A stretch of 64,000 nt of DNA. Origin: Sulfuricystis multivorans (GTDB lineage: Bacteria; Pseudomonadota; Gammaproteobacteria; Burkholderiales; Rhodocyclaceae). Below the pieces are notes generated by a model that did not search any database, was not told where the DNA came from, and worked only from the letters and a program-made list of their open reading frames with translations. The translations under genes were made by a program, and so were the position numbers. The stretch spans positions 2,108,001 through 2,172,000 of the forward strand of contig NZ_AP018718.1 in assembly GCF_003966565.1 (NCBI RefSeq), read 5' to 3'. Shown here piece by piece: positions 1 through 64,000 of the stretch (positions within the stretch are counted from its first letter, which is position 1; the number at the start of each line of letters is the position of its first letter).

Positions 1-907
<907 letters not shown>

Positions 908-908
<1 letters not shown>

Positions 909-1783
909 TGGAAATCCGCGCCGACGAACCGATGGCCAAGCACGTCACCTGGCGTGCCGGCGGACGCGTCGCCAAGGCTTGTTTCCCGCGCGACCTCAAT
1001 GATCTCGCCCACTTCCTGGCCGGGCTGCGTTGCGACGAGCCGCTCTTGATGGTGGGGCTGGGATCGAACCTGTTGATCCGCGATGGCGGTTTCGACGGCA
1101 CGGCGATCTTCACGCATGGCGCGCTGGACGCGCTGCGTTTGACGTCAGACGGCACGATCTACGTCGAGGCGGGTGTGGCCGCACCGAAACTGGCGCGCTA
1201 CGCCGCGAACCATGCCCTCGCTGGCGCCGAATTCCTGGCCGGGATCCCTGGCACGATCGGCGGCGCATTGGCGATGAACGCCGGCTGCTTTGGGAGCGAA
1301 ATCTGGCAGTTCGTCGAACGGGTGCTGATGCTCGACCGGCAAGGCAGGCCGATCGAACGCACGCCGGCTGATTTCGCGCTCGGCTACCGCCATTGCGGCC
1401 TGAAAGAGGCTTGCGACGAAATCTTCGTCGCCGCCTGGCTGCGCTTTTCTGCCGGCGATCCTGCAACGACGCGCGCGAAGATCCGCGAGCTGCTCGCCCG
1501 GCGCGTCGCGACGCAGCCCTTGCAATTGCCGAATGCCGGCTCGGTGTTCAGAAACCCGCCGGGTGACCACGCGGCACGCCTGATCGAAGCCGCTGGACTG
1601 AAGGGTCTGGAGCTCGGCGGCGCACGGGTGTCCGAAAAGCATGCGAATTTCATCGTTAATCCGGGGGGCGTGGCCAGCGCTTCCGCGATAGAAAGCTTAA
1701 TCGGCCGCATCCAGGCCGAAGTGCAGGAAAGATTCGCAGTGACACTGGTGCGCGAGGTGCGCATTCTCGGAGCAAGACGCTGA
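908..1783 (+). CDS. murB: UDP-N-acetylenolpyruvoylglucosamine reductase
   Basis: MurB reduces UDP-GlcNAc-enolpyruvate to UDP-MurNAc with NADPH and FAD. The 291-residue product has the FAD-binding motifs GLGSNLLIRDGGFDG and GIPGTIGGALAMNAG. It also has the catalytic segment NAGSVFRNP, whose serine is the family's proton donor. This is the shorter MurB form. The start overlaps the murC stop and the stop overlaps the ddl start, each by one base, so the gene sits inside a continuous cell-wall operon. The order murC-murB-ddl is the usual one in dcw clusters. Confidence 0.96.
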
Positions 1784-2709
1784 TGGCAGGCAGGTTTGGC
1801 AAGGTGGCGGTGTTGATGGGCGGCGATTCCGCCGAGCGCGAGATCTCGCTGATCTCGGGCCAGGCGGTGCTTGCCGCGCTGCTTGCCGCCGGCATCAAAG
1901 CCTATGCCTTCGATCCGGCCGAGCAGCCGATCTGGCGGCTCGTCGATGATCGCCCGGATGCCGCCTTCATCGCCCTGCACGGCGGCGCGGGCGAGGATGG
2001 CACCGTGCAGGCCGCGCTCGATCTGATGAAGATTCCCTATACCGGCAGCGGCGTGCTCGCCTCGGCGCTGGCGCTGGACAAACGACGCACGACGCTGCTC
2101 TGGCGGGCCTGCGGGCTGCCGGTGCCACGCTCGCTTCTGGTCACGGCTGGCGATCAGGGGCCTGCCGTGATTGCCGAGCTCGGGCTACCGCTGATCGTCA
2201 AGCCCGTGCGCGAAGGCTCTTCGATCGGTGTCACGAAGGTGATGCGCGCGGAAGAATTCGCCGCTGCCTTCGCCGCCGCCGCGACTTTGCCCGATGGCCG
2301 CCACGAGGAAGTCATGGCCGAGGAATTCATCATGGGCACCGAGCTCACCGCCGCCGTGCTCGGCCGCCGGGCGTTGCCGCTGGTGCGTATCGAGGCGCCC
2401 GCAGGCCGCTACGACTACCAGAACAAGTATTTCACCGATGTCGTGAAGTATCACTGTCCAGCCGGCATCGACGCTGCCAAGGAAGCGGAGATCGCCCGCA
2501 CGGTGCTTTTCGCCTTCGATGCGCTCGGCTGCCGCGGCTGGGGACGCGCCGACCTGATCCTGCTTGATGACGGCAGTTTCCGCCTGCTGGAGATGAACAC
2601 CGCGCCCGGCATGACCGGCCATTCACTGGTGCCGATGGCAGCCAAAGCCGCCGGCATCGATTTCACCGCCCTGGTGCTGACGATTCTGGCGGAGGCACGC
2701 TGTGGCTAG
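1783..2709 (+). CDS. ddl: D-alanine--D-alanine ligase
   Basis: Ddl joins two D-alanines with ATP to give the terminal dipeptide of the peptidoglycan stem. The 308-residue protein shows the ATP-grasp layout: N-terminal MGGDSAEREISLISG, the central segment IVKPVREGSSIGV, and the C-terminal Mg-binding motif EMNTAPGMTGHS. Its length and its position between murB and ftsQ fit the DdlB type. The last eight bases overlap ftsQ. Confidence 0.96.
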   Translation: MAGRFGKVAVLMGGDSAEREISLISGQAVLAALLAAGIKAYAFDPAEQPIWRLVDDRPDAAFIALHGGAGEDGTVQAALDLMKIPYTGSGVLASALALDKRRTTLLWRACGLPVPRSLLVTAGDQGPAVIAELGLPLIVKPVREGSSIGVTKVMRAEEFAAAFAAAATLPDGRHEEVMAEEFIMGTELTAAVLGRRALPLVRIEAPAGRYDYQNKYFTDVVKYHCPAGIDAAKEAEIARTVLFAFDALGCRGWGRADLILLDDGSFRLLEMNTAPGMTGHSLVPMAAKAAGIDFTALVLTILAEARCG

Positions 2710-3523
2710 CAAACGCGGCAAACCGCGCATCGCGAATGCCGAGCCGGCGGGGTTGTGGCATCAGCCGGCGCTGATGCATCTCATCGCCGACGTGTTGTTC
2801 GCGCTCGGCATCGTCGGTCTGGGCTGGGCGGCGCTGGTCAGTCTGCAGCGCCTGCCGCTGTTCCCGTTGCGCGAAGTGGTGCTCACGGCAGCGCCGCAGC
2901 ATGTCGGCGTGGCTCAGCTCGCCCATGCGGCACGCACTTCGGCGAGCGGCAATTTCTTCACGGTCGATCTCGCCGCAGTCCAGGCAGGTATCGAGGCGCT
3001 GCCCTGGGTGCGTCGCGCCGCGGTGCGCCGGCACTGGCCAGATGGCCTCATGGTAACGCTCGAAGAGCACGAAGCCGTCGCGCAGTGGCGCCACCTGAAC
3101 GGCGAGAAAGGGCTCATCAACACGTTCGGCGAGGTATTCGATGCCGAGCCGCCGGAAGATGCACCTTTTCTGCCGCTGCTCAGCGGCCCGCCTAAGACGG
3201 CTGCCGAAATCCTCCGGCGCCTGGCCATATTCGATGGCCAGCTCGCGCCGCTGGGCCGGCATGTCACCGCACTGACGCTCTCGCCGCGTCGCGCCTGGCA
3301 TCTCGAGCTCGACGACGGCGTGACGATCGAATTGGGCCGCGACGAGGAACGCCAGCCACTCAATGCCCGGCTGACCCGCTTCGTCGCCCACTATCCAGAC
3401 ATCAAGGCGCATTTCGGCAGCATCCGTGGCGCCGACATGCGTTACCCGAACGGTTTCGCGCTCATCGGCGCCGGGCGCCCGGTCGAGCCACTGCCTCCAG
3501 TGAAGGCAGGAAAGCAGTCATGA
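2702..3523 (+). CDS. ftsQ: Cell division protein FtsQ
   Basis: FtsQ is a bitopic inner-membrane divisome protein that recruits FtsB/FtsL. The 273-residue product has a short cytoplasmic N terminus, one membrane segment at about residues 24-47, and then a periplasmic POTRA-like region beginning FPLREVVL. The C-terminal beta domain follows, with LEEHEAVAQW. The start is a GTG at 2702, preceded at good spacing by GGAGG inside the 3' end of ddl. The alternative downstream methionines would remove the membrane anchor. The stop overlaps the ftsA start by four bases. Confidence 0.93.
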   Translation: MASKRGKPRIANAEPAGLWHQPALMHLIADVLFALGIVGLGWAALVSLQRLPLFPLREVVLTAAPQHVGVAQLAHAARTSASGNFFTVDLAAVQAGIEALPWVRRAAVRRHWPDGLMVTLEEHEAVAQWRHLNGEKGLINTFGEVFDAEPPEDAPFLPLLSGPPKTAAEILRRLAIFDGQLAPLGRHVTALTLSPRRAWHLELDDGVTIELGRDEERQPLNARLTRFVAHYPDIKAHFGSIRGADMRYPNGFALIGAGRPVEPLPPVKAGKQS

Positions 3524-4758
3524 GCAAGGACAAGAATCGCGAACTGATCGCCGGTCTCGACATCGGCACCTCGAAGATCGTCGCCATCGTCGCCGAAGTG
3601 AATGACGAGGGGCAACTTTCCATCCTCGGTCTCGGCACGCAGGACACCCAGGAATCGCGCGGTCTCAGGAAAGGCGTGGTGGTCAATATCGAGGCCACCG
3701 TCAACAACATCTCGAAGGCGATCGCCGAGGTGCAGATGGTCGCCGGCTGCAAGATCAAGGAAGTGTATACCGGCATCGCCGGCAGCCACATCAAGAGCAA
3801 GGATTCCAACGGCATGACGGTGGTGAAGGATCGCGAGGTCACGCAATACGACGTCGCGCGCGCCATCGAGGCGGCGAATGCCACGCCGATCTCGGCCGAC
3901 GACCAGATCCTGCACACCCTGGTGCAGGAATTCATCGTCGACGGCCAGGACGGCGTCAAGGAACCGATCGGCATGGATGCCCGCCGCCTCGAAGTGAAGG
4001 TGCATCTGGTCACCGGCGCGGTCACCGCGGTGCAAAACATCGTCAAGTGCGTGCGCCGCTGCGGCCTGGAAGTGGTCGATCTGGTGCTGCAACCGCTCGC
4101 TTCGGGCAATGCCGTGCTCACCGACGACGAGAAGGATGTCGGCGTCTGCCTCGTAGACATCGGCGGCGGCACCACCGATGTCGCCGTGTTCAGCCAGGGG
4201 GCGATCCGCCATACCGCGGTGATCCCGATCGCCGGCGACCAGATCACCAATGACATCGCCATCGCGCTGCGCACCTCGACCCAGGATGCCGAAGAGATCA
4301 AACTGCGCTACGGCGTGGCGCTCTCCCAGTTCGCCGACCCGGAGGAAATGCTCGAAGTGCCCGGGGTTGGCGACCGCCCGGCGACGACGCTGTCGCGCGC
4401 GACGCTGGCCGGCTTCATCCAGCCGCGCGTCGAAGAGATCTTCCAGAAGGTGCAGGAGGAGCTGATCAAAAGCGGCTATGCGCGCCTGCTGCGCGCCGGC
4501 ATCGTGCTCACCGGTGGCGCCGCGCAGATGCCAGGCATGTGCGAGCTCGGTGAGGAAATCTTCCACAACACGGTGAAAGTCGGCGTGCCGAACTACGCCG
4601 GACCGCTGGCCGATTTCGTCAGAAACCCGCGCTATGCCACCGCGATGGGACTGTTGCTGGAGGGTCTGGCACAGCGGCAGCGCGGCGGCAAGGAACCCCC
4701 TTTGACTCTCGGGCAGGTATTCGGGCGCATGCGCGCCTGGTTTGCCCGCAATCTGTGA
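3520..4758 (+). CDS. ftsA: Cell division protein FtsA
   Basis: FtsA is an actin-like ATPase that tethers FtsZ to the membrane. The 412-residue protein has the N-terminal phosphate-binding loop GLDIGTSKIVAIV and the second nucleotide-binding motif VDIGGGTTDVAVF. The adenosine motif IVLTGGAAQMPG follows. The C terminus ends in the amphipathic stretch RMRAWFARNL, the expected membrane-targeting helix. It overlaps ftsQ by four bases and is followed 37 bases later by ftsZ. Confidence 0.96.
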   Translation: MSKDKNRELIAGLDIGTSKIVAIVAEVNDEGQLSILGLGTQDTQESRGLRKGVVVNIEATVNNISKAIAEVQMVAGCKIKEVYTGIAGSHIKSKDSNGMTVVKDREVTQYDVARAIEAANATPISADDQILHTLVQEFIVDGQDGVKEPIGMDARRLEVKVHLVTGAVTAVQNIVKCVRRCGLEVVDLVLQPLASGNAVLTDDEKDVGVCLVDIGGGTTDVAVFSQGAIRHTAVIPIAGDQITNDIAIALRTSTQDAEEIKLRYGVALSQFADPEEMLEVPGVGDRPATTLSRATLAGFIQPRVEEIFQKVQEELIKSGYARLLRAGIVLTGGAAQMPGMCELGEEIFHNTVKVGVPNYAGPLADFVRNPRYATAMGLLLEGLAQRQRGGKEPPLTLGQVFGRMRAWFARNL

Positions 4759-4795
4759 TTTTTGGTAACGCATTGGCAACGACAGGAGAGGCGAA

Positions 4796-5998
4796 ATGTT
4801 CGAAATCATCGATCGGGAAGCAAACGACACCATCATCAAGGTGATCGGCGTCGGCGGCGCCGGCGGCAACGCCGTCGAACACATGATCCGCGAGGGCGTC
4901 GGCGGCGTGGAATTCATCTGCATCAACACCGACGCGCAGGCGCTGAAAACTTCCTCGGCCGGCGTCAAGCTGCAGCTCGGCCCGGGCTTAGGCGCCGGCG
5001 GCAAGCCGGAACGCGCGCGCCAGCATGCGGTATCCTCGCGCGAGCGCATCGCCGAGATGCTCACCGGCGCGCACATGTGCTTCATCACCGCCGGCATGGG
5101 CGGCGGCACCGGCACCGGCGCCGCGCCAGTGATCGCCGAAGTGGCGCGCGAGCTGGGCATCCTCACCGTGGCGGTCGTCACCAAGCCGTTTGGCTTCGAA
5201 GGGCGGCGTGGCAAGGTCGCCGAAGAAGGCATCAATGAGCTCTCGCAACATGTCGACTCGCTGATCGTCATCCTCAACGAAAAACTGATGGAAGTGCTCG
5301 GCGAGGAGGTCAGCATGCTGGATGCCTTCAAGGCCGCCGACGACGTGCTGAAAAATGCCGTCGGCGGCATCTCCGAGATCATCAACGTGCCGGGCCTGGT
5401 CAATGTCGATTTCGAGGACGTGCGCACCGTGATGGGCGAAATGGGCAAGGCGATGATGGGCTCGGCCACCGCCGCCGGGGTCGATCGCGCGCGCCTGGCT
5501 GCCGAACAGGCGGTCGCCAGCCCGTTGCTGGAAGGCATCGAACTTTCCGGCGCGAAGGGCGTGCTGGTCAATATCACCGCCAGCAGCTCGCTCGGCCTCA
5601 AGGAATATCAGGAAGTGATGGCCACCATCCACAATTACACGGCGCCGGAGGCCACGGTGATCTGCGGCGCGGTGTTCGACGATGCGATGGAAGACCGCCT
5701 GCGCGTCACCGTGGTGGCCACGGGGCTCGGCGCCAAGGCCAAGGCGCAGCCGAAACTCGTCTATGGCGAAGGCCGCGGCCAGCGTACCGGCACCTACGAC
5801 CTGCCACCCTCAGCCGCGATGAGCGACCCCACGGCTGGTGTAATGAACATCGCCGGCAGCAATACGCCGGCAGGAAGCCTCGACGACTTCTTCACGCCGA
5901 ATCCGCGCGGCCATCGCGACAGTCGCGCCCGCGACATGGTCGACGTGGGCCTTTCCAACATCGATATCCCGGCGTTTCTGCGCAAGCAGGCCGACTGA
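4796..5998 (+). CDS. ftsZ: Cell division protein FtsZ
   Basis: FtsZ is the tubulin-like GTPase that forms the division ring. The 400-residue protein contains the tubulin signature GMGGGTGTGAAPV and the N-terminal GVGGAGGNAV. After a short linker it has the conserved C-terminal peptide DIPAFLRKQAD, which binds FtsA and ZipA-type anchors. AGGAGAGG just upstream of the ATG is a strong ribosome-binding site. This is the last gene of the dcw cluster here: no lpxC follows, and the next gene is convergent. Confidence 0.97.
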   Translation: MFEIIDREANDTIIKVIGVGGAGGNAVEHMIREGVGGVEFICINTDAQALKTSSAGVKLQLGPGLGAGGKPERARQHAVSSRERIAEMLTGAHMCFITAGMGGGTGTGAAPVIAEVARELGILTVAVVTKPFGFEGRRGKVAEEGINELSQHVDSLIVILNEKLMEVLGEEVSMLDAFKAADDVLKNAVGGISEIINVPGLVNVDFEDVRTVMGEMGKAMMGSATAAGVDRARLAAEQAVASPLLEGIELSGAKGVLVNITASSSLGLKEYQEVMATIHNYTAPEATVICGAVFDDAMEDRLRVTVVATGLGAKAKAQPKLVYGEGRGQRTGTYDLPPSAAMSDPTAGVMNIAGSNTPAGSLDDFFTPNPRGHRDSRARDMVDVGLSNIDIPAFLRKQAD

Positions 5999-6012
5999 TC
6001 GTATCTGCCCGA

Positions 6013-6048
6013 GAAACGCCCGGGGTTTCGCCTCCCCCCGGGCGTTTC
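6013..6048. terminator. Bidirectional hairpin terminator between ftsZ and rsmA
   Basis: A perfect 13-base inverted repeat, GAAACGCCCGGGG (6013-6025) and CCCCGGGCGTTTC (6036-6048), with a 10-base loop lies between the convergent genes. T or A runs flank the GC core on both sides, so it could stop transcription from either direction. The right arm touches the rsmA stop codon. Confidence 0.75.
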
Positions 6049-6829
6049 ATCCCGCGGCCAACGCGTTGCTCAACTTGACGTAGGCTTCGACTGGCAGCTC
6101 CTCCGCCCGCGCCGTCGGGGCGATGCCTTGTGCCGCGAGCAAACTTTCGCCGCCGAATTCCTTCAGCGTGTTGCGCAGCATCTTGCGTCGCTGGGAAAAG
6201 GCTGCCGTCACCAGCCGGGAGAACAGGGCTTCGTCTCGTGCCGTCTCGCCAGCGCCGAGTTTGCGCGGGATCATGCGCACCACGGCCGAGTCGACCTTCG
6301 GCGCCGGATCGAACGCCCCCGGTGGCACGATGAACAACCGCTCCAGCTGAAAGCGGTATTGCAGCATCACCGACAGCCGCCCATAAGCGCCCGACCCCGG
6401 CGCGGCGACCATCCGGTCGACGACTTCCTTCTGCAACATGAAATGCATCTCGGCGATCCGGTCGGCGAATCGCGTCAGATGGAACAGCAACGGGCTCGAG
6501 ATGTTGTAGGGCAGATTGCCGACGATCTTCAGCGGCCCGTCGCCTTCGAGCAGGCCGAAATCGAAGCGCAGCGCATCGCCATCAAAGATCGTCAGCCGCT
6601 CGGAAGGAAAATGCCTTCTCAAATGGGTGATCAGGTCGCGGTCGATCTCGATGACGAAGAGATGGTCGAGCCGCAGAAGGAGCGGGGCGGTGAGCGCCCC
6701 CAAACCCGGGCCGATCTCGACGACGACATCGCCCGGGCGCGGCGCGATCGCGGCGACGATCTTGCGGATCACCCCCGGCGAGACGAGGAAGTTCTGCCCG
6801 AAGCGCCTCCTGGGCTGATGCGCTTTCAT
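6047..6829 (-). CDS. rsmA: 16S rRNA (adenine1518-N6/adenine1519-N6)-dimethyltransferase
   Basis: RsmA (KsgA) dimethylates two adjacent adenines near the 3' end of 16S rRNA, using S-adenosylmethionine. The 260-residue protein shows RRRFGQNFL at the N terminus, the SAM-binding motif [12 protein letters not shown], and the catalytic [12 protein letters not shown]. It is the last gene of lptD-surA-pdxA-rsmA, the same order as in Escherichia coli. Its ATG overlaps the pdxA stop by three bases. Confidence 0.96.
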
Positions 6830-7785
6830 GAACGGCGCCGGCAGATGTCGATCGCCGCATCGACCGCCGCAAAAAGGCTGGTGGGCGAGGCTCGACCTGT
6901 GCCGGCGAGCTCCAATGCCGTGCCGTGATCGACCGAGGTGCGGATGATCGGCAGGCCCAGTGTGACATTGACGCCCTCGTCGAAGGCGGCGTATTTGAGC
7001 ACCGCCAGGCCCTGATCGTGATACATCGCCAGCTGCGCATCGGAGCCGGCGAGTACGTTGCGGGTGAATAGCGTGTCGGCCGGCAAGGGGCCGACGAGGT
7101 CCATGCCTTCGCCGCGCAGCTTGTCGAGCACCGGCAGGATCACCTCGATTTCCTCGCGACCCAGGTGTCCTCCTTCGCCGGCATGCGGGTTCAGGCCGGC
7201 GACCAGGATGCGCGGCCGCGCGATGCCGAACTTGGTTTGCAAATCCGCGTGCAGGATACGGATCGTCGTTTCGAGCCCAGGCGGCGTGATCGCCGCGGAG
7301 ACATCCTTCAACGGCAGATGCGTCGTCGCCAGCGCGACGCGCAAGTCCCCGCCGGCGAGCATCATCACGACATGTGGTGTTGCGGTCTTTTCGGCCAGAT
7401 ATTCGGTATGCCCAGTGAAGGGAATGCCGGCGTCGTTGATGACGCCCTTGTGCACCGGCGCGGTGACCAGCGCCGCATACTCGCCGTTCGTGCAGCCCGT
7501 AAGCGCGGCATCGATCAGGTCGAGCACGTAACGCGCATTGGCTGGATCGAGCCGTCCCGAAGCCGCCGGCTTTGCGAGAGGGATGTGGCGAATCTCGAGT
7601 GCGCCGATGACGCGGCCCAGCTGGCGGGCGCGCTGCGCGAAGAGTTCGCGGTCGCCGAACACGACGAGTCGTGCATCGAACGAACGCTGCGCCAGCGCAA
7701 GACAGATGTCCGGGCCGATGCCGGCCGGCTCGCCGCTGGTGACGGCAATGACCGGTTTAGCGCTCTTCGAGCCGGTATTCGACAT
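6826..7785 (-). CDS. pdxA: 4-hydroxythreonine-4-phosphate dehydrogenase
   Basis: PdxA oxidises 4-phosphohydroxy-L-threonine with NAD(P)+ in pyridoxal-5'-phosphate synthesis. The reading frame is open further upstream, but homology starts at [20 protein letters not shown], so the ATG at 7785 (319 residues) is chosen. The metal-binding and substrate motifs [20 protein letters not shown] and AMYHDQGL are present. The gene overlaps the 3' end of surA by 29 bases and the start of rsmA by four. Confidence 0.93.
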
Positions 7786-9049
7786 AGGCGCGATCGCGCA
7801 ATTGCCTGAGCCAGTCTTCATAGGCCTCGTCGGATTTGCGCTCGCGCAAGACCTGGCGCGCCAGGATGCGCCTGCGCTCGTCGCCCACCGCGGCATTCTT
7901 GCGTTCGAGCACCTGGATCAGATGCCAGCCGAACGGCGATTGCACCGGCTGGCTGACTTCGCCGATCTTCAGCGCATCCATCGCCCGCTCGAACTCTGGC
8001 ACGGTATCGCCGGGATAGAGCCAGCCGAGATCGCCGCCCTTGGCCGCCGAGAGATCGTTGGAATACAGCCGCGCCAGCTCAGCGAAGTCGGCGCCGTTGT
8101 CTATGCGTTCCTTGAGGCCGACGAGCTTGTGGCGCGCCTCGTCGGACGAGGTGAGCTCACCCACCTTGATCAGGATGTGCCGCGCATGGGTCTGGCGAAT
8201 CAGGCCGTCGCCGACGCTGCCGCCCTTGCGCTCGATCAGTTTGACGATGTGGAAACCCGCCGGGCTCCTCAGGATACTGCTCACCTCGCCGGGCTGCAGC
8301 TTGGCGATCGCCTCGGCATAGAGCGTCGGCAGGCGATCGGCGGGCCGCGGTTCGAGGATGCCGCCCAAGAGCGCATCGGGCGCTTCGGAATAGCTCGCCG
8401 CCACCTGGCTGAAATCCTGGCCGGCCTTGATGCGAGCGAGCGCTTCTTCGGCGCGGTTGCGCAATTGCGCCAGACGCGTCGCGTCGATCTGCTCGGGTAC
8501 GCGGATGATGATGTGGCCGAGGGTGACGAGCGCACTCTGCTCCGCCTGTTCGGGATGAGCGAGGTAATTGTCGATCTCGCCGTCGGAGACGACGATGCGG
8601 CTGTCGACCTCGCGCTCACGCAGCCGGGCGATGATCATCTCGCCGCGAATCTCCTCACGAAAGCGCTGCCAGTCGATGCCATCCTTTTCCAGCGCGGCGC
8701 GGAACTCGGCCAATGACATCCTGTTGTTGGCCGCGATGCGGCGCAATGCGGCATCGAGATCGGCATCGAGAATGCGCAGGCCCGTTTCCTTGGCGAACTG
8801 CAGTTGCAAGCGATCGACGATCAGGCGTTCGAGGATCTGCTTTTCGAGCACTTCCGGCGGTGGCAGCGGCGTGCCGCGCTGCCGCAATTGGCGGGTGACG
8901 GCGCCGAGGCGCTCGCGCAACTCATTGTCGGTGATCGCCTCGTCATTGACGACGGCGACGACGCGATCGAGCGCGATCGGCTGACGCGGCTGGGCAAAAC
9001 CCAGCGCCGGCAGCAGTAAAAACAGGAGGAGCAGGGATGCAAGTCTCAT
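7757..9049 (-). CDS. surA: Periplasmic chaperone / peptidyl-prolyl isomerase SurA
   Basis: SurA escorts unfolded outer-membrane proteins, including LptD, through the periplasm. From the ATG at 9049 the product is 430 residues. A signal peptide ([19 protein letters not shown]) is followed by the N-terminal chaperone region beginning [14 protein letters not shown]. Two parvulin-type PPIC domains follow, marked by [10 protein letters not shown] and HARHILIKV. An upstream in-frame extension lacks a signal sequence and runs into lptD, so it is rejected. The gene lies five bases after lptD. Confidence 0.95.
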
Positions 9050-9054
9050 AAACC

Positions 9055-11679
9055 TCAATTCTCGGCGAACACCGGGTCCGCGGTCGGCTGGTTGATCACG
9101 CCGTAGCCCGGGATGCTGCGGCGCAAAAGTTGCAGCGGATTCGAGCCGATGCGCGAAAAATCGTTCAATTCGAGCTGGAAGAACAGTGCCGTGGTCGGCT
9201 GCTCGGCGATCGTCGCCAGCCGCTGCACGACGAAGCGTCCGACCCAGCAACCGGCATCGTACTCGAGTCCGCCGATGGTTTCGATGACGCGCCGTTCCTT
9301 GGTCGAATAATTGTAGCGCCCCACCCCATGCCAGCCGCCGAACAACGGCCATTGCGCCGAGACGTCGATCTGGCCGAGCAGGTCACGGCTATAGCGATAG
9401 GCGACGTTGAGCACCTTGCCGGCTTCGGGCCGGTAACGCCCGCCCAGGGTGAGACGTTCGGTGCGCCCATCACGCGGGTTGTATTGCCAGCCGACGTCGG
9501 CATAAGTGCGCGGCAGCACCTGACCGGCGAGCGTGGCGAGGATGTCGGCGGCGCGGTCGGTGCGGGCCTTTTCCCCCGGCAGCGTCACGGATTGGTCGGT
9601 GAAGTAATGACGAGTGCCGATGGTGGCGCGCAACAGATCGGCGCCGCTTGCCGGGTCGATCAGTCGCGAGGTGACGGCCAATGTCAGCTCGTTGGCATCG
9701 CCGATGCGGTCGCCGCCGGCATAGCGGTTTTCCGAGAACATCTGGGCGAAATTGAAATCGGCGATGCCGCTATCGAACACCGGGATCTGTTTCTGGTCGC
9801 GCTTGGGAATGAAAACGTAGTAGGCGCGTGGTTCGAGCGTTTGCATGAGCGTCTTGCCGAACCAGTCCGTGTTGCGCTCCAGCGCCGCGCTGCCGTCGAG
9901 ACTGAAGATCGGCAGCGCCCGGTTCTGGCTGGTCGGCACGGTGCGGAAGGTCGCCGCTGCGGGACGGTTGAGACCTGCAAGCTCGTAATGGGTCACATGC
10001 ACGCCGATCTTCGGTGTCAGCGTCAGCGCCGCGGTGGCCAAGGGCAGCGACAACTGCGGATAGACGATGGTGCGCTTGCCGAGCACATTGGTCGGATGAT
10101 CGAAATTCACATATTCCGCATTCAGGTTGAACGCGAGACCATACGGCAGATCGTAACGGAAGGCGCTGCCCGTGAGCTGGGGTAGCCGCTGGTAGGGCTT
10201 GGCGAGATTCTGCAGGGTCTGGAAGGCTTGCAGATTGAGCGAGGCGGCATACCACGGGCCGGCGTAGTTGAGCACCCCCTGGCGCAACAGATTGCCCTGC
10301 GAGACCTGGCTGATGCGTGTCGACAGGTCGCTGAAGTAGTTGTCGTCGGAAACGCCATTCACATTCAGCGACGCCGAGAATCCGTGACCGAGGTTCTGGG
10401 TGTGGATCAGCGCATAGCCGTAGCGGTCGCGGTCGGCCAAGCGATCGCCGGGCAGATATTCGATGCGCACCTGACCTTTGTCGGGCATACCCGCCTGGGT
10501 GCGGTTCGCTTCGGTGTCGAGCAGGTAACGGAACTCGCCGTTCAATTGCACGCCGCGGCGCGTCATCAGGCGCGGCGTGAGCGTCGCGTCCATGTTGGGG
10601 GCAATGTTCCAGTACCACGGCGCGGTGACCTCGAAGCCGCTCTTGCTGGTCGAGCCGATCGTCGGCGGCAGGAAACCGCTCTTCCTCTGGTTGTTGAGCG
10701 AAAATTTCATCCAGGGCAGATAGAGCAGCGGCACGTCCTTGAAGCGCACCGTCGCATGGCGTCCGCTCCCCTCCTCGTGCACATAGTCGAGGTCCAGCGT
10801 ATCGACATAGATTTCCCAGTCACGCTGGCCCGGCGCGCAGGTGCTGAAGGTGGATTCCGAGAGCCGGTACCGATCCTTGCCGCGGAACTCGAGCTTTGCC
10901 GCGCTGCCACTGCCGGTCACCGGCGGACGCTCAAGCATGCGGCCAGATTGCACGACCACGTTGCCGCTCTCGTCCATCGCCGGCAGCCCCAGCAATGTCA
11001 GCGCCGGTTCCGGTACCGGCGGACGGGGATGGCGGATCGTGTATTCCGGTTTCTCGAACTCGCCGGTGCTCGCTTCGAGGCGCATCTTCAGCCGCGGGCC
11101 GCTCATCGTCGTGTTGGGTGAGGTAAGACGCACGTTACCGGTGGCCTCGGCCTCGTCATCGAGCTGCCGATAGACGAGGCGATCGGCGCGCAGCGTATCG
11201 CCGCCCCGCTCGACCAGCACATTGCCCTCGGCCACGACTTCCTGCTCATTGATGCCCTCGATCCGGTCGGCGGTGACCGTGGTCGGGGCGGCAGTCTTGT
11301 CGGTGCGGGAAAAGGGCGTCGTCGGCAGCCGCGGCACGCTGCCGGCCTGGCCAGGCGTCATGTCGGCCGATGCGGGCCACTCGGCGGCGCGGGTGGACGG
11401 CTCCTGGACGGGCGCGGCAGGCGCAGAAAGCGCAGGGGCAGCCGCTGGCGCGGCCGAGGCCGGCGGCATCGGCGCGGCTCGAGAGGAAGAAGCCGGGGTT
11501 GCCGGTTGCGCATTGCCGGGCGCGGACCTGGCAGACGCAGGCGCGCCGCTCAAAAGCGCCGGATCGACGCGCAGAAGCGGCAGACCGACGGCCGCGATTG
11601 CAGGCATCCCGGCGAGCGCGAGCGCAAGCCCGCCCATGGCCCAGCCCGCTCGCCTCCATCCTTTCCTATCGAACGTCAT
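9055..11679 (-). CDS. lptD: LPS-assembly outer-membrane protein LptD
   Basis: LptD inserts lipopolysaccharide into the outer leaflet together with LptE. The 874-residue protein has a signal-like N terminus (about residues 1-30) and a long Ala/Pro/Ser-rich linker to about residue 130. A periplasmic OstA/LptA-like domain follows (TADRIEGINEQ, about 137-190), then the C-terminal beta-barrel. Only two cysteines are present, C281 and C811, against four in the Escherichia coli protein. The gene heads the minus-strand lptD-surA-pdxA-rsmA operon. Its promoter region contains mobile element copy A1. Confidence 0.95.
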   Translation of the reverse strand: MTFDRKGWRRAGWAMGGLALALAGMPAIAAVGLPLLRVDPALLSGAPASARSAPGNAQPATPASSSRAAPMPPASAAPAAAPALSAPAAPVQEPSTRAAEWPASADMTPGQAGSVPRLPTTPFSRTDKTAAPTTVTADRIEGINEQEVVAEGNVLVERGGDTLRADRLVYRQLDDEAEATGNVRLTSPNTTMSGPRLKMRLEASTGEFEKPEYTIRHPRPPVPEPALTLLGLPAMDESGNVVVQSGRMLERPPVTGSGSAAKLEFRGKDRYRLSESTFSTCAPGQRDWEIYVDTLDLDYVHEEGSGRHATVRFKDVPLLYLPWMKFSLNNQRKSGFLPPTIGSTSKSGFEVTAPWYWNIAPNMDATLTPRLMTRRGVQLNGEFRYLLDTEANRTQAGMPDKGQVRIEYLPGDRLADRDRYGYALIHTQNLGHGFSASLNVNGVSDDNYFSDLSTRISQVSQGNLLRQGVLNYAGPWYAASLNLQAFQTLQNLAKPYQRLPQLTGSAFRYDLPYGLAFNLNAEYVNFDHPTNVLGKRTIVYPQLSLPLATAALTLTPKIGVHVTHYELAGLNRPAAATFRTVPTSQNRALPIFSLDGSAALERNTDWFGKTLMQTLEPRAYYVFIPKRDQKQIPVFDSGIADFNFAQMFSENRYAGGDRIGDANELTLAVTSRLIDPASGADLLRATIGTRHYFTDQSVTLPGEKARTDRAADILATLAGQVLPRTYADVGWQYNPRDGRTERLTLGGRYRPEAGKVLNVAYRYSRDLLGQIDVSAQWPLFGGWHGVGRYNYSTKERRVIETIGGLEYDAGCWVGRFVVQRLATIAEQPTTALFFQLELNDFSRIGSNPLQLLRRSIPGYGVINQPTADPVFAEN

Positions 11680-11745
11680 CGCAATCGTTGGTCGTCGTCA
11701 GCGCCAGCGGCGCCAGGCGCATCGCATGCCGATGTTAGAATCAAA

Positions 11746-11939
11746 CCCAGATTGTCCATTAGACCATCCTGTCAGCGGATGGGCGTGAGCAAGCCTTGCC
11801 ATCCTGGACTGCGCGGGCGCGCATCATCTGTGGGCGGGCCCTTCGTGCCCGCGCTCCTCGCCAATAGTCACGGCTATTGACTCGTCGCGCGGACGCAAAT
11901 CGCCTCGCCCTCGCCTCGCACCCTAATGGACAATCTGGG
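11746..11939. mobile_element. MITE-like element, family A, copy 1 (A1)
   Basis: The 194-bp element is bounded by inverted ends CCCAGATTGTCCATTAG and its complement (CTAATGGACAATCTGGG). Two extra A/T bases on each side extend the match to AACCC...GGGTT. It has no coding capacity for a transposase. Inside, CAATAG and CTATTG form a small hairpin, and GGGCGGG/CCCGC arms form a second one. A second copy (A2) lies at 15533-15737 in opposite orientation, nearly identical but with 11 extra bases near one end. The flanks TCAAA and TTCAA match only partly, so the target duplication here is uncertain. It fills most of the lptD-amgK divergent region. Confidence 0.8.
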
Positions 11940-11973
11940 TTCAATGATTCTACCTTGCGCTGGAAGGGATTGC

Positions 11974-12972
11974 GTGGAGCGGAGCGAAGCGATCGAAGAC
12001 TGGCTGGCCGGACATTTCACCGGGCGGCGCTTCGCGCTCGCCCCGGCCTCGGCCGACGCCAGTTTCCGCCGCTATTTTCGCGTCACCCTGGACGATGGCG
12101 CCACGTACATCGTCATGGATGCGCCGCCCGCGCATGAGGACGTGCGTCCGTGGCTCGATGTGCAACGGCTGTTTCGCGCTGCCGGCGCGCATGTACCCGA
12201 AGTACTGGCAAAGGATCTGGCACAAGGCTTTCTGCTCATCTCTGATCTCGGTTCGACCACCTATCTCGCTGCATTGGCGGCAGGCGCCGATGCCGATTCC
12301 CTCTACCGTGCCGCGCTCGAGACGCTGATCGACATCCAGCGCGCGAGCCGTCCCGGCGCGTTGCCGGCCTATGACCGCACGCTGCTCAAACGCGAGCTCG
12401 ACCTGTTTCCTGAATGGTATGTCGCACGGCATCTCGCCGTCGAGCTCGATTCTGCCGAGCGGAACATGCTCGCAGCGGTGTTCGAGAAAATCCTCGCCGT
12501 CAATCTCGCCGAGCCTTGCGTATTCGTGCATCGCGATTATCACTCGCGCAATCTGATGGTCACAGGCAGCGCGCCCGGGGTGATCGATTTCCAGGATGCC
12601 GTCTTTGGGCCGATCAGCTACGACCTCGTTTCGCTCTTCAAGGACGCCTATGTCGACTGGCCCGAGGAGCAGACCCTCGACTGGCTGGCGCGCTACTGGG
12701 AAAAGGCCAAGCGCGCGGGCTTGCCGGTGCGCGCCGACTTCGGCGAATTCTTCCGCGACTACGAGTGGATGGGCGTGCAGCGGCATCTCAAGGTGCTCGG
12801 CATCTTCGCGCGCCTTTACCACCGCGATGGCAAGGACGGCTACCTCAAGGACATGCCGCGGGTCGCCCGCTATCTGCGTAGCACCTGCGAACGTTACGGC
12901 GAGCTGGCACCCTTGTTGCGCCTGATCGACAAACTGGAAAACCGACAATCTCAAGTGGCCTATACATTCTGA
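11974..12972 (+). CDS. amgK: N-acetylmuramate/N-acetylglucosamine kinase (AmgK-type phosphotransferase)
   Basis: AmgK phosphorylates the anomeric carbon of MurNAc/GlcNAc in the cell-wall recycling route that bypasses de novo UDP-MurNAc synthesis. The aminoglycoside-phosphotransferase fold is shown by the catalytic loop VHRDYHSRNLMV and the metal motif VIDFQDAVFGP. The next gene is murU, and the divergent neighbour is lptD, as in Pseudomonas. The start is uncertain. GTG 11974 has AAGGGA four bases upstream and begins where family similarity is expected. In-frame ATGs at 11926 and 11944 lie in or next to element A1; use of 11926 would give a start codon supplied by the element. Confidence 0.88.
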   Translation: MERSEAIEDWLAGHFTGRRFALAPASADASFRRYFRVTLDDGATYIVMDAPPAHEDVRPWLDVQRLFRAAGAHVPEVLAKDLAQGFLLISDLGSTTYLAALAAGADADSLYRAALETLIDIQRASRPGALPAYDRTLLKRELDLFPEWYVARHLAVELDSAERNMLAAVFEKILAVNLAEPCVFVHRDYHSRNLMVTGSAPGVIDFQDAVFGPISYDLVSLFKDAYVDWPEEQTLDWLARYWEKAKRAGLPVRADFGEFFRDYEWMGVQRHLKVLGIFARLYHRDGKDGYLKDMPRVARYLRSTCERYGELAPLLRLIDKLENRQSQVAYTF

Positions 12973-13655
12973 TGAAAGCAATGATTCTTGCCGCCGGCCG
13001 CGGCGAACGCATGCGGCCGCTCACCGACCGAACGCCGAAACCCTTGCTGCCGGTGGCCGGCAAGCCGCTGATCGTCTGGCATCTCGAACGCCTGGCGCGC
13101 GCCGGCTTTCGGGAGATCATCATCAACCATGCCCATCTCGGCGACGAGATCGAGGCCTTGCTCGGCGATGGCGATGCCTGGAATGTGACGATCCATTACT
13201 CCGCCGAGCCCGCGGGCGCACTGGAGACGGCGGGCGGCATCGCCAATGCGCTGCCGCTTTTAGGCCATGAGCCGTTTCTCGTCGTCAATGGCGACATCTT
13301 CTGCGATTGGGATTTCGCCCGTGCCCGAGACGCGCTCACCGCCGACATGCTCGCTCATCTCGTGCTGGTCGACAATCCGCCCCACCATCCGCACGGCGAT
13401 TTCAGCCTGCTGGAGGGCTGCAAAGTCGGCGCTGCCGGGACGGCACAGCGCCTCACCTTCGCTGGCATCGGCATCTACCGTCCGCAACTGTTTGCCGACA
13501 TCGTGCGCGGCACGGCAGCACCGCTCGCGCCCTTGCTGAGAGACGCGGTCGCCGCCGGACAAGTGAGCGGTGAATACCACCGCGGCCGCTGGGTCGATGT
13601 CGGCACACCCGAGCGCCTGACTCAACTGGACATCGACCTGCGGCATGCGTGCTAG
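12972..13655 (+). CDS. murU: N-acetylmuramate-1-phosphate uridylyltransferase
   Basis: MurU makes UDP-MurNAc from MurNAc-1-phosphate and UTP, completing the recycling route begun by AmgK. The 227-residue protein begins with the nucleotidyltransferase signature MILAAGRGERMRPLTDRTPKPLLP. It contains FLVVNGDIFCDWDF, with the metal-binding aspartate. The start overlaps the amgK stop. The pairing with amgK distinguishes it from other sugar-phosphate nucleotidyltransferases. Confidence 0.9.
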   Translation: MKAMILAAGRGERMRPLTDRTPKPLLPVAGKPLIVWHLERLARAGFREIIINHAHLGDEIEALLGDGDAWNVTIHYSAEPAGALETAGGIANALPLLGHEPFLVVNGDIFCDWDFARARDALTADMLAHLVLVDNPPHHPHGDFSLLEGCKVGAAGTAQRLTFAGIGIYRPQLFADIVRGTAAPLAPLLRDAVAAGQVSGEYHRGRWVDVGTPERLTQLDIDLRHAC

Positions 13656-13665
13656 CATTTTTCCG

Positions 13666-14973
13666 ATGGATCTCCTTCCCTTCCGCAACCGTCGTCAACG
13701 CCTACTCGACCGCATGACGGCTTCCGGCGGTGGCGTGGCGGTGATCCCCACCGCCGCCGAGCACATCCGCAACCGCGACACGCATTTCCCGTTTCGCGCC
13801 GACAGCTACTTCCACTACCTGACCGGCTTTCCCGAGCCCGAGGCCGTCCTCGTGCTGGTGGCAGGCAATACCCCCCAGACGCTCCTGTTCTGCCGCGAAA
13901 AGGATGCCCAGAAGGAAATCTGGGACGGCTTCCGCTACGGCCCGGCAGCAGCGCGCGAAATCTTCGGTTTCGATGCCGCCCACCCGATTGCCGAGTTCGA
14001 CGCAAAACTCCCCGACCTCTTGGCCGACCAGCCAGCGCTGTGGTATTCGCTCGGCTTCGAGGCCGATTGGGATGCCCGCATCGTCAAGGCGATGAACGCG
14101 GTGCGGGCGCAAACGCGTGCCGGCAAGCGCGCGCCGAGCGTCACGCATGATGTGCGCGCCGTGCTCGACGCGATGCGCCTCATCAAGGATGAGCACGAGA
14201 TCGCGCTGCTGCGCCGCGCGGCGCAAATCGCCGCCAGCGCCCACCGTCGCGCGATGCGCGCCACTGCGCCGGGCAAATACGAATACGAGATCGAGGCCGA
14301 GTTCCTGCACGAGTTTCGCCGCCAAGGTTGTCAGGCGCCGGCCTATCCGCCGATCGTCGCCAGCGGCGCGAACGCTTGCATCCTGCACTATGTCGCCAAC
14401 GACCAGCCGCTCGAGGATGGCAGGCTCCTTTTGATCGACGCCGGCTGCGAATTCGCCGGCTATGCCAGCGACATCACGCGCACTTTTCCGGTCAGTGGCC
14501 GCTTCACCGGCCCGCAGGCCGACCTCTATGAGCTGGTGCTCGACGCCCAGACCGCGGCGATCACGGCGGTCGAACCCGGGGCAAGTTTTCTCGCCCCGCA
14601 CGAGGCGGCGCTGCGCGTGCTGGTTCAAGGCATGATCGACCTCAAATTGCTCGTCGGTAGCCGGGATGGCCTCATCGAGTCGGAAGCCTACAAGCGCTTC
14701 TACATGCACCGCACCAGCCATTGGCTGGGACTGGACGTGCATGATGCCGGCGAATACCGCCAGAACGATGCCTGGACGACACTCCAAGCGGGAATGACGC
14801 TCACCGTCGAGCCGGGCCTGTATGTGCGCGCCGCCGACGATGTGCCAGCGGCCTTTCACGATATCGGCATCCGCATCGAGGACGACGTGCTGGTCACGAC
14901 GAATGGCCGTGAAGTTCTCTCACGCGATGCGCCGAAGACCATCGCCGAGATCGAGGCGGAGATGAAACGATGA
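13666..14973 (+). CDS. pepP: Xaa-Pro aminopeptidase, M24B family
   Basis: PepP removes N-terminal residues preceding proline; it is a cytoplasmic metallopeptidase. The N-terminal domain starts MDLLPFRNRRQRLL. The C-terminal pita-bread domain carries the metal ligands in IDAGCEFAGYASDITRTF, HRTSHWLGLDVHD and TVEPGLY, and a glutamate near GIRIEDDV. An in-frame ATG at 13645 overlaps the end of murU, but alignment to the family favours 13666 (435 residues). The next gene is ubiH-like, as in the Escherichia coli pepP-ubiH pair, with a four-base overlap. Confidence 0.93.
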   Translation: MDLLPFRNRRQRLLDRMTASGGGVAVIPTAAEHIRNRDTHFPFRADSYFHYLTGFPEPEAVLVLVAGNTPQTLLFCREKDAQKEIWDGFRYGPAAAREIFGFDAAHPIAEFDAKLPDLLADQPALWYSLGFEADWDARIVKAMNAVRAQTRAGKRAPSVTHDVRAVLDAMRLIKDEHEIALLRRAAQIAASAHRRAMRATAPGKYEYEIEAEFLHEFRRQGCQAPAYPPIVASGANACILHYVANDQPLEDGRLLLIDAGCEFAGYASDITRTFPVSGRFTGPQADLYELVLDAQTAAITAVEPGASFLAPHEAALRVLVQGMIDLKLLVGSRDGLIESEAYKRFYMHRTSHWLGLDVHDAGEYRQNDAWTTLQAGMTLTVEPGLYVRAADDVPAAFHDIGIRIEDDVLVTTNGREVLSRDAPKTIAEIEAEMKR

Positions 14974-16259
14974 ACGCACCTGTCTTGATCATCGGCGGGG
15001 GACCTGCCGGCATGGCGCTCGCGCTCGCCCTCTGGCGCAATGGCGTGATGAGCCGCATCGTCGATATCCGTCCGCGCGGCGCGGCGAAGCTCGATGCCCG
15101 CATCCTCGCCCTCTCGCATGGTGCGCGGCTGATTCTCGAAGCGCTGGGGGTATGGCAGGACATCCCACACACGCCGATCGAGACCATCCACGTCTCGCAT
15201 GCCGGCGGCTTGGGCCGCACGCTCATCAGCGCCGATGAGGAGGGCGTGCCGGCGCTGGGCTATGTGCTCTCTGCCGGTGCGCTGGCCACTGCGCTCGATG
15301 CGGCGATCAGCCGCGTCGGCATCGACTATGCCGAAAAAACGCCGGCGCCGGCCACCACGGATGCCTTGCTCACCGTCCATGCCGAGGGCCGCATCGACGA
15401 TGGCGCCGATCTCGTCGTGCGCGACTACGGTCAGCATGCGGTGATTTGTCTCGCCAAGGGCGTGGCATCGCATGGTCACATCGCCTGGGAACGGTTCACC
15501 CCGGAAGGCCCGGTCGCGCTGTTGCCTTTCAACCCAGATCGTCCATTAGGGCGCGAGGCGATTCCGAGGCGAGGGCGAGGCGATTTGCGTCCGCGTGACG
15601 AGTCAATAGCCGTGACTATTGGCGAGGAACGCGGGCGCGAAGGGCCCGCCCGCAGACCGGAAACGCCCGCGCAGTCCAGGATGACAAGGTTTGCTCACGC
15701 TCATCCGCTGACAGGACGGTCTAATGGACAATCTGGGTTCAACGACGGTTACGCCGTCGTGCTGACCTGTCCGGCCGCCGACAGCGAGCGTATCGCGGCG
15801 CTGGGTGATGCCGACTTCCTGGCGCTATTGCAGATGCGTTTCGGCTCACGGCTGGCACTCGCCGGTGTCGGCCCACGCCAGGTCTATCCGCTCGGCTTGC
15901 GCATGCGCCGGCAGGTGATTGCCGAACGCGCCGTCTGGATCGGCAATGCGGCGCAGACGCTGCACCCGGTCGCCGGCCAGGGCTTCAATCTCGCGCTGCG
16001 CGACATCGCGGAGCTTGCCGACACTTTGCGTGACGCCGCGGATCCCGGCGATCCAGAGCTACTCTCCCGTTATGCCCGCGGCCGCCGGCTCGACCGCCTG
16101 GCCACCGCGACATTCACCGGCACTCTGGTGCGGCTCTTCTCGAACGATTTTGGCCCACTCAAGCACCTGCGCGGCGCGGGGCTCTTGGCGCTCGATCTGT
16201 GCCCCCCCGCCCGCTCCTTCCTGGCCCGACGCATGATGTTCGGCGCAAGAGGATGGTAG
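14970..16259 (+). CDS. ubiH: UbiH/Coq6-family FAD monooxygenase carrying an in-frame 70-codon insertion
   Basis: Members hydroxylate the ubiquinone ring using FAD and O2. Visible motifs are the dinucleotide fold LIIGGGPAGMALALAL and the C-terminal FAD motif IGNAAQTLHPVAGQGFN. Between ALLPF and GYAVVLTC the gene is split by element A2, but the frame stays open. Removing 205 bp of element plus one TTCAA copy (210 bp) restores LLPFNDGYAVV and a 359-residue protein. The inserted segment is Arg/Gly/Pro-rich and unlike the family. Whether the 429-residue product folds is unknown. The position after pepP supports ubiH rather than another ubiquinone hydroxylase. Confidence 0.85.
   Translation: MNAPVLIIGGGPAGMALALALWRNGVMSRIVDIRPRGAAKLDARILALSHGARLILEALGVWQDIPHTPIETIHVSHAGGLGRTLISADEEGVPALGYVLSAGALATALDAAISRVGIDYAEKTPAPATTDALLTVHAEGRIDDGADLVVRDYGQHAVICLAKGVASHGHIAWERFTPEGPVALLPFNPDRPLGREAIPRRGRGDLRPRDESIAVTIGEERGREGPARRPETPAQSRMTRFAHAHPLTGRSNGQSGFNDGYAVVLTCPAADSERIAALGDADFLALLQMRFGSRLALAGVGPRQVYPLGLRMRRQVIAERAVWIGNAAQTLHPVAGQGFNLALRDIAELADTLRDAADPGDPELLSRYARGRRLDRLATATFTGTLVRLFSNDFGPLKHLRGAGLLALDLCPPARSFLARRMMFGARGW
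15533..15737. mobile_element. MITE-like element, family A, copy 2 (A2), inside ubiH
   Basis: This 205-bp copy is inverted relative to A1 and begins CCCAGATCGTCCATTAG, ending CTAATGGACAATCTGGG. It is flanked on both sides by TTCAA (15528-15532 and 15738-15742), a perfect 5-bp target duplication. Element plus duplication is 210 bp, exactly 70 codons, with no stop in the ubiH frame. Relative to A1 it has 11 additional bases near the left end and scattered substitutions. It encodes no transposase, so mobilisation would need an enzyme supplied from elsewhere in the genome. Confidence 0.9.
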
Positions 16260-16307
16260 GCGTTAGAATTCGCCCCTCCCCATCCCTGCCTGCTGCTACG
16301 TCTGACC

Positions 16308-17309
16308 ATGAACTACCTCGGCTTTACGCTGCGCAACAATCTGTTCGTCGCGCCGATGGCCGGGGTGACGGACCGCCCGTTCCGGCAGTTGTGCAAGCGG
16401 CTCGGCGCGGGCTTGGCGGTCTCCGAGATGGTGACCTCGAACTCGCTGCTCTATGGCAGTGCCAAGACGCGCCGGCGTGCGGATCACGCAGGCGAAGTCG
16501 AGCCGATCGTCGTGCAGATCGCCGGCGCCGATCCGGACATGCTCGCCGCCGCGGCGCGTTACAACGTCGAGCGCGGCGCACAGATCATCGACATCAACAT
16601 GGGCTGCCCGGCCAAGAAGGTCTGCAACGTGATGGCCGGCTCGGCGCTGATGCAGAACGAACCCCTGGTGGCGCGGATTCTCGAGGCCGTCGTCAAGGCG
16701 GTGCCGGGGGTGCCGGTGACGCTCAAGATCCGCACCGGCTGGAACCGCGAGAACAAGAACGCACCGACCATTGCACGGATCGCTGAAGAATGCGGTGTGC
16801 GGGCGATCGCCATCCACGGCCGCACGCGGGCAGACCAGTATCAGGGCCAGGCCGAATATGACACCATCGCGCTGGTCAAGACGCTGGTGAACATCCCGGT
16901 GATCGCCAACGGCGACATCGACACCCCCGAAAAAGCCAGGTTCGTGCTCGACTACACGCAGGCCGACGGCGTGATGATCGGCCGCGCGGCCCAGGGTCGT
17001 CCCTGGCTATTCCGCGAGATCGAGCATTACTTGAAGACCGGTGCCGTCCTGCCAGCGCCGACTTGCCATGAAATCCACACCATCCTGCGCGAACACCTCA
17101 CCGACCTCTACGCCTTCTATGGCGAGGAGACCGGCATCAAGATCGCCCGCAAGCACATCGGCTGGTATACCAAGGGCATCGCGGGGGCAGCGCGTTTCCG
17201 GCACATGATGAACCAGCTCGACAACGTCACGGCGCAACTGGCCGCCGCCGACGAATTCTTCCTCGGCCAGCGGGCCGGCAATCAGCCGATTTACGCGGAG
17301 GCGGCATGA
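16308..17309 (+). CDS. dusB: tRNA-dihydrouridine synthase B
   Basis: DusB reduces a uridine in the tRNA D-loop with FMN and NADPH. The 333-residue TIM-barrel protein shows LFVAPMAGVTDRPFR and INMGCPAKKVCN, which includes the catalytic cysteine, and the FMN-binding end GRAAQGRPWLF. The 48-base gap after ubiH suggests a separate or weakly linked unit. The stop overlaps the fis start by four bases, the conserved dusB-fis arrangement. Confidence 0.95.
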   Translation: MNYLGFTLRNNLFVAPMAGVTDRPFRQLCKRLGAGLAVSEMVTSNSLLYGSAKTRRRADHAGEVEPIVVQIAGADPDMLAAAARYNVERGAQIIDINMGCPAKKVCNVMAGSALMQNEPLVARILEAVVKAVPGVPVTLKIRTGWNRENKNAPTIARIAEECGVRAIAIHGRTRADQYQGQAEYDTIALVKTLVNIPVIANGDIDTPEKARFVLDYTQADGVMIGRAAQGRPWLFREIEHYLKTGAVLPAPTCHEIHTILREHLTDLYAFYGEETGIKIARKHIGWYTKGIAGAARFRHMMNQLDNVTAQLAAADEFFLGQRAGNQPIYAEAA

Positions 17310-17545
17310 GCAACGACCTAGCCGACTGCGTGCGTCGCAGTCTCAATCGCTATTTCCGCGATCTCGACGGCGAGACGCCGCATGCCATCTACGACATGGT
17401 GATCGGTTGCGTCGAAAAGCCGATGCTCGAAGTGGTGCTGAAACAGGCACGGGGCAATCAGACCGTCGCGGCGGAAATGCTCGGCATCAGCCGCAGCACG
17501 CTGAGAAGGAAGCTCGCCCAATACCAGCTGGATCAATCGTCTTGA
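17306..17545 (+). CDS. fis: DNA-binding protein Fis
   Basis: Fis is a small nucleoid-associated protein that bends DNA and regulates growth-phase genes. The 79-residue product ends with the helix-turn-helix [20 protein letters not shown]. The N-terminal part is shorter than that of enterobacterial Fis (98 residues), which is usual for betaproteobacteria. It is translationally coupled to dusB and followed closely by purH. Confidence 0.94.
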
Positions 17546-17555
17546 GGGAAATTCC

Positions 17556-19127
17556 ATGAAAGTCAAGCAAGCACTCATCAGCGTATCCGACAAGCATGGC
17601 GTGGTCGATTTCGCGCGCGAACTCGCCGCCTTGGGCATAAAGCTCCTCTCGACGGGTGGCACGGCGAAGCTTCTGCGCGAGGCAGGCCTTGCCGTCACCG
17701 ACATCGCCGACTACACCGGCTTTCCGGAAATGCTCGACGGCCGCGTGAAAACCCTGCACCCGAAGGTGCATGCCGGCATCCTCGCCATTCGCGGCAACGC
17801 GGCGCACGAGGCGACCTTGCAACAGCACGGCATCCCGACCATCGACCTCATCGTCGTCAATCTCTATCCATTCGAGCAGACCGTCGCCAGGAAAGATTGC
17901 ACGCTTTTCGAGGCGATCGAGAACATCGACATCGGCGGCCCGACCATGGTGCGCGCCGCGGCGAAGAATCACGGCGACGAGAACGGCGGTTGCGCGGTCG
18001 TCGTCGAACCGGCCGACTATCCAGCCATCCTCGCGGAGCTGAAGGCCAACGGCGGCAAGATCTGCGCTGCGACACGTTTTGCGCTGGCCAAAAAAGCCTT
18101 CGTGCATACCGCGCGCTATGATGCCGCCATCGCCAACTGGCTCACCCGCCTCGATGCGAACAATCAACCCACCGCTTTCCCGGAACGTCTGCAACTGGCC
18201 TTCGACAAGGTCGCCACTCTGCGCTACGGCGAGAACCCGCATCAGGCCGCCGCTTTTTATCGCGAACCGCAAACCGTGCCGGGCAGCATCGCCTCTTACC
18301 AGCAGCTGCAGGGCAAGGAGCTTTCCTATAACAACATCGCCGATGCCGATGCCGCCTGGGAATGCGTGAAAGCCTTCGACAGCACGGCCTGCGTGATCGT
18401 CAAGCATGCCAATCCCTGCGGCGTGGCGCTCGGCAAGACGGCCGAGGAAGCCTATCGCCGTGCCTTCAAGACCGACCCGGTCTCGGCCTTCGGCGGCATC
18501 ATCGCCTTCAACTGTCCGATCGACCAGGCGGCCGCCGAGGCGATCTCCGGCCAGTTCGCCGAGGTGATCATCGCGCCGGAAATCACCCCTCAGGCACGCG
18601 CGGTCTTCGTCGCCAAACAGAATCTGCGCGTGCTGATCGTGCCGCTGGGCAAAACTCCCGGCCAGCTCGATTTCAAGCGCGTCGGCGGGGGGCTGTTGGT
18701 GCAAACGGCAGACGAAGCACGTATCACCGCGGCCGATCTCAAGGTGGTCACCAAGCGCGTGCCGACGGAAGTCGAGATGCGCGATTTGCTGTTCGCCTGG
18801 CGGGTCGCCAAGTACGTCAAGTCCAACGCGATCGTCTATTGCAAGGACGAGATGACGGTCGGTGTCGGCGCAGGACAAATGAGCCGCGTCGATTCGGCGC
18901 GCATCGCCGCGATCAAGGCCGAGAACAACGGCCTCACCGTCAAGGGCGCGGTGGTGGCCTCCGACGCCTTCTTCCCGTTCCGCGACGGCCTCGACGTGCT
19001 CGCCCAGGCGGGCGCCACCGCGGTGATCCAGCCCGGCGGCTCGGTGCGTGATGCCGAGGTGATCGCCGCCGCCGACGAGCAGAACGTGGCGATGGTATTC
19101 ACGGGTTATCGTCATTTCAGGCATTGA
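17556..19127 (+). CDS. purH: Bifunctional AICAR transformylase / IMP cyclohydrolase
   Basis: PurH catalyses the last two steps of IMP synthesis. The 523-residue protein has the N-terminal cyclohydrolase (methylglyoxal-synthase-like) domain starting [17 protein letters not shown]. The C-terminal transformylase domain contains [14 protein letters not shown] and [19 protein letters not shown] upstream of the ATG is the ribosome-binding site. purD follows four bases after the stop, so both belong to one purine unit. Confidence 0.97.
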
Positions 19128-19131
19128 GATC

Positions 19132-20400
19132 ATGAAACTCCTCGTCATCGGTTCCGGCGGCCGCGAGCATGCACTGGCCTGGCGGCTGGCGCAGTCCGAC
19201 AAGGTGCAGAAGGTCTATGTTGCGCCGGGCAACGCTGGCACCGCGCATGAGGACGGACTGGAAAACCTGCCGCTCACGGCGATTGCCGACCTCGTCAGCT
19301 TCGCGCGGGAAAATTCCATCCATGCCACCGTCGTCGGTCCCGAAGCGCCGCTGGCCGCTGGGCTAGTCGATGCCTTCCGCGCCGCGGGCTTACGCATCTT
19401 CGGCCCGACCCAGGCGGCCGCACGGCTGGAAAGCTCGAAGGATTTCGCCAAGCAGTTCATGACCCGCCACGGCATCCCGACGGCGAAATTCCAGACCTTC
19501 AGCGATGCTGCCGCGGCACATGCCTATGTCGATCGGGCAGGCGCACCGATCGTCGTCAAGGCCGATGGTCTGGCCGCCGGCAAGGGGGTGGTGGTGGCAA
19601 TGAATCTCGCCGAGGCCCACCGCGCCATCGATGCGATGCTCGCCGGCAACCAGCTCGGTGAGGCCGGCCATCGTGTCGTCATCGAGGAATTCCTCGACGG
19701 CGAGGAGGCGAGCTTCATCGTCATGGCCGATGGCCATCACGCGCTGCCACTGGCGACCAGCCAGGATCACAAGCGTCTCAAGGACCACGACGAAGGCCCC
19801 AATACCGGCGGCATGGGCGCTTACTCGCCCGCGCCGGTCGTCACCCCCGAGGTGCATGCCCGCGCGATGCGCGAAGTGATCCTGCCTACCCTACGCGGCA
19901 TGGAGCAGGAGGGTCTTCTTTACACCGGCTTCCTCTACGCCGGTCTGATGATCCGGCCGGACGGCACGATTCGTGTGCTCGAATTCAACTGCCGCATGGG
20001 CGATCCGGAAACCCAGCCGATCATGCTGCGCCTGAAGAGCGATTTTGCCGACCTGGTGGATGCCGCGATCGACGGCAGGCTCGATCAGGTCGAGGCCGAA
20101 TGGGACCGCCGCGTGGCGCTCGGCGTCGTGCTCGCCGCGGCGGGCTATCCCGACCAGCCGAAAAAGGGCGACATCATCTCGGGGTTGCCGCGCCAGCTGC
20201 CGGATGCCCATGTGTTCCATGCCGGCACTGCGGAAAAGGACGGGCACATCGTCACCGCCGGCGGCCGGGTACTGTGCGTCACGGCGCTGGGCGAGACGGT
20301 GAAACTCGCGCACAAGCGCGCCTATGAGATCGCAGACGGCATCCGTTTCGAAGGCATGCAGTTCCGCCGCGACATAGGATTTCGCGCCCTCAAGCGCTAG
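19132..20400 (+). CDS. purD: Phosphoribosylamine--glycine ligase
   Basis: PurD ligates glycine to phosphoribosylamine with ATP. The 422-residue ATP-grasp protein begins [18 protein letters not shown]. It shows the ATP-binding segment [15 protein letters not shown] and the signature [11 protein letters not shown]. It directly follows purH and precedes hemF by 25 bases. Confidence 0.97.
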
Positions 20401-20425
20401 CCGGCCATCGTCCCTCGAGACGCTG

Positions 20426-21331
20426 ATGGACATCGTCGCCGTGCGCAACTACTTCACCGATCTTCAGGCGCGCATCGTCACCGCGTTGGCGGCGTTCGAC
20501 GGCCGTCCGTTCCGGCGCGATGGCTGGACACGGCAAGAGGGCGGGGGGGGCATCTCGATGCTGATCGAGGAAGGCGATTTCTTCGAGCGCGGCGGTGTCA
20601 ATTTTTCCCACGTCACCGGAAAAACCCTGCCCGCTTCCGCGACCGCGCATCGTCCCGAGCTCGCCGGCCGCCGCTGGGAAGCGCTGGGGGTGTCGTTGGT
20701 GCTGCATCCGCGTAACCCCTACTGCCCGACCGCCCACATGAACGTGCGCTGCTTCGTCGCGACGCAAGACGACGCAGCGCCCATTTGGTGGTTCGGCGGC
20801 GGCATGGATCTCACGCCTTATTACGGCTTTGCAGAAGACTGTGTCCATTTCCATCGCAGCTGCAAGGCCGCGCTCGATCCGTTCGGCGACGGAGTGCATG
20901 CGCGTTACAAGCAATGGTGCGACGACTATTTCTTTCTCAAGCACCGCAACGAGCCGCGCGGCATCGGCGGCATCTTCTTCGACGATCTGAACGAAGGCGG
21001 ATTCGAGCGTTGCTTCGCGCTCACCCGCAGCGTCGGCGATAGTTTCCTCGCTGCCTATCTGCCGATCTGTGAGCGGCGCCGCGCATTGCCCTACACCGAG
21101 CGGGAGCGCGATTTCCAGCTCTACCGCCGCGGCCGCTATGTCGAATTCAATCTGGTCTGGGATCGCGGCACGCTCTTTGGCCTGCAATCGGGCGGGCGCA
21201 GTGAGGCGATCCTGATGTCGCTGCCGCCCGTCGTCAAATGGCGCTACGACTGGCGCCCAGAGCCCGGCTCGGCCGAGGAAAGGCTCTATACCGAGTTCTT
21301 GCCGCCGCGCGACTGGCTGGCGGCCTCCTGA
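20426..21331 (+). CDS. hemF: Oxygen-dependent coproporphyrinogen-III oxidase
   Basis: HemF converts coproporphyrinogen III to protoporphyrinogen IX using O2 in the cytoplasm. The 301-residue protein carries [39 protein letters not shown] and [14 protein letters not shown]. Its presence indicates heme synthesis under oxic conditions. The last 46 bases overlap, on the opposite strand, the end of hemY. Confidence 0.96.
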
Positions 21332-22536
21332 CAGTCTGCCGCGGCACGATAGTGTCGATTGGCCTCATCCACCCGTTCCAGGCGATCGAACAGGCGCGCG
21401 AGCTCCAGATGCGCCTCGCAGCTAGGCTGCACGGCGAGCGCGGCCTCCAGATAGCTTTGCGCCTTGCCCCACAGCTCATGCCTGACACATAGACGGCCTA
21501 GCGCCAGGAGCAAGTCGGCATCCCGCGGGTGCGCGGCGAGCCACTTCTCGCATTTGGCGATGCGGCCGAGGACATCTCCCCCTGGGCAGGCGGCATAGTC
21601 TCTGATCAACGCCGGTTCCCAGGTCTCGTCGAGGAATTCTTCGACGAGCTCGGCGCATTCGGCGCAGGCACCAGCGGCCGCCAAGAGGCGGCTCGCCTTG
21701 ACGGCCAGCTCTTGATCGCGCCGTTCATCGGCTGTCATGCTGCGCCAGTGGCGCAGCAGTTGCGCCGGATCGTCTGCACATGCCTCGATCAGGCGACGCT
21801 GAGCCGCCAAGCGCAACGAGCGCGCCTGCTCGGGGGAGAGCGCATGGTGCTTTTCCAGCAGGCGCAAGATGCGCAGCACCTCCGCCCAGTTGCCTTCCTC
21901 CTGCGCCAGGCGCAAGGCGAGGCGTTGTACCGAAATCTGCCGCCGCTCCTTGGCAGTGAGCCGTTCGAGCGCCTGATGGGCGGCAGAGAAATCCCGACCA
22001 TCCAGGGCGATGGAGAGCTCGGCCATCAGCCGGGCCGTACGCCAGCCTGTTCCATCGAGGGCTTCCGCCTGTGTCTGCCAGCGGACGATGCGCGCCGGAT
22101 CGCGCAACGCATGCGCGGCCTTCAGGGCCACCAGCGCAACGAGGCCGGCTGTTGCCGCCTCACCGCGCTCCGCTGCCGGGCCAGGTGCACCGACTTTGCC
22201 GGGGGCGAATTCCTCGGCGAGCTTCAGCACCTGGCTGTAGCGGCCTTCCCAAAACAGCCGCAGCATGTCACTCGCCGTCCGTTCCCGGCGGGCACGGGCG
22301 CGCCGCGCCCGGTAGGCGGCGACGATCCCGGGCAGACGCAGCGTATTGACGATCAGGCGCAGCAGCAGATAGACCACCAGCAGCGCGGCAAGCTGCAGCA
22401 GGACGAACAGATTGAGCGAGAGCTCGACGCGCCAGGGTGGCAACACCCAGAGCACATAGCCGTCGGTCAGGCGGCCGAGCAGCGCGACGCCGATCGCCAG
22501 CGCCGCCAGAGTCAGGAACCAGAACAGCGTGCGCAT
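21286..22536 (-). CDS. hemY: HemY, TPR-containing inner-membrane protein of the hem operon
   Basis: HemY of this type is not protoporphyrinogen oxidase but a membrane TPR protein linked genetically to heme synthesis; its exact role is unsettled. The 416-residue product has two N-terminal membrane segments (about residues 3-20 and 40-62). A helical TPR-like cytoplasmic region follows, with repeats such as [19 protein letters not shown]. It is the last gene of hemC-hemD-hemX-hemY and ends inside hemF on the other strand. Confidence 0.88.
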
Positions 22537-22543
22537 CGTCGGG

Positions 22544-23662
22544 TCATTTCGCCGTGCCGCGCTCGCGACCCAGCTTGAAATTGCGCAGCGCGGCGAGCGT
22601 CTCGTTGATATCCGCCGGCGCCCTCATCACGTCGAGCTTCTCCAGTCCGCGTAGCGTAGCGAGTGCTTCCTGCACGGCCGGGGCGCGCGTATCGAAATAT
22701 CGATCGAGCCAGGCGGCGGCTTGCTGCAGGTCATTGCGGAAGCCATGCGCGTTGCGCGCGAGCAGCGCCAGACGGGCCGACAGCAGGCGCAGCCGCAGGT
22801 TCTCGCGCAGGAAGAACGCCTCACGTGGCGCCAGCAGCCCGGGATCGGGGGTGTCGATGCGCTCGATGCGCACCAGCTGGCGCAGTTCGTGCCAGACATC
22901 ACTCAGCCACGCCGACAGCATGCCCTGCCAGCCGGGTGCGGCGGCAGGCAGCGCTGGCGTACTGCCTGCCGCAGCGTGTCCCGCCTTGGCGGCAGGCGCC
23001 GGGCGACGCTCGAAAGCGAGTGGCAGGCTCGGCACCGCATTGATCAGACCGTCGAGCTTGAGCGCGATACCGGTGACATCGGCGCTGGGCAGCGCCTTCA
23101 AGCGCTCGATGTCGCGGTTGATCAGTTTGCGCAGCGGAGCAAACTGCGGCTGGGCGCTTTGCGCCAGGCGCGCCTCGGCGCCCGAGAGGGCGATCAGCGC
23201 CGCCTCGACGTTGCCGGCGAGCTGCAGCTGTTGTTGAGCGATGCTCACTGCCTGCTCGACTTCCGCCAGCAGCCGGTCTTCGCGACTCTTCGACAGTTCC
23301 TGATAGATCGCCGCGAGCGCGATCTGCTGGCTCTGCATCTCGGCGAGCTGCGCTTCGAGGGCGCCGACCTTGGCTTGCAGTGCGTCGAGCGTCTCGCGGT
23401 TGCCCCGGGCGCTGGCGAGGACCTCGCCCAGCCGCGTATCGCTCTCGGCCAGCCGCCGCGCCAGCTCTGCGCGCGTCGCCTCGACGCGCTGCTCGACTCG
23501 CCAGGCGAACCATGCGGTCGCCAAGAGGCCGAACAGGGCCATGAGCGCCATCCACAGCGCCCACGGCAGGGGTCTGCCCACCTTCTGCTGCGCTCGTCGT
23601 TCCGTCTGCCGTTCGGCGGGCGGGGGGGAGGTGAGAGCGGGGGTCTCGGTCTGATCGTTCAT
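22544..23662 (-). CDS. hemX: HemX-family membrane protein
   Basis: HemX is a bitopic inner-membrane protein encoded with hemC and hemD; its catalytic annotation as a methyltransferase in some databases is doubtful. From the ATG at 23662 (372 residues) there is a hydrophilic N terminus and one membrane segment near residues 25-50 (ALWMALMALFGLLATAWFAW). A coiled-coil stretch (RLAESDTRLGEVLASARGN onward) and a periplasmic helical domain follow. The ATG overlaps the hemD stop by three bases. A longer upstream frame is out of context and rejected. Confidence 0.88.
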   Translation of the reverse strand: MNDQTETPALTSPPPAERQTERRAQQKVGRPLPWALWMALMALFGLLATAWFAWRVEQRVEATRAELARRLAESDTRLGEVLASARGNRETLDALQAKVGALEAQLAEMQSQQIALAAIYQELSKSREDRLLAEVEQAVSIAQQQLQLAGNVEAALIALSGAEARLAQSAQPQFAPLRKLINRDIERLKALPSADVTGIALKLDGLINAVPSLPLAFERRPAPAAKAGHAAAGSTPALPAAAPGWQGMLSAWLSDVWHELRQLVRIERIDTPDPGLLAPREAFFLRENLRLRLLSARLALLARNAHGFRNDLQQAAAWLDRYFDTRAPAVQEALATLRGLEKLDVMRAPADINETLAALRNFKLGRERGTAK

Positions 23663-24501
23663 GAGCGTGAATAATAGTCGGTCAAACCGGCGAGCAATCC
23701 CGCGTCGGCGGGACCAGTCAGAATGACATGAGAGAGACCGAGCGCACGCGCCTGCTCGGCGATGCGGGCATGGGGCACGAAAGTCGGCGTCTTTTTCAGC
23801 CAGCTCTGACCGAGCTTGCCGATCATCTCCCACAGATTGCGCAGCCCTTCGCTGCTGGTCACGGTGATCGCGTCGAGCCGTCCTTCCTGCCACAGACGCA
23901 AGAGCGGCGCCGGGTCGAGCGCGGGTTTGACGCGGCGGTAACAGGTGACGTAATCGACCGTGGCGCCACGGGCCTTCAAGCCGTCGCCAAACAGATCGCG
24001 CCCGCCATCCCCCCGGAAGATGACCACGCGTTTGCCCGCGACAGCGGCGAATTCGGGCAGCGCCAGCAATGCCTCGGAATCGAAGCGCTCCTGCGGCGCG
24101 ACGACGTTCGTGATGCCATGCGCCGCCAGCGCCTGTTCGCTGCTCTTACCGACGGTGGCGACACGCACCCCGGCAGGCCAGGCACGTTCGGCGAGGATCA
24201 CGGCGAGCGCCTTGTCGACCGCGTTGGGACTGACGAACACCGCCCAGTCGTAACCGTCGAGGCGGATCGCCGCGTCGAGGATCGGGGTCGGATCGTCGAT
24301 CTCCTCGATCGCCAGCACCGGGAACAGCACCGGATGGGCGCCGAGCGCGCTAAGCATCTCGGCCAGATGCGCCGCCTGGCCGGCCGGGCGCGTGACGACG
24401 ATGTGCCGTCCTGCCAGCGCGGACTTTTGCCCGCCCCCCTTCGCCCCCCTCCTGGGGGGTTCCTGCTTGCTCGCTACGCTCGATATCACGGGCGTCTCCA
24501 T
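23659..24501 (-). CDS. hemD: Uroporphyrinogen-III synthase
   Basis: HemD cyclises hydroxymethylbilane with ring-D inversion. The conserved part begins near ALAGRHIVVTRPAGQA and includes VSPNAVDKAL and ITVTSSEGLRNLW. The start is uncertain. ATG 24501 gives 280 residues, while GTG 24489 has GGAGA six bases upstream and may be the real one. The first 30 residues (PPRRGAKGGG region) come from a GC-palindromic stretch and are probably not part of the enzyme fold. It lies 76 bases after hemC. Confidence 0.88.
   Translation of the reverse strand: METPVISSVASKQEPPRRGAKGGGQKSALAGRHIVVTRPAGQAAHLAEMLSALGAHPVLFPVLAIEEIDDPTPILDAAIRLDGYDWAVFVSPNAVDKALAVILAERAWPAGVRVATVGKSSEQALAAHGITNVVAPQERFDSEALLALPEFAAVAGKRVVIFRGDGGRDLFGDGLKARGATVDYVTCYRRVKPALDPAPLLRLWQEGRLDAITVTSSEGLRNLWEMIGKLGQSWLKKTPTFVPHARIAEQARALGLSHVILTGPADAGLLAGLTDYYSRS
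24444..24459. repeat. REP-like GC hairpin at the 5' end of hemD
   Basis: CCCCCC-TCCT-GGGGGG is a perfect six-base stem with a four-base loop. A further run of six C at 24433-24438 repeats the left arm. It lies in the first codons of hemD and resembles short GC-rich extragenic palindromes common in Proteobacteria. Only one copy of this exact form was noticed here. Confidence 0.45.
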
Positions 24502-24577
24502 ATAACTATCGAAGCGGCTTGCGGCTTCGCCGCGTGCCGCGTTTGCTTGGGGCGGCCCGGCGCAAACACTGCGTTGT

Positions 24578-25507
24578 TCACGGCAGGGCGGCGAGGATCT
24601 CATCGGCACCCCGCGCGCGCAGATCGGCGACGAGCGCAAGACCCAAGCCTTCCGGATCGGCCGCCGGGCCACTGCGTTCGGCGCGGGCGATGCGTGTGCC
24701 ATCGGGGATTGCCACCAACCCGGTCAAATGCAACCTGCCAGCGTCGAATTCGGCATAGGCGCCGAGCGGCACTTCGCAGCTACCGGCCAACGCGCGCGAC
24801 ACGGCCCGTTCGGCGCGCACGCAGGCCGCCGTGGCAGGATCGTTCAATGGTGCCAGCCAGGCGGCAATCTCGGGACGGGAGGACAGCGCCTCTATCCCCA
24901 ACGCCCCCTGCCCTGCCGCAGGCAGCGAAATATCGGGAGGGATCGTCGAGCGGATGCGCGTTCCCAAGCCGAGGCGCGTAAGGCCGGCGGCAGCGAGGAT
25001 GATCGCATCGTATTGGCCCTCGTCGAGCTTGCGCAGACGCGTATCCAGGTTGCCGCGCAGGCTCGAGACCGCAAGATAGGGATAGCGAGCCCGCAACTGC
25101 GCTTCGCGCCGCAGGCTGGAAGTGCCGACCACCGCGCCCGGCGGCAAGTCTTCGAGGCGCTCGAACTTGTTGGAGACGAAGGCATCCAAAGGCAGCTCGC
25201 GGGGACCGATCGCGACCAGCGCAAATTCGGGCGCGAGCACCATCGGCACGTCCTTCATCGAATGCACGGCGACATCGGCACGACCGTCGATGAGCGCGGT
25301 TTCCAGCTCCTTGACGAACAGGCCCTTGCCGCCCACCTTGGCGAGCGGCTTGTCGAGGATCTGGTCGCCGCGCGTGGTCATGCCGAGGATCTCGATGTGA
25401 CAGGCCGGATATAATTGCAGCAAAAGGCTGCGCACGTGTTCCGCCTGCCACAGGGCCAGGCGCGATTCACGGGTAGCAATAACGATGCGTTCAGGGGGCG
25501 TGGTCAC
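24578..25507 (-). CDS. hemC: Hydroxymethylbilane synthase (porphobilinogen deaminase)
   Basis: HemC polymerises four porphobilinogens onto a dipyrromethane cofactor. The 309-residue protein shows [23 protein letters not shown] and [11 protein letters not shown]. The cofactor-binding cysteine is in [12 protein letters not shown]. It is the first gene of the minus-strand hem operon and diverges from ppc with only 26 bases between the two starts, so their promoters must overlap each other or the coding ends. Confidence 0.96.
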
Positions 25508-25533
25508 TTGATTTCCGATGATCGAAAAAAACC

Positions 25534-28323
25534 GTGAACGATTCAGCCGCAGCCAAATCTTCGTTGGGCGGAAATTCTAGCATTCGCCCGACATCTACCC
25601 CCGCCGACAAGGACGCGCCGCTGATTGCCGACATCCGCCTGCTCGGGCGGCTGCTCGGCGAGGTGATCCGCGACCAGGAAGGCGATCAGATGTTTGCCAT
25701 CGTCGAGAAGATCCGCACCTTGTCGGTGCGGCTCCATCGAAGCTGTGAGGCAGCGCCCCGGGCCGAGCTCGAAACCCTGCTCGACAGTCTGACGCGCGAG
25801 CAGACCAATCTCGTCGTGCGCGCCTTCAGCTACTTCTCCCATCTGGCCAACATCGCCGAGGACCAGCACCACATCCGGCGCGCCCGCGCCCATCGGCTCT
25901 CCGGCTCGCCCCCGCGCGCAGGCAGCATCGCTCATGCGATGGCGCGCGCTACCTCACTGGGCATCGGCGAAGACAAGCTCGCCGGCTTTTTCGCCACCGC
26001 CTTCGTCTCACCGGTGCTCACCGCGCATCCCACCGAGGTGCAGAGAAAGAGCATCCTCGATCGCGAATGGACGATCGCCCGGCTGCTCGACGCGCGCGAC
26101 CGTCAGCCGCTGACACCGGAGGAACTCGCCGAGAACGAGGAGTCCTTGCGCCGCGCGATCCTGATCCTCTGGCAGACGCGCATGCTGCGCACCGCGAAGC
26201 TTACGGTGATGGACGAGGTCAACAACGCGCTCTCGTTCTACGACATCACCTTCCTGCGCACCCTGCCGCGCCTGCACAACGATATCGAAGATCGGCTCGG
26301 ATCGCCCCTGCCTGCTTTCCTGAAGCCCGGCTCATGGATCGGTGGCGACCGCGACGGGAATCCCTTCGTCACCGCCGAAATCCTCGAGAAAGCGCTGAAT
26401 GCGCAAAGCCGCAAGGCTTTCGCCTTCTATCTCGAACAGACGCATCTTTTGGGCGGCGAACTTTCCAGCTCGGCGCTGCTGGTCGATGTTTCGGACGAGC
26501 TGCGTCGACTGGCCGCCGCCTCGCCCGACCGCAACCCACACCGTGACGACGAGCCTTACCGGCGTGCGCTGATCGGCATCTACGCACGGCTGGCCGCCAC
26601 CGCCCGTGGCCTCGACTACATGGAAGCGCTGCGCCATCCGGTGGCCGAGGCGCCTCCCTACGCCGATTGCAGCGAATTCGCCGCCGATCTCGACGTCATC
26701 GATCGCTCGCTGCAGGCCAACCGTTCGAAGCTGCTATCGCGCGGCCGCCTGCGCCGGCTGCGGCGCGCCGTCGAAATCTTCGGCTTCCATCTCGCGCCGC
26801 TCGATCTGCGGCAAAACTCGGAAGTGCATCAGCGCACCGTCCATGAACTCTTCGAGACCGCGCGGCCCGGCACCGACTATGCCGGCCGCAGCGAAGAGGG
26901 CAAGATCGCGCTGCTGCTCGCGGAGCTGGCCACGCCGCGACTGCTCGCCTCGCCTTATTTCGCCTATTCCGAGGAGACCGCGAGCGAACTGGCGATCTTC
27001 CATGCCGCGCGGAAGATGCAGCACCGCTATGGCAAGGCGGCGATCCAGAACGTCATCATCTCGAAGTCCGAAGGCGTCTCCGACATCCTCGAAGTGGCGC
27101 TGCTGCTCAAGGAAGCCGGTCTGCTGCGCCCGCGCGAAGGGGAGCTCGACGTCAATATCGTGCCGCTGTTCGAGACCATCGACGACCTGGAACGCTGCGG
27201 CGCGGTGATGGATCGGCTCTTTTCGCTGCCTGCCTATCGACGCCTCCTGGAGAGCCGCGGCATGCTCCAGGAAGTGATGCTCGGCTATTCCGACAGCAAC
27301 AAGGATGGCGGTTTTTTGATGTCGAACTGGGCGCTCTACCGCGCCGAGATCACGCTCGTCGAGGTGTTTCGCATGCGCGGTGTGAAATTGCGCCTGTTCC
27401 ACGGCCGTGGCGGCACCGTCGGCCGCGGCGGCGGCCCCAGCTACCAGGCGATCCTCGCCCAACCGGCCGGCGCCGTGCAAGGCGCGATCCGCATCACCGA
27501 GCAGGGCGAGGTGATCGCCTCGAAATATGCCAACCCGGAACTCGGGCGGCGCAATCTCGAAGTGCTGGTCGCCGCCACCCTCGAAGCGACATTGTTGCCG
27601 CACGAGTACGACGACCCGCAAGCGGAATGCCTTGCCGCGATGGCGGAACTTGCCGAGAGCGCTTTCGCCGCCTATCGCGCGCTGGTCTATGAAACGCCCG
27701 GCTTCGAGGAGTACTTCTGGGAATCGACCGTGATCGGCGAAATCGCGCAGCTCAACATCGGCAGCCGGCCCGCCGCGCGCAAACGGACACGCGCGATCGC
27801 CGATTTGCGGGCAATCCCCTGGGTGTTCTCCTGGGCGCAATGCCGGCTGATGCTGCCTGGCTGGTATGGCTTCGGCAGCGCTTTTCGCGCCTTTCAGGAA
27901 AAGCGCGAAGGCCAGGGCCTACCGCTCCTCCAGCGCATGTATCGCGAGTGGGGTTTCTTCCACACCATGCTCTCCAACATGGACATGCTGCTCGCCAAGA
28001 CCGACATCGCGCTGGCCGAGCGTTACGCCGGCTTGGTGCGCGACGAAACCCTGCGCAGGACGATCTTCGGCCGCATCGAGGCCGAGTGGCAGGAAACCGT
28101 CGCCGCGCTGCTGGCGATCACCGGCCAACGCGAGCTGCTCGACGGCAATCCATTGCTCAAACGCTCGCTCGCCAACCGCCGCCCCTACATCGATCCGCTC
28201 AATCACCTGCAAGTCGAGCTGCTGCGCCGTTACCGCGCCGGACAAAACGAGGATGCGCGCGTCAAGAGCGGCATCCATCTGACCATCAACGGCATCGCCG
28301 CGGGTCTGCGCAACAGCGGCTGA
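25534..28323 (+). CDS. ppc: Phosphoenolpyruvate carboxylase
   Basis: Ppc carboxylates phosphoenolpyruvate to oxaloacetate, an anaplerotic reaction. The 929-residue protein carries the catalytic histidine motif [11 protein letters not shown], the glycine-rich [14 protein letters not shown], and [11 protein letters not shown]. It ends NSG, close to the usual C terminus (NTG). The start is taken as GTG 25534; the low-complexity first 30 residues leave some doubt. It faces pyc, the other oxaloacetate-forming carboxylase. Confidence 0.96.
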
Positions 28324-28409
28324 GGCCGCAGCGCACCCGCTTGGGGAGCGGTCAGTCTTCAGGCATTTCCCGCAAATAGTCGGCGCTGACGAAACGGCAC
28401 CTTTCGCCA

Positions 28410-31400
28410 TCACTCGAACTCGACCAGCAGATCCTTGGCATTGACGCTCTCGCTGTGGCGGCAATGCACCGCCTTGACGACGCCATCGCGCTCGGCCGTC
28501 AGCATGGTCTCCATCTTCATCGCCTCGATCGAAACGAGCGGATCCCCGCGCGTGACTTTCTGGCCGACGTGAGCGGCGACGGTGACGATGGTGCCGGGCA
28601 TCGGCGCGCCGACATGCTTCGGATTGCCCTCTTCCGCCTGGGGCTTGGCACGCGCATTGGCAAGCCCGGCCTTGGGCACACGCAGCACGCGGGACTGGCC
28701 GTTCAATTCGAAGAACACCTTGACCATCCCTTCCTCGTCCGGACCGGCCATACCCTGCTGCGAGATGATCAGGCTCTTGCCGCGCTCGAGATCGACACTG
28801 ATCTCTTCGGTGCCAGCGAGCCCGTAGAAGAAGGCCGGCGTCGGCAGCAGCGAAACGTCACCATAGCGGGCGTGATGGGCGGCATAGTCCTTGAACACCT
28901 TCGGATACATCAGATAGGAAGCAAGCTCGTAATCGTCGATCTGCCGGCCGCAGGTTTTTTCGGCTTCGAGACGCTTGGCTTCGAGATCGACTGGCGGCAG
29001 ATGGGCGCCGGCACGTCCCTTGAGCGGCGCTGCGCCTTTCAGCACCTTTTTCTGCAACTCCGGCGGAAAACCGTCGGGCGGAAAACCCAGCTCGCCTTTC
29101 ATCAGCGCGATCACCGAATCCGGGAAAGCGATTTCGCGCGCCGGGTTTTTGATGTCCTCGGCCGTGAGATTGTTGGCGACCATGAACAAGGCCAGGTCGC
29201 CGACGACCTTCGAGGTCGGCGTGACCTTGACGATGTCGCCGAACAGCAGATTGACGTCGGCATAAGCCTGGGCGACCTCGCCCCAACGGTGCTCGATGCC
29301 CATCGCCCGCGCCTGCTCGCGCAGGTTGGTGTATTGGCCGCCGGGCATCTCATGGCGGTAAACATCGGCGGTGCCGGCGCGGATGTCGGCCTCGAAGGGC
29401 GCGTATTGTCGGCGCACTCCCTCCCAGTAGTGTGACAACGCTTGCATGGCATCGAAATCGACACCGGGATCGCGCTCGCTACCGGCCAGCGCCGCGGCGA
29501 TGGCGCCGAGGTTGGGCTGCGAGGTGAGCCCGCTCATCGCGTCGAGCGCGCCATCGACCGCATCGCAGCCGGCCTCGATGGCCGCCAGCACCGAGGCAGC
29601 GGCAATACCGCTGGTATCGTGGGTATGGAAATGGATCGGCAGGCCGGTTTCCTCTTTCAGTACCCGCACCAACTCACGCGCCGCCCGCGGTCGGCACACG
29701 CCCGCCATGTCCTTGATCGCGATGATGTGTGCGCCGGCCTTCTCGAGCTGTTTGCCGAGATCGACGTAATACTCGAGGTTGTATTTGGGCCGCCTGGCAT
29801 CGAACAGGTCGCCGGTATAGCAGATCGCCGCTTCGCAAAGCGCCCCCGTCTCGAGCACGGCATCCATCGCCACGCGCATGTTCTCGACCCAGTTCAGCGA
29901 GTCGAAGACACGGAACACGTCGATGCCCGCCTTGGCCGCCTGCTGCACGAAATAACGCACGACATTGTCGGCATAACTGGTGTAGCCGACCGCATTCGCG
30001 CCGCGCAAGAGCATCTGCAACAGCACGTTGGGCACGGCTTCGCGCAGGCGCGCAAGACGCTCCCAGGGGTCTTCCTTCAAGAAACGCATCGCCACGTCGA
30101 AGGTCGCGCCCCCCCAGCATTCGAGTGAAAAGAGCTGCGGCAGCAGACGTGCGTAATACGGCGCGATCGCGACCATGTCGAAGGTGCGCATGCGGGTGGC
30201 GAACAGCGACTGATGCGCGTCGCGCATCGTCGTGTCGGTGAGCAGCACGCGTCTTTCGTTCTTCATCCACGCGGCGAACTTCGCGGCGCCGAGCTGCTTG
30301 AACAAATCGCGCGTGCCCAGCTGCGGCGCGGCGGAAAGGTCGACGCCGACCGGCTTGATGGGCTTCGCCAGTGGCAAGGCCGGCAGCGTGCGGCCCTTCG
30401 TTTCTGGGTTGCCATTGACCATCACGTCACCGAGGAAATTCAAAAGTCTCGTGGCGCGATCGCGGCGCTTGCGGAATTTGAACAGTTCCGGCGTCTCGTC
30501 GATGAAACGCGTCGTGCATTCGCCAGCGAGGAAGAGCGGATGGCCGATGACGTTTTCGAGGAACAGCAGATTGGTGGCGAGCCCGCGAACGCGAAATTCG
30601 CGCAGCGCGCGGTCCATGCGGCGCGCCGCCTCCTCCGGCGTATGTCCCCAGGCGGTGACCTTGACGAGCAGCGAGTCGTAGTACGGCGTGATCACCGCGC
30701 CGGTATAGGCCGTGCCGCCGTCGAGCCGGATGCCGAAGCCGGCCGGACTGCGATAGGCGGCGATGCGTCCATAGTCGGGCGTAAAACCGTTTTCTGGATC
30801 CTCGGTGGTGATGCGGCACTGCAGGGCATGCCCGTTTAGCTTCACCTCCTCCTGCCGCGGCACGTAGGAATCCTCGTCGCCGATCCGCGCGCCTTCGGAG
30901 ATGCGGATCTGCGCCTTGACGATATCGACGCCGGTGACCTGTTCGGTGACGGTGTGCTCGACCTGGATGCGCGGATTGACCTCGATGAAGTAAAACTGGT
31001 CGGTGTCGGCATCCATCAGGAACTCGACCGTGCCGGCATGCGTGTAGTTCGCCGCTTTGGCGAGCTTGAGCGCCGCCGCGCACAGTTCGGCACGCCGCGC
31101 TTCGGAGAGATACGGTGCCGGTGCGCGCTCCACCACCTTCTGGTTGCGCCGCTGCACCGAGCAGTCACGCTCATAGAGGTGCACCAGATTGCCGTAGCTG
31201 TCGCCGATCACCTGCACCTCGACATGGCGCGCGCGGCGCACCAGTTTTTCCAGATACACCTCGTCGTTGCCAAAGGCGGCAGCGGCCTCGCGGCGCGCGA
31301 CCTCCATCGCCGGGCCGAGATCGGCCTCGGTCGCGACGATACGCATGCCACGTCCGCCGCCGCCCCAGCTCGCCTTGAGCATCAGTGGGTAGCCGACGCT

Positions 31401-31856
31401 GGCGGCGAGCCGCTTCGTTTCGTCCAGATCACGCGGTAGCGCCCCGGTGGCCGGCACCACCGGCACACCGGCCCGTTCGGCGAGCGCACGTGCCGAGACC
31501 TTGTTGCCCAACAGGCGCATCACTTCGGGCTGCGGGCCGATGAAGACGATGCCGGCGCGCGCGCAAGCCTCGGCAAAATCCGGGTTTTCGGAGAGGAAGC
31601 CGTAACCAGGGTGGATCGCATCGACATGCGCTTCTTTGGCGATGCGAATGATGTCGGCGATGTCGAGATAGGCGTCGACCGGTTTCTTGCCCGCGCCGAC
31701 GAGGTAGGACTCGTCGGCCTTGAAACGGTGCAGGGCGAAGCGGTCCTCGTTCGAGAAAATGGCGACGGTGCGGATGCCCAGCTCGCTCGCGGCGCGCAGG
31801 ATGCGAATCGCGATCTCGGAACGGTTGGCGACCAGGAGGCTGCGGATTTTTTTCAT
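28410..31856 (-). CDS. pyc: Pyruvate carboxylase
   Basis: This single-chain biotin enzyme converts pyruvate, bicarbonate and ATP to oxaloacetate. The 1148-residue protein is in the usual order. The biotin carboxylase part comes first (about 1-450: RSEIAIRILRAASELGIRTVAI, SWGGGGRGMRIV). The carboxyltransferase part follows (about 530-800: LLTDTTMRDAHQSLFATRMR). The biotin carboxyl carrier is at the C terminus, with the biotinyl lysine near residue 1114 in IEAMKMETML. It converges with ppc, 86 bases away, and diverges from nothing upstream: algR follows on the same strand but is read towards it. Confidence 0.95.
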   Translation of the reverse strand: MKKIRSLLVANRSEIAIRILRAASELGIRTVAIFSNEDRFALHRFKADESYLVGAGKKPVDAYLDIADIIRIAKEAHVDAIHPGYGFLSENPDFAEACARAGIVFIGPQPEVMRLLGNKVSARALAERAGVPVVPATGALPRDLDETKRLAASVGYPLMLKASWGGGGRGMRIVATEADLGPAMEVARREAAAAFGNDEVYLEKLVRRARHVEVQVIGDSYGNLVHLYERDCSVQRRNQKVVERAPAPYLSEARRAELCAAALKLAKAANYTHAGTVEFLMDADTDQFYFIEVNPRIQVEHTVTEQVTGVDIVKAQIRISEGARIGDEDSYVPRQEEVKLNGHALQCRITTEDPENGFTPDYGRIAAYRSPAGFGIRLDGGTAYTGAVITPYYDSLLVKVTAWGHTPEEAARRMDRALREFRVRGLATNLLFLENVIGHPLFLAGECTTRFIDETPELFKFRKRRDRATRLLNFLGDVMVNGNPETKGRTLPALPLAKPIKPVGVDLSAAPQLGTRDLFKQLGAAKFAAWMKNERRVLLTDTTMRDAHQSLFATRMRTFDMVAIAPYYARLLPQLFSLECWGGATFDVAMRFLKEDPWERLARLREAVPNVLLQMLLRGANAVGYTSYADNVVRYFVQQAAKAGIDVFRVFDSLNWVENMRVAMDAVLETGALCEAAICYTGDLFDARRPKYNLEYYVDLGKQLEKAGAHIIAIKDMAGVCRPRAARELVRVLKEETGLPIHFHTHDTSGIAAASVLAAIEAGCDAVDGALDAMSGLTSQPNLGAIAAALAGSERDPGVDFDAMQALSHYWEGVRRQYAPFEADIRAGTADVYRHEMPGGQYTNLREQARAMGIEHRWGEVAQAYADVNLLFGDIVKVTPTSKVVGDLALFMVANNLTAEDIKNPAREIAFPDSVIALMKGELGFPPDGFPPELQKKVLKGAAPLKGRAGAHLPPVDLEAKRLEAEKTCGRQIDDYELASYLMYPKVFKDYAAHHARYGDVSLLPTPAFFYGLAGTEEISVDLERGKSLIISQQGMAGPDEEGMVKVFFELNGQSRVLRVPKAGLANARAKPQAEEGNPKHVGAPMPGTIVTVAAHVGQKVTRGDPLVSIEAMKMETMLTAERDGVVKAVHCRHSESVNAKDLLVEFE

Positions 31857-31927
31857 GATGGGAAGCGCGGATGAAGCGAAATGACCACGATTCTAATATT
31901 GCATTGCAGCAAGCACGCCGCGGACTT

Positions 31928-32686
31928 TCACAACCCGAGCCGCTCTTTGACGTGCGGCCACTGTCGGCGGCTCACCGGCAGACGTTCGGCCACGCCTTTC
32001 AAGGTCAGCACCCAGTGCGCCTCGCCATGTGCGTCGTCAGCGACGCGTGCCGCGCCGGCGACTGCATCGATGGCGACGAGACAGTTGCGGTGGATACGTA
32101 CGAAGCGCGCCGCGAACTCGGTTTCCAGATGGGTGAGCGATTCCTCGAGCAGATACTCGCGCTCTGCGGTGCATGCCGCGACGTATTTCTGGTCGGCACG
32201 CAGGTAAAGGATTTCATCGACCGGAACGAGCATCACCCGGCCACGCTCAAGCACCCGCAACCGGGCGCGGGCCGTGGGGGCGAGATTCTTGAGCAGGGCG
32301 TCATTGGGCAGCAGACGGCGAGCCTTCCGTAGGGCATCGAGCAGGCGTGGTGCCCGCACCGGCTTGAGTAGATAATCGGCGGCTGAGAGCTCGAAGGCCT
32401 TGAGGGCGAATTCGTCGTACGCCGTGACGAAGACGATCGCCGGTGACATAGGCTGCCCCGCCAGCTGTTGCGCCAGCTCGATGCCGTCCATGCGCGGCAT
32501 GCGGATGTCGGCCAGCACGATGTCGGCAGGCCGCTGCGCCAGCACCTCCAGCGCAGCCAGGCCGTCGCCGGCTTCGCCGACGATGCAATGCGGGAACTGC
32601 GGCGCGATGTCCTCGAGGAGATGGCGCAAGCGCTGCCGTGCCGGCGCCTCGTCATCGACGAGCAGGATGCGCGGTAGCGCGTTCAT
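31928..32686 (-). CDS. algR: LytTR response regulator, AlgR type
   Basis: This is the regulator half of a two-component pair. The 252-residue product has a receiver domain (ILLVDDEAPARQRLRHLL; phospho-acceptor aspartate in VLADIRMPRMDG; FVTAYDEFALKAFE). A C-terminal LytTR DNA-binding domain follows (about residues 150-252: YLRADQKYVAACT, FVRIHRNCLVAID). The ATG at 32686 overlaps the kinase stop by four bases. Gene order hem genes / algR-algZ / argH matches Pseudomonas, which supports the AlgR label. The target genes cannot be inferred from this sequence. Confidence 0.88.
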   Translation of the reverse strand: MNALPRILLVDDEAPARQRLRHLLEDIAPQFPHCIVGEAGDGLAALEVLAQRPADIVLADIRMPRMDGIELAQQLAGQPMSPAIVFVTAYDEFALKAFELSAADYLLKPVRAPRLLDALRKARRLLPNDALLKNLAPTARARLRVLERGRVMLVPVDEILYLRADQKYVAACTAEREYLLEESLTHLETEFAARFVRIHRNCLVAIDAVAGAARVADDAHGEAHWVLTLKGVAERLPVSRRQWPHVKERLGL

Positions 32687-33684
32687 GCGCTCTCCCGCCG
32701 CGGCAGTTCGACGCGCACCCGATAACGGCCGTCGTGCTCGCCGGTTTCGAGACGTGCCTCGAGATCGTAAAACAGCATCAGCCGCTCGCGCAGGTTGTCC
32801 AGCGCCATGCGGTTGCCGGGACGCTGTGCGCTGGATGCCGCCAGCGGATTGTCGATTTCGATATGCACGCCGTCGCGGCTGGCACGGATGCGCACGACGA
32901 TTTCGCCGGGCTCGGTAACCATTTCGACGCCGTGATAGACGGCGTTCTCCAGCAATGGCTGCAACAGCAAAGGCGGCGCGAGCAATTCGGGCGGGTAGTC
33001 GTCCATTTCCCAACGCACCTTGAGGCGCTCGCCGAGCCGCAGCTTTTCGAGCGCGAGATACTTGCGCGCCAAGGCGATCTCTTCCGAAAGCGGCACCAGC
33101 GCGCGATTGTCGCGCAACAGCACGCGGAACAGCTCGGCGAGTTCTTCGAGGGCGGTCTCCGCGCGGCGCGGATCGTCGCGCATCACGCCGAGGATCGCAT
33201 TCAGGCTGTTGAACAGGAAATGCGGACGGATCCGGGCATTGAGCGCCGCCAGCCGCGCTTCGGCCAGTGCCGGCGTCTGGGCCTGGGCGCGAAGCTTGAA
33301 GCCAGCCAGCAGCAGCATCGCGCCAAGACCGCCGGCAAGCGGCGCGCGCCAGCCGGGTGCGCCGCCGAAGGCCGTCGCCAACAGGAAATCGATCCCCGCA
33401 AACGCAGCCGCCGCCCAGCCGACCACCACAGCGAATGCCCACGGCAGCGGTTGGCGTCGTAGCCACGAGGCGAGCGGGAACAGCCCGGCCAGCGTGGTGA
33501 GCAGCGCCGGCTCGGCGAGTGCGGAAAGCTCGAGCAGCTCGTCACCAAGCCGCGCCAGATCTCGGTTGCGCGCCAGCGCCAACAGCAGCAGCAGCCCGTT
33601 TCCCGCCAACAGGAGCCGCAACCAGATGCCTTGGTTGGAAAAATCCGGCACGACGGAAGCAATGGGCGACGAGGGTATACTCAT
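32683..33684 (-). CDS. algZ: LytS/AlgZ-type sensor histidine kinase
   Basis: This membrane sensor kinase is paired with the downstream regulator. From ATG 33684 the product is 333 residues with about four membrane segments in the first 150 residues. The His_kinase motif IRPHFLFNSLNAI carries the phospho-accepting histidine. The ATPase part has PPLLLQPLLENAVYHGVE and LDNLRERLMLFY. The frame remains open upstream through mobile element C and into argH sequence, but similarity begins at MSIPSS. No clear ribosome-binding site is seen; the element ends eight bases before the ATG. Confidence 0.88.
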   Translation of the reverse strand: MSIPSSPIASVVPDFSNQGIWLRLLLAGNGLLLLLALARNRDLARLGDELLELSALAEPALLTTLAGLFPLASWLRRQPLPWAFAVVVGWAAAAFAGIDFLLATAFGGAPGWRAPLAGGLGAMLLLAGFKLRAQAQTPALAEARLAALNARIRPHFLFNSLNAILGVMRDDPRRAETALEELAELFRVLLRDNRALVPLSEEIALARKYLALEKLRLGERLKVRWEMDDYPPELLAPPLLLQPLLENAVYHGVEMVTEPGEIVVRIRASRDGVHIEIDNPLAASSAQRPGNRMALDNLRERLMLFYDLEARLETGEHDGRYRVRVELPRRESA

Positions 33685-33692
33685 AACTTTAC

Positions 33693-33833
33693 CAGGCCGT
33701 TGAAAAACGTCACGAGGATGGCCAGATGCAAGGCGTTTGGTGCGCAGCGACCGAGACATATCAATAAGATAGGCGAGGGAGCGAGCACCGAGCAACGCCG
33801 CAGATGGCCCACCGCAGTAGTTTTTCAACAGCC
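33693..33833. mobile_element. MITE-like element, family C
   Basis: The 141-bp element has 16-base inverted ends CAGGCCGTTGAAAAAC and, on the other strand, CAGGCTGTTGAAAAAC (one mismatch). It is flanked by TTAC on both sides (33689-33692 and 33834-33837), a 4-bp target duplication. There is no internal gene. It lies between the divergent algZ (ATG eight bases away) and argH (ATG 26 bases away), so it now forms most of both promoter regions. From memory, ends containing GGCTGTTGAAAAA occur in IS1182-like insertion sequences; this assignment is unverified. Confidence 0.85.
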
Positions 33834-33859
33834 TGTTACAGACATTCTCCCTCTTCATT

Positions 33860-35245
33860 ATGTCAGACAGTTCCGCCAAGATCTGGTCGGGGCGTTTTAG
33901 CGAACCCGTCGCCGACCTCGTCAAACGTTACACCGCCTCGGTCTTTTTCGATCGGCGCATGGCCGCCCAGGACATCCGGGGCTCGCTCGCCCATGCGAAA
34001 ATGCTGGCGCGCCAGAAGATCATTTCCGGGCAAGACCTCGCTGCAATCGAACGCGGCCTGGCCCAGATCAATGGCGAGATCGAGCGCGGCGAATTCGTCT
34101 GGAATCTCGATGACGAGGATGTGCATCTCAACATCGAGAAACGCCTCACCCAGCTCATTGGCGATGCGGGGAAAAGGCTGCACACCGGCCGCTCGCGCAA
34201 TGACCAGGTGGCCACCGACATCCGCCTTTGGCTACGCGATGCGATCGACACGACCGATGCACGGCTTAGCGCACTGATGCGTGCGCTGCTCGATCTGGCC
34301 GAGACGCACCTGGCTACGCCCATGCCCGGCTTCACCCATCTGCAGGTGGCCCAACCGGTCACCTTCGGCCATCACCTGATGGCCTACGTCGAGATGTTTT
34401 CCCGCGACCGCGAACGCTTCGCCGACTGCCGCAGGCGGGTCAACCGCCTGCCGCTCGGCGCGGCGGCGCTCGCCGGCACCACCTTCCCGATCGACCGTGA
34501 ATTCGTCGCCAAGGAACTCGGCTTCGACGGCGTCTGTGCCAACTCGCTCGATGCCGTCTCCGACCGTGACTTCGCGATCGAATTCTGTGCCGCCGCATCG
34601 TTGACGATGATGCACGTCTCACGCTTCTCTGAGGAACTGATCCTCTGGATGAACCCGATGATCGGCTTCATCGATCTGGCCGACCGTTTCTGCACCGGCT
34701 CTTCGATCATGCCGCAGAAGAAGAATCCGGACGTGCCGGAGCTCGCGCGGGGCAAGAGCGGCCGTGTCTTCGGCCACCTGATGGGGCTTTTGACACTGAT
34801 GAAGGCTCAGCCGCTCGCCTACAACAAGGACAACCAGGAAGACAAGGAACCATTGTTCGACACCGCCGACACGCTCATCGACACGCTGACGATCTTCGCC
34901 GATCTCGTGTCCGGCATCCGCGTCAAAGCGGAGGCGATGGCCGCGGCGCTCGATCAGGGCTTTGCCACGGCGACCGATCTGGCCGACTATCTCGTCAAGA
35001 AGGGTCTGCCCTTCCGCGATGCGCATGAAGCCGTCGCACGTGCGGTGCGCGCCGCAGAAGCGCGCGGCTGCGATCTCTCTGACCTGCCGCTGGCCGAGTT
35101 GCAGAGTTTTTCACCCCTCATCGACGAAGACGTCTTCAGCGTGTTGACCATCTCCGGCTCGCTGGCCGCGCGCAATCATCTCGGCGGCACCGCACCGGAA
35201 CAAGTAAAAGCTGCCATCGAACGCGTGCGCAACTCCCTTCGATGA
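33860..35245 (+). CDS. argH: Argininosuccinate lyase
   Basis: ArgH splits argininosuccinate into arginine and fumarate, the last step of arginine synthesis. The 461-residue protein begins with the typical [15 protein letters not shown]. It contains [34 protein letters not shown] and the fumarase/lyase signature [12 protein letters not shown]. No strong ribosome-binding site precedes the ATG; the upstream 22 bases after element C are pyrimidine-rich. The stop overlaps the next gene. Confidence 0.96.
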
Positions 35246-36018
35246 GGCGTTTCAGAAAGACCGGCACGGCAGATCGGCTGGCGATGTTCGAGGCCGAGGT
35301 CGAGGGTCTCGCTGCCTTGCGCGCCACGCAAACGGTACGCGTTCCCGAGGTCTTCGGCACCGGCATCGATGCGAACGGCAGCGCCTGGATCGAGCTGGAA
35401 TACCTCGAGCTCGGAGCGCTGTCGCCGCAATCCGGCGCCCGGCTCGGCGAGCAGCTCGCCGAAATGCACTGGCACACCGGCCATCGAGATGACGCCCTTT
35501 TTGGCTGGCCGCGCGACAACTTCATCGGCGACTCGCCGCAATCGAACCAGTCGCATCAGAGTTGGGCGAGCTTCTTCGCCGCCGAACGCCTGCGGCCGCA
35601 GCTGGAGCGCGCCCAGGCCAACGGCATGCCGCGCGCAGTGGTTTCCCAAGGCGAGCGGCTGATCGAGGGCGTCGGTGCCTTTTTCCTCGACTACCGGCCG
35701 CAGCCCTGCCTGCTGCATGGCGACCTTTGGGCCGGCAACGCCGGTCAGTTACCGGATGGGACGCCGGTCATCTTCGATCCAGCCGTCTATCGGGGCGACC
35801 GCGAGACCGATCTCGCGATGGCGGAGCTCTTCGGCGGCTTTCCCGAGGCGTTCTATGCGTCCTATCGAACTGCCTGGCCGCTCGATCCAGGCTTCGAGAC
35901 GCGCAAAACGCTCTACAACCTGTATCACATCCTCAACCACTTCAACCTGTTCGGCGCGGCCTACCTGAACCAGGCGCGGCGCATGATCGAGCGATTGCTC
36001 GCCGAGCTGCGCGGCTGA
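35242..36018 (+). CDS. Fructosamine-3-kinase-like protein, short N terminus
   Basis: The family phosphorylates sugars bound to amino groups (protein deglycation) and has an aminoglycoside-kinase fold. The 258-residue product has the catalytic loop [12 protein letters not shown], the metal motif [18 protein letters not shown], and [15 protein letters not shown]. It starts directly at [18 protein letters not shown], which corresponds to the strand with the ATP-binding lysine. The approximately 25-30 residues holding the nucleotide loop in relatives (about 286 residues) are missing. The ATG overlaps the argH stop, so a deletion fusing the two genes is possible. Activity is uncertain. Confidence 0.8.
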
Positions 36019-36021
36019 CGA

Positions 36022-36342
36022 TCAGGCAGGCTGCCTCATCAAATCCCCAAGCTTGGCCTGCAGCTCGCCGGCTTGGTACATCTCGGTCATGATGTCGCAG
36101 CCACCGATGAATTCGCCGCGGATGTAGAGCACCGGAATGGTCGGCCAGTCGGCATACTCGCGCAGTTCCGGCACGGTGTCGGCTTCGGCGAGCACATTGA
36201 CATCGACGAAATCGACGTTGCAGCGCTTGAGGATTTCCGCGGCGCGGCCGGAAAAACCGCAGCGCGGAAACTGCTTCGTGCCTTTCATGAACAGCACGAC
36301 GGGATGTTGGGTGACGAGTTCGTGAATCTGTGCCTTGTTCAT
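36022..36342 (-). CDS. grxD: Monothiol glutaredoxin, Grx4 type
   Basis: CGFS glutaredoxins bind and deliver [2Fe-2S] clusters. The 106-residue protein has the C28-G-F-S31 motif within GTKQFPRCGFSGRA, plus the glutathione-binding WPTIPVLYIRGEFIGGCDIM. It converges with the fructosamine-kinase-like gene, three bases separating the stop codons. A CGFS glutaredoxin is common next to other housekeeping genes and no operon partner is evident. Confidence 0.95.
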   Translation of the reverse strand: MNKAQIHELVTQHPVVLFMKGTKQFPRCGFSGRAAEILKRCNVDFVDVNVLAEADTVPELREYADWPTIPVLYIRGEFIGGCDIMTEMYQAGELQAKLGDLMRQPA

Positions 36343-36413
36343 CTCGGTTTCCTCGAATGGTTGATGTTTTTACTCGGGAAATTTTAGTGGGGCGGCTGAT
36401 ACCGGTCAAGCCA

Positions 36414-36917
36414 TCAGCGTGACCTGTGGAATTGCTCGAAGCTCATTCGCTGCCAGTGTCCTTCAGCGACGTATCGGCCCAGCGCGAGGAAGGTTTCTGC
36501 ATCGCGCATCGCGCCGGTATGGCGCGCCATTTCCCGCCCATCGGCGGCAAAGAAAACGAAAGTCGGCGTGCCCTTGAATTCGAGGTTGCGGGCAAAAGCC
36601 TTTTCCGTCATCTCTTTTCCCTCCGGGGTCGTCACCGGAATGCTGCCGTTGACATCGAGGCTGAACACGTTGAAATGCCGATGGAAATACTCGCGCACCT
36701 CGGCCCGGCTCATGATCTGCTCGCGCATGCGCTTGCAGAACGGACAGCCCTCGGCTTCCAGCACCAGCAGGATGCCTTGCTTGCCCTGCGCCTGCGCCGT
36801 CTTCAGCTCGGCGGCAAAGTCGCCCAGCGTCGTATCGAAAAAGTCATCGCCCAGCGCGGCATGGGCGAAAGACAAAGTCAAGAAACAGAAAGCGACCCAA
36901 CGCAGCAGAAATCTCAT
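36414..36917 (-). CDS. Periplasmic thioredoxin-fold protein
   Basis: A signal peptide (about residues 1-23, FLLRWVAFCFLTLSFAHAALG) is followed by a thioredoxin-like domain with the redox motif C58-P-F-C61. The cis-proline region is KGTPTFVFFAADG. The 167-residue protein resembles SoxW/DsbD-C-terminal-like thioredoxins. It may reduce or oxidise periplasmic disulfides, possibly in the sulfur-oxidation context of this genome, but no direct link is visible here. It is followed on the same strand by grxD, 71 bases downstream. Confidence 0.85.
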   Translation of the reverse strand: MRFLLRWVAFCFLTLSFAHAALGDDFFDTTLGDFAAELKTAQAQGKQGILLVLEAEGCPFCKRMREQIMSRAEVREYFHRHFNVFSLDVNGSIPVTTPEGKEMTEKAFARNLEFKGTPTFVFFAADGREMARHTGAMRDAETFLALGRYVAEGHWQRMSFEQFHRSR

Positions 36918-36941
36918 TGCACCTCCTCCTTGCGAAAAACT

Positions 36942-37763
36942 TTACCGGGATTTCGTCCTTAGCGCCAAGGGCAATTCGGCGGTGATGAGCGCGCCGACGA
37001 GGATCACGGTCCAGGAAAGATACAGCCAGAGCAGAAAGATCGGGATTGCCGAGAAAGCCCCGTAGATCAGCGTATAGGTCGGCAGCTTGACGATGTAGAG
37101 GGCAAACAGCCGCTGCATGCCAACGAAGGCGAGTGCCGTCAGCGCACCGGCGAATGCGGCATGCGAGCGCGCCACCGGCCGGTTGGGCAAGGCCCAGTAG
37201 ATGAGCCCGAGCAATACGGCGAGAAACACCAGCGGCACGATTTGGGAAAAAGCCAGCCGCAGCCAGCGCGGCTCATCGACCCAGCCGAAGGAAACCGTCG
37301 CCAGATAAGTGATGCTCGCCAGCGCACTGCCGAATGCCAGCGGGCCGAGCAACAACGTCAACAGGTGCAGCCCAAGTCGCTTGAGCAAGGGCCGTGGCTT
37401 GCTCACCTTCCAGATCGCGGCAAAGCTGCGCTCGATGGTCAGCATCTGCAGCAGGGCTGTTGCCGCCAGTGTCGTCAGTCCGATCCAGGTCACGCGATTG
37501 GCGCGCTGGGCGAATTCCCCCAGGTATGCGGCGATCACCTTGCCGGCTTTTTCGGGCAGCAGCGTAGAGAGCAGGAATTGTTCGAGCGCGCGGGTGAGCT
37601 TGATGCCGAAGGGCAACATTTCGATCAGCGAGGCACCGACCACGACCATCGGCACCAGACCGAGCAGCGTCGCAAACGACAGCGCCGCTGCCGTCTGGGC
37701 GTAATGCTCGGCGTTGAAACGCTTGACGACGTTGATCAGCAGGCGAACGGGGATGAGCACCAT
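36942..37763 (-). CDS. yihY: YihY/BrkB-family inner-membrane protein
   Basis: This is a multi-pass membrane protein, once called ribonuclease BN; its function is unknown. With the ATG at 37763 it has 273 residues and about six membrane segments. The family stretches AALSFATLLGLVPM, ALNRPV-like ALPNRPVARSHAAFAGAL and AIPIFLLWLYLSWTVILVGA are present. A second in-frame ATG at 37799 (285 residues) would overlap the divergent gene start. The typical neighbour, a DUF2069 gene, lies divergently next to it. Confidence 0.85.
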   Translation of the reverse strand: MVLIPVRLLINVVKRFNAEHYAQTAAALSFATLLGLVPMVVVGASLIEMLPFGIKLTRALEQFLLSTLLPEKAGKVIAAYLGEFAQRANRVTWIGLTTLAATALLQMLTIERSFAAIWKVSKPRPLLKRLGLHLLTLLLGPLAFGSALASITYLATVSFGWVDEPRWLRLAFSQIVPLVFLAVLLGLIYWALPNRPVARSHAAFAGALTALAFVGMQRLFALYIVKLPTYTLIYGAFSAIPIFLLWLYLSWTVILVGALITAELPLALRTKSR

Positions 37764-37797
37764 ATAATGCGATGATTGTAATAAAGGGGCACCATTC

Positions 37798-38205
37798 ATG
37801 GCCGCTTCGTGCCGTCCTGCCAGCGCCGAGTTTCGCCGTCTCCATCGTCTGACCCTGATCGCCAGCGCCAGCCTGATCGCATTGATCGCGCTTTGCCTTG
37901 CCTGGGAGCTGTGGCTCGCCCCATTGCGCCCCGGCGGTTCCTGGCTTGCGCTGAAGGCGCTGCCGTTGCTGCTGCCGCTGTTCGGCATCTTGCACGGCCG
38001 GCGGCGCAGCTACCAGGCAGCGAGTCTGCTGATCCTGGCCTATTTGCTGGAGGGGGTAACGCGGCTGCTGACCGATGGCGGGGCAAGCCGCGCCCTGGCT
38101 GCCGCCGAGACGCTGCTTGCCGCCACGTTTTTCGCCACGGTGCTGGCCTTTGCACGCCTGACGGCAGTTTCCCGAGCCCCAGCCGCCATCACAGCTGCGG
38201 ATTGA
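37798..38205 (+). CDS. DUF2069 small membrane protein
   Basis: The 135-residue protein has about four hydrophobic segments (for example [21 protein letters not shown] and [20 protein letters not shown]). It contains a short basic loop with [22 protein letters not shown], typical of DUF2069 proteins in Gamma- and Betaproteobacteria. AAGGGG lies at good spacing before the ATG. The function is unknown. The last 17 bases overlap the end of leuA on the opposite strand. Confidence 0.8.
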
Positions 38206-39727
38206 GACGCTCGGCCCTGGCGTGAAGCTTGTTGAGGGCGTTCAGATAGGCTTTCGCCGACGCGACGATGATGTCGGTATCCGCCCCCTGGCCATTGACG
38301 ATGCGGCCTTCCTTCGCCAAGCGCACGGTCACCTCACCCTGGGCATCGGTGCCGGTGGTGATCGCATTCACCGAATAGAGCAGCAGCTCGGCGCCGCTAT
38401 TTGCCACCGATTCGATCGCGCGGAAGGTGGCATCCACCGGCCCGCTGCCGGTCGCCTGGGCGTGCTGCTCGATCCCGCCGACGGAAAGTGTCAGCTCGGC
38501 CAGTGGCTGTTCACCGGTTTCGGAATGGAAACGGAAGGAAACCAGCTTGTAATGCTCGACCTCCGGCGTGACCATCTCGTCGGAGACGATCGCGTGCAGA
38601 TCTTCGTCGAAGATCTCGCGCTTCTTGTCGGCGAGCTCCTTGAAACGCGCGAATGCGGCATTCAGCGCCTCCTCGCTGTCGAGCTGGATGCCGAGTTCGG
38701 CGAGCTTGGTGCGGAAGGCGTTGCGTCCCGACAGCTTGCCAAGCGAGATGCGGTTGGCATGCCAGCCGACGTCCTCGGCGCGCATGATCTCGTAAGTTTC
38801 GCGGTGCTTGAGTACGCCGTCCTGATGGATGCCCGATTCATGCGCGAAGGCATTCGCGCCAACGATGGCCTTGTTCGGCTGCACGACATAGCCGGTGATC
38901 TGCGAGACGAGACGCGAAGCGGCGACGATCTGCGTCGTGTCGATGCGCGTTTCGACCGGGAACAGGTCCTTGCGCGTTTTCACCGCCATCACCACCTCTT
39001 CGAGCGCGGCATTGCCGGCACGCTCACCCAGCCCGTTGAGCGTGCATTCGACTTGGCGTGCGCCGTTTTGCACCGCGGCGAGCGAATTGGCAACGGCCAA
39101 GCCCAGGTCATTATGGCAGTGCGTCGACCAGATCACCTTGTCGGCATCCGGCACATTCTCGATCAGCGCGCGCATGCGTGCGCCCCATTCGGCCGGGATA
39201 CTGTAGCCGACGGTGTCCGGAACGTTGATGGTCTTGGCGCCGGCCTTGATCACCGCGTCGAAAACGCGACATAGAAAATCGAAGTCCGAACGCACCGCAT
39301 CCTCGGCGGAGAATTCGACGTCATCGGTGTACTCGCGCGCCCACTTGACGGCCTGCACCGCCGCCGCGACGACCTCGTCGGGCTTCATACGCAGCTTCTT
39401 CTCCATGTGGATCGGCGAAGTGGCGATGAAGGTGTGGATGCGCCCGCGCGCAGCCGGCCGGATCGCTTCGCCGGCGCGGCGCACGTCTTTTTCGTTGGCA
39501 CGCGCCAACGAGCAGACCGTCGACTCCTTGATCGCTTCGGCGATCGCGTGGATCGCCTCGAAATCCCCGGGGCTCGCCGCCGCGAAACCCGCTTCGATGA
39601 CATCGACACGCATCCGTTCCAATTGGCGGGCGATGCGCAGTTTCTCCTCGCGCGTCATCGCTGCGCCCGGGCTCTGCTCGCCGTCGCGCAAGGTGGTATC
39701 GAAAATGATCAGCTGTGGTTTGCTCAT
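38189..39727 (-). CDS. leuA: 2-isopropylmalate synthase
   Basis: LeuA condenses acetyl-CoA with 2-ketoisovalerate, the first committed step to leucine. The 512-residue protein has the TIM-barrel motif [18 protein letters not shown] and the metal-binding [19 protein letters not shown]. The C-terminal leucine-binding regulatory domain starts about residue 390. It is the last gene of the minus-strand order ilvB-ilvN-ilvC-psd-pssA-leuA found in many betaproteobacteria. Confidence 0.96.
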
Positions 39728-39817
39728 TGCATTCTCCGCAGGAATGTCCGACGTTCATGACGACCCGCCGCCCTGACGGCGCGGGTAGCGAAATTCGAAT
39801 TGTGGGGAAAGGAATGT

Positions 39818-39931
39818 TCAGCGCCCGCGGCGCAGCAGCGGGCGCAGCTTGGTGGCGAGCGACGCACTCACCGCCGCCAAGGCGGTCAGCGTGAGGAGGG
39901 CGGAAGCCAAATCAAACGTCGTCGCGGTCAT
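39818..39931 (-). CDS. Possible small leucine-rich membrane peptide upstream of leuA
   Basis: A 37-codon frame (ATG 39931, TGA 39818) lies in the 221-base gap between pssA and leuA. Residues 7-25 are hydrophobic (LASALLTLTALAAVSASLA in outline), followed by a basic tail KLRPLLRRGR. Nine of its 37 residues are leucine. No good ribosome-binding site is seen. It could be a real one-segment membrane peptide, a translated leader of leuA, or chance. A GC-rich imperfect hairpin (about 39762-39786) lies between it and leuA. Confidence 0.35.
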   Translation of the reverse strand: MTATTFDLASALLTLTALAAVSASLATKLRPLLRRGR

Positions 39932-39948
39932 GGCGCAACTATAACAAA

Positions 39949-40719
39949 CTATTCGCCCGGCGCAAGTTTTTTGCGCCTAGCGAACCAATCGACCGCGGCG
40001 ATGACGTAGCCGGACAATGCATAGGCCAGAAACAGCGCGAATAGTACGCCCGGCGGGTAACTCGAAACCAGTGCGAAACCGAGCGCCACGGCGACGACGA
40101 TGATGAACGGCACGCTCCTGCGCAGATTGATGTTCTTGCCCGAGTAGTAGCGCAGGTTCGTCACCATCGTGACGCCGGCAAAAATGGTCAGGGCACAGGC
40201 ATACCAACGCGCCTCCTGGCCACTCCAATCATTGTCGATCAGCACCCAGACCAGCCCTGCCACCAGCGCCGCGGCCGCCGGGCTCGGCAGGCCCTGGAAC
40301 CAGCGTTTGTCGACGACTTCGAGGTTGGTGTTGAAGCGCGCCAGGCGCAATGCCGCGCCGACGCAGTAGATGAAGGCAGCGATCCAGCCCAGCTTGCCGA
40401 GGTCTTTGAGCGCCCATTCATACACCACCAATGCCGGCGCAGCACCGAAGGAGACCATGTCGGAAAGCGAATCGTATTCGGCCCCGAAAGCGCTTTGCGT
40501 GTGCGTCAGCCGGGCGACGCGGCCATCGAGACCATCGAAGACCATGGCGACGAAGATCGCCACCGCGGCGATCTCGAACTTGCCGTTCATCGCCTGGACG
40601 ATCGCATAGAAACCGGAAAATAGCGCCGCAGTGGTGAACAGGTTCGGCAGAATGTAGATTCCGCGCCGGCGCAGTTCCGGATTGAACATGGTTTTGCGGG
40701 GACGGCGAAAATCGGGCAT
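39949..40719 (-). CDS. pssA: CDP-diacylglycerol--serine O-phosphatidyltransferase
   Basis: PssA makes phosphatidylserine in the inner membrane. The 256-residue protein carries the CDP-alcohol phosphotransferase motif in FDGLDGRVARLTHTQSAFGAEYDSLSDMVSFG and several membrane segments. This is the integral-membrane type II enzyme, not the Escherichia coli ribosome-associated type. psd, the next enzyme, lies directly upstream on the same strand. An internal ATG (MFNPELRRRGIYILPN) could also be the start. Confidence 0.93.
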   Translation of the reverse strand: MPDFRRPRKTMFNPELRRRGIYILPNLFTTAALFSGFYAIVQAMNGKFEIAAVAIFVAMVFDGLDGRVARLTHTQSAFGAEYDSLSDMVSFGAAPALVVYEWALKDLGKLGWIAAFIYCVGAALRLARFNTNLEVVDKRWFQGLPSPAAAALVAGLVWVLIDNDWSGQEARWYACALTIFAGVTMVTNLRYYSGKNINLRRSVPFIIVVAVALGFALVSSYPPGVLFALFLAYALSGYVIAAVDWFARRKKLAPGE

Positions 40720-40780
40720 GGGCGCGCAACGGCTGGGTAGATGCGCTCAATTGTAACCGCGCGCCGCTTGCGAAGAGGGA

Positions 40781-41428
40781 TTACGGGAGAAGGGCAAGGA
40801 TCGTCGTCGTGGCGCGGACCTTTTCGCCCACGACGACTTTCACCTGCACCCCCTTCGGCAAATAGAGATCGACGCGCGAGCCGAAGCGGATGAAGCCGTA
40901 GCGCTGGCCGCGCACGAGTTTGTCGCCCGGTTCGACGTAACAGAGGATGCGCCGTGCGATCAGGCCGGCCACCTGCACGCAGGTGATGTCCTGGCCATCG
41001 AGGCTGCGCAGATGCAGGGCATTGCGCTCGTTTTCCGTCGAGGCCTTGTCGAGATCGGCATTCAAAAACTTGCCCGGGTGATACCAGCGGTTCACGACTT
41101 CGCCATCGATCGGACTGCGATTCGAATGGACGTTGAAGACATTCATGAACACGCTGACCTTCAGCGCCTCGCGGCGAAGCCACGGGTCCGTCACCGGCTC
41201 GATCGCGACGATGCGACCATCGGCCGGAGACAGCACGCTCTTCGCATCGCCAGGCACCGCGCGCGGCGGATCGCGGAAGAACTGCAAGACGAACAGCGCG
41301 ACCAGCCAGAACGGCACGGACCAGACGAACGGCGCGCCACCGAAGGTCACCAGCAACGCCAAAGCGATGGCCGCGCCAAGGAAGGGCCAGCCTTCCCTGG
41401 CGATGATGGGGTGCGGATAGTGCTGCAC
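40781..41428 (-). CDS. psd: Phosphatidylserine decarboxylase proenzyme, short form
   Basis: Psd converts phosphatidylserine to phosphatidylethanolamine. The 215-residue protein is the short type. It has two N-terminal hydrophobic stretches, [17 protein letters not shown], and the self-cleavage Gly-Ser pair in [10 protein letters not shown] that generates the pyruvoyl group. The start is a GTG at 41428, immediately adjacent to the ilvC stop (no gap), with coupling expected. Confidence 0.93.
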
Positions 41429-42580
<1,152 letters not shown>

Positions 42581-42647
42581 TTATTTTTGCGCATGGGGTT
42601 TTCATGCCTTCGCGGGTGGGTGTGGCGACCATGCGCGTTTGACGAGT

Positions 42648-43139
42648 TCAGACTTTGAGAATGCGGTCGCCACGGCCGATGCCGCAAACACCGGTGCGCA
42701 CGGTTTCGAGGATCAACGAGCGGTCGATGGCGTTGAGGAAGGCATCGAGCTTGGCGCCGTCGCCGGTGAGCTCGATGACATAGGAAGATTCGGTGACGTC
42801 GATGATATGGCCGCGGAAGATATCGGCGACGCGCTTCATCTCTTCGCGGTCCTTGCCGGTGGCACGCACCTTGACGAGCATCAGCTCGCGTTCGATGTGC
42901 GGCGCCTCGGACAGATCGACCACCTTGACGACGTCGATCAGCTTGTTGAGCTGCTTGGTGATCTGTTCGATGATGTCGTCGGAACCAATGCTGACGATGG
43001 TCATGCGTGACAGCGATGGATCCTCGGTCGGCGCGACGGTCAGCGAATCGATGTTGTAGCCGCGTGCCGAGAACAGGCCGGAGACGCGCGACAGGGCCCC
43101 GGATTCGTTTTCGATCAGGATGGAGATGATATGGCGCAT
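42648..43139 (-). CDS. ilvN: Acetolactate synthase small (regulatory) subunit
   Basis: This ACT-domain subunit gives valine feedback control to acetolactate synthase. The 163-residue protein begins MRHIISILIENESGALSRVSGLFSARGYNI, the ACT fold, and continues with QLNKLIDVVKVVDL. It lies three bases after ilvB and 202 bases before ilvC. Some annotations use ilvH for the same family. Confidence 0.95.
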   Translation of the reverse strand: MRHIISILIENESGALSRVSGLFSARGYNIDSLTVAPTEDPSLSRMTIVSIGSDDIIEQITKQLNKLIDVVKVVDLSEAPHIERELMLVKVRATGKDREEMKRVADIFRGHIIDVTESSYVIELTGDGAKLDAFLNAIDRSLILETVRTGVCGIGRGDRILKV

Positions 43140-43142
43140 CTT

Positions 43143-44852
43143 TCACAGCTCCTCGGCCAGGATCATTTCGGACAACCCCTTGCCGGCCGCGACCATCGGG
43201 AACACGTTGGCGGTCTTGTCGGTCAGGAAGTCGAGGAACACCAGCTGGTTCTTGTGCTTGACGAAGGCTTCCTTGAGCGCCGGTTCGACGTCGGCCGGCT
43301 TGGTGATGCGCAGGCCGACATGGCCATAGGCCTCGGCGAGCTTGACGAAGTCCGGCAGCGCATCGACATAGGATTCGGCATAGCGGTTGCCGTGGAACAT
43401 CTGCTGCCACTGGCGCACCATGCCGAGATAACCGTTGTTGAGGCAGAGGATCTTGATCGGCAGATGGAACTGCTTGCAGGTCGACAGCTCCTGGATGTTC
43501 ATCTGGATCGAGCCTTCGCCGGTGATGCAGGCGACGGTGGCCTCAGGGTTGGCGAAACGCACGCCCATCGCCGCCGGCAGGCCGAAACCCATCGTGCCCA
43601 AGCCGCCGGAATTGATCCAGCGCCGTGGCTTGTCGAATTTGTAATACTGCGCCGCCCACATCTGATGCTGGCCGACATCGGAAGTGACGAAGGCATCGCC
43701 GCCGGTCACCTCGTAGAGTTTCTCGACGACGTATTGCGGCATGATCAAATCATTGCCCATCTTGTATTTGAGGCAGTGCTTGCCGCGCCAGGCTTCGATT
43801 TGTTTCCACCAGGCGGCGAGATGCTTGGCATCGGGCTTGCCTTCGCTGGCTTCCAGCTGGCGGATGATCTCGTCGATCACGTCCGGCACGTTGCCGACGA
43901 TCGGCACATCGACCTTGACGCGCTTCGAGATCGACGACGGATCGATATCGACGTGGATGATCTTGCGCGGGTTGCGCGCGAAATGCTCCGGATTGCCGAT
44001 CACGCGATCATCGAAGCGTGCGCCGATCGCCAGCAGCACATCGCATTCCTGCATCGCCATGTTGGCTTCATAGGTGCCGTGCATGCCCAGCATGCCGAGG
44101 AACTGACGGTCGGTGGCCGGATAACCGCCCAGCCCCATCAGCGTCTGGGTGATCGGGAAACCGAGCATGTGGGTGAGTTTGGTCAGCTTCTCGGCGGCGT
44201 TCGAGAGGATCACCCCGCCGCCGGTGTAGATCATCGGCCGCTTCGCCTCCAGCAACAACTGGACCGCCTTCTTGATCTGACCGGTATGCCCCTTCACCAC
44301 CGGGTTGTAGGAGCGCATCGAGACGGTCTTCGGATAGTGGAACTCGGTCTTCTGGATCGTGATGTCCTTTGGGATGTCGACCAGCACCGGGCCGGGACGG
44401 CCGCTCTTGGCGAGATAGAAGGCCTTCTTGATCGTGGCGGCGAGATCCTTGACGTCTTTGACGAGGAAATTGTGTTTGACGCACGGGCGGGTGATGCCCA
44501 CCGTATCCGCTTCCTGAAACGCATCCTGACCGATGTAGGCAGTCGGCACCTGCCCGGTGAGGATCACCAGCGGGATCGAATCCATATAGGCCGTGGCGAT
44601 GCCGGTCACGGCATTGGTCACGCCAGGACCGGAAGTGACCAGACAAACTCCCACCTTGTCAGACGAACGGGAATAGCCATCGGCAGCATGCACGGCCGCC
44701 TGCTCGTGGCGCACCAGCACGTGCTTGACCTGATCCTGCTTGAACAGTTCGTCGTAAATGAACAACACCGAGCCGCCAGGGTAGCCGAACACGTAGTCGA
44801 CCTTTTCTTCCTGGAGGCACCTGATTAGAATCTCAGCGCCTGTCAATTGCAT
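43143..44852 (-). CDS. ilvB: Acetolactate synthase large (catalytic) subunit
   Basis: This thiamine-diphosphate enzyme makes acetolactate or acetohydroxybutyrate. From ATG 44852 (569 residues) it has EILIRCLQEEKVDYVFGYPGGSV, the catalytic glutamate in VLVRHEQAAVHAADGY, and the ThDP/Mg motif GEGSIQMNIQELSTC. An AG-rich ribosome-binding region precedes the ATG; the longer upstream frame is rejected. It heads the ilvBNC-psd-pssA-leuA run and diverges from a sigma-factor gene. Confidence 0.95.
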   Translation of the reverse strand: MQLTGAEILIRCLQEEKVDYVFGYPGGSVLFIYDELFKQDQVKHVLVRHEQAAVHAADGYSRSSDKVGVCLVTSGPGVTNAVTGIATAYMDSIPLVILTGQVPTAYIGQDAFQEADTVGITRPCVKHNFLVKDVKDLAATIKKAFYLAKSGRPGPVLVDIPKDITIQKTEFHYPKTVSMRSYNPVVKGHTGQIKKAVQLLLEAKRPMIYTGGGVILSNAAEKLTKLTHMLGFPITQTLMGLGGYPATDRQFLGMLGMHGTYEANMAMQECDVLLAIGARFDDRVIGNPEHFARNPRKIIHVDIDPSSISKRVKVDVPIVGNVPDVIDEIIRQLEASEGKPDAKHLAAWWKQIEAWRGKHCLKYKMGNDLIMPQYVVEKLYEVTGGDAFVTSDVGQHQMWAAQYYKFDKPRRWINSGGLGTMGFGLPAAMGVRFANPEATVACITGEGSIQMNIQELSTCKQFHLPIKILCLNNGYLGMVRQWQQMFHGNRYAESYVDALPDFVKLAEAYGHVGLRITKPADVEPALKEAFVKHKNQLVFLDFLTDKTANVFPMVAAGKGLSEMILAEEL

Positions 44853-44878
44853 TTTCTTCGTTCCATCGTTGTCGGGCA

Positions 44879-45541
44879 ATGCGTCCGAAACGCGCAACGA
44901 TACTTGACAGCAATAGGCGTGGTCAAGGCTTCCCGGGCCGCCACATTCATTTTTCCAGTCACGATTCGGCTTCATCTTTGGCTTCCCGCGCCGAGCTCTC
45001 CAACTTTCTCGCCAGCGTCGAACGCCGGGCCTACAAGCAGGCGCTGTTCGCCGTGCGCGACGAGGAGGTGGCGCTCGACATCGTCCAGGACTGCATGATG
45101 CGCATCGCGGAAAAATACGGCGATCGACCGGTCGAAGAATTGCCGCCACTTTTCCAGCGCATCCTGCAAAATGCGATCCGCGACCATTACCGGCGCAGCC
45201 GTACCCATGCGGACCGGTTCACTTCGCTGTCGGCGTTCGAGGGCGATGAAGAAAATCCCGCAGATGCGCTGGAGACCCTGGAAACCGACGCGGATGCCAA
45301 CCCCTTTGCCGGGCCGCTCGATGCACTGCTCCAAACGGAAACCCTGAATCTGGTGGAGGAAGCCTTGCAAAACCTGCCGCCCCGTCAACGTGAAGCCTTC
45401 CTGCTGCGTTATTGGGAAGGATTGGACATCGCCGAGACCGCTGCCGTCATGGGATGCACGGAAGGCAGCGTCAAAACCCATTGTTCGCGCGCCACCCATG
45501 CCTTGGCGGCTGCGTTACAGGCCAAAGGAATCAGACCATGA
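44879..45541 (+). CDS. RNA polymerase sigma-70 family (ECF-like) factor
   Basis: The 220-residue product has a sigma region 2 (about residues 45-95: DEEVALDIVQDCMMRIAEKYGD, then LQNAIRDHYRRSR). A region 4 helix-turn-helix follows (about 160-205: NLPPRQREAFLLRYWEGLDIAE, TEGSVKTHCSRATHAL). The start is uncertain: the first 33 residues are unlike the family, and a TTG at 44978 before ASRAELSNFL is an alternative. The stop overlaps the next gene by four bases, an arrangement often seen for a sigma factor and its membrane anti-sigma factor. Confidence 0.85.
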   Translation: MRPKRATILDSNRRGQGFPGRHIHFSSHDSASSLASRAELSNFLASVERRAYKQALFAVRDEEVALDIVQDCMMRIAEKYGDRPVEELPPLFQRILQNAIRDHYRRSRTHADRFTSLSAFEGDEENPADALETLETDADANPFAGPLDALLQTETLNLVEEALQNLPPRQREAFLLRYWEGLDIAETAAVMGCTEGSVKTHCSRATHALAAALQAKGIRP

Positions 45542-45930
45542 ACCAGGAAGAACTGTTTGCCCGCCAAGTTTGTCGTGTCCTCGACCGTGAGACGCAGAAT
45601 CTCGACCACGAGATCGTCGAGCGTCTGCGCGCCGCCCGCGAGCGCGCCTTGCAGCGTCAACGCGTCCTCGTCCCCAAGACCGTGCTGGTCGGCGCTGACG
45701 GCACGGCGCTCATGGATGGCAATGAGGGGAGGCACCCGCTGCGCATTTGGCTCGCGATGCTCGCGCTGTTGATCGGCGTCGGCCTGGCCTATGTCTGGAA
45801 CGGCTACAACCAGGCCAGCGAAAACGAGGAAATCGATAGCGCCCTGCTCGCCGACGACCTGCCGCCCCACGCTTACCTGGACAAAGGCTTTCAGGCATGG
45901 CTCGAACAAGATTCGGCCTCCGGGGACTGA
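45538..45930 (+). CDS. DUF3619 bitopic membrane protein, possible anti-sigma partner
   Basis: The 130-residue protein has a soluble N-terminal part (about 1-70, beginning MNQEELFARQVCRVLDRETQNLD). One membrane segment follows (about 78-96, IWLAMLALLIGVGLAYVW), then a short acidic outer tail. The ATG overlaps the sigma-factor stop. Topology and coupling suggest it could hold the sigma factor at the membrane, but no known anti-sigma motif is visible. Its last 34 bases overlap the next gene. Confidence 0.75.
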   Translation: MNQEELFARQVCRVLDRETQNLDHEIVERLRAARERALQRQRVLVPKTVLVGADGTALMDGNEGRHPLRIWLAMLALLIGVGLAYVWNGYNQASENEEIDSALLADDLPPHAYLDKGFQAWLEQDSASGD

Positions 45931-46574
45931 TCCGGCTGCTTCTGGTGGTCGGTCTTCTGGCCGGCGGCGGCGTCCATGCCGCGTTACCCCGTTTCGAACA
46001 GCCCGAATGGTTCCAGCTCACCCCCGAGCAGCGCGCGATCCTCGCTCCCCTGGCAAAGGAATGGGGGGAAATGGACGCCTTTCGCCGCAAAAAATGGATC
46101 GGCATCGCTCAGCGTTTCCCGTCCATGTCGCCCGCCGAGCAGGAAAGCATCCAGCGTAACATGCGCGAATGGGCACGTCTTGCCCCCGAAGAACGTCGCA
46201 TCGCCCGGGAGAAATACAAATCCCTGCTGCGTATCGACCCGGAGGAACGCGAGGCGATCAAACAGAAATGGCAGGAGTATTCGGCGCTCAGCGAACAGGA
46301 GAAGGAAGCTCTGCGCCACAAAGTGCCGGCCGCTCCCAAGGTCAAGACGCCCAAAAAACCGCCTGCATCGGCGCCGAAACCACAGGCGCGCGTCGCCACG
46401 CCGCGCGTCGCCGCACCCAACTCGCCGATTTCACCGATCAAGCCGCCCAAGAATCCGCTGCGGCCCAACGCCACCACGCCGTTGCAGCCCGTACCGAAGC
46501 CGCCGGCCGAGGACACCGGTTTGGCGACCACCCCACCCGATGGCGCAGCGGTCGACAGCGAAGTCAGCGAGTGA
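45897..46574 (+). CDS. DUF3106 exported protein
   Basis: The 225-residue protein has an N-terminal signal segment (about 8-28, LRGLIRLLLVVGLLAGGGVHA). A helical region follows with repeated Glu/Arg-rich units such as LTPEQRAILAPLAKEWGEM, MSPAEQESIQRNMREWARL and LSEQEKEALRHK. The tail is Pro/Lys-rich. These repeats mark DUF3106 and somewhat resemble periplasmic stress sensors of the CpxP type. It is translated in overlap with both neighbours, so it belongs to the sigma-factor unit and may sense envelope state. Confidence 0.78.
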   Translation: MARTRFGLRGLIRLLLVVGLLAGGGVHAALPRFEQPEWFQLTPEQRAILAPLAKEWGEMDAFRRKKWIGIAQRFPSMSPAEQESIQRNMREWARLAPEERRIAREKYKSLLRIDPEEREAIKQKWQEYSALSEQEKEALRHKVPAAPKVKTPKKPPASAPKPQARVATPRVAAPNSPISPIKPPKNPLRPNATTPLQPVPKPPAEDTGLATTPPDGAAVDSEVSE

Positions 46575-47041
46575 ACACAGCCTCACCATCTCCGTTCGCG
46601 CTCGCCAGCCTGCGGCGCCGCTTGGCCAGCTTGTTTTACGAAACCCTGCTGCTCGCCGGCGCGCTGCTCGTCGCCTTCTTGTTGCCGCAGATCATTCTCG
46701 GCATGGCCTTCGGCATCGTCGCGCCGGGGCTGTTCCTGATTGCCCACCTCGTCCTTGTCGTCGCTACCTATTTCCTCTGGCAATGGCGGCATGGCGGCCA
46801 GACACTGGCAATGAAGACCTGGCGGCTGCGCCTGGTCGGCATCGACGGCGCTGCGCCCTCCTTGGGCCAGCTGTTGCTGCGTCAGATCCTGAGCTGGCCC
46901 AGCGTGCTGTTTTACGGCGCGGGACTGCTGTGGGCGTTTTTCGACCGTGACCGGCAATTCCTGCACGATCGGCTGGCGGGCACGCGCATCATCTTCGTTC
47001 CACCCACCACAGCAGCGCCGCCGCCGCCAGCAGGAACATGA
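46571..47041 (+). CDS. RDD-domain membrane protein
   Basis: The 156-residue protein has three membrane segments and the RDD pattern: Arg near the start (LRRRLASLFYETLLLAGALL), GGQTLAMKTWRLRLV, and the Asp/Arg-containing end RQFLHDRLAGTRIIFV. RDD proteins are proposed transporters or ion exchangers. The start is a GTG at 46571 overlapping the DUF3106 stop. The last 53 bases overlap the end of lptG on the other strand. Confidence 0.85.
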   Translation: MNTASPSPFALASLRRRLASLFYETLLLAGALLVAFLLPQIILGMAFGIVAPGLFLIAHLVLVVATYFLWQWRHGGQTLAMKTWRLRLVGIDGAAPSLGQLLLRQILSWPSVLFYGAGLLWAFFDRDRQFLHDRLAGTRIIFVPPTTAAPPPPAGT

Positions 47042-48062
47042 CGCTCGGCGCCACCGCGGCGACCCAGGGCGTCCAGTGATTGATGATGCCCAGGTGCGAA
47101 AACAGACCATTGAGCATGTAAAAGACGATGCCCAGCATCACCCCGGCGAACACCTTCGCGCTCACAGCCACGGTCCGCTCGTGGATGTACGCGAACGGCA
47201 CGGCGAGCGCCATCATCACCAGCGCGGCCAGGGGATAGACCAGCTTCTTCCACAGCGCGATCTCATAGCGTTCGGTTTTTTGCCGGTTCTCGCTCAAATG
47301 GCGGATGTACTGGTAGAGATTGACGAGCGACATACGATCCGCCTGGACGAGCAGCACGGCGAGAATATCGGGGTTGAGCGCGGATTGCCAATCAACCGTG
47401 GGCTGCCGCACCACGCTGGCTTTCTCGTCCTCGAAGAGGGTCTGTGCGACATTGTCCAGACGCCACTGCCCCGAAGGCAGATAGCTGCCCTCCTCGGCCT
47501 CGCTGATCGAGCGCAGGCGAAATTCGTCATCGAAGGAATAGATGCGGATGCCGCGCAGACGGATATCCGGCAATACCTCGCGGACATTGATGAACGAACG
47601 GCCATCCTTGACCCACAGCCCGGAACGGAAGGCCTGGCCCACCACGCTGCTCTTGGCGGTCAATTGCAGTTGCCGGGCCATACGCTCGGTCTGTGGGGCG
47701 ACGATCTCACCTAGCAACAGCGTCAGGACGACGAAGAGGCTGCCGATCTTCGCCAGCGTCAGCAACAGCTCGCCGGTCGCCAAACCCGAAGCCCTCAGGA
47801 CGGTGATTTCCGAATGATGCGCCAACAAGGTCAGGCCGTAGAGCGTACCGATCAGCACCGCGATCGGCAGGATCTCGTAGGCCCGCCCCGGCAGGCTCAG
47901 CGTGACGAAGGCGAGCGCGTGATGGAGCTCGTAGCCGCCCTTGCCGACCGACTCCAGCTCGTGGATCAGATCGAAAAAGGCGAACAGGGCGAGGAATGCC
48001 GCCATTACCAACAGTACATCGCCGTAGATCTCGCGGGCCAGATGGCGCTCATAGACCTGCAT
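46989..48062 (-). CDS. lptG: LPS export ABC transporter permease LptG
   Basis: LptG pairs with LptF and LptB to extract lipopolysaccharide from the inner membrane. The 357-residue YjgP/YjgQ-family protein has six membrane segments. The N-terminal motif is MQVYERHLAREIYGDVLLVMAAF, followed by ALPGRAYEILP-like SLPGRAYEILPIAVLIGTLYGL and a periplasmic jellyroll domain (about residues 130-260). It follows lptF directly, one base apart, and converges with the RDD gene with overlap. Confidence 0.93.
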   Translation of the reverse strand: MQVYERHLAREIYGDVLLVMAAFLALFAFFDLIHELESVGKGGYELHHALAFVTLSLPGRAYEILPIAVLIGTLYGLTLLAHHSEITVLRASGLATGELLLTLAKIGSLFVVLTLLLGEIVAPQTERMARQLQLTAKSSVVGQAFRSGLWVKDGRSFINVREVLPDIRLRGIRIYSFDDEFRLRSISEAEEGSYLPSGQWRLDNVAQTLFEDEKASVVRQPTVDWQSALNPDILAVLLVQADRMSLVNLYQYIRHLSENRQKTERYEIALWKKLVYPLAALVMMALAVPFAYIHERTVAVSAKVFAGVMLGIVFYMLNGLFSHLGIINHWTPWVAAVAPSVMFLLAAAALLWWVERR

Positions 48063-48063
48063 T

Positions 48064-49158
48064 TCATCCTCGCAGCAAACGCCAGGGCGAAAACACCGCC
48101 AGACGCTTCCAGAACAATACGATCAACAGGATGAGCATCAGTAGATGCACGGCCCAGGCACCGAGTGCGAAGGAAATGCGCCCTTGCGCCACCCAGGCCT
48201 GACTGACCGAGAGCAGATTGTTGTAAATCATGAAGGTCAGCAAGGCGAAGATCAGGTTGTTCGTGCGCCCGGCGCGGGGATTGACGAAAGAAAGCGGAAT
48301 CGCCAGCAAGGCCAGCACCAGCGCCGACAGAGGTTGGCCGATCCGCCACACCAGCTCGCCCAGGTTGGCGGCGCTGGGCTCCTTAAGCAGCGCCCAGGTC
48401 GACAGGCTCCTGGCCGATTTCTCGCTGTGGCCCGTATCTTCCGCGGCCTCGATGCGCAATGCATAGCGGTCGAAGGCCATCAGGCGATATTCCGCTTGCC
48501 CGGCGGTGCCTTCATAGCGCCGGCCACGGGTGAGGACGATGAACTTGTCGCCGTTTGCCGCGACCTCGACATGTCCCTGCGCAGCCGCCACGACGCCCTG
48601 CCGACCGTGCTGCACCGAACTGATGAAGATATTCCTGACCTGATCCGGCTGACCGTCGGTCTCCGGAACCGATTCGACGAAAAATACCCGGTCGCCGCGT
48701 GCCGATTCGTTGAACGCCCCCGGCGTGACCCGCGCCAGATCATCGCGCCGATCCATGCGTTGCATGAATTCAGAGCGCTTTGCGATCGCCCAGGGGGCCA
48801 ACAATAGCGCCAGCACGGCGATCACCAGCACCACCGGCAAAGCGAAACGCAGCACCGGTCTTGCCCAAGCCGTCAGCGGCAGGCCGGCAGAAAACCAGAT
48901 CACCATTTCCGAATCGCGATAAGCCCTCGACAGGGTGAGCAAAATCGACACGAACAGCGTCAACGACAGCACCACCGGAAGGTATTGCAGCGCGCCGAAA
49001 CCGAGCAGCGCAGCGACGGCCTCGGAGGCAGTCGCACCCGTTGCGGCGGCTTTGAGCAGACGGATCAGCTGGACGGAGAGAAGGATGGCGAAAAGGGCGA
49101 CGAATACCGCGCTGGCGGTTTGCGCAAGCTCGCGTTGGGCGGCGCGCCGGAAGATCAT
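48064..49158 (-). CDS. lptF: LPS export ABC transporter permease LptF
   Basis: LptF is the second permease of the LPS exporter. From ATG 49158 (364 residues) it begins [23 protein letters not shown]. It has the family segments [26 protein letters not shown] and IWFSAGL, a periplasmic domain, and three C-terminal membrane segments. It diverges from pepA, as in Escherichia coli where pepA and lptF-lptG are also divergent. Confidence 0.93.
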
Positions 49159-49241
49159 CGCGCCGTCACTTTCCAATGGCTGCGGCAAGCGCGCGAAAAT
49201 TGCGTAAACTGTGCGCTTTCGCTTATTTCAAGGAGCATGCG

Positions 49242-50783
49242 GTGGAATTTAGCATAAAGAGCGGCAGCCCAGAAAAGCAGCGCACGGCCTGCGTGGTCGT
49301 CGGCGTCTTCGAACCCCGTAAACTTTCCCTGCCAGCCGAACTGCTCGACAATGCATCGCGCGGCTATCTTTCCGAACTTTTGCGCCGCGGCGACATGGAG
49401 GGCAAGGCGGGAACGACTCTCCTTTTGCACAAGGTGCCGGGCACGGAAGCGGATCGGGTCTTGCTGGTCGGTTTGGGCAAGGAGCGCGAATTCCGCGAGA
49501 ATGAATACCGCAACGCGATCGCCACGGCGGTGCGCACGCTCAACGAAACTGGCGGTTTCGACGGCACGCTGTATCTGACCGAGCTGGCAGTCAAAAAACG
49601 CGATGTCGCCTGGCGCATGCGTCAGGCGGTGATGGCCGCCGAAGAGACGCTCTACCGCTTCGACCAGATGAAATCGAAGAAAGACGAGGTGCGCCGCCCG
49701 TTGCGCAAGCTGACTTTCTGCGTCGAACGGCGCACCGAGCTCGGTCCCGCCGAGCAGGCGCTGAACGAAGGGCAGGCGATCGCTGCCGCGATGCAAACGA
49801 TGAAGGACCTCGCCAATTTGCCCGGCAACGTCTGCACGCCGACTTATCTCGCCGAGCAGGCGCGAACCCTGGCCGGCGAGCTCGGACTGGAGATCGAGGT
49901 GCTCGGCCGCGAACAGATGGAAGCGCTTGGCATGCACGCGCTGCTGGCGGTGGCCAAGGGCTCCCAGCAGCCGCCGCAGTTCATCATCCTGAAATATCCG
50001 GGCGGCAAGGCGAATGACAAGCCGATCGTGCTGGTCGGCAAGGGCGTCACCTTCGATACCGGCGGCATTTCGCTCAAGCCGCCGCAAGACATGGACGAGA
50101 TGAAGTTCGACATGTCGGGCGCCGCGAGCGTGCTCGCGACGATCAAGGCCGCGGCGCTGATGAAGCTGCCGCTCAATGTCATCGCCGTCGTGCCCAGCGT
50201 CGAGAACATGCCCGGCGGTGGTGCCACACGGCCTGGCGACATCGTCACTTCGATGTCGGGCCAGACCGTCGAAATCCTCAACACCGATGCCGAAGGCCGC
50301 CTGATCCTCTGCGATGCGCTGACCTATGTCGAGCGCTTCGAGCCCGACTGCGTGATCGACGTCGCCACCCTCACCGGCGCCTGCGTGATCGCACTCGGCC
50401 ATGTGGCAAGCGGTCTCTTGGCCAACCACGACAGCCTGGCGCGCGAACTGATCGATGCCGGCAATGCGGCGTGGGACCGCGCCTGGCAGTTGCCGCTCTT
50501 CGAGGATTACCAGGAGCAGCTGAAGAGCAACTTCGCCGACATCGGCAACATCGGCGGTCGCCCTGCCGGTACGATCACCGCCGCGGCTTTCCTGTCGCGC
50601 TTTGCGAAGAAATACGACTGGGCGCATCTGGACATTGCCGGCACCGCTTACAAAACCGGCAAGGAAAAGGGTTCGACTGGCCGGCCGGTGCCGCTGCTCA
50701 GCCATTTCCTGCTCGACAGAGCCGCGAAGGCCGGTGCCGCCGCGCCAAGCAAACTCGGCGCTGGCGAGATGGCACAGCCGTAA
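49242..50783 (+). CDS. pepA: Leucyl aminopeptidase, M17 family
   Basis: PepA is a hexameric zinc/manganese aminopeptidase, also a DNA-binding recombination accessory protein in some bacteria. The metal-binding segments [16 protein letters not shown] and the signature [10 protein letters not shown] are present. The start is GTG 49242, because AAGGAG lies six bases upstream; this gives 513 residues beginning [14 protein letters not shown] longer frame from 49176 lacks a ribosome-binding site. holC follows three bases after the stop, a conserved pair. Confidence 0.95.
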
Positions 50784-50786
50784 GCG

Positions 50787-51254
50787 ATGACGCGCATCTT
50801 CTTCCTGCATGGTGCCGCCGACCGCATCCAGGCGGCAGCACTTTGGTTGCAGCGCGCCTGGCTCGAGCGCGTCCTCCGTCCGGCCAAGGGTCCGGCGATG
50901 CTCGTCTATGCCCCGGCGGAGGAAGACGCCGAACGCCTCGATCGCCTGTTGTGGACGCAGCCGGCGCTCTCTTTCGTGCCGCACTGCCGCGCTGACTCGC
51001 CGCTCGCCGGCGAGACCCCGATCCTGATCACCGGGCGGCTCGACGAACCACCAGTGGATACCTGCCTCGTCAACCTGAGCAACGAGCTACCGGCGACGTT
51101 CTCGCGTTTCGAGTATCTGGTCGAGGTCGTCTCGACTTCCGATGCCGATCGCGTGCCGGCACGCAGCCGGTTCAAGTTCTATCGCGACCGCGGCTATGCG
51201 CTCGAAAACCACGACATTTCCGGGGGAGTGCAATGCGCGCCGATGATGATCTGA
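50787..51254 (+). CDS. holC: DNA polymerase III chi subunit
   Basis: HolC links the clamp loader to single-strand binding protein. The 155-residue protein has the typical start TRIFFLHGAADR and the conserved C-terminal region CLVNLSNELPATFSRFEYLVEVVS followed by RSRFKFYRDRGYALENHDI. It sits between pepA and valS as in many Proteobacteria. The last 22 bases overlap the next small gene. Confidence 0.9.
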   Translation: MTRIFFLHGAADRIQAAALWLQRAWLERVLRPAKGPAMLVYAPAEEDAERLDRLLWTQPALSFVPHCRADSPLAGETPILITGRLDEPPVDTCLVNLSNELPATFSRFEYLVEVVSTSDADRVPARSRFKFYRDRGYALENHDISGGVQCAPMMI

Positions 51255-51595
51255 TCGGCAAGGCCGATGCGCTGATGCATCGTTACCGCAGCTACGTCGC
51301 CCGGCCGCCGAGTCCGCCGCCCGCCGAGCCGACGCCGGAAGAGGACGAGACCCTGCCGCTGCTGACGGAGGTGGTCTCAGACGCCGCGAGCAAAGTATTG
51401 GACGCCTCCTGGCTTGGGTCGGTACAAGGCGAACTGGAAGCCGCACTGAGCGCCTGGCTCGAAGCCGCGTTGCCGACCGCGCTCGCCGCAGCCACCCCGC
51501 AACTTTTCGCCGCGCTGGAAGCCGACGCCCGCCAAACCCTGTTACCGAATCTGCTCGAAACCCTGAAACATGGAATCACTCGCCAAAAGCTTTGA
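51233..51595 (+). CDS. Hypothetical protein between holC and valS
   Basis: The 120-residue product is not assigned to a family. It starts with a charged stretch ([21 protein letters not shown]), has a Pro/Glu-rich linker around residues 24-40, and a C-terminal Ala/Leu-rich helical region ending [18 protein letters not shown]. It overlaps holC by 22 bases and valS by 26 bases, so it is very likely translated. Similar small genes at this place in betaproteobacteria are of unknown function. Confidence 0.75.
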
Positions 51596-54365
51596 ACCCG
51601 CCGGCATCGAACGCCGCTGGTATCCGCTCTGGGAGTCGCGCGGCTACTTCGCCGCCGGCCTCGACCCAGCGAAGCAGGACAATTTCTGCATCCTGCTGCC
51701 GCCGCCGAACGTCACCGGCACGCTGCACATGGGGCATGGATTCAACCAGTCGATCATGGACTGTCTGGTGCGCTATCACCGCATGCGCGGCGCCAACACC
51801 CTCTGGCAGCCAGGTACCGACCATGCCGGCATCGCGACACAAATCGTCGTCGAGCGCCAGCTCGAGGCGCAGGGCATTTCGCGCCACGAGCTGGGCCGCG
51901 AGAAGTTCCTCGAAAAGGTCTGGGAATGGAAGGCCTATTCCGGCGGCACGATCACGCAGCAGATGCGGCGTCTGGGCGCCTCGTGCGATTGGAGCCGCGA
52001 ACGCTTCACGATGGATGCGGGGCTGTCCAAGATCGTCACGGAAACCTTCGTGCGGCTGTATCGCGAAGGGCTGATCTATCGCGGGAAAAGGCTCGTCAAC
52101 TGGGATCCCAAACTGCTCACCGCGGTCTCCGATCTCGAAGTCGTCAGCGCAGAAGAAGACGGCTTCATGTGGGAGATACGTTACCCGTTCGTCGCGGGCG
52201 AAGGGGCGCTCATCGTCGCCACGACGCGACCGGAAACCCTGCTCGGCGACGTCGCCGTCGCCGTGCATCCCGAGGACGAGCGCTATCGGCATCTCGTCGG
52301 CAAGCATGTCCATCTGCCGCTCACCGGCCGGACGATCCCGATCATCGCCGACACTTACGTCGACCGCGAATTCGGCACCGGCTGCGTGAAGATCACGCCG
52401 GCGCACGACTTCAACGACTGGCAGGTCGGCCACCGGCACGGCCTGACGCCGATCAACATCTTCACTCTCGATGCGCGCATCAACGAGCACGGCCCGGAGG
52501 AATACCGCGGCCTGGATCGTTACGAGGCAAGGCAAAAAATCGTCGCCGATCTGGCAGCGCAGGGGCTCTTGGTCTCGGTGAAAGCCCACAAGCTGATGGT
52601 GCCCAGAGGCGATCGCACCGGCGCGGTGATCGAGCCGATGCTCACCGACCAGTGGTTCGTCGCGATGACGAAGCCCACTGCGGATGGCAAGAGCATCGCG
52701 CAGAAAGCGCTCGAATGCGTCGCCTCGGGCGAGATCAAATTCTTTCCCGAAAACTGGGTCAATACCTACAACCAGTGGCTGACCAACATCCAGGACTGGT
52801 GCATCTCCCGTCAGCTGTGGTGGGGCCATCAGATTCCCGCCTGGTATGGCGACGATGGCCGCATCTGGGTCGCGCACGACGAGAATGAAGCCTACCGGCT
52901 CGCCCGCGCCGACGGTTACGACGGCGGACTGACGCGCGATCCGGACGTGCTCGATACCTGGTATTCATCGGCCTTGTGGCCGTTCTCGACGCTCGACTGG
53001 ACGCCCGAGTATCCGGCCAAGTCGAACCCGGCGCTCGACCTGTATCTACCCTCGTCGGTGCTGGTCACCGGCTTCGACATCATCTTCTTCTGGGTCGCGC
53101 GGATGGTGATGATGACCAAGCACATCACCGGCAAGATCCCGTTCCGCCACGTCTATGTGCATGGTCTGATCCGCGACGCCGAAGGCCAGAAGATGAGCAA
53201 GAGCAAGGGCAACGTGCTCGATCCGATCGATCTCGTCGACGGCATCGATCTGGAAAGTCTCGTCAAGAAGCGCACCACCGGTCTGATGAACCCGAAGCAG
53301 GCCGCAGCGATCGAAGCGCGCACGCGCAAGGAATATCCGCACGGCATCCCGGCCTTCGGCGCCGATGCGCTGCGCTTCACCTTCCTGTCGCTCGCCAGTC
53401 CCGGCCGCGACATCAAGTTCGACATGCAGCGCTGCGAGGGCTACCGCAACTTCTGCAACAAGCTGTGGAACGCGACGCGCTTTACCCTGATGAACTGCGC
53501 AGGCAAGGATGTCGGCAGCGATGCGACGCTGCCGCTCGACTTCTCCCCTGCCGACCGCTGGATCGAAAGTCTCTTGCAGCGCGTAGCCACCGAGGTTGCC
53601 AAACATTTCGCCGACTACCGCTTCGACCTCCTGGCGAAGACGCTCTATGAATTCATCTGGGACGAATACTGCGACTGGTATCTCGAAATTGCCAAGGTGC
53701 AGCTGGCCAATGGCATTGAGGCACAGCAGCGCGCCACGCGCAGGACGCTGGTGCGCGTGCTGGAAACCGTGCTGCGCCTTGTCCACCCGCTCATCCCATT
53801 CATCACCGAGGAGCTGTGGCAGCACGTCGCCCCATTGGCCGGCAAACCGGGCGAGACGATCATGCTCGCGCCTTACCCGCAAGCCGACGAAAGCAAAATC
53901 GACACGGTCGCAGAGGACTGGATGGCGACGCTGAAAGCCCTGGTTTCCTCCTGCCGCAGCCTGCGCGGCGAAATGAACCTCTCGCCGGCGCAGAAAGTGC
54001 CCTTGATCGGCGCTGGCGACACGGCACGGCTTGCCGCCTACGCGCCCTATCTCGCTCAGCTGGCCAAGCTCTCCGCGGTGAAGGCGGTCCAGACGCTGCC
54101 GGATTCCGAAGCCCCGGTGCAACTCGTCGGCGATTTCCACCTGATGATCGAGATCGAGATCGACGTCGCAGCCGAGAAGGCGCGGCTCGACAAGGAGATC
54201 GCGCGCCTTGAAGCCGAAATCACCAAATGCGAGAAGAAACTCGCGACGCCCTCCTTCATCGAACGCGCGCCGGCCACGGTAGTGGCGCAGGAGCGTGAGC
54301 GGCTGACGGGCTTTTTGGCCACGCTGGAGAAAGTCCGCAGCCAGCGCGCGCGCCTGCCGGCATGA
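51570..54365 (+). CDS. valS: Valyl-tRNA synthetase
   Basis: ValS charges tRNA-Val and edits threonine. The 931-residue class I synthetase shows the HIGH-type motif in [17 protein letters not shown], the editing domain (about residues 190-330, [17 protein letters not shown]), and [11 protein letters not shown]. The C-terminal coiled coil ([21 protein letters not shown]) binds the tRNA. The start overlaps the preceding small gene and the stop overlaps the next gene by four bases. Confidence 0.97.
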
Positions 54366-55897
54366 GGTTCGACGCAGGCCCGCTGCGGGCCGACTGGCTG
54401 TTGTTCTGGGCAGTCTGCCTGAGCTTCTTCATCGGCCTGTCGGCTACCCCGCTGATCGACCTCGACGAAGGCGCCTTCACCGCGGCGACGCAGGAGATGT
54501 TCGCGCGCGGCGATTTCCTCGCCACTTATCTGAACGGCGTGCCGCGCTACGACAAGCCGATCCTGATCTACTGGCTGCAGGCGGCGTCCGCGGCGCTGTT
54601 CGGGTTTTCCGAATTCGCGCTGCGGCTGCCCTCCGCGCTGATGGGATTGGCCTGGACGCTCTTCGCCTTTGGTTTCGCGCGCCGGCTGTTCGATGCCCGG
54701 ACGGCCCGTCATTGCGCGCTGGTGACCGCGACGGCGATGGGCCCGGCGCTGATCGCCCGGCTGGCGATCGCCGATGCACTGCTCGACGCCTGTCTTGCCG
54801 CCGCGGTCTTTGCACAATATCTGTGGCTGCGCGAGGGAAAAACGCGCGACCTTTACCTCGCCTGGGCCGCAATGGGCTTTGGCTTCCTCGCCAAGGGCCC
54901 GGTCGCGCTCCTGTTGCCGCTTGGCACGCTGTTCCTGCATTGTTTGACGACCAGACGCCTGGGTGATTTCATCGTTTTCGTCACGCGCGGCCGCGCGCTG
55001 CTTTTGTGGGCGGCCATCGCCCTGCCCTGGTATCTCGCCGTCACCTGGACGAATGGGCCGGGCTTCGTCGAGAACTTTTTCCTGCGCCACAACGTCGGCC
55101 GCTTTTCCGGCGCGATGGGCAGTTATCACGCCTACGGCCTGTTCTACTACTTCCCGGTGGCATTACTGGTGACCTTGCCCTACACCGGCCTGCTGCTCGC
55201 CGTCATCGCCCGTTGGCGCCGCCTGTGGCAAGACGATTTCGCCCGCTATGCGATCATCAACTTCACGCTGGTGTTCGCGCTTTTTTCGCTCTCGGCCAAC
55301 AAGCTGCCGCACTATCTGCTCTATGGCAGCGCGGCGCTGTTCGTGCTGCTCGGCCGGGAATTGCGATCCACCCGCTCGCCCTGGCTGCTGCTGCCTGCCC
55401 TCGTGATGTTCGTTAGCGCGCTGTTCGTGCCCGACCTGCTCGAAGCGCTGCATCCACGCGCCAATCCCTATTACCAGACGATGCTCGTCGATCTCGATGC
55501 GCATTTCGATCTGGCCTACCGCCTGCCGCTGCTGGCTGCGACGCTGCTCGTCGCCGTGATGATGATCGATCGGCGCGCCGCGGTGCCGCTCAAGCTCGCC
55601 GCGTGCGGCCTCATCGCGGTGCTGTGTCTTGCCCTGGTATTTCTGCCGGCGCTCGGCGGCGTGCTGCAACAGCCGATCAAGCAGGCCGGGCTGATCGCGC
55701 GCGACATCGACGCACCGCTGGTGATGGCGGACATCAACACGCCGAGCTTCGGCGTCTATGCCGGCCGCGTGGTCGAACGGCGCGCACCGCGCGCTGGCGA
55801 TGTCGTGCTCACGCGCAGCGATCGGCTCGATCAACTACCGCCGCACACGATGCTCTATCGCAGCAAGAGCGTCGCGCTGGCGAGAATCCTCCCATGA
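54362..55897 (+). CDS. ArnT-like polyprenyl-phosphate sugar transferase
   Basis: The 511-residue membrane protein belongs to the GT-C (PMT/ArnT) superfamily. There are about eleven membrane segments, an acidic motif early in the first outer loop ([16 protein letters not shown]), [18 protein letters not shown] and [16 protein letters not shown]. Such enzymes transfer a sugar from a polyprenyl-phosphate donor in the periplasm, for example aminoarabinose to lipid A. The sugar and acceptor are unknown here, since no arnA, arnB or arnD lies nearby. It starts inside the valS end and overlaps the next gene by four bases. Confidence 0.82.
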
Positions 55898-56724
55898 GCA
55901 CCTGCTTCGATACAGCCATCGTCGCGCTGCACCACTGGCGTGAAATGCCCGCCGGCCCGCTCCCTGGCCGACTATCCGACTCGCGCGTCTGGGCACTGCC
56001 GCTTTTGGCGCTTTTCGCGGCGGCGTGGTTGACGCTCACGGCTACGATCGTGCCGTCGTTTCTCGCCATCAATGCCGCTGCGCGCGCGCTGCCCGACGAC
56101 TTCTGGGCTGGTATCACCGCGCTGGGCGACACGCTGCCGGCCTTCGCGATCCTGCTGCCGCTCGTCGCACGCCGGCCCGATGCTGCGGCTGCCGCCTTGA
56201 TCACCGTGCTGATCGCATCACTCGCCAGCCATCTGCTGAAATACGGGCTGGCGATGCCGCGCCCGGCAGCCGCCCTCGACCCCGCGCTGTTCCACGTCAT
56301 CGGCCCGCGCTTATCCGCCCGCGCGATGCCTTCCGGCCATACCACCGCGGCGTTCGCGGTCGCCGCGCTCGTCGGCGGCCACACGCTCGGCTTACGCGCC
56401 TGGCTGCCCATGATCGGCTTGGCCTGCCTGATCGCCCTCTCCCGGCTCGCCGTCGGTGCGCACTGGCCGACGGACGTCTTGGTCGGCGCCGCGCTCGGCT
56501 GGGCTTCGGGCTTTCTCGGCCTGCATCTTTCCGCCTGCTGCCGGCGCTGCCGCGCGCGTTTCCTCCACTGGCTGACACTGGCGTTGTTCTGCGGCGGCAC
56601 GTTGTGGCTGCTGACGGGCTTCGACAGCGGCTACGCCAGCGCGCGCTGGCTGGAACGCACCGTCGCCAGCGGCGCGTTGCTACTATTCGCCCTCTCGCTC
56701 TTCACTCAGCGTCGTCTGCCATGA
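55894..56724 (+). CDS. PAP2-family membrane phosphatase
   Basis: The 276-residue protein has six membrane segments and all three acid-phosphatase signatures: KYGLAMPRP, PSGHTTA and SRLAVGAHWPTD. Members dephosphorylate undecaprenyl pyrophosphate, phosphatidylglycerophosphate or lipid A. In this operon it may recycle the polyprenyl carrier used by the adjacent transferases or trim a lipid A phosphate. Both ends overlap their neighbours by four bases (ATGA), so the three genes are tightly coupled. Confidence 0.85.
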   Translation: MSTCFDTAIVALHHWREMPAGPLPGRLSDSRVWALPLLALFAAAWLTLTATIVPSFLAINAAARALPDDFWAGITALGDTLPAFAILLPLVARRPDAAAAALITVLIASLASHLLKYGLAMPRPAAALDPALFHVIGPRLSARAMPSGHTTAAFAVAALVGGHTLGLRAWLPMIGLACLIALSRLAVGAHWPTDVLVGAALGWASGFLGLHLSACCRRCRARFLHWLTLALFCGGTLWLLTGFDSGYASARWLERTVASGALLLFALSLFTQRRLP

Positions 56725-57674
56725 GTCCCGCCGTCTCCGTCGTCATTCCCATCTACAACGAGATCGAGAACCTCGACGAGCTCGTCACCCGTCTCGAAAC
56801 CGCGCTTGCCGGCCTGGATTTCGAGGCGCTGCTCGTCGATGACGGCTCGAAGGATGGCAGCGGGCAGCGGCTCGCCGAGCTCGCTGCGACGCGTCCCTGG
56901 CTCAAGCCGATTTTTCTTGCGAAGAACTACGGCCAATCCACCGCGATGCAGGCCGGCTTCGATGCAGCGCGCGGCGAGGTCATCGTCACGCTCGACGGCG
57001 ACCTGCAAAACGACCCGGCCGACATTCCGCGCCTGCTGCAGATGCTCGACGCGGAACCCGAGGTCGACATCCTCTCCGGCTGGCGTAAAACGCGCCAGGA
57101 TGCGGCGATCAAACGCAAGCTGCCCTCGCGCATCGCCAATGGCTTGATCTCGAAGGTCACCGGCGTGCATCTGCACGACTACGGCTGTTCGCTGAAGGTC
57201 TATCGACGCGCGGCGCTCGCCAACGTGCGCTTGTATGGCGAACTGCACCGCTTCGTCCCGGCCTTGGCGGCGCAATTCGGCGCGCGCGTCAAGGAAGTCG
57301 TCGTCAGCCACCATCCACGCACCCGCGGCAGATCCAAATACGGCATCGACCGCACCTTGCGCGTGATCCTCGATTTGCTGCTGGTGCAGTTCATGTCGCG
57401 CTATCTGCAGCGGCCGATCCAGTTCTTCGGTGGCATCGGCATCGCGCTCGCCCTGCCGGGCGCCGCGATCCTCGCTTATCTCGCAGCGCTCAAGCTCGGC
57501 GGAGAATCGATCGGCGGCCGCCCCTTGCTGCTTTTTGGCGCGATCCTGCTGCTCATGGGCGTGCAGCTCGTCGGCATGGGGCTGCTCGGCGAAATCATGG
57601 TGCGCATCTATCACGAGCCGGCCGGACGCGCACAATATCTCGTCCGCGACACGCCACGTCCGCCCGCGCCGTGA
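56721..57674 (+). CDS. GT2 polyprenyl-phosphate glycosyltransferase (ArnC/GtrB type)
   Basis: The 317-residue protein has an N-terminal GT-A domain (VSVVIPIYNEIENLDELV; LLVDDGSKDGS; metal motif VTLDGDLQNDP). Two C-terminal membrane segments follow (about 235-290), as in ArnC, GtrB and dolichol-phosphate mannose synthases. It would load a sugar onto a polyprenyl phosphate at the cytoplasmic face. It is coupled to the PAP2 gene. Originally the flippase-like gene began 18 bases after its stop; element B now separates them. Confidence 0.88.
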   Translation: MSPAVSVVIPIYNEIENLDELVTRLETALAGLDFEALLVDDGSKDGSGQRLAELAATRPWLKPIFLAKNYGQSTAMQAGFDAARGEVIVTLDGDLQNDPADIPRLLQMLDAEPEVDILSGWRKTRQDAAIKRKLPSRIANGLISKVTGVHLHDYGCSLKVYRRAALANVRLYGELHRFVPALAAQFGARVKEVVVSHHPRTRGRSKYGIDRTLRVILDLLLVQFMSRYLQRPIQFFGGIGIALALPGAAILAYLAALKLGGESIGGRPLLLFGAILLLMGVQLVGMGLLGEIMVRIYHEPAGRAQYLVRDTPRPPAP

Positions 57675-57697
57675 GCCGCGCGTGAGCGTCGCATGAT

Positions 57698-57930
57698 CCT
57701 AAAAACCTCAGTTGGACGCGCCCGATGGTGCGTGCCGGCGGGCGGATGGCGCGACGCATTGAGGCCGCAGGCTCATGCCTGCAAGGAGGAGCAACAAAGC
57801 CAGGCGCCCGTCGGCGCGTGCCAGGGGGTGCGTAGCGGGCTCACCTCTCCGGTGAGCGGAATCAGTGAGACATCTTTCGATCTTCTCAGGCATTTTTTGC
57901 CTTCAGGAGCGGTCAACTGGGGTTTTTAGG
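57698..57930. mobile_element. MITE-like element, family B, inserted at the flippase start codon
   Basis: The 233-bp element has inverted ends CCTAAAAACCTCAGTTG and, on the other strand, CCTAAAAACCCCAGTTG (one mismatch). It is flanked by ATGAT on both sides (57693-57697 and 57931-57935), a perfect 5-bp target duplication. The duplicated bases include the start codon of the next gene. No transposase is encoded. From the left ATG the frame is open for 78 codons across the whole element and stops at TAG 57927-57929, one base before the right ATG. Confidence 0.9.
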
Positions 57931-58854
57931 ATGATCGACCGCGCGAAGCGTTTGGCCAAGCTGCTGCTGCGTCTGGCGGTATCCATCGCCCTGCTCGGCG
58001 GGATCTTTTGGTTGATCGATGGCCAAGGGCTCCTGAGCCGTCTCGGCCGCGCCGATTTACGCTGGTTTGGGCTTGCCGTGCTGCTCGGCATCCTCGCCAA
58101 CATCGTCTCGGCCTGGCGCTGGCTGATCATCGCCCGCCATCTCGGGCTTTTTGCCTCGGCAGGCGCGCTGCTGCCCGCCTATGGCAAGGGCGTCACGCTG
58201 AACACGCTGCTACCGGGCGCCACCCTCGGCGGCGACGCCTACCGTGCGATCGCGTTGCAGAAGCTCGGCAATCCGATGTTGAAAGCCGCCGCCTCGGTCG
58301 CGCTCGACCGTCTCTCGGGTCTGTGGGCGCTGTTCGTGATCTCCTGGCTGGCCTGGCTGGCCTTGCTCGTGCTGCCGGGCGCAACCGTCGGCCTCTCGAC
58401 GAAGCTTGCGCACCTGTCGGCGCTGCTCGCCGCCGTGCTCGCGCCCTTTGCCGCCCGCGCGCTTGGGGCTGCGCTGCCGCTCGATCCGCACCGGCTACCG
58501 GCACGCCTATTGCGTCTATTGTCGGAGACGGCACGTCTGGCGCAGATCACCTTCGTTTCGTCGCTGATCGTCCAACTGGCGACGATCGCTGCGCTGATGG
58601 CGGCGCTGGCCGCGATCGGTGCCGATGCGCCGCCGCTCTATCTGTGCGCCGTCGCCGCGCCGGTGTTTTTCGCCACCGCATTGCCGGTCTCGGTCGGCGG
58701 TTATGGTACGCGTGAGGCGGCGCTGGCCGCCTACTGGGCGGCGGCCGGTCTGCCGGTCGAAGCCGCCGTCGCCGGCGCCCTGCTCGCCGGCCTCGCCGTC
58801 ACGCTGCAAGGTGCGCTGTGGGCGCCGCTGTTCCTGTTCGACCGCGGGAAATAG
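57931..58854 (+). CDS. Flippase-like integral membrane protein (UPF0104 / LPG-synthase-TM family)
   Basis: The 307-residue protein has about seven to eight membrane segments and the family hallmarks RWLIIARHLG, LLPGATLGGDAYRA, SVALDRLSGLWAL, and PVSVGGYGTREAALA. Members include the membrane part of lysyl-phosphatidylglycerol synthase and proposed glycolipid flippases. After the ArnC-like and ArnT-like genes it is a candidate to move the polyprenyl-linked sugar. The start ATG is the right copy of the element B target duplication. GGGG about eight bases upstream, inside the element, is the only ribosome-binding candidate. Confidence 0.82.
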   Translation: MIDRAKRLAKLLLRLAVSIALLGGIFWLIDGQGLLSRLGRADLRWFGLAVLLGILANIVSAWRWLIIARHLGLFASAGALLPAYGKGVTLNTLLPGATLGGDAYRAIALQKLGNPMLKAAASVALDRLSGLWALFVISWLAWLALLVLPGATVGLSTKLAHLSALLAAVLAPFAARALGAALPLDPHRLPARLLRLLSETARLAQITFVSSLIVQLATIAALMAALAAIGADAPPLYLCAVAAPVFFATALPVSVGGYGTREAALAAYWAAAGLPVEAAVAGALLAGLAVTLQGALWAPLFLFDRGK

Positions 58855-58857
58855 ATT

Positions 58858-59745
58858 CTACTGGGTCTTGCCCTCATAAGCCCCACCCGCCACCTTGGCC
58901 ATCATGCCCTGGTTGCTGTCCGGGTGCGAGCCGATCTTCATGAACTGGAACATGCCCAGATCCGGCCAGGCCAGCGCGGTGCGGTAACGGGCGAACAGCG
59001 CATAGGCCTTGTTGTCGACGACGAAGATCTCCCACGGCAACGCGGCGATGTGCTCGCTGCCTATCTTATTGACCCACCAGCCTTCGCCGTCTTCGGGATC
59101 GTTGGTCGCCACGCCGAACACTGCAAGCTTCTTGTCCGGGAGCACGAGCTCATAGACCTTCGCGGTCTTGGCGACATTCTTGGCCAGATTGTCGCGGATC
59201 GTCTTCACCGCCTCGTCAAACCCGCCGGGATAGGTTTTCAATTCGCTCTTGTCGTCGAAACGCTCCATGCCGGCCATGTAGCGGTAGCCGGGCAAATCTT
59301 CGGCCTTGACCTCGCCGCCGAACGGCTTGCCGCTGCCGAGCGCCTGCGCGAGCTTGCCCGCTGCCGCCTTCACTGCGCCTTCCGCCTTGCCGTAGTCGTT
59401 GCGCAGGAAGGCGCGCTGCCAGTATTCGAGATTCAGGTAAGACACCGTGCCGTCGGCTTTCACCCCGACGCGGATCGGCACGCCGACGATCGCCTTGCCG
59501 CCGATGCCGGTCAGCGCCGCCGTCAAGCCCGGCTCGGTGACGACGAGCGTGCCATGCCCGGGGATGCCCGGCGGCGTATGGCGGCCGATCACCGCGAAGC
59601 CCGCCGCAGCGAGTTTCTGTTCCGCCGCCGCCATCGCGGTCTTCAAATCGCCCCCCGGCACCTTATCGCCGTAGAAATACGGCTGCAGCGCGTGGGCGAA
59701 CAGCGAAAAAAGCGCAAGCAGTGCGCCGAAAACGATTTTCTTCAT
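58858..59745 (-). CDS. Secreted protein of unknown function
   Basis: From ATG 59745, preceded by GGAGGAG, the 295-residue product has a signal peptide (MKKIVFGALLALFSLFAHA). A mature part of mixed alpha/beta character follows, beginning LQPYFYGDKVPGGDLKTAMAA. A stretch IGGKAIVGVPIRVGVKADG faintly recalls DUF302-like folds, but no family is firmly recognised. It has no cysteine or heme motif. It lies downstream of the porin gene after a strong terminator, so it probably has its own promoter. Confidence 0.75.
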   Translation of the reverse strand: MKKIVFGALLALFSLFAHALQPYFYGDKVPGGDLKTAMAAAEQKLAAAGFAVIGRHTPPGIPGHGTLVVTEPGLTAALTGIGGKAIVGVPIRVGVKADGTVSYLNLEYWQRAFLRNDYGKAEGAVKAAAGKLAQALGSGKPFGGEVKAEDLPGYRYMAGMERFDDKSELKTYPGGFDEAVKTIRDNLAKNVAKTAKVYELVLPDKKLAVFGVATNDPEDGEGWWVNKIGSEHIAALPWEIFVVDNKAYALFARYRTALAWPDLGMFQFMKIGSHPDSNQGMMAKVAGGAYEGKTQ

Positions 59746-59776
59746 GTCTCCTCCGGGAATGTCATTTTGTGGTTGT

Positions 59777-59799
59777 AAAAAAGGCCGGCGATGCCGGCC
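59777..59799 (-). terminator. Intrinsic terminator after the FadL-type porin gene
   Basis: On the minus strand GGCCGGC-ATC-GCCGGCC (59799-59783) forms a perfect seven-base stem followed directly by six T (59782-59777). It starts 23 bases after the porin stop codon and is the clearest rho-independent terminator in the window. Confidence 0.9.
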
Positions 59800-59821
59800 T
59801 GTGAAGGGTGAAAGCGGGTGA

Positions 59822-61210
59822 TCAGAAGCGATAGCCGTATTGCAATACCCAGTTGAGCTGCGAATGGCTGATCTGGATGCCCTGGTTGCCGCCGATACCA
59901 CTGCCCGGTGCGCCGGTTGCCTGCGTGCCGGTGACGGTGACTTTCGGCGCATAGGTGAGCGCGAAATCGATCACGCTTTGCTTGCTGAACATGTAACCGA
60001 GACCGAAGGTGTAGTGATCCTCGATGATCGCGGGGAACAGCGGATGTACGCGGCTGTCCGGCACCGGGTTCTTCGCGAAACTGCCGCCGAAGCGCAGCGT
60101 CAGCGCGTCATTGTAGCGATAGGCCGCGCCGATCATGAAGACGTCTTGATCCTCCCAGTTCTGGCTGATCTTCATGTCGGCGGAATCAGCGCTACCGAGT
60201 GCGCCGGTGCTGTAAGTGACGCGGAAATCCTTCATCACCTTCGACCAGTTCAGGCGCTTGTAATCGGCCGCGACGAGCCAGCGATCATTCGGCTGCCAAG
60301 CGAGGCCCAAGCCATAGGTTTCCGGCCAGTTGAAGTCGTGGATCGTGACCTTGCCCACCATCGTGCCGAGGAGCCCCCCCCCCCCGCTGACGTCATAGGC
60401 AGAGAAGGATGCCTTGCCCCCATCGGTTTCCATGTTGCCGATATCGGTCTTCGTGTGGTAGGTACCACCAATCGACAGCTGCGGGCTGAGCTTATAGACG
60501 AAACCGAGCTTCGCCGCCCAGCCATTGCCTTTCGCCTGGCCGTTGAAATCGTTGTTGTCGGAGAAATCGAGGCGGAAGGTATTGGCACCCATGCCCATCG
60601 CACCTAACAACCCAGGAGTCATACTCGTGGTCATGGCCATGAAGTCGCCAGTACCTGCGGCCATCTTCATGTCCATCGTCATCCACACCCAGTCGAGCGA
60701 GCCGCCGACGGTCAAAGCATCGCTGACGTTGTAAGCCAGCGGAAAGATCACGCGGCCGACGCCGACTTCGGAGCGCACGTCCTGCCCCGTGCCCATCGCC
60801 AGGAAGGAATTGGCCGAGTATTCGGTACCCATGCCGCCTTGGGCATAGACGCCGACGCCAAAGGCCAGCTTGCCGCTTTTCTGGATGAAACCGAACGCCG
60901 GCATCCAGTAACCGTCACCGCCGGAATCGGCACGCATGCCCATCGCCGGGACGGAAGACTTGACATCGGAAGACTTGACATCGGGGCCGAGGAAGCCCAG
61001 CGCCACGCCGATGCCCCGGCCTTCCGGCATCAGACCGAGGGTGGCCGGATTGTTCATCATCGCGCCAGGACCGTTGTCGTAGGCCATCGATGCCCCGCCC
61101 ATCGCAGTGGCAGCTGCACCATAGCCTTGCATGTTCATCCCGTTGGTAGCGAAAACCGGCGCAGAGATGCCCGCGATGGCGAGAAGCGCCGCGATTTTGT
61201 TGAGTTTCAT
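59822..61210 (-). CDS. OmpP1/FadL/TodX-family outer-membrane transporter with a C12 tract
   Basis: These 14-strand barrels carry hydrophobic compounds such as fatty acids or aromatics through the outer membrane. The 462-residue protein has a signal peptide (residues 1-21, ending PVFA). The mature N terminus TNGMNMQGYGAAATAMGGAS is typical of the hatch, and it ends in an aromatic residue (QYGYRF). Two features mark it as changeable: a run of 12 C (12 G in the coding strand) encoding four glycines near residue 277, and a 15-base tandem repeat encoding SDVKS twice near residue 80. The substrate is unknown. Confidence 0.88.
   Translation of the reverse strand: MKLNKIAALLAIAGISAPVFATNGMNMQGYGAAATAMGGASMAYDNGPGAMMNNPATLGLMPEGRGIGVALGFLGPDVKSSDVKSSVPAMGMRADSGGDGYWMPAFGFIQKSGKLAFGVGVYAQGGMGTEYSANSFLAMGTGQDVRSEVGVGRVIFPLAYNVSDALTVGGSLDWVWMTMDMKMAAGTGDFMAMTTSMTPGLLGAMGMGANTFRLDFSDNNDFNGQAKGNGWAAKLGFVYKLSPQLSIGGTYHTKTDIGNMETDGGKASFSAYDVSGGGGLLGTMVGKVTIHDFNWPETYGLGLAWQPNDRWLVAADYKRLNWSKVMKDFRVTYSTGALGSADSADMKISQNWEDQDVFMIGAAYRYNDALTLRFGGSFAKNPVPDSRVHPLFPAIIEDHYTFGLGYMFSKQSVIDFALTYAPKVTVTGTQATGAPGSGIGGNQGIQISHSQLNWVLQYGYRF
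60374..60385. repeat. Homopolymer tract C12 inside the porin coding sequence
   Basis: Twelve consecutive C bases read as GGG GGG GGG GGG on the coding strand (Ser-Gly-Gly-Gly-Gly-Leu). Gain or loss of one base would truncate the protein. Tracts of this length in outer-membrane protein genes are the usual substrate for slipped-strand phase variation. In this assembly the frame is on. Confidence 0.85.
60953..60982. repeat. 15-bp tandem duplication in the porin gene
   Basis: Two exact head-to-tail copies of GGAAGACTTGACATC (60953-60967, 60968-60982) encode a duplicated five-residue unit (SDVKS). This is probably a slippage product in a loop. Confidence 0.9.
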
Positions 61211-61361
61211 CGAGTCCCCCGAGGTTGGTCTGTTGTTGGAAAAATCGCTGCCCGATCAATTGGGCTGCGAGAAGCAATTTATGGCCTGTTTGGCGCAGCT
61301 CGCAAGCCCCTTCCTTCTTGCCAGCCCGCCTGACGTTCCATTCGTTGCGTCGATACTACAA

Positions 61362-61385
61362 ATAAGTAAATGCTGATTTACTTAT
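61362..61385. promoter_or_regulatory. AT-rich perfect palindrome between dsrE2 and the porin gene
   Basis: ATAAGTAAAT-GCTG-ATTTACTTAT is a perfect ten-base inverted repeat in GC-rich surroundings, seven bases beyond the dsrE2 stop and 150 bases upstream of the porin start. It may be an operator for the porin promoter or the end of the dsrE2 transcript. It lacks a GC-rich stem and a clean T run, which favours a protein-binding site. It shares the half-site ACTTAT/ATAAGT with the palindrome upstream of dsrE2. Confidence 0.5.
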
Positions 61386-61391
61386 CCGCTG

Positions 61392-61997
61392 TCAGATGAA
61401 CAGCGTCACATCCGCCTTCTGCGCCACCGGCAGGAAGGAGGCGGCGCCGACATAGTCCATCCCGTCGATCAGCTCGTCCTGATGGAAGCCGAACAGCTCG
61501 ACGGTCATCTGGCAGACGACGAACTTGACGCCCGCTTCCATCGATAGCTCGCGCAGCTCGGCGATGCTCGCGACACCATTGTTCTTGATGGTCTGCTGCA
61601 TCAGGCTGGTGGCCAAGCTTTCGAAGCCGGGGATGTTGGCCTGGATGATGTTCGGGATGTTCCAGTTGATGCTCTTGAACCAGTCGGGTCCGAACGGCAT
61701 CTTCATCGGCATGCCGGGATTGCCCAGGGGGCTCACCTTGAGGTCGGAGACATCCTTCTTGACCAGATTGAGGCCGTAGAAGGTGAAAAACAACGAGACA
61801 TCCCAGCCCAGCGCGGCGGCGGTGGAGGCGAGGATGAAGGGCGGATAGGCCCAGTCCAGCGTGCCCTTGGTGGCGATGATGGCCATCGACGGGGTCTTCG
61901 ATTCCTCGCGTTCCTGCAACAGCGCTTCGAGCTTCTGGGGCAGCAACTCGTCGAGTTTTTGGTTGATCAATGCTTCGATTTCGGGGTTGGTGCTCAT
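61392..61997 (-). CDS. dsrE2: DsrE2-like sulfur-carrier protein
   Basis: DsrE2 proteins take part in cytoplasmic sulfur transfer together with TusA and rhodanese in sulfur oxidisers. From ATG 61997, with GGAGG upstream, the 201-residue product has an N-terminal helical part (about 1-35). The DsrE/F-like domain follows: MAIIATKGTLDWAYPPFILAS, the single cysteine C162 in VKFVVCQMTVELFGF, and the end DELIDGMDYVGAASFLPVA. tusA is the next gene upstream on the same strand, the known dsrE2-tusA pairing. Confidence 0.9.
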   Translation of the reverse strand: MSTNPEIEALINQKLDELLPQKLEALLQEREESKTPSMAIIATKGTLDWAYPPFILASTAAALGWDVSLFFTFYGLNLVKKDVSDLKVSPLGNPGMPMKMPFGPDWFKSINWNIPNIIQANIPGFESLATSLMQQTIKNNGVASIAELRELSMEAGVKFVVCQMTVELFGFHQDELIDGMDYVGAASFLPVAQKADVTLFI

Positions 61998-62060
61998 GCC
62001 TTCCTCCATGACATTCGTGCGGCGGATGATGCACTACATCGCGGCGCAGCAGCGAAACAA

Positions 62061-62086
62061 ACTTATTTATTCGCGCATCAATAAGT
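62061..62086. promoter_or_regulatory. Inverted repeat overlapping a possible dsrE2 promoter
   Basis: ACTTATT-N12-AATAAGT lies 64 bases upstream of the dsrE2 start. On the minus strand its left half is part of TTGACTTATT, a good -35 hexamer (TTGACT), with AT-rich sequence where a -10 box would fall. Directly upstream is a hairpin AGCGCC-N5-GGCGCT (62090-62106), repeated in similar form at 62143-62159 after tusA. A repressor covering the -35 box is plausible; the regulator is unknown. Confidence 0.45.
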
Positions 62087-62158
62087 CAAAGCGCCCGACA
62101 GGCGCTCTGACTCTTTTGTCTTTTTTGTATTGCCGTGCTGCCAGCGCCGACTTGGCGC

Positions 62159-62386
62159 TTACTTGCGCTTGATGTAGAACTCGAATTCCTTGTTGTTCTC
62201 GGCGCTGGAGAGCAGCTCGTTGCCGGTCTGCTTGGCAAAGGCCGCGAAATCCTTCACGGAACCCGGGTCGGTGGCGATGATGCGCAGCACTTGGCCGCTT
62301 TGCATTTCGCCCAGCGCCTTCTTGGCACGCAGGATGGGCAGCGGGCAGTTGAGACCACGGGCATCCAGTTCGCGATCGAAATTCAT
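62159..62386 (-). CDS. tusA: TusA/SirA-family sulfur carrier
   Basis: TusA carries persulfide sulfur on a conserved cysteine. The 75-residue protein shows the family motif DARGLNCPLPILRAKKAL with C14. GGAGG precedes the ATG. It lies between soeC and dsrE2 on the same strand. A possible promoter with CGGCAA/GATATA boxes on the plus strand (TTGCCG, then TATATC after 15 bases on the minus strand) lies at 62435-62461. The position next to dsrE2 and the sulfite-oxidising subunits argues for a role in sulfur oxidation rather than tRNA thiolation. Confidence 0.93.
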   Translation of the reverse strand: MNFDRELDARGLNCPLPILRAKKALGEMQSGQVLRIIATDPGSVKDFAAFAKQTGNELLSSAENNKEFEFYIKRK

Positions 62387-62490
62387 TGTCTATCCTCCGA
62401 TGAGTTGTGGGTGGTTGGAATTACAGCGTCCAATGATATAGCCCATTCGTCTTGCCGGCAATCGCAGAAACTTATGGGAATCGAAGAAAA

Positions 62491-63468
62491 TCAAGCCACA
62501 GACTGGTAGTAGAGATTCTGCGGATGGTTGGCCTGGGCGAAGAAGAACCAGCGCTCCGCCAGCAGGCCGAGATACTGGATGACGAAAGCGGAGAGCAGCA
62601 CGCCGCCGGCCACCATCGACATTCCCATGCCAAGCAGGATGATGGGCGCGACGAAGGCCAGCAGCAGAAACAGCCACTTCACGGCACGCAATCGCTGAGG
62701 TTTCTGGCCATGAAAGAATTCGCGCGTGTTGAAGCTACCCCCCATCAGGCCCATGCTCTTTTGCACGATCTTCGGGTGTTTGACACCGATCGCGGTTTGC
62801 AGGGTCGATTTGGGTTTCAGCCGCGCATTGCGGATCAGCGTCGCCGACCGACCCACCAGGCCGAGAAAGGTGATGATCATCGCCCAGCCCGCCAGCAGAG
62901 GCATCACGGCGGGCGCCAGCGCCGCAGCGAGCGCCGCACCCAGGCTGAATCCGGAAGCGCCGCCGAGCAGAATGTAATTGATCACGGTCAGCGGCGTATG
63001 CCATTCACGCAGGAACTTGAGGCATGCATAGATCATGCCGGTGCAGATGTAGAGCGCGAAGGCCAGCAACCAGGCGATCGCGCCGAGCACCGCGGTGAGA
63101 TTGACCGGCGCGCCGCTCGGCAGCTGCGCGAAAACGGGGTTGAAGCCGAGCCAGTGCGCGAGGCCGTAGAGCGCTACCATGCCCATGAAGGCCGGCAACA
63201 CGATCACTTCGCGCGACAGCCAGGAAGTGCGCCACTTCGCCGCGGCGCGCCAGGCGCGCTCGGGATGGCCCAGATGGAAGAACGAGGCGATCAGGCCCAG
63301 CACCAGCAGCACGAAGGCGATCGCGCTGCCGACGGCATAGAAGTCGCCCGAGGGCATCGGCAGCAGGCCGAAGGCGGCGTAGGACTCGACGGTGAACAGG
63401 GCGAGGAACAGGCCCTGGCCGGCGCCGATCAGCGTGGTGAGGAAAATGACGGAGAACGCGGGATGCAT
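62491..63468 (-). CDS. soeC: Membrane anchor subunit, DmsC family, probably SoeC
   Basis: SoeC anchors the cytoplasm-facing sulfite:quinone oxidoreductase SoeABC and passes electrons to quinone. The 325-residue protein has eight or more membrane segments and starts MHPAFSVIFLTTLIGAGQGLFLALF. It carries the DmsC-like stretch FFHLGHPERAWRAAAKWRTSWLSREV. The iron-sulfur subunit lies 29 bases upstream, a gap made of imperfect TCAGGGA repeats. The family also includes DMSO and polysulfide reductase anchors. The tusA-dsrE2 neighbours favour sulfite oxidation. Confidence 0.82.
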   Translation of the reverse strand: MHPAFSVIFLTTLIGAGQGLFLALFTVESYAAFGLLPMPSGDFYAVGSAIAFVLLVLGLIASFFHLGHPERAWRAAAKWRTSWLSREVIVLPAFMGMVALYGLAHWLGFNPVFAQLPSGAPVNLTAVLGAIAWLLAFALYICTGMIYACLKFLREWHTPLTVINYILLGGASGFSLGAALAAALAPAVMPLLAGWAMIITFLGLVGRSATLIRNARLKPKSTLQTAIGVKHPKIVQKSMGLMGGSFNTREFFHGQKPQRLRAVKWLFLLLAFVAPIILLGMGMSMVAGGVLLSAFVIQYLGLLAERWFFFAQANHPQNLYYQSVA

Positions 63469-63497
63469 GACAGAGGTCAGGGATCAGGAATCAGGGA

Positions 63498-64000
63498 TTA
63501 CCACGACGTCACGTCGTCGAGCGCCGGCTCGGCCTTTTCCGGCCTGGGCAGCTGACGGTCGATCTTGAGCGGATTGTCGGCGCGCTCCAGCTCATCCTCG
63601 CGGATGCGGATCTGCGTCTTGCGCCGCGGCAGGTAGTGGTTGGCCGGATGGGTGCCCCATTCGGGCATCAGCTGATAGCCGCCATTTTCGCGGATCGCGC
63701 GCGAGACCTCCGACTCGGGGTCGTGAATGTCGCCGAACAGGCGCGCGCCAGTCGGGCAGGCGCGCACGCAGGCAGGGCGCCGCTCTTCGGCCGTCATCGT
63801 CGTGTCGTAGATGCGATCGACGCACAGCGTGCATTTCTTCATCACCTTCTGGTGCAAGTCGAGCTCGCGCGCGCCATAGGGGCAGGCCCACGAGCAATAC
63901 TTGCAGCCGATGCACTTATCGTAGTCGACGAGGACGATGCCATCCTCCTGGCGCTTGTAGGAGGCGCCGGTCGGGCACACCGGCACGCAGGGTGGCTCCT
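63498..64000 (-). CDS. soeB: Iron-sulfur subunit, probably SoeB, 5' end outside window
   Basis: The visible C-terminal part (about 167 codons) of a DmsB/NrfC-like electron-transfer subunit contains ferredoxin cysteine clusters CIGCKYCSWACPYGAR, CTLCVDRIYD and CVRACPTGARLFGD. A further CVPVCPTGASY sits at the window edge. It would carry electrons from the molybdenum subunit (expected upstream, outside the window) to the membrane anchor. The reading frame runs off the right end, so the apparent start near 63986 is internal. Confidence 0.85.
   Translation of the reverse strand, partial: EPPCVPVCPTGASYKRQEDGIVLVDYDKCIGCKYCSWACPYGARELDLHQKVMKKCTLCVDRIYDTTMTAEERRPACVRACPTGARLFGDIHDPESEVSRAIRENGGYQLMPEWGTHPANHYLPRRKTQIRIREDELERADNPLKIDRQLPRPEKAEPALDDVTSW

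Follow-up and report, generated by a model that had tools for sequence, protein, structure and literature searches.

The ubiH gene of Sulfuricystis multivorans contains a 205-bp MITE, bordered by perfect TTCAA duplications, which lies in a turn of the encoded enzyme and lengthens the protein by 70 codons without interrupting its reading frame. The best explanation, and one that we regard as quite probable, is a young insertion into this turn that came to be in frame by chance and is tolerated with UbiH still working. With an insert-free close relative known, this is a clean case, from outside the Rickettsiales, of a transposon that has added a long loop to a core respiratory-quinone enzyme. 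Relatives have two further in-frame inserts of repeat origin in this protein, so that UbiH becomes a natural insertion-scanning experiment, and the case offers a direct and cheap test of the tolerance of a conserved flavoenzyme to loops of mobile DNA.

The insertion in ubiH and its element family

Coordinates without a prefix refer to the window, i.e. the whole 64-kb stretch of DNA analysed, which is contained in the 2.81-Mb genome assembly of S. multivorans (hereafter G000). The features concerned are as follows.

14970..16259, + strand: ubiH, UbiH/UbiF/COQ6-family flavin monooxygenase; ORF of 429 codons including the 70-codon insert
15528..15532, no strand: left target-site duplication TTCAA, by sequence inspection
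15533..15737, + strand: MITE copy, 205 bp, stop-free in the ubiH frame, by sequence and family comparison
15533..15549, + strand: left terminal inverted repeat, 17 bp
15721..15737, - strand: right terminal inverted repeat, 17 bp, 16 identical
15738..15742, no strand: right target-site duplication TTCAA, by sequence inspection
15534..15743, + strand: 70 added codons (UbiH residues 189-258), mostly a disordered loop in the AlphaFold model
11746..11939, - strand: second MITE copy, 194 bp, same subfamily as the ubiH copy, unlike 5-bp flanks, ahead of an amgK-like gene

A sequence-only reading of this DNA had described a 205-bp element with inverted ends and perfect TTCAA duplications inside ubiH, adding exactly 70 codons in frame, and both statements were confirmed. 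The two perfect duplications and the element between them span 15528-15742, the terminal inverted repeats (TIRs) are identical at 16 of 17 bp (CCCAGATYGTCCATTAG), and the MITE with one target-site duplication (TSD) amounts to 210 bp, leaving the ORF at 14970-16259 intact with no internal stop. The product exceeds the cut-off of the NCBIfam model TIGR01988 (271.3 bits against 224.65); the ubiH equivalog models score highest, yet below their cut-offs (NF005421, 304.8 against 450; TIGR01984 UbiH, 287.9 against 392.2), and the insert-free UbiH of the nearest relative found (G017) likewise lies below both.

BLAST with the ubiH copy gave 49 matches in the G000 genome, in which a 14-base TIR pattern, with at most one mismatch, occurs at 110 sites against none for the reversed control. 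In the G000 stretches examined, 54 TIR pairs lie 100-500 bp apart; 44 of them are 194-208 bp long, and exact 5-bp flank duplications are present at 44 of the 54. One pair, of 442 bp and with 5-bp flanks that differ (L024 3713-4154), is likely to be spurious. The 5-bp flanks vary by site (TTCAA, TTGAA, TTAAA, ATCAT, GTAAA, ATAAA, TTTAA, ATGAT and others) and are therefore taken as target-site duplications and not as part of the MITE. The proposed identity as a MITE is thus upheld by the TIRs, the varied but exact TSDs of fixed length and the multicopy family. In their small size, lack of a transposase gene, TIRs, TSDs and many copies, these elements resemble prokaryotic MITEs, which are non-autonomous IS derivatives, and here too the copies lie mostly outside genes, as judged by codon score.

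Matches to the family were found in seven of the 61 genomes searched, which sample 43 genera; all seven belong to one genus, and two of them (G011 and G016) show only a 22-bp MITE end. Among 19 genomes of the genus, TIR sites are abundant in three (94 in G000, 82 in G006 and 57 in G017). A collection of plasmids yielded no match to the MITE.

The second copy in the window (11746-11939) stops about 35 bp ahead of a GTG at 11974, which is conserved in G017, where the stretch has no MITE, and at which the amgK-like gene probably starts; the end of this copy provides an ATG that extends the ORF call of that gene (MDNLGS...). Elsewhere in the genome, L027 3006-3417 (G000:C1:2279408-2279819) consists of two adjacent copies with a single TTCAA common to both.

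The enzyme, its relatives and its pathway

The 429-residue UbiH was modelled with AlphaFold2 from a 35-sequence alignment (mean pLDDT 82.5, pTM 0.82). Values of pLDDT below 50 are confined to residues 200-254, the sole long stretch, and 330-334, and in a well-modelled UbiH fold the low-confidence insert separates strand 182-187 from strand 260-268, with the caveat that AlphaFold tends to draw any added segment as a loop. The first Foldseek match was UbiH 7mwa of Acinetobacter baumannii, a 2-octaprenyl-6-methoxyphenol hydroxylase (26% identity), which has the same fold and belongs to the same family; unlike it, the Sulfuricystis enzyme carries 70 inserted residues in the turn that follows LLP. 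In the alignment, the block WIGNAAQ.LHPV.GQGFNL is intact in the ubiH product. Segment 188-258 contains 14 Arg but no Lys and has a pI of 11.6, so that the basic disordered loop anticipated from the sequence is borne out as a prediction. In p-hydroxybenzoate hydroxylase the corresponding hairpin is close to the active site, and the insert may therefore affect activity.

The closest relatives of this UbiH come from Rhodocyclaceae MAGs. G017, a one-contig assembly that is 100% complete, has 93.5% identity on one flank of the insert and 89.5% on the other; its UbiH matches residues 1-187 and then 257-429 of the 429-residue form, with an uninterrupted turn (LLPFADGYAVV). The strand-turn-strand LLPFNDGYAVV, which had been reconstructed by excising the element, is accordingly the kind of short turn seen in relatives. 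A total of 81 UbiH sequences were aligned, namely those of the window, G017 and 79 of 80 relative loci (the partial L164 was excluded, and none was dropped for frame or stops); none of the other 80 has the 70-residue segment. In a family-wide survey with E up to 1e-40, for which G008 was outside the sample, 174 of 199 genomes had a UbiH match, and among the matches listed a break at this turn was seen only in G000, though shorter inserts need not show in this way. Gene order and strand around ubiH are conserved, six or seven window genes being collinear in the relatives checked (dusB and purH were without a match in the L107 stretch compared).

The insertion is probably recent, the ubiH copy differing from its nearest copy at only 4 of 205 positions, as against a ubiH dS of 0.34 between G000 and G017; this bound becomes looser if the nearest copy itself descends from the ubiH copy. 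The dN/dS of ubiH between the two genomes is 0.17, with values of 0.09-0.26 for five neighbour genes. Residues unique to either UbiH are evenly shared, with eight in G000 and eight in G017 when L099 is the outgroup (8/9 with L107 and 8/8 with L101). Few changes are expected after so young an insertion, and the absence of decay therefore says little. A different pattern is seen in purH (17556-19127), with 26 residues unique to G000 against two to G017 (outgroup L099), or 24 against six (outgroup L101), an asymmetry that may reflect uneven change or recombination.

Insertion of repeats is not confined to G000. The UbiH of L096 (JAUSBB010000051.1, a 100% match to contig C10 of the congener G008) is longer by 28-29 residues in this very turn, and the inserted DNA is a REP-like repeat. 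With 40 candidates scored in each genome, the matches to it number no fewer than 32 for G008, 50 for G007 and 42 for G009. Most of these matches break off at base 83 of the 91-base query; G000 and G017 have four matches each. This repeat differs from the ubiH MITE, which is without a match in G008, and L097 has a short turn (LLPYGKDKGNQYAVV). In the model of the L096 protein (mean pLDDT 87.5) one segment falls below 50, at the insert (residues 196-213). A third insert is found in the Azonexus MAG L114, in which UbiH is 59 residues longer, the addition following window residue 128 (insert 6382-6558); most of this insert (6440-6558) is repetitive, with 50 matches within the genome of L114 itself, and another Azonexus MAG, L149, has 17 extra residues (6382-6432) at the same place. 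In-frame inserts shown to be repeats thus occur in three of the 81 UbiH sequences, two of them in one turn. The turn after LLP looks tolerant of insertion, to judge from its varying length in relatives and the independent repeat insert of the congener.

A further strong UbiH/UbiF-type gene was found in each of G000 and G017, and both have a COQ7 homologue. In G000 this second gene is the strongest other PF01494 match (L190:2976-4130, 89.3 bits; above the cut-off of NF005788), the remaining PF01494 matches reaching at most 27.8 bits, the two pieces of ubiH itself apart. It belongs to a different NCBIfam family and has a counterpart in the insert-free G017, and so has the look of a long-standing partner enzyme; the suggested replacement of UbiH by a paralogue finds no support. 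Most of 67 proteobacterial genomes have three ubiquinone hydroxylase genes, according to an extract of the survey concerned (PMC5069965). By gene content, UbiH fits as the third hydroxylase and is not visibly replaced. A ubiU-ubiV-ubiT cluster is also present in G000 (L236, G000:C1 about 2513300-2515700), all three genes scoring above NCBIfam cut-offs. In the portion of the source used here, these genes constitute an oxygen-independent route of ubiquinone synthesis (PMC11707229); with them, UbiH could be dispensable in part when oxygen is absent, and a weakened UbiH could be buffered.

Reading frame and alternative explanations

A consensus of the subfamily, derived from the nine closest 205-bp copies (seven of G000 and two of G017), has one of six frames open. 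In this frame, 69 unique substitutions include 20 synonymous ones against 20.3 expected, and created one stop against 1.7 expected; with no synonymous excess, the open frame looks incidental. L035 and L055, two copies of 205 bp from a different subfamily, are not open in the frame equivalent to that used in ubiH, nor as a rule are the other length classes.

Genic location of the copies was judged by a codon score, for which 41 ORFs of the window served as training set, and not by annotation. The ubiH flanks score 49 and 47. Over all readings, both flanks are positive in nine of the 54 G000 pairs, and only ubiH is strong on both sides and open in frame; the sole other open one among the nine is the probably spurious pair, C1:706263 (36/3), also in frame. 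The remaining seven are given below.

C1:181285: flank scores 31/31, out of frame
C1:2019239: flank scores 32/19, out of frame
C1:575324: flank scores 13/33, in frame, one stop
C1:51123: flank scores 5/16, in frame, two stops
C1:560684, C1:1034677 and C1:2240507: both flanks positive, out of frame

A Pfam search of the flanks of the first four gave no match. Two more readings, that of 51123 on the opposite strand and that of 520436, are open and in frame, with scores below zero on either side. Among 24 further pairs, 23 of relatives and L228 of G000, no best reading was strongly coding, in frame and open; L215 of G017, with flanks of 46 and 41 and an MFS transporter on the left by Pfam, is in frame with one stop. 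A G017 match at 2270728 that extends into UbiH was set aside as chance, its best reading scoring -66.

A sole open in-frame genic case in 54 pairs, in an element free of coding constraint, points to random insertion and survivorship and not to in-frame targeting. The MITE, a non-autonomous DNA transposon whose family has expanded in three of the 19 genomes of the genus, would recently have transposed into a TTCAA site within the codons for the turn after LLP. The frame would have been kept because MITE and TSD make 210 bp and one subfamily frame happens to be stop-free, orientation and phase being correct by chance (one combination in six), while most less harmless genic insertions would have been purged by selection. 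The 429-residue UbiH would then be translated and fold normally, with the basic disordered residues looped out of the turn, and remain active in oxygen-dependent ubiquinone synthesis.

The main competitor, which we hold to be unlikely though deserving of serious attention, is that the insertion abolished or crippled UbiH and left a very young pseudogene, ubiquinone being covered by UbiUVT or another hydroxylase. The side-by-side ubiU, ubiV and ubiT, the second UbiH/UbiF-family hydroxylase, the COQ7 homologue and the youth of the insertion would all suit such a history. Against it, ubiH has no stop, frameshift or excess of amino-acid changes, its predicted fold is intact, G017 keeps an insert-free ubiH alongside a second hydroxylase, COQ7 and U32-family genes, and the ubiH of G008 stays open although this turn holds another insert there. 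The suspicion of a dead enzyme, raised from the sequence, hence finds no support in visible decay, a test that is weak for so young an insertion. It is improbable that in this genus the turn is a recurrent landing place for different short mobile repeats, the loops of which are not just tolerated but kept for a function such as tuning the binding to the membrane or the Ubi complex.

Still less credible is an element of the RPE/WPE kind, adapted to in-frame insertion into genes with a maintained peptide. The +1 frame is open in all nine closest 205-bp copies and the ubiH copy is in frame, as this would predict; however, only one of the 54 pairs is open and in frame with strong coding flanks and none of the 24 further ones, and both the missing synonymous excess and the closed frames of L035, L055 and other length classes speak against it. 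An assembly error or a contaminating repeat is hardly conceivable: repeats can cause misassembly and the insert is known from one genome only, but the contig (C1) is 2.56 Mb long in a genome listed with a completeness of 100% and a contamination of 0%, and the perfect TSD, the short turn of relatives and the shared gene order are those of a genuine insertion. On the sequence evidence, the ubiH insertion looks lucky, recent and tolerated, and unlike RPE-type targeting.

Rickettsia palindromic elements (RPEs), of which Wolbachia has analogues, resemble the present case in placing a repeat-derived peptide in frame inside a conserved metabolic enzyme; they differ from it in that the Sulfuricystis insertion is a single in-frame one among 54 pairs, with clear TSDs, no coding constraint and a betaproteobacterial host. 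The statement that only Rickettsiales elements insert in frame was overstated. In an extract of a review (PMC10969869), from which the RPE criterion of frequent in-frame gene insertion is also taken, in-frame fusions from intragenic MITEs are called not unusual and Rickettsia exceptional in their frequency. Likewise, in the part of the source drawn upon (PMC5896051), the MITEs QMITE1 and QMITE2 of Coxiella extend or interrupt ORFs in frame; in that part, named genes are altered at their ends, unlike ubiH, and the examples named for in-frame insertion in mid-ORF concern hypothetical proteins. The best-matching papers of the literature search included none on a repeat inserted in ubiH. The MITE insert in ubiH is new, the kind of in-frame MITE fusion is already known, and two different repeats in one turn add interest.

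Partner elements and nested repeats

No autonomous partner or transposase with these TIRs (CCCAGATTGTCCATTAG ends) was found in the stretches searched, and we know of no named MITE family with such TIRs. A fragment of an IS1380-family transposase (G000:C1:39850-40122; L186 4763-5135) directly adjoins a MITE end (G000:C1:39762). The IS1380-family element was rejected as the partner, related copies in G009 and G002 ending in a different TIR (CCCGGATATTTCATGA or alike), and the fragment more likely jumped into the MITE end. Lone TIR ends in G002, G011, G013, G016 and G018 have no opposite end within the stretches examined, two of which (L207 and L210) stop at contig ends. Those of four congeners (L206, L207, L208 and L210, not that of G016) share about 24-50 bp beside the end and may represent a terminus of the partner sought or of some other element. 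The lone ends in G000 (L226, L227, L192, L038, L041 and L204) showed no convincing partner end.

Long copies of 356-482 bp (L047, L200, L197 and L053) look by eye like MITEs with other sequence nested inside, and not like IS remnants. The nested sequence in L047 3001-3482, L200 3020-3501, L197 3316-3671 and L193 from 3250 starts or ends with GGAAACGCTGAA or its complement, and sequences so bordered are perhaps another small mobile repeat family that jumps into the MITEs.
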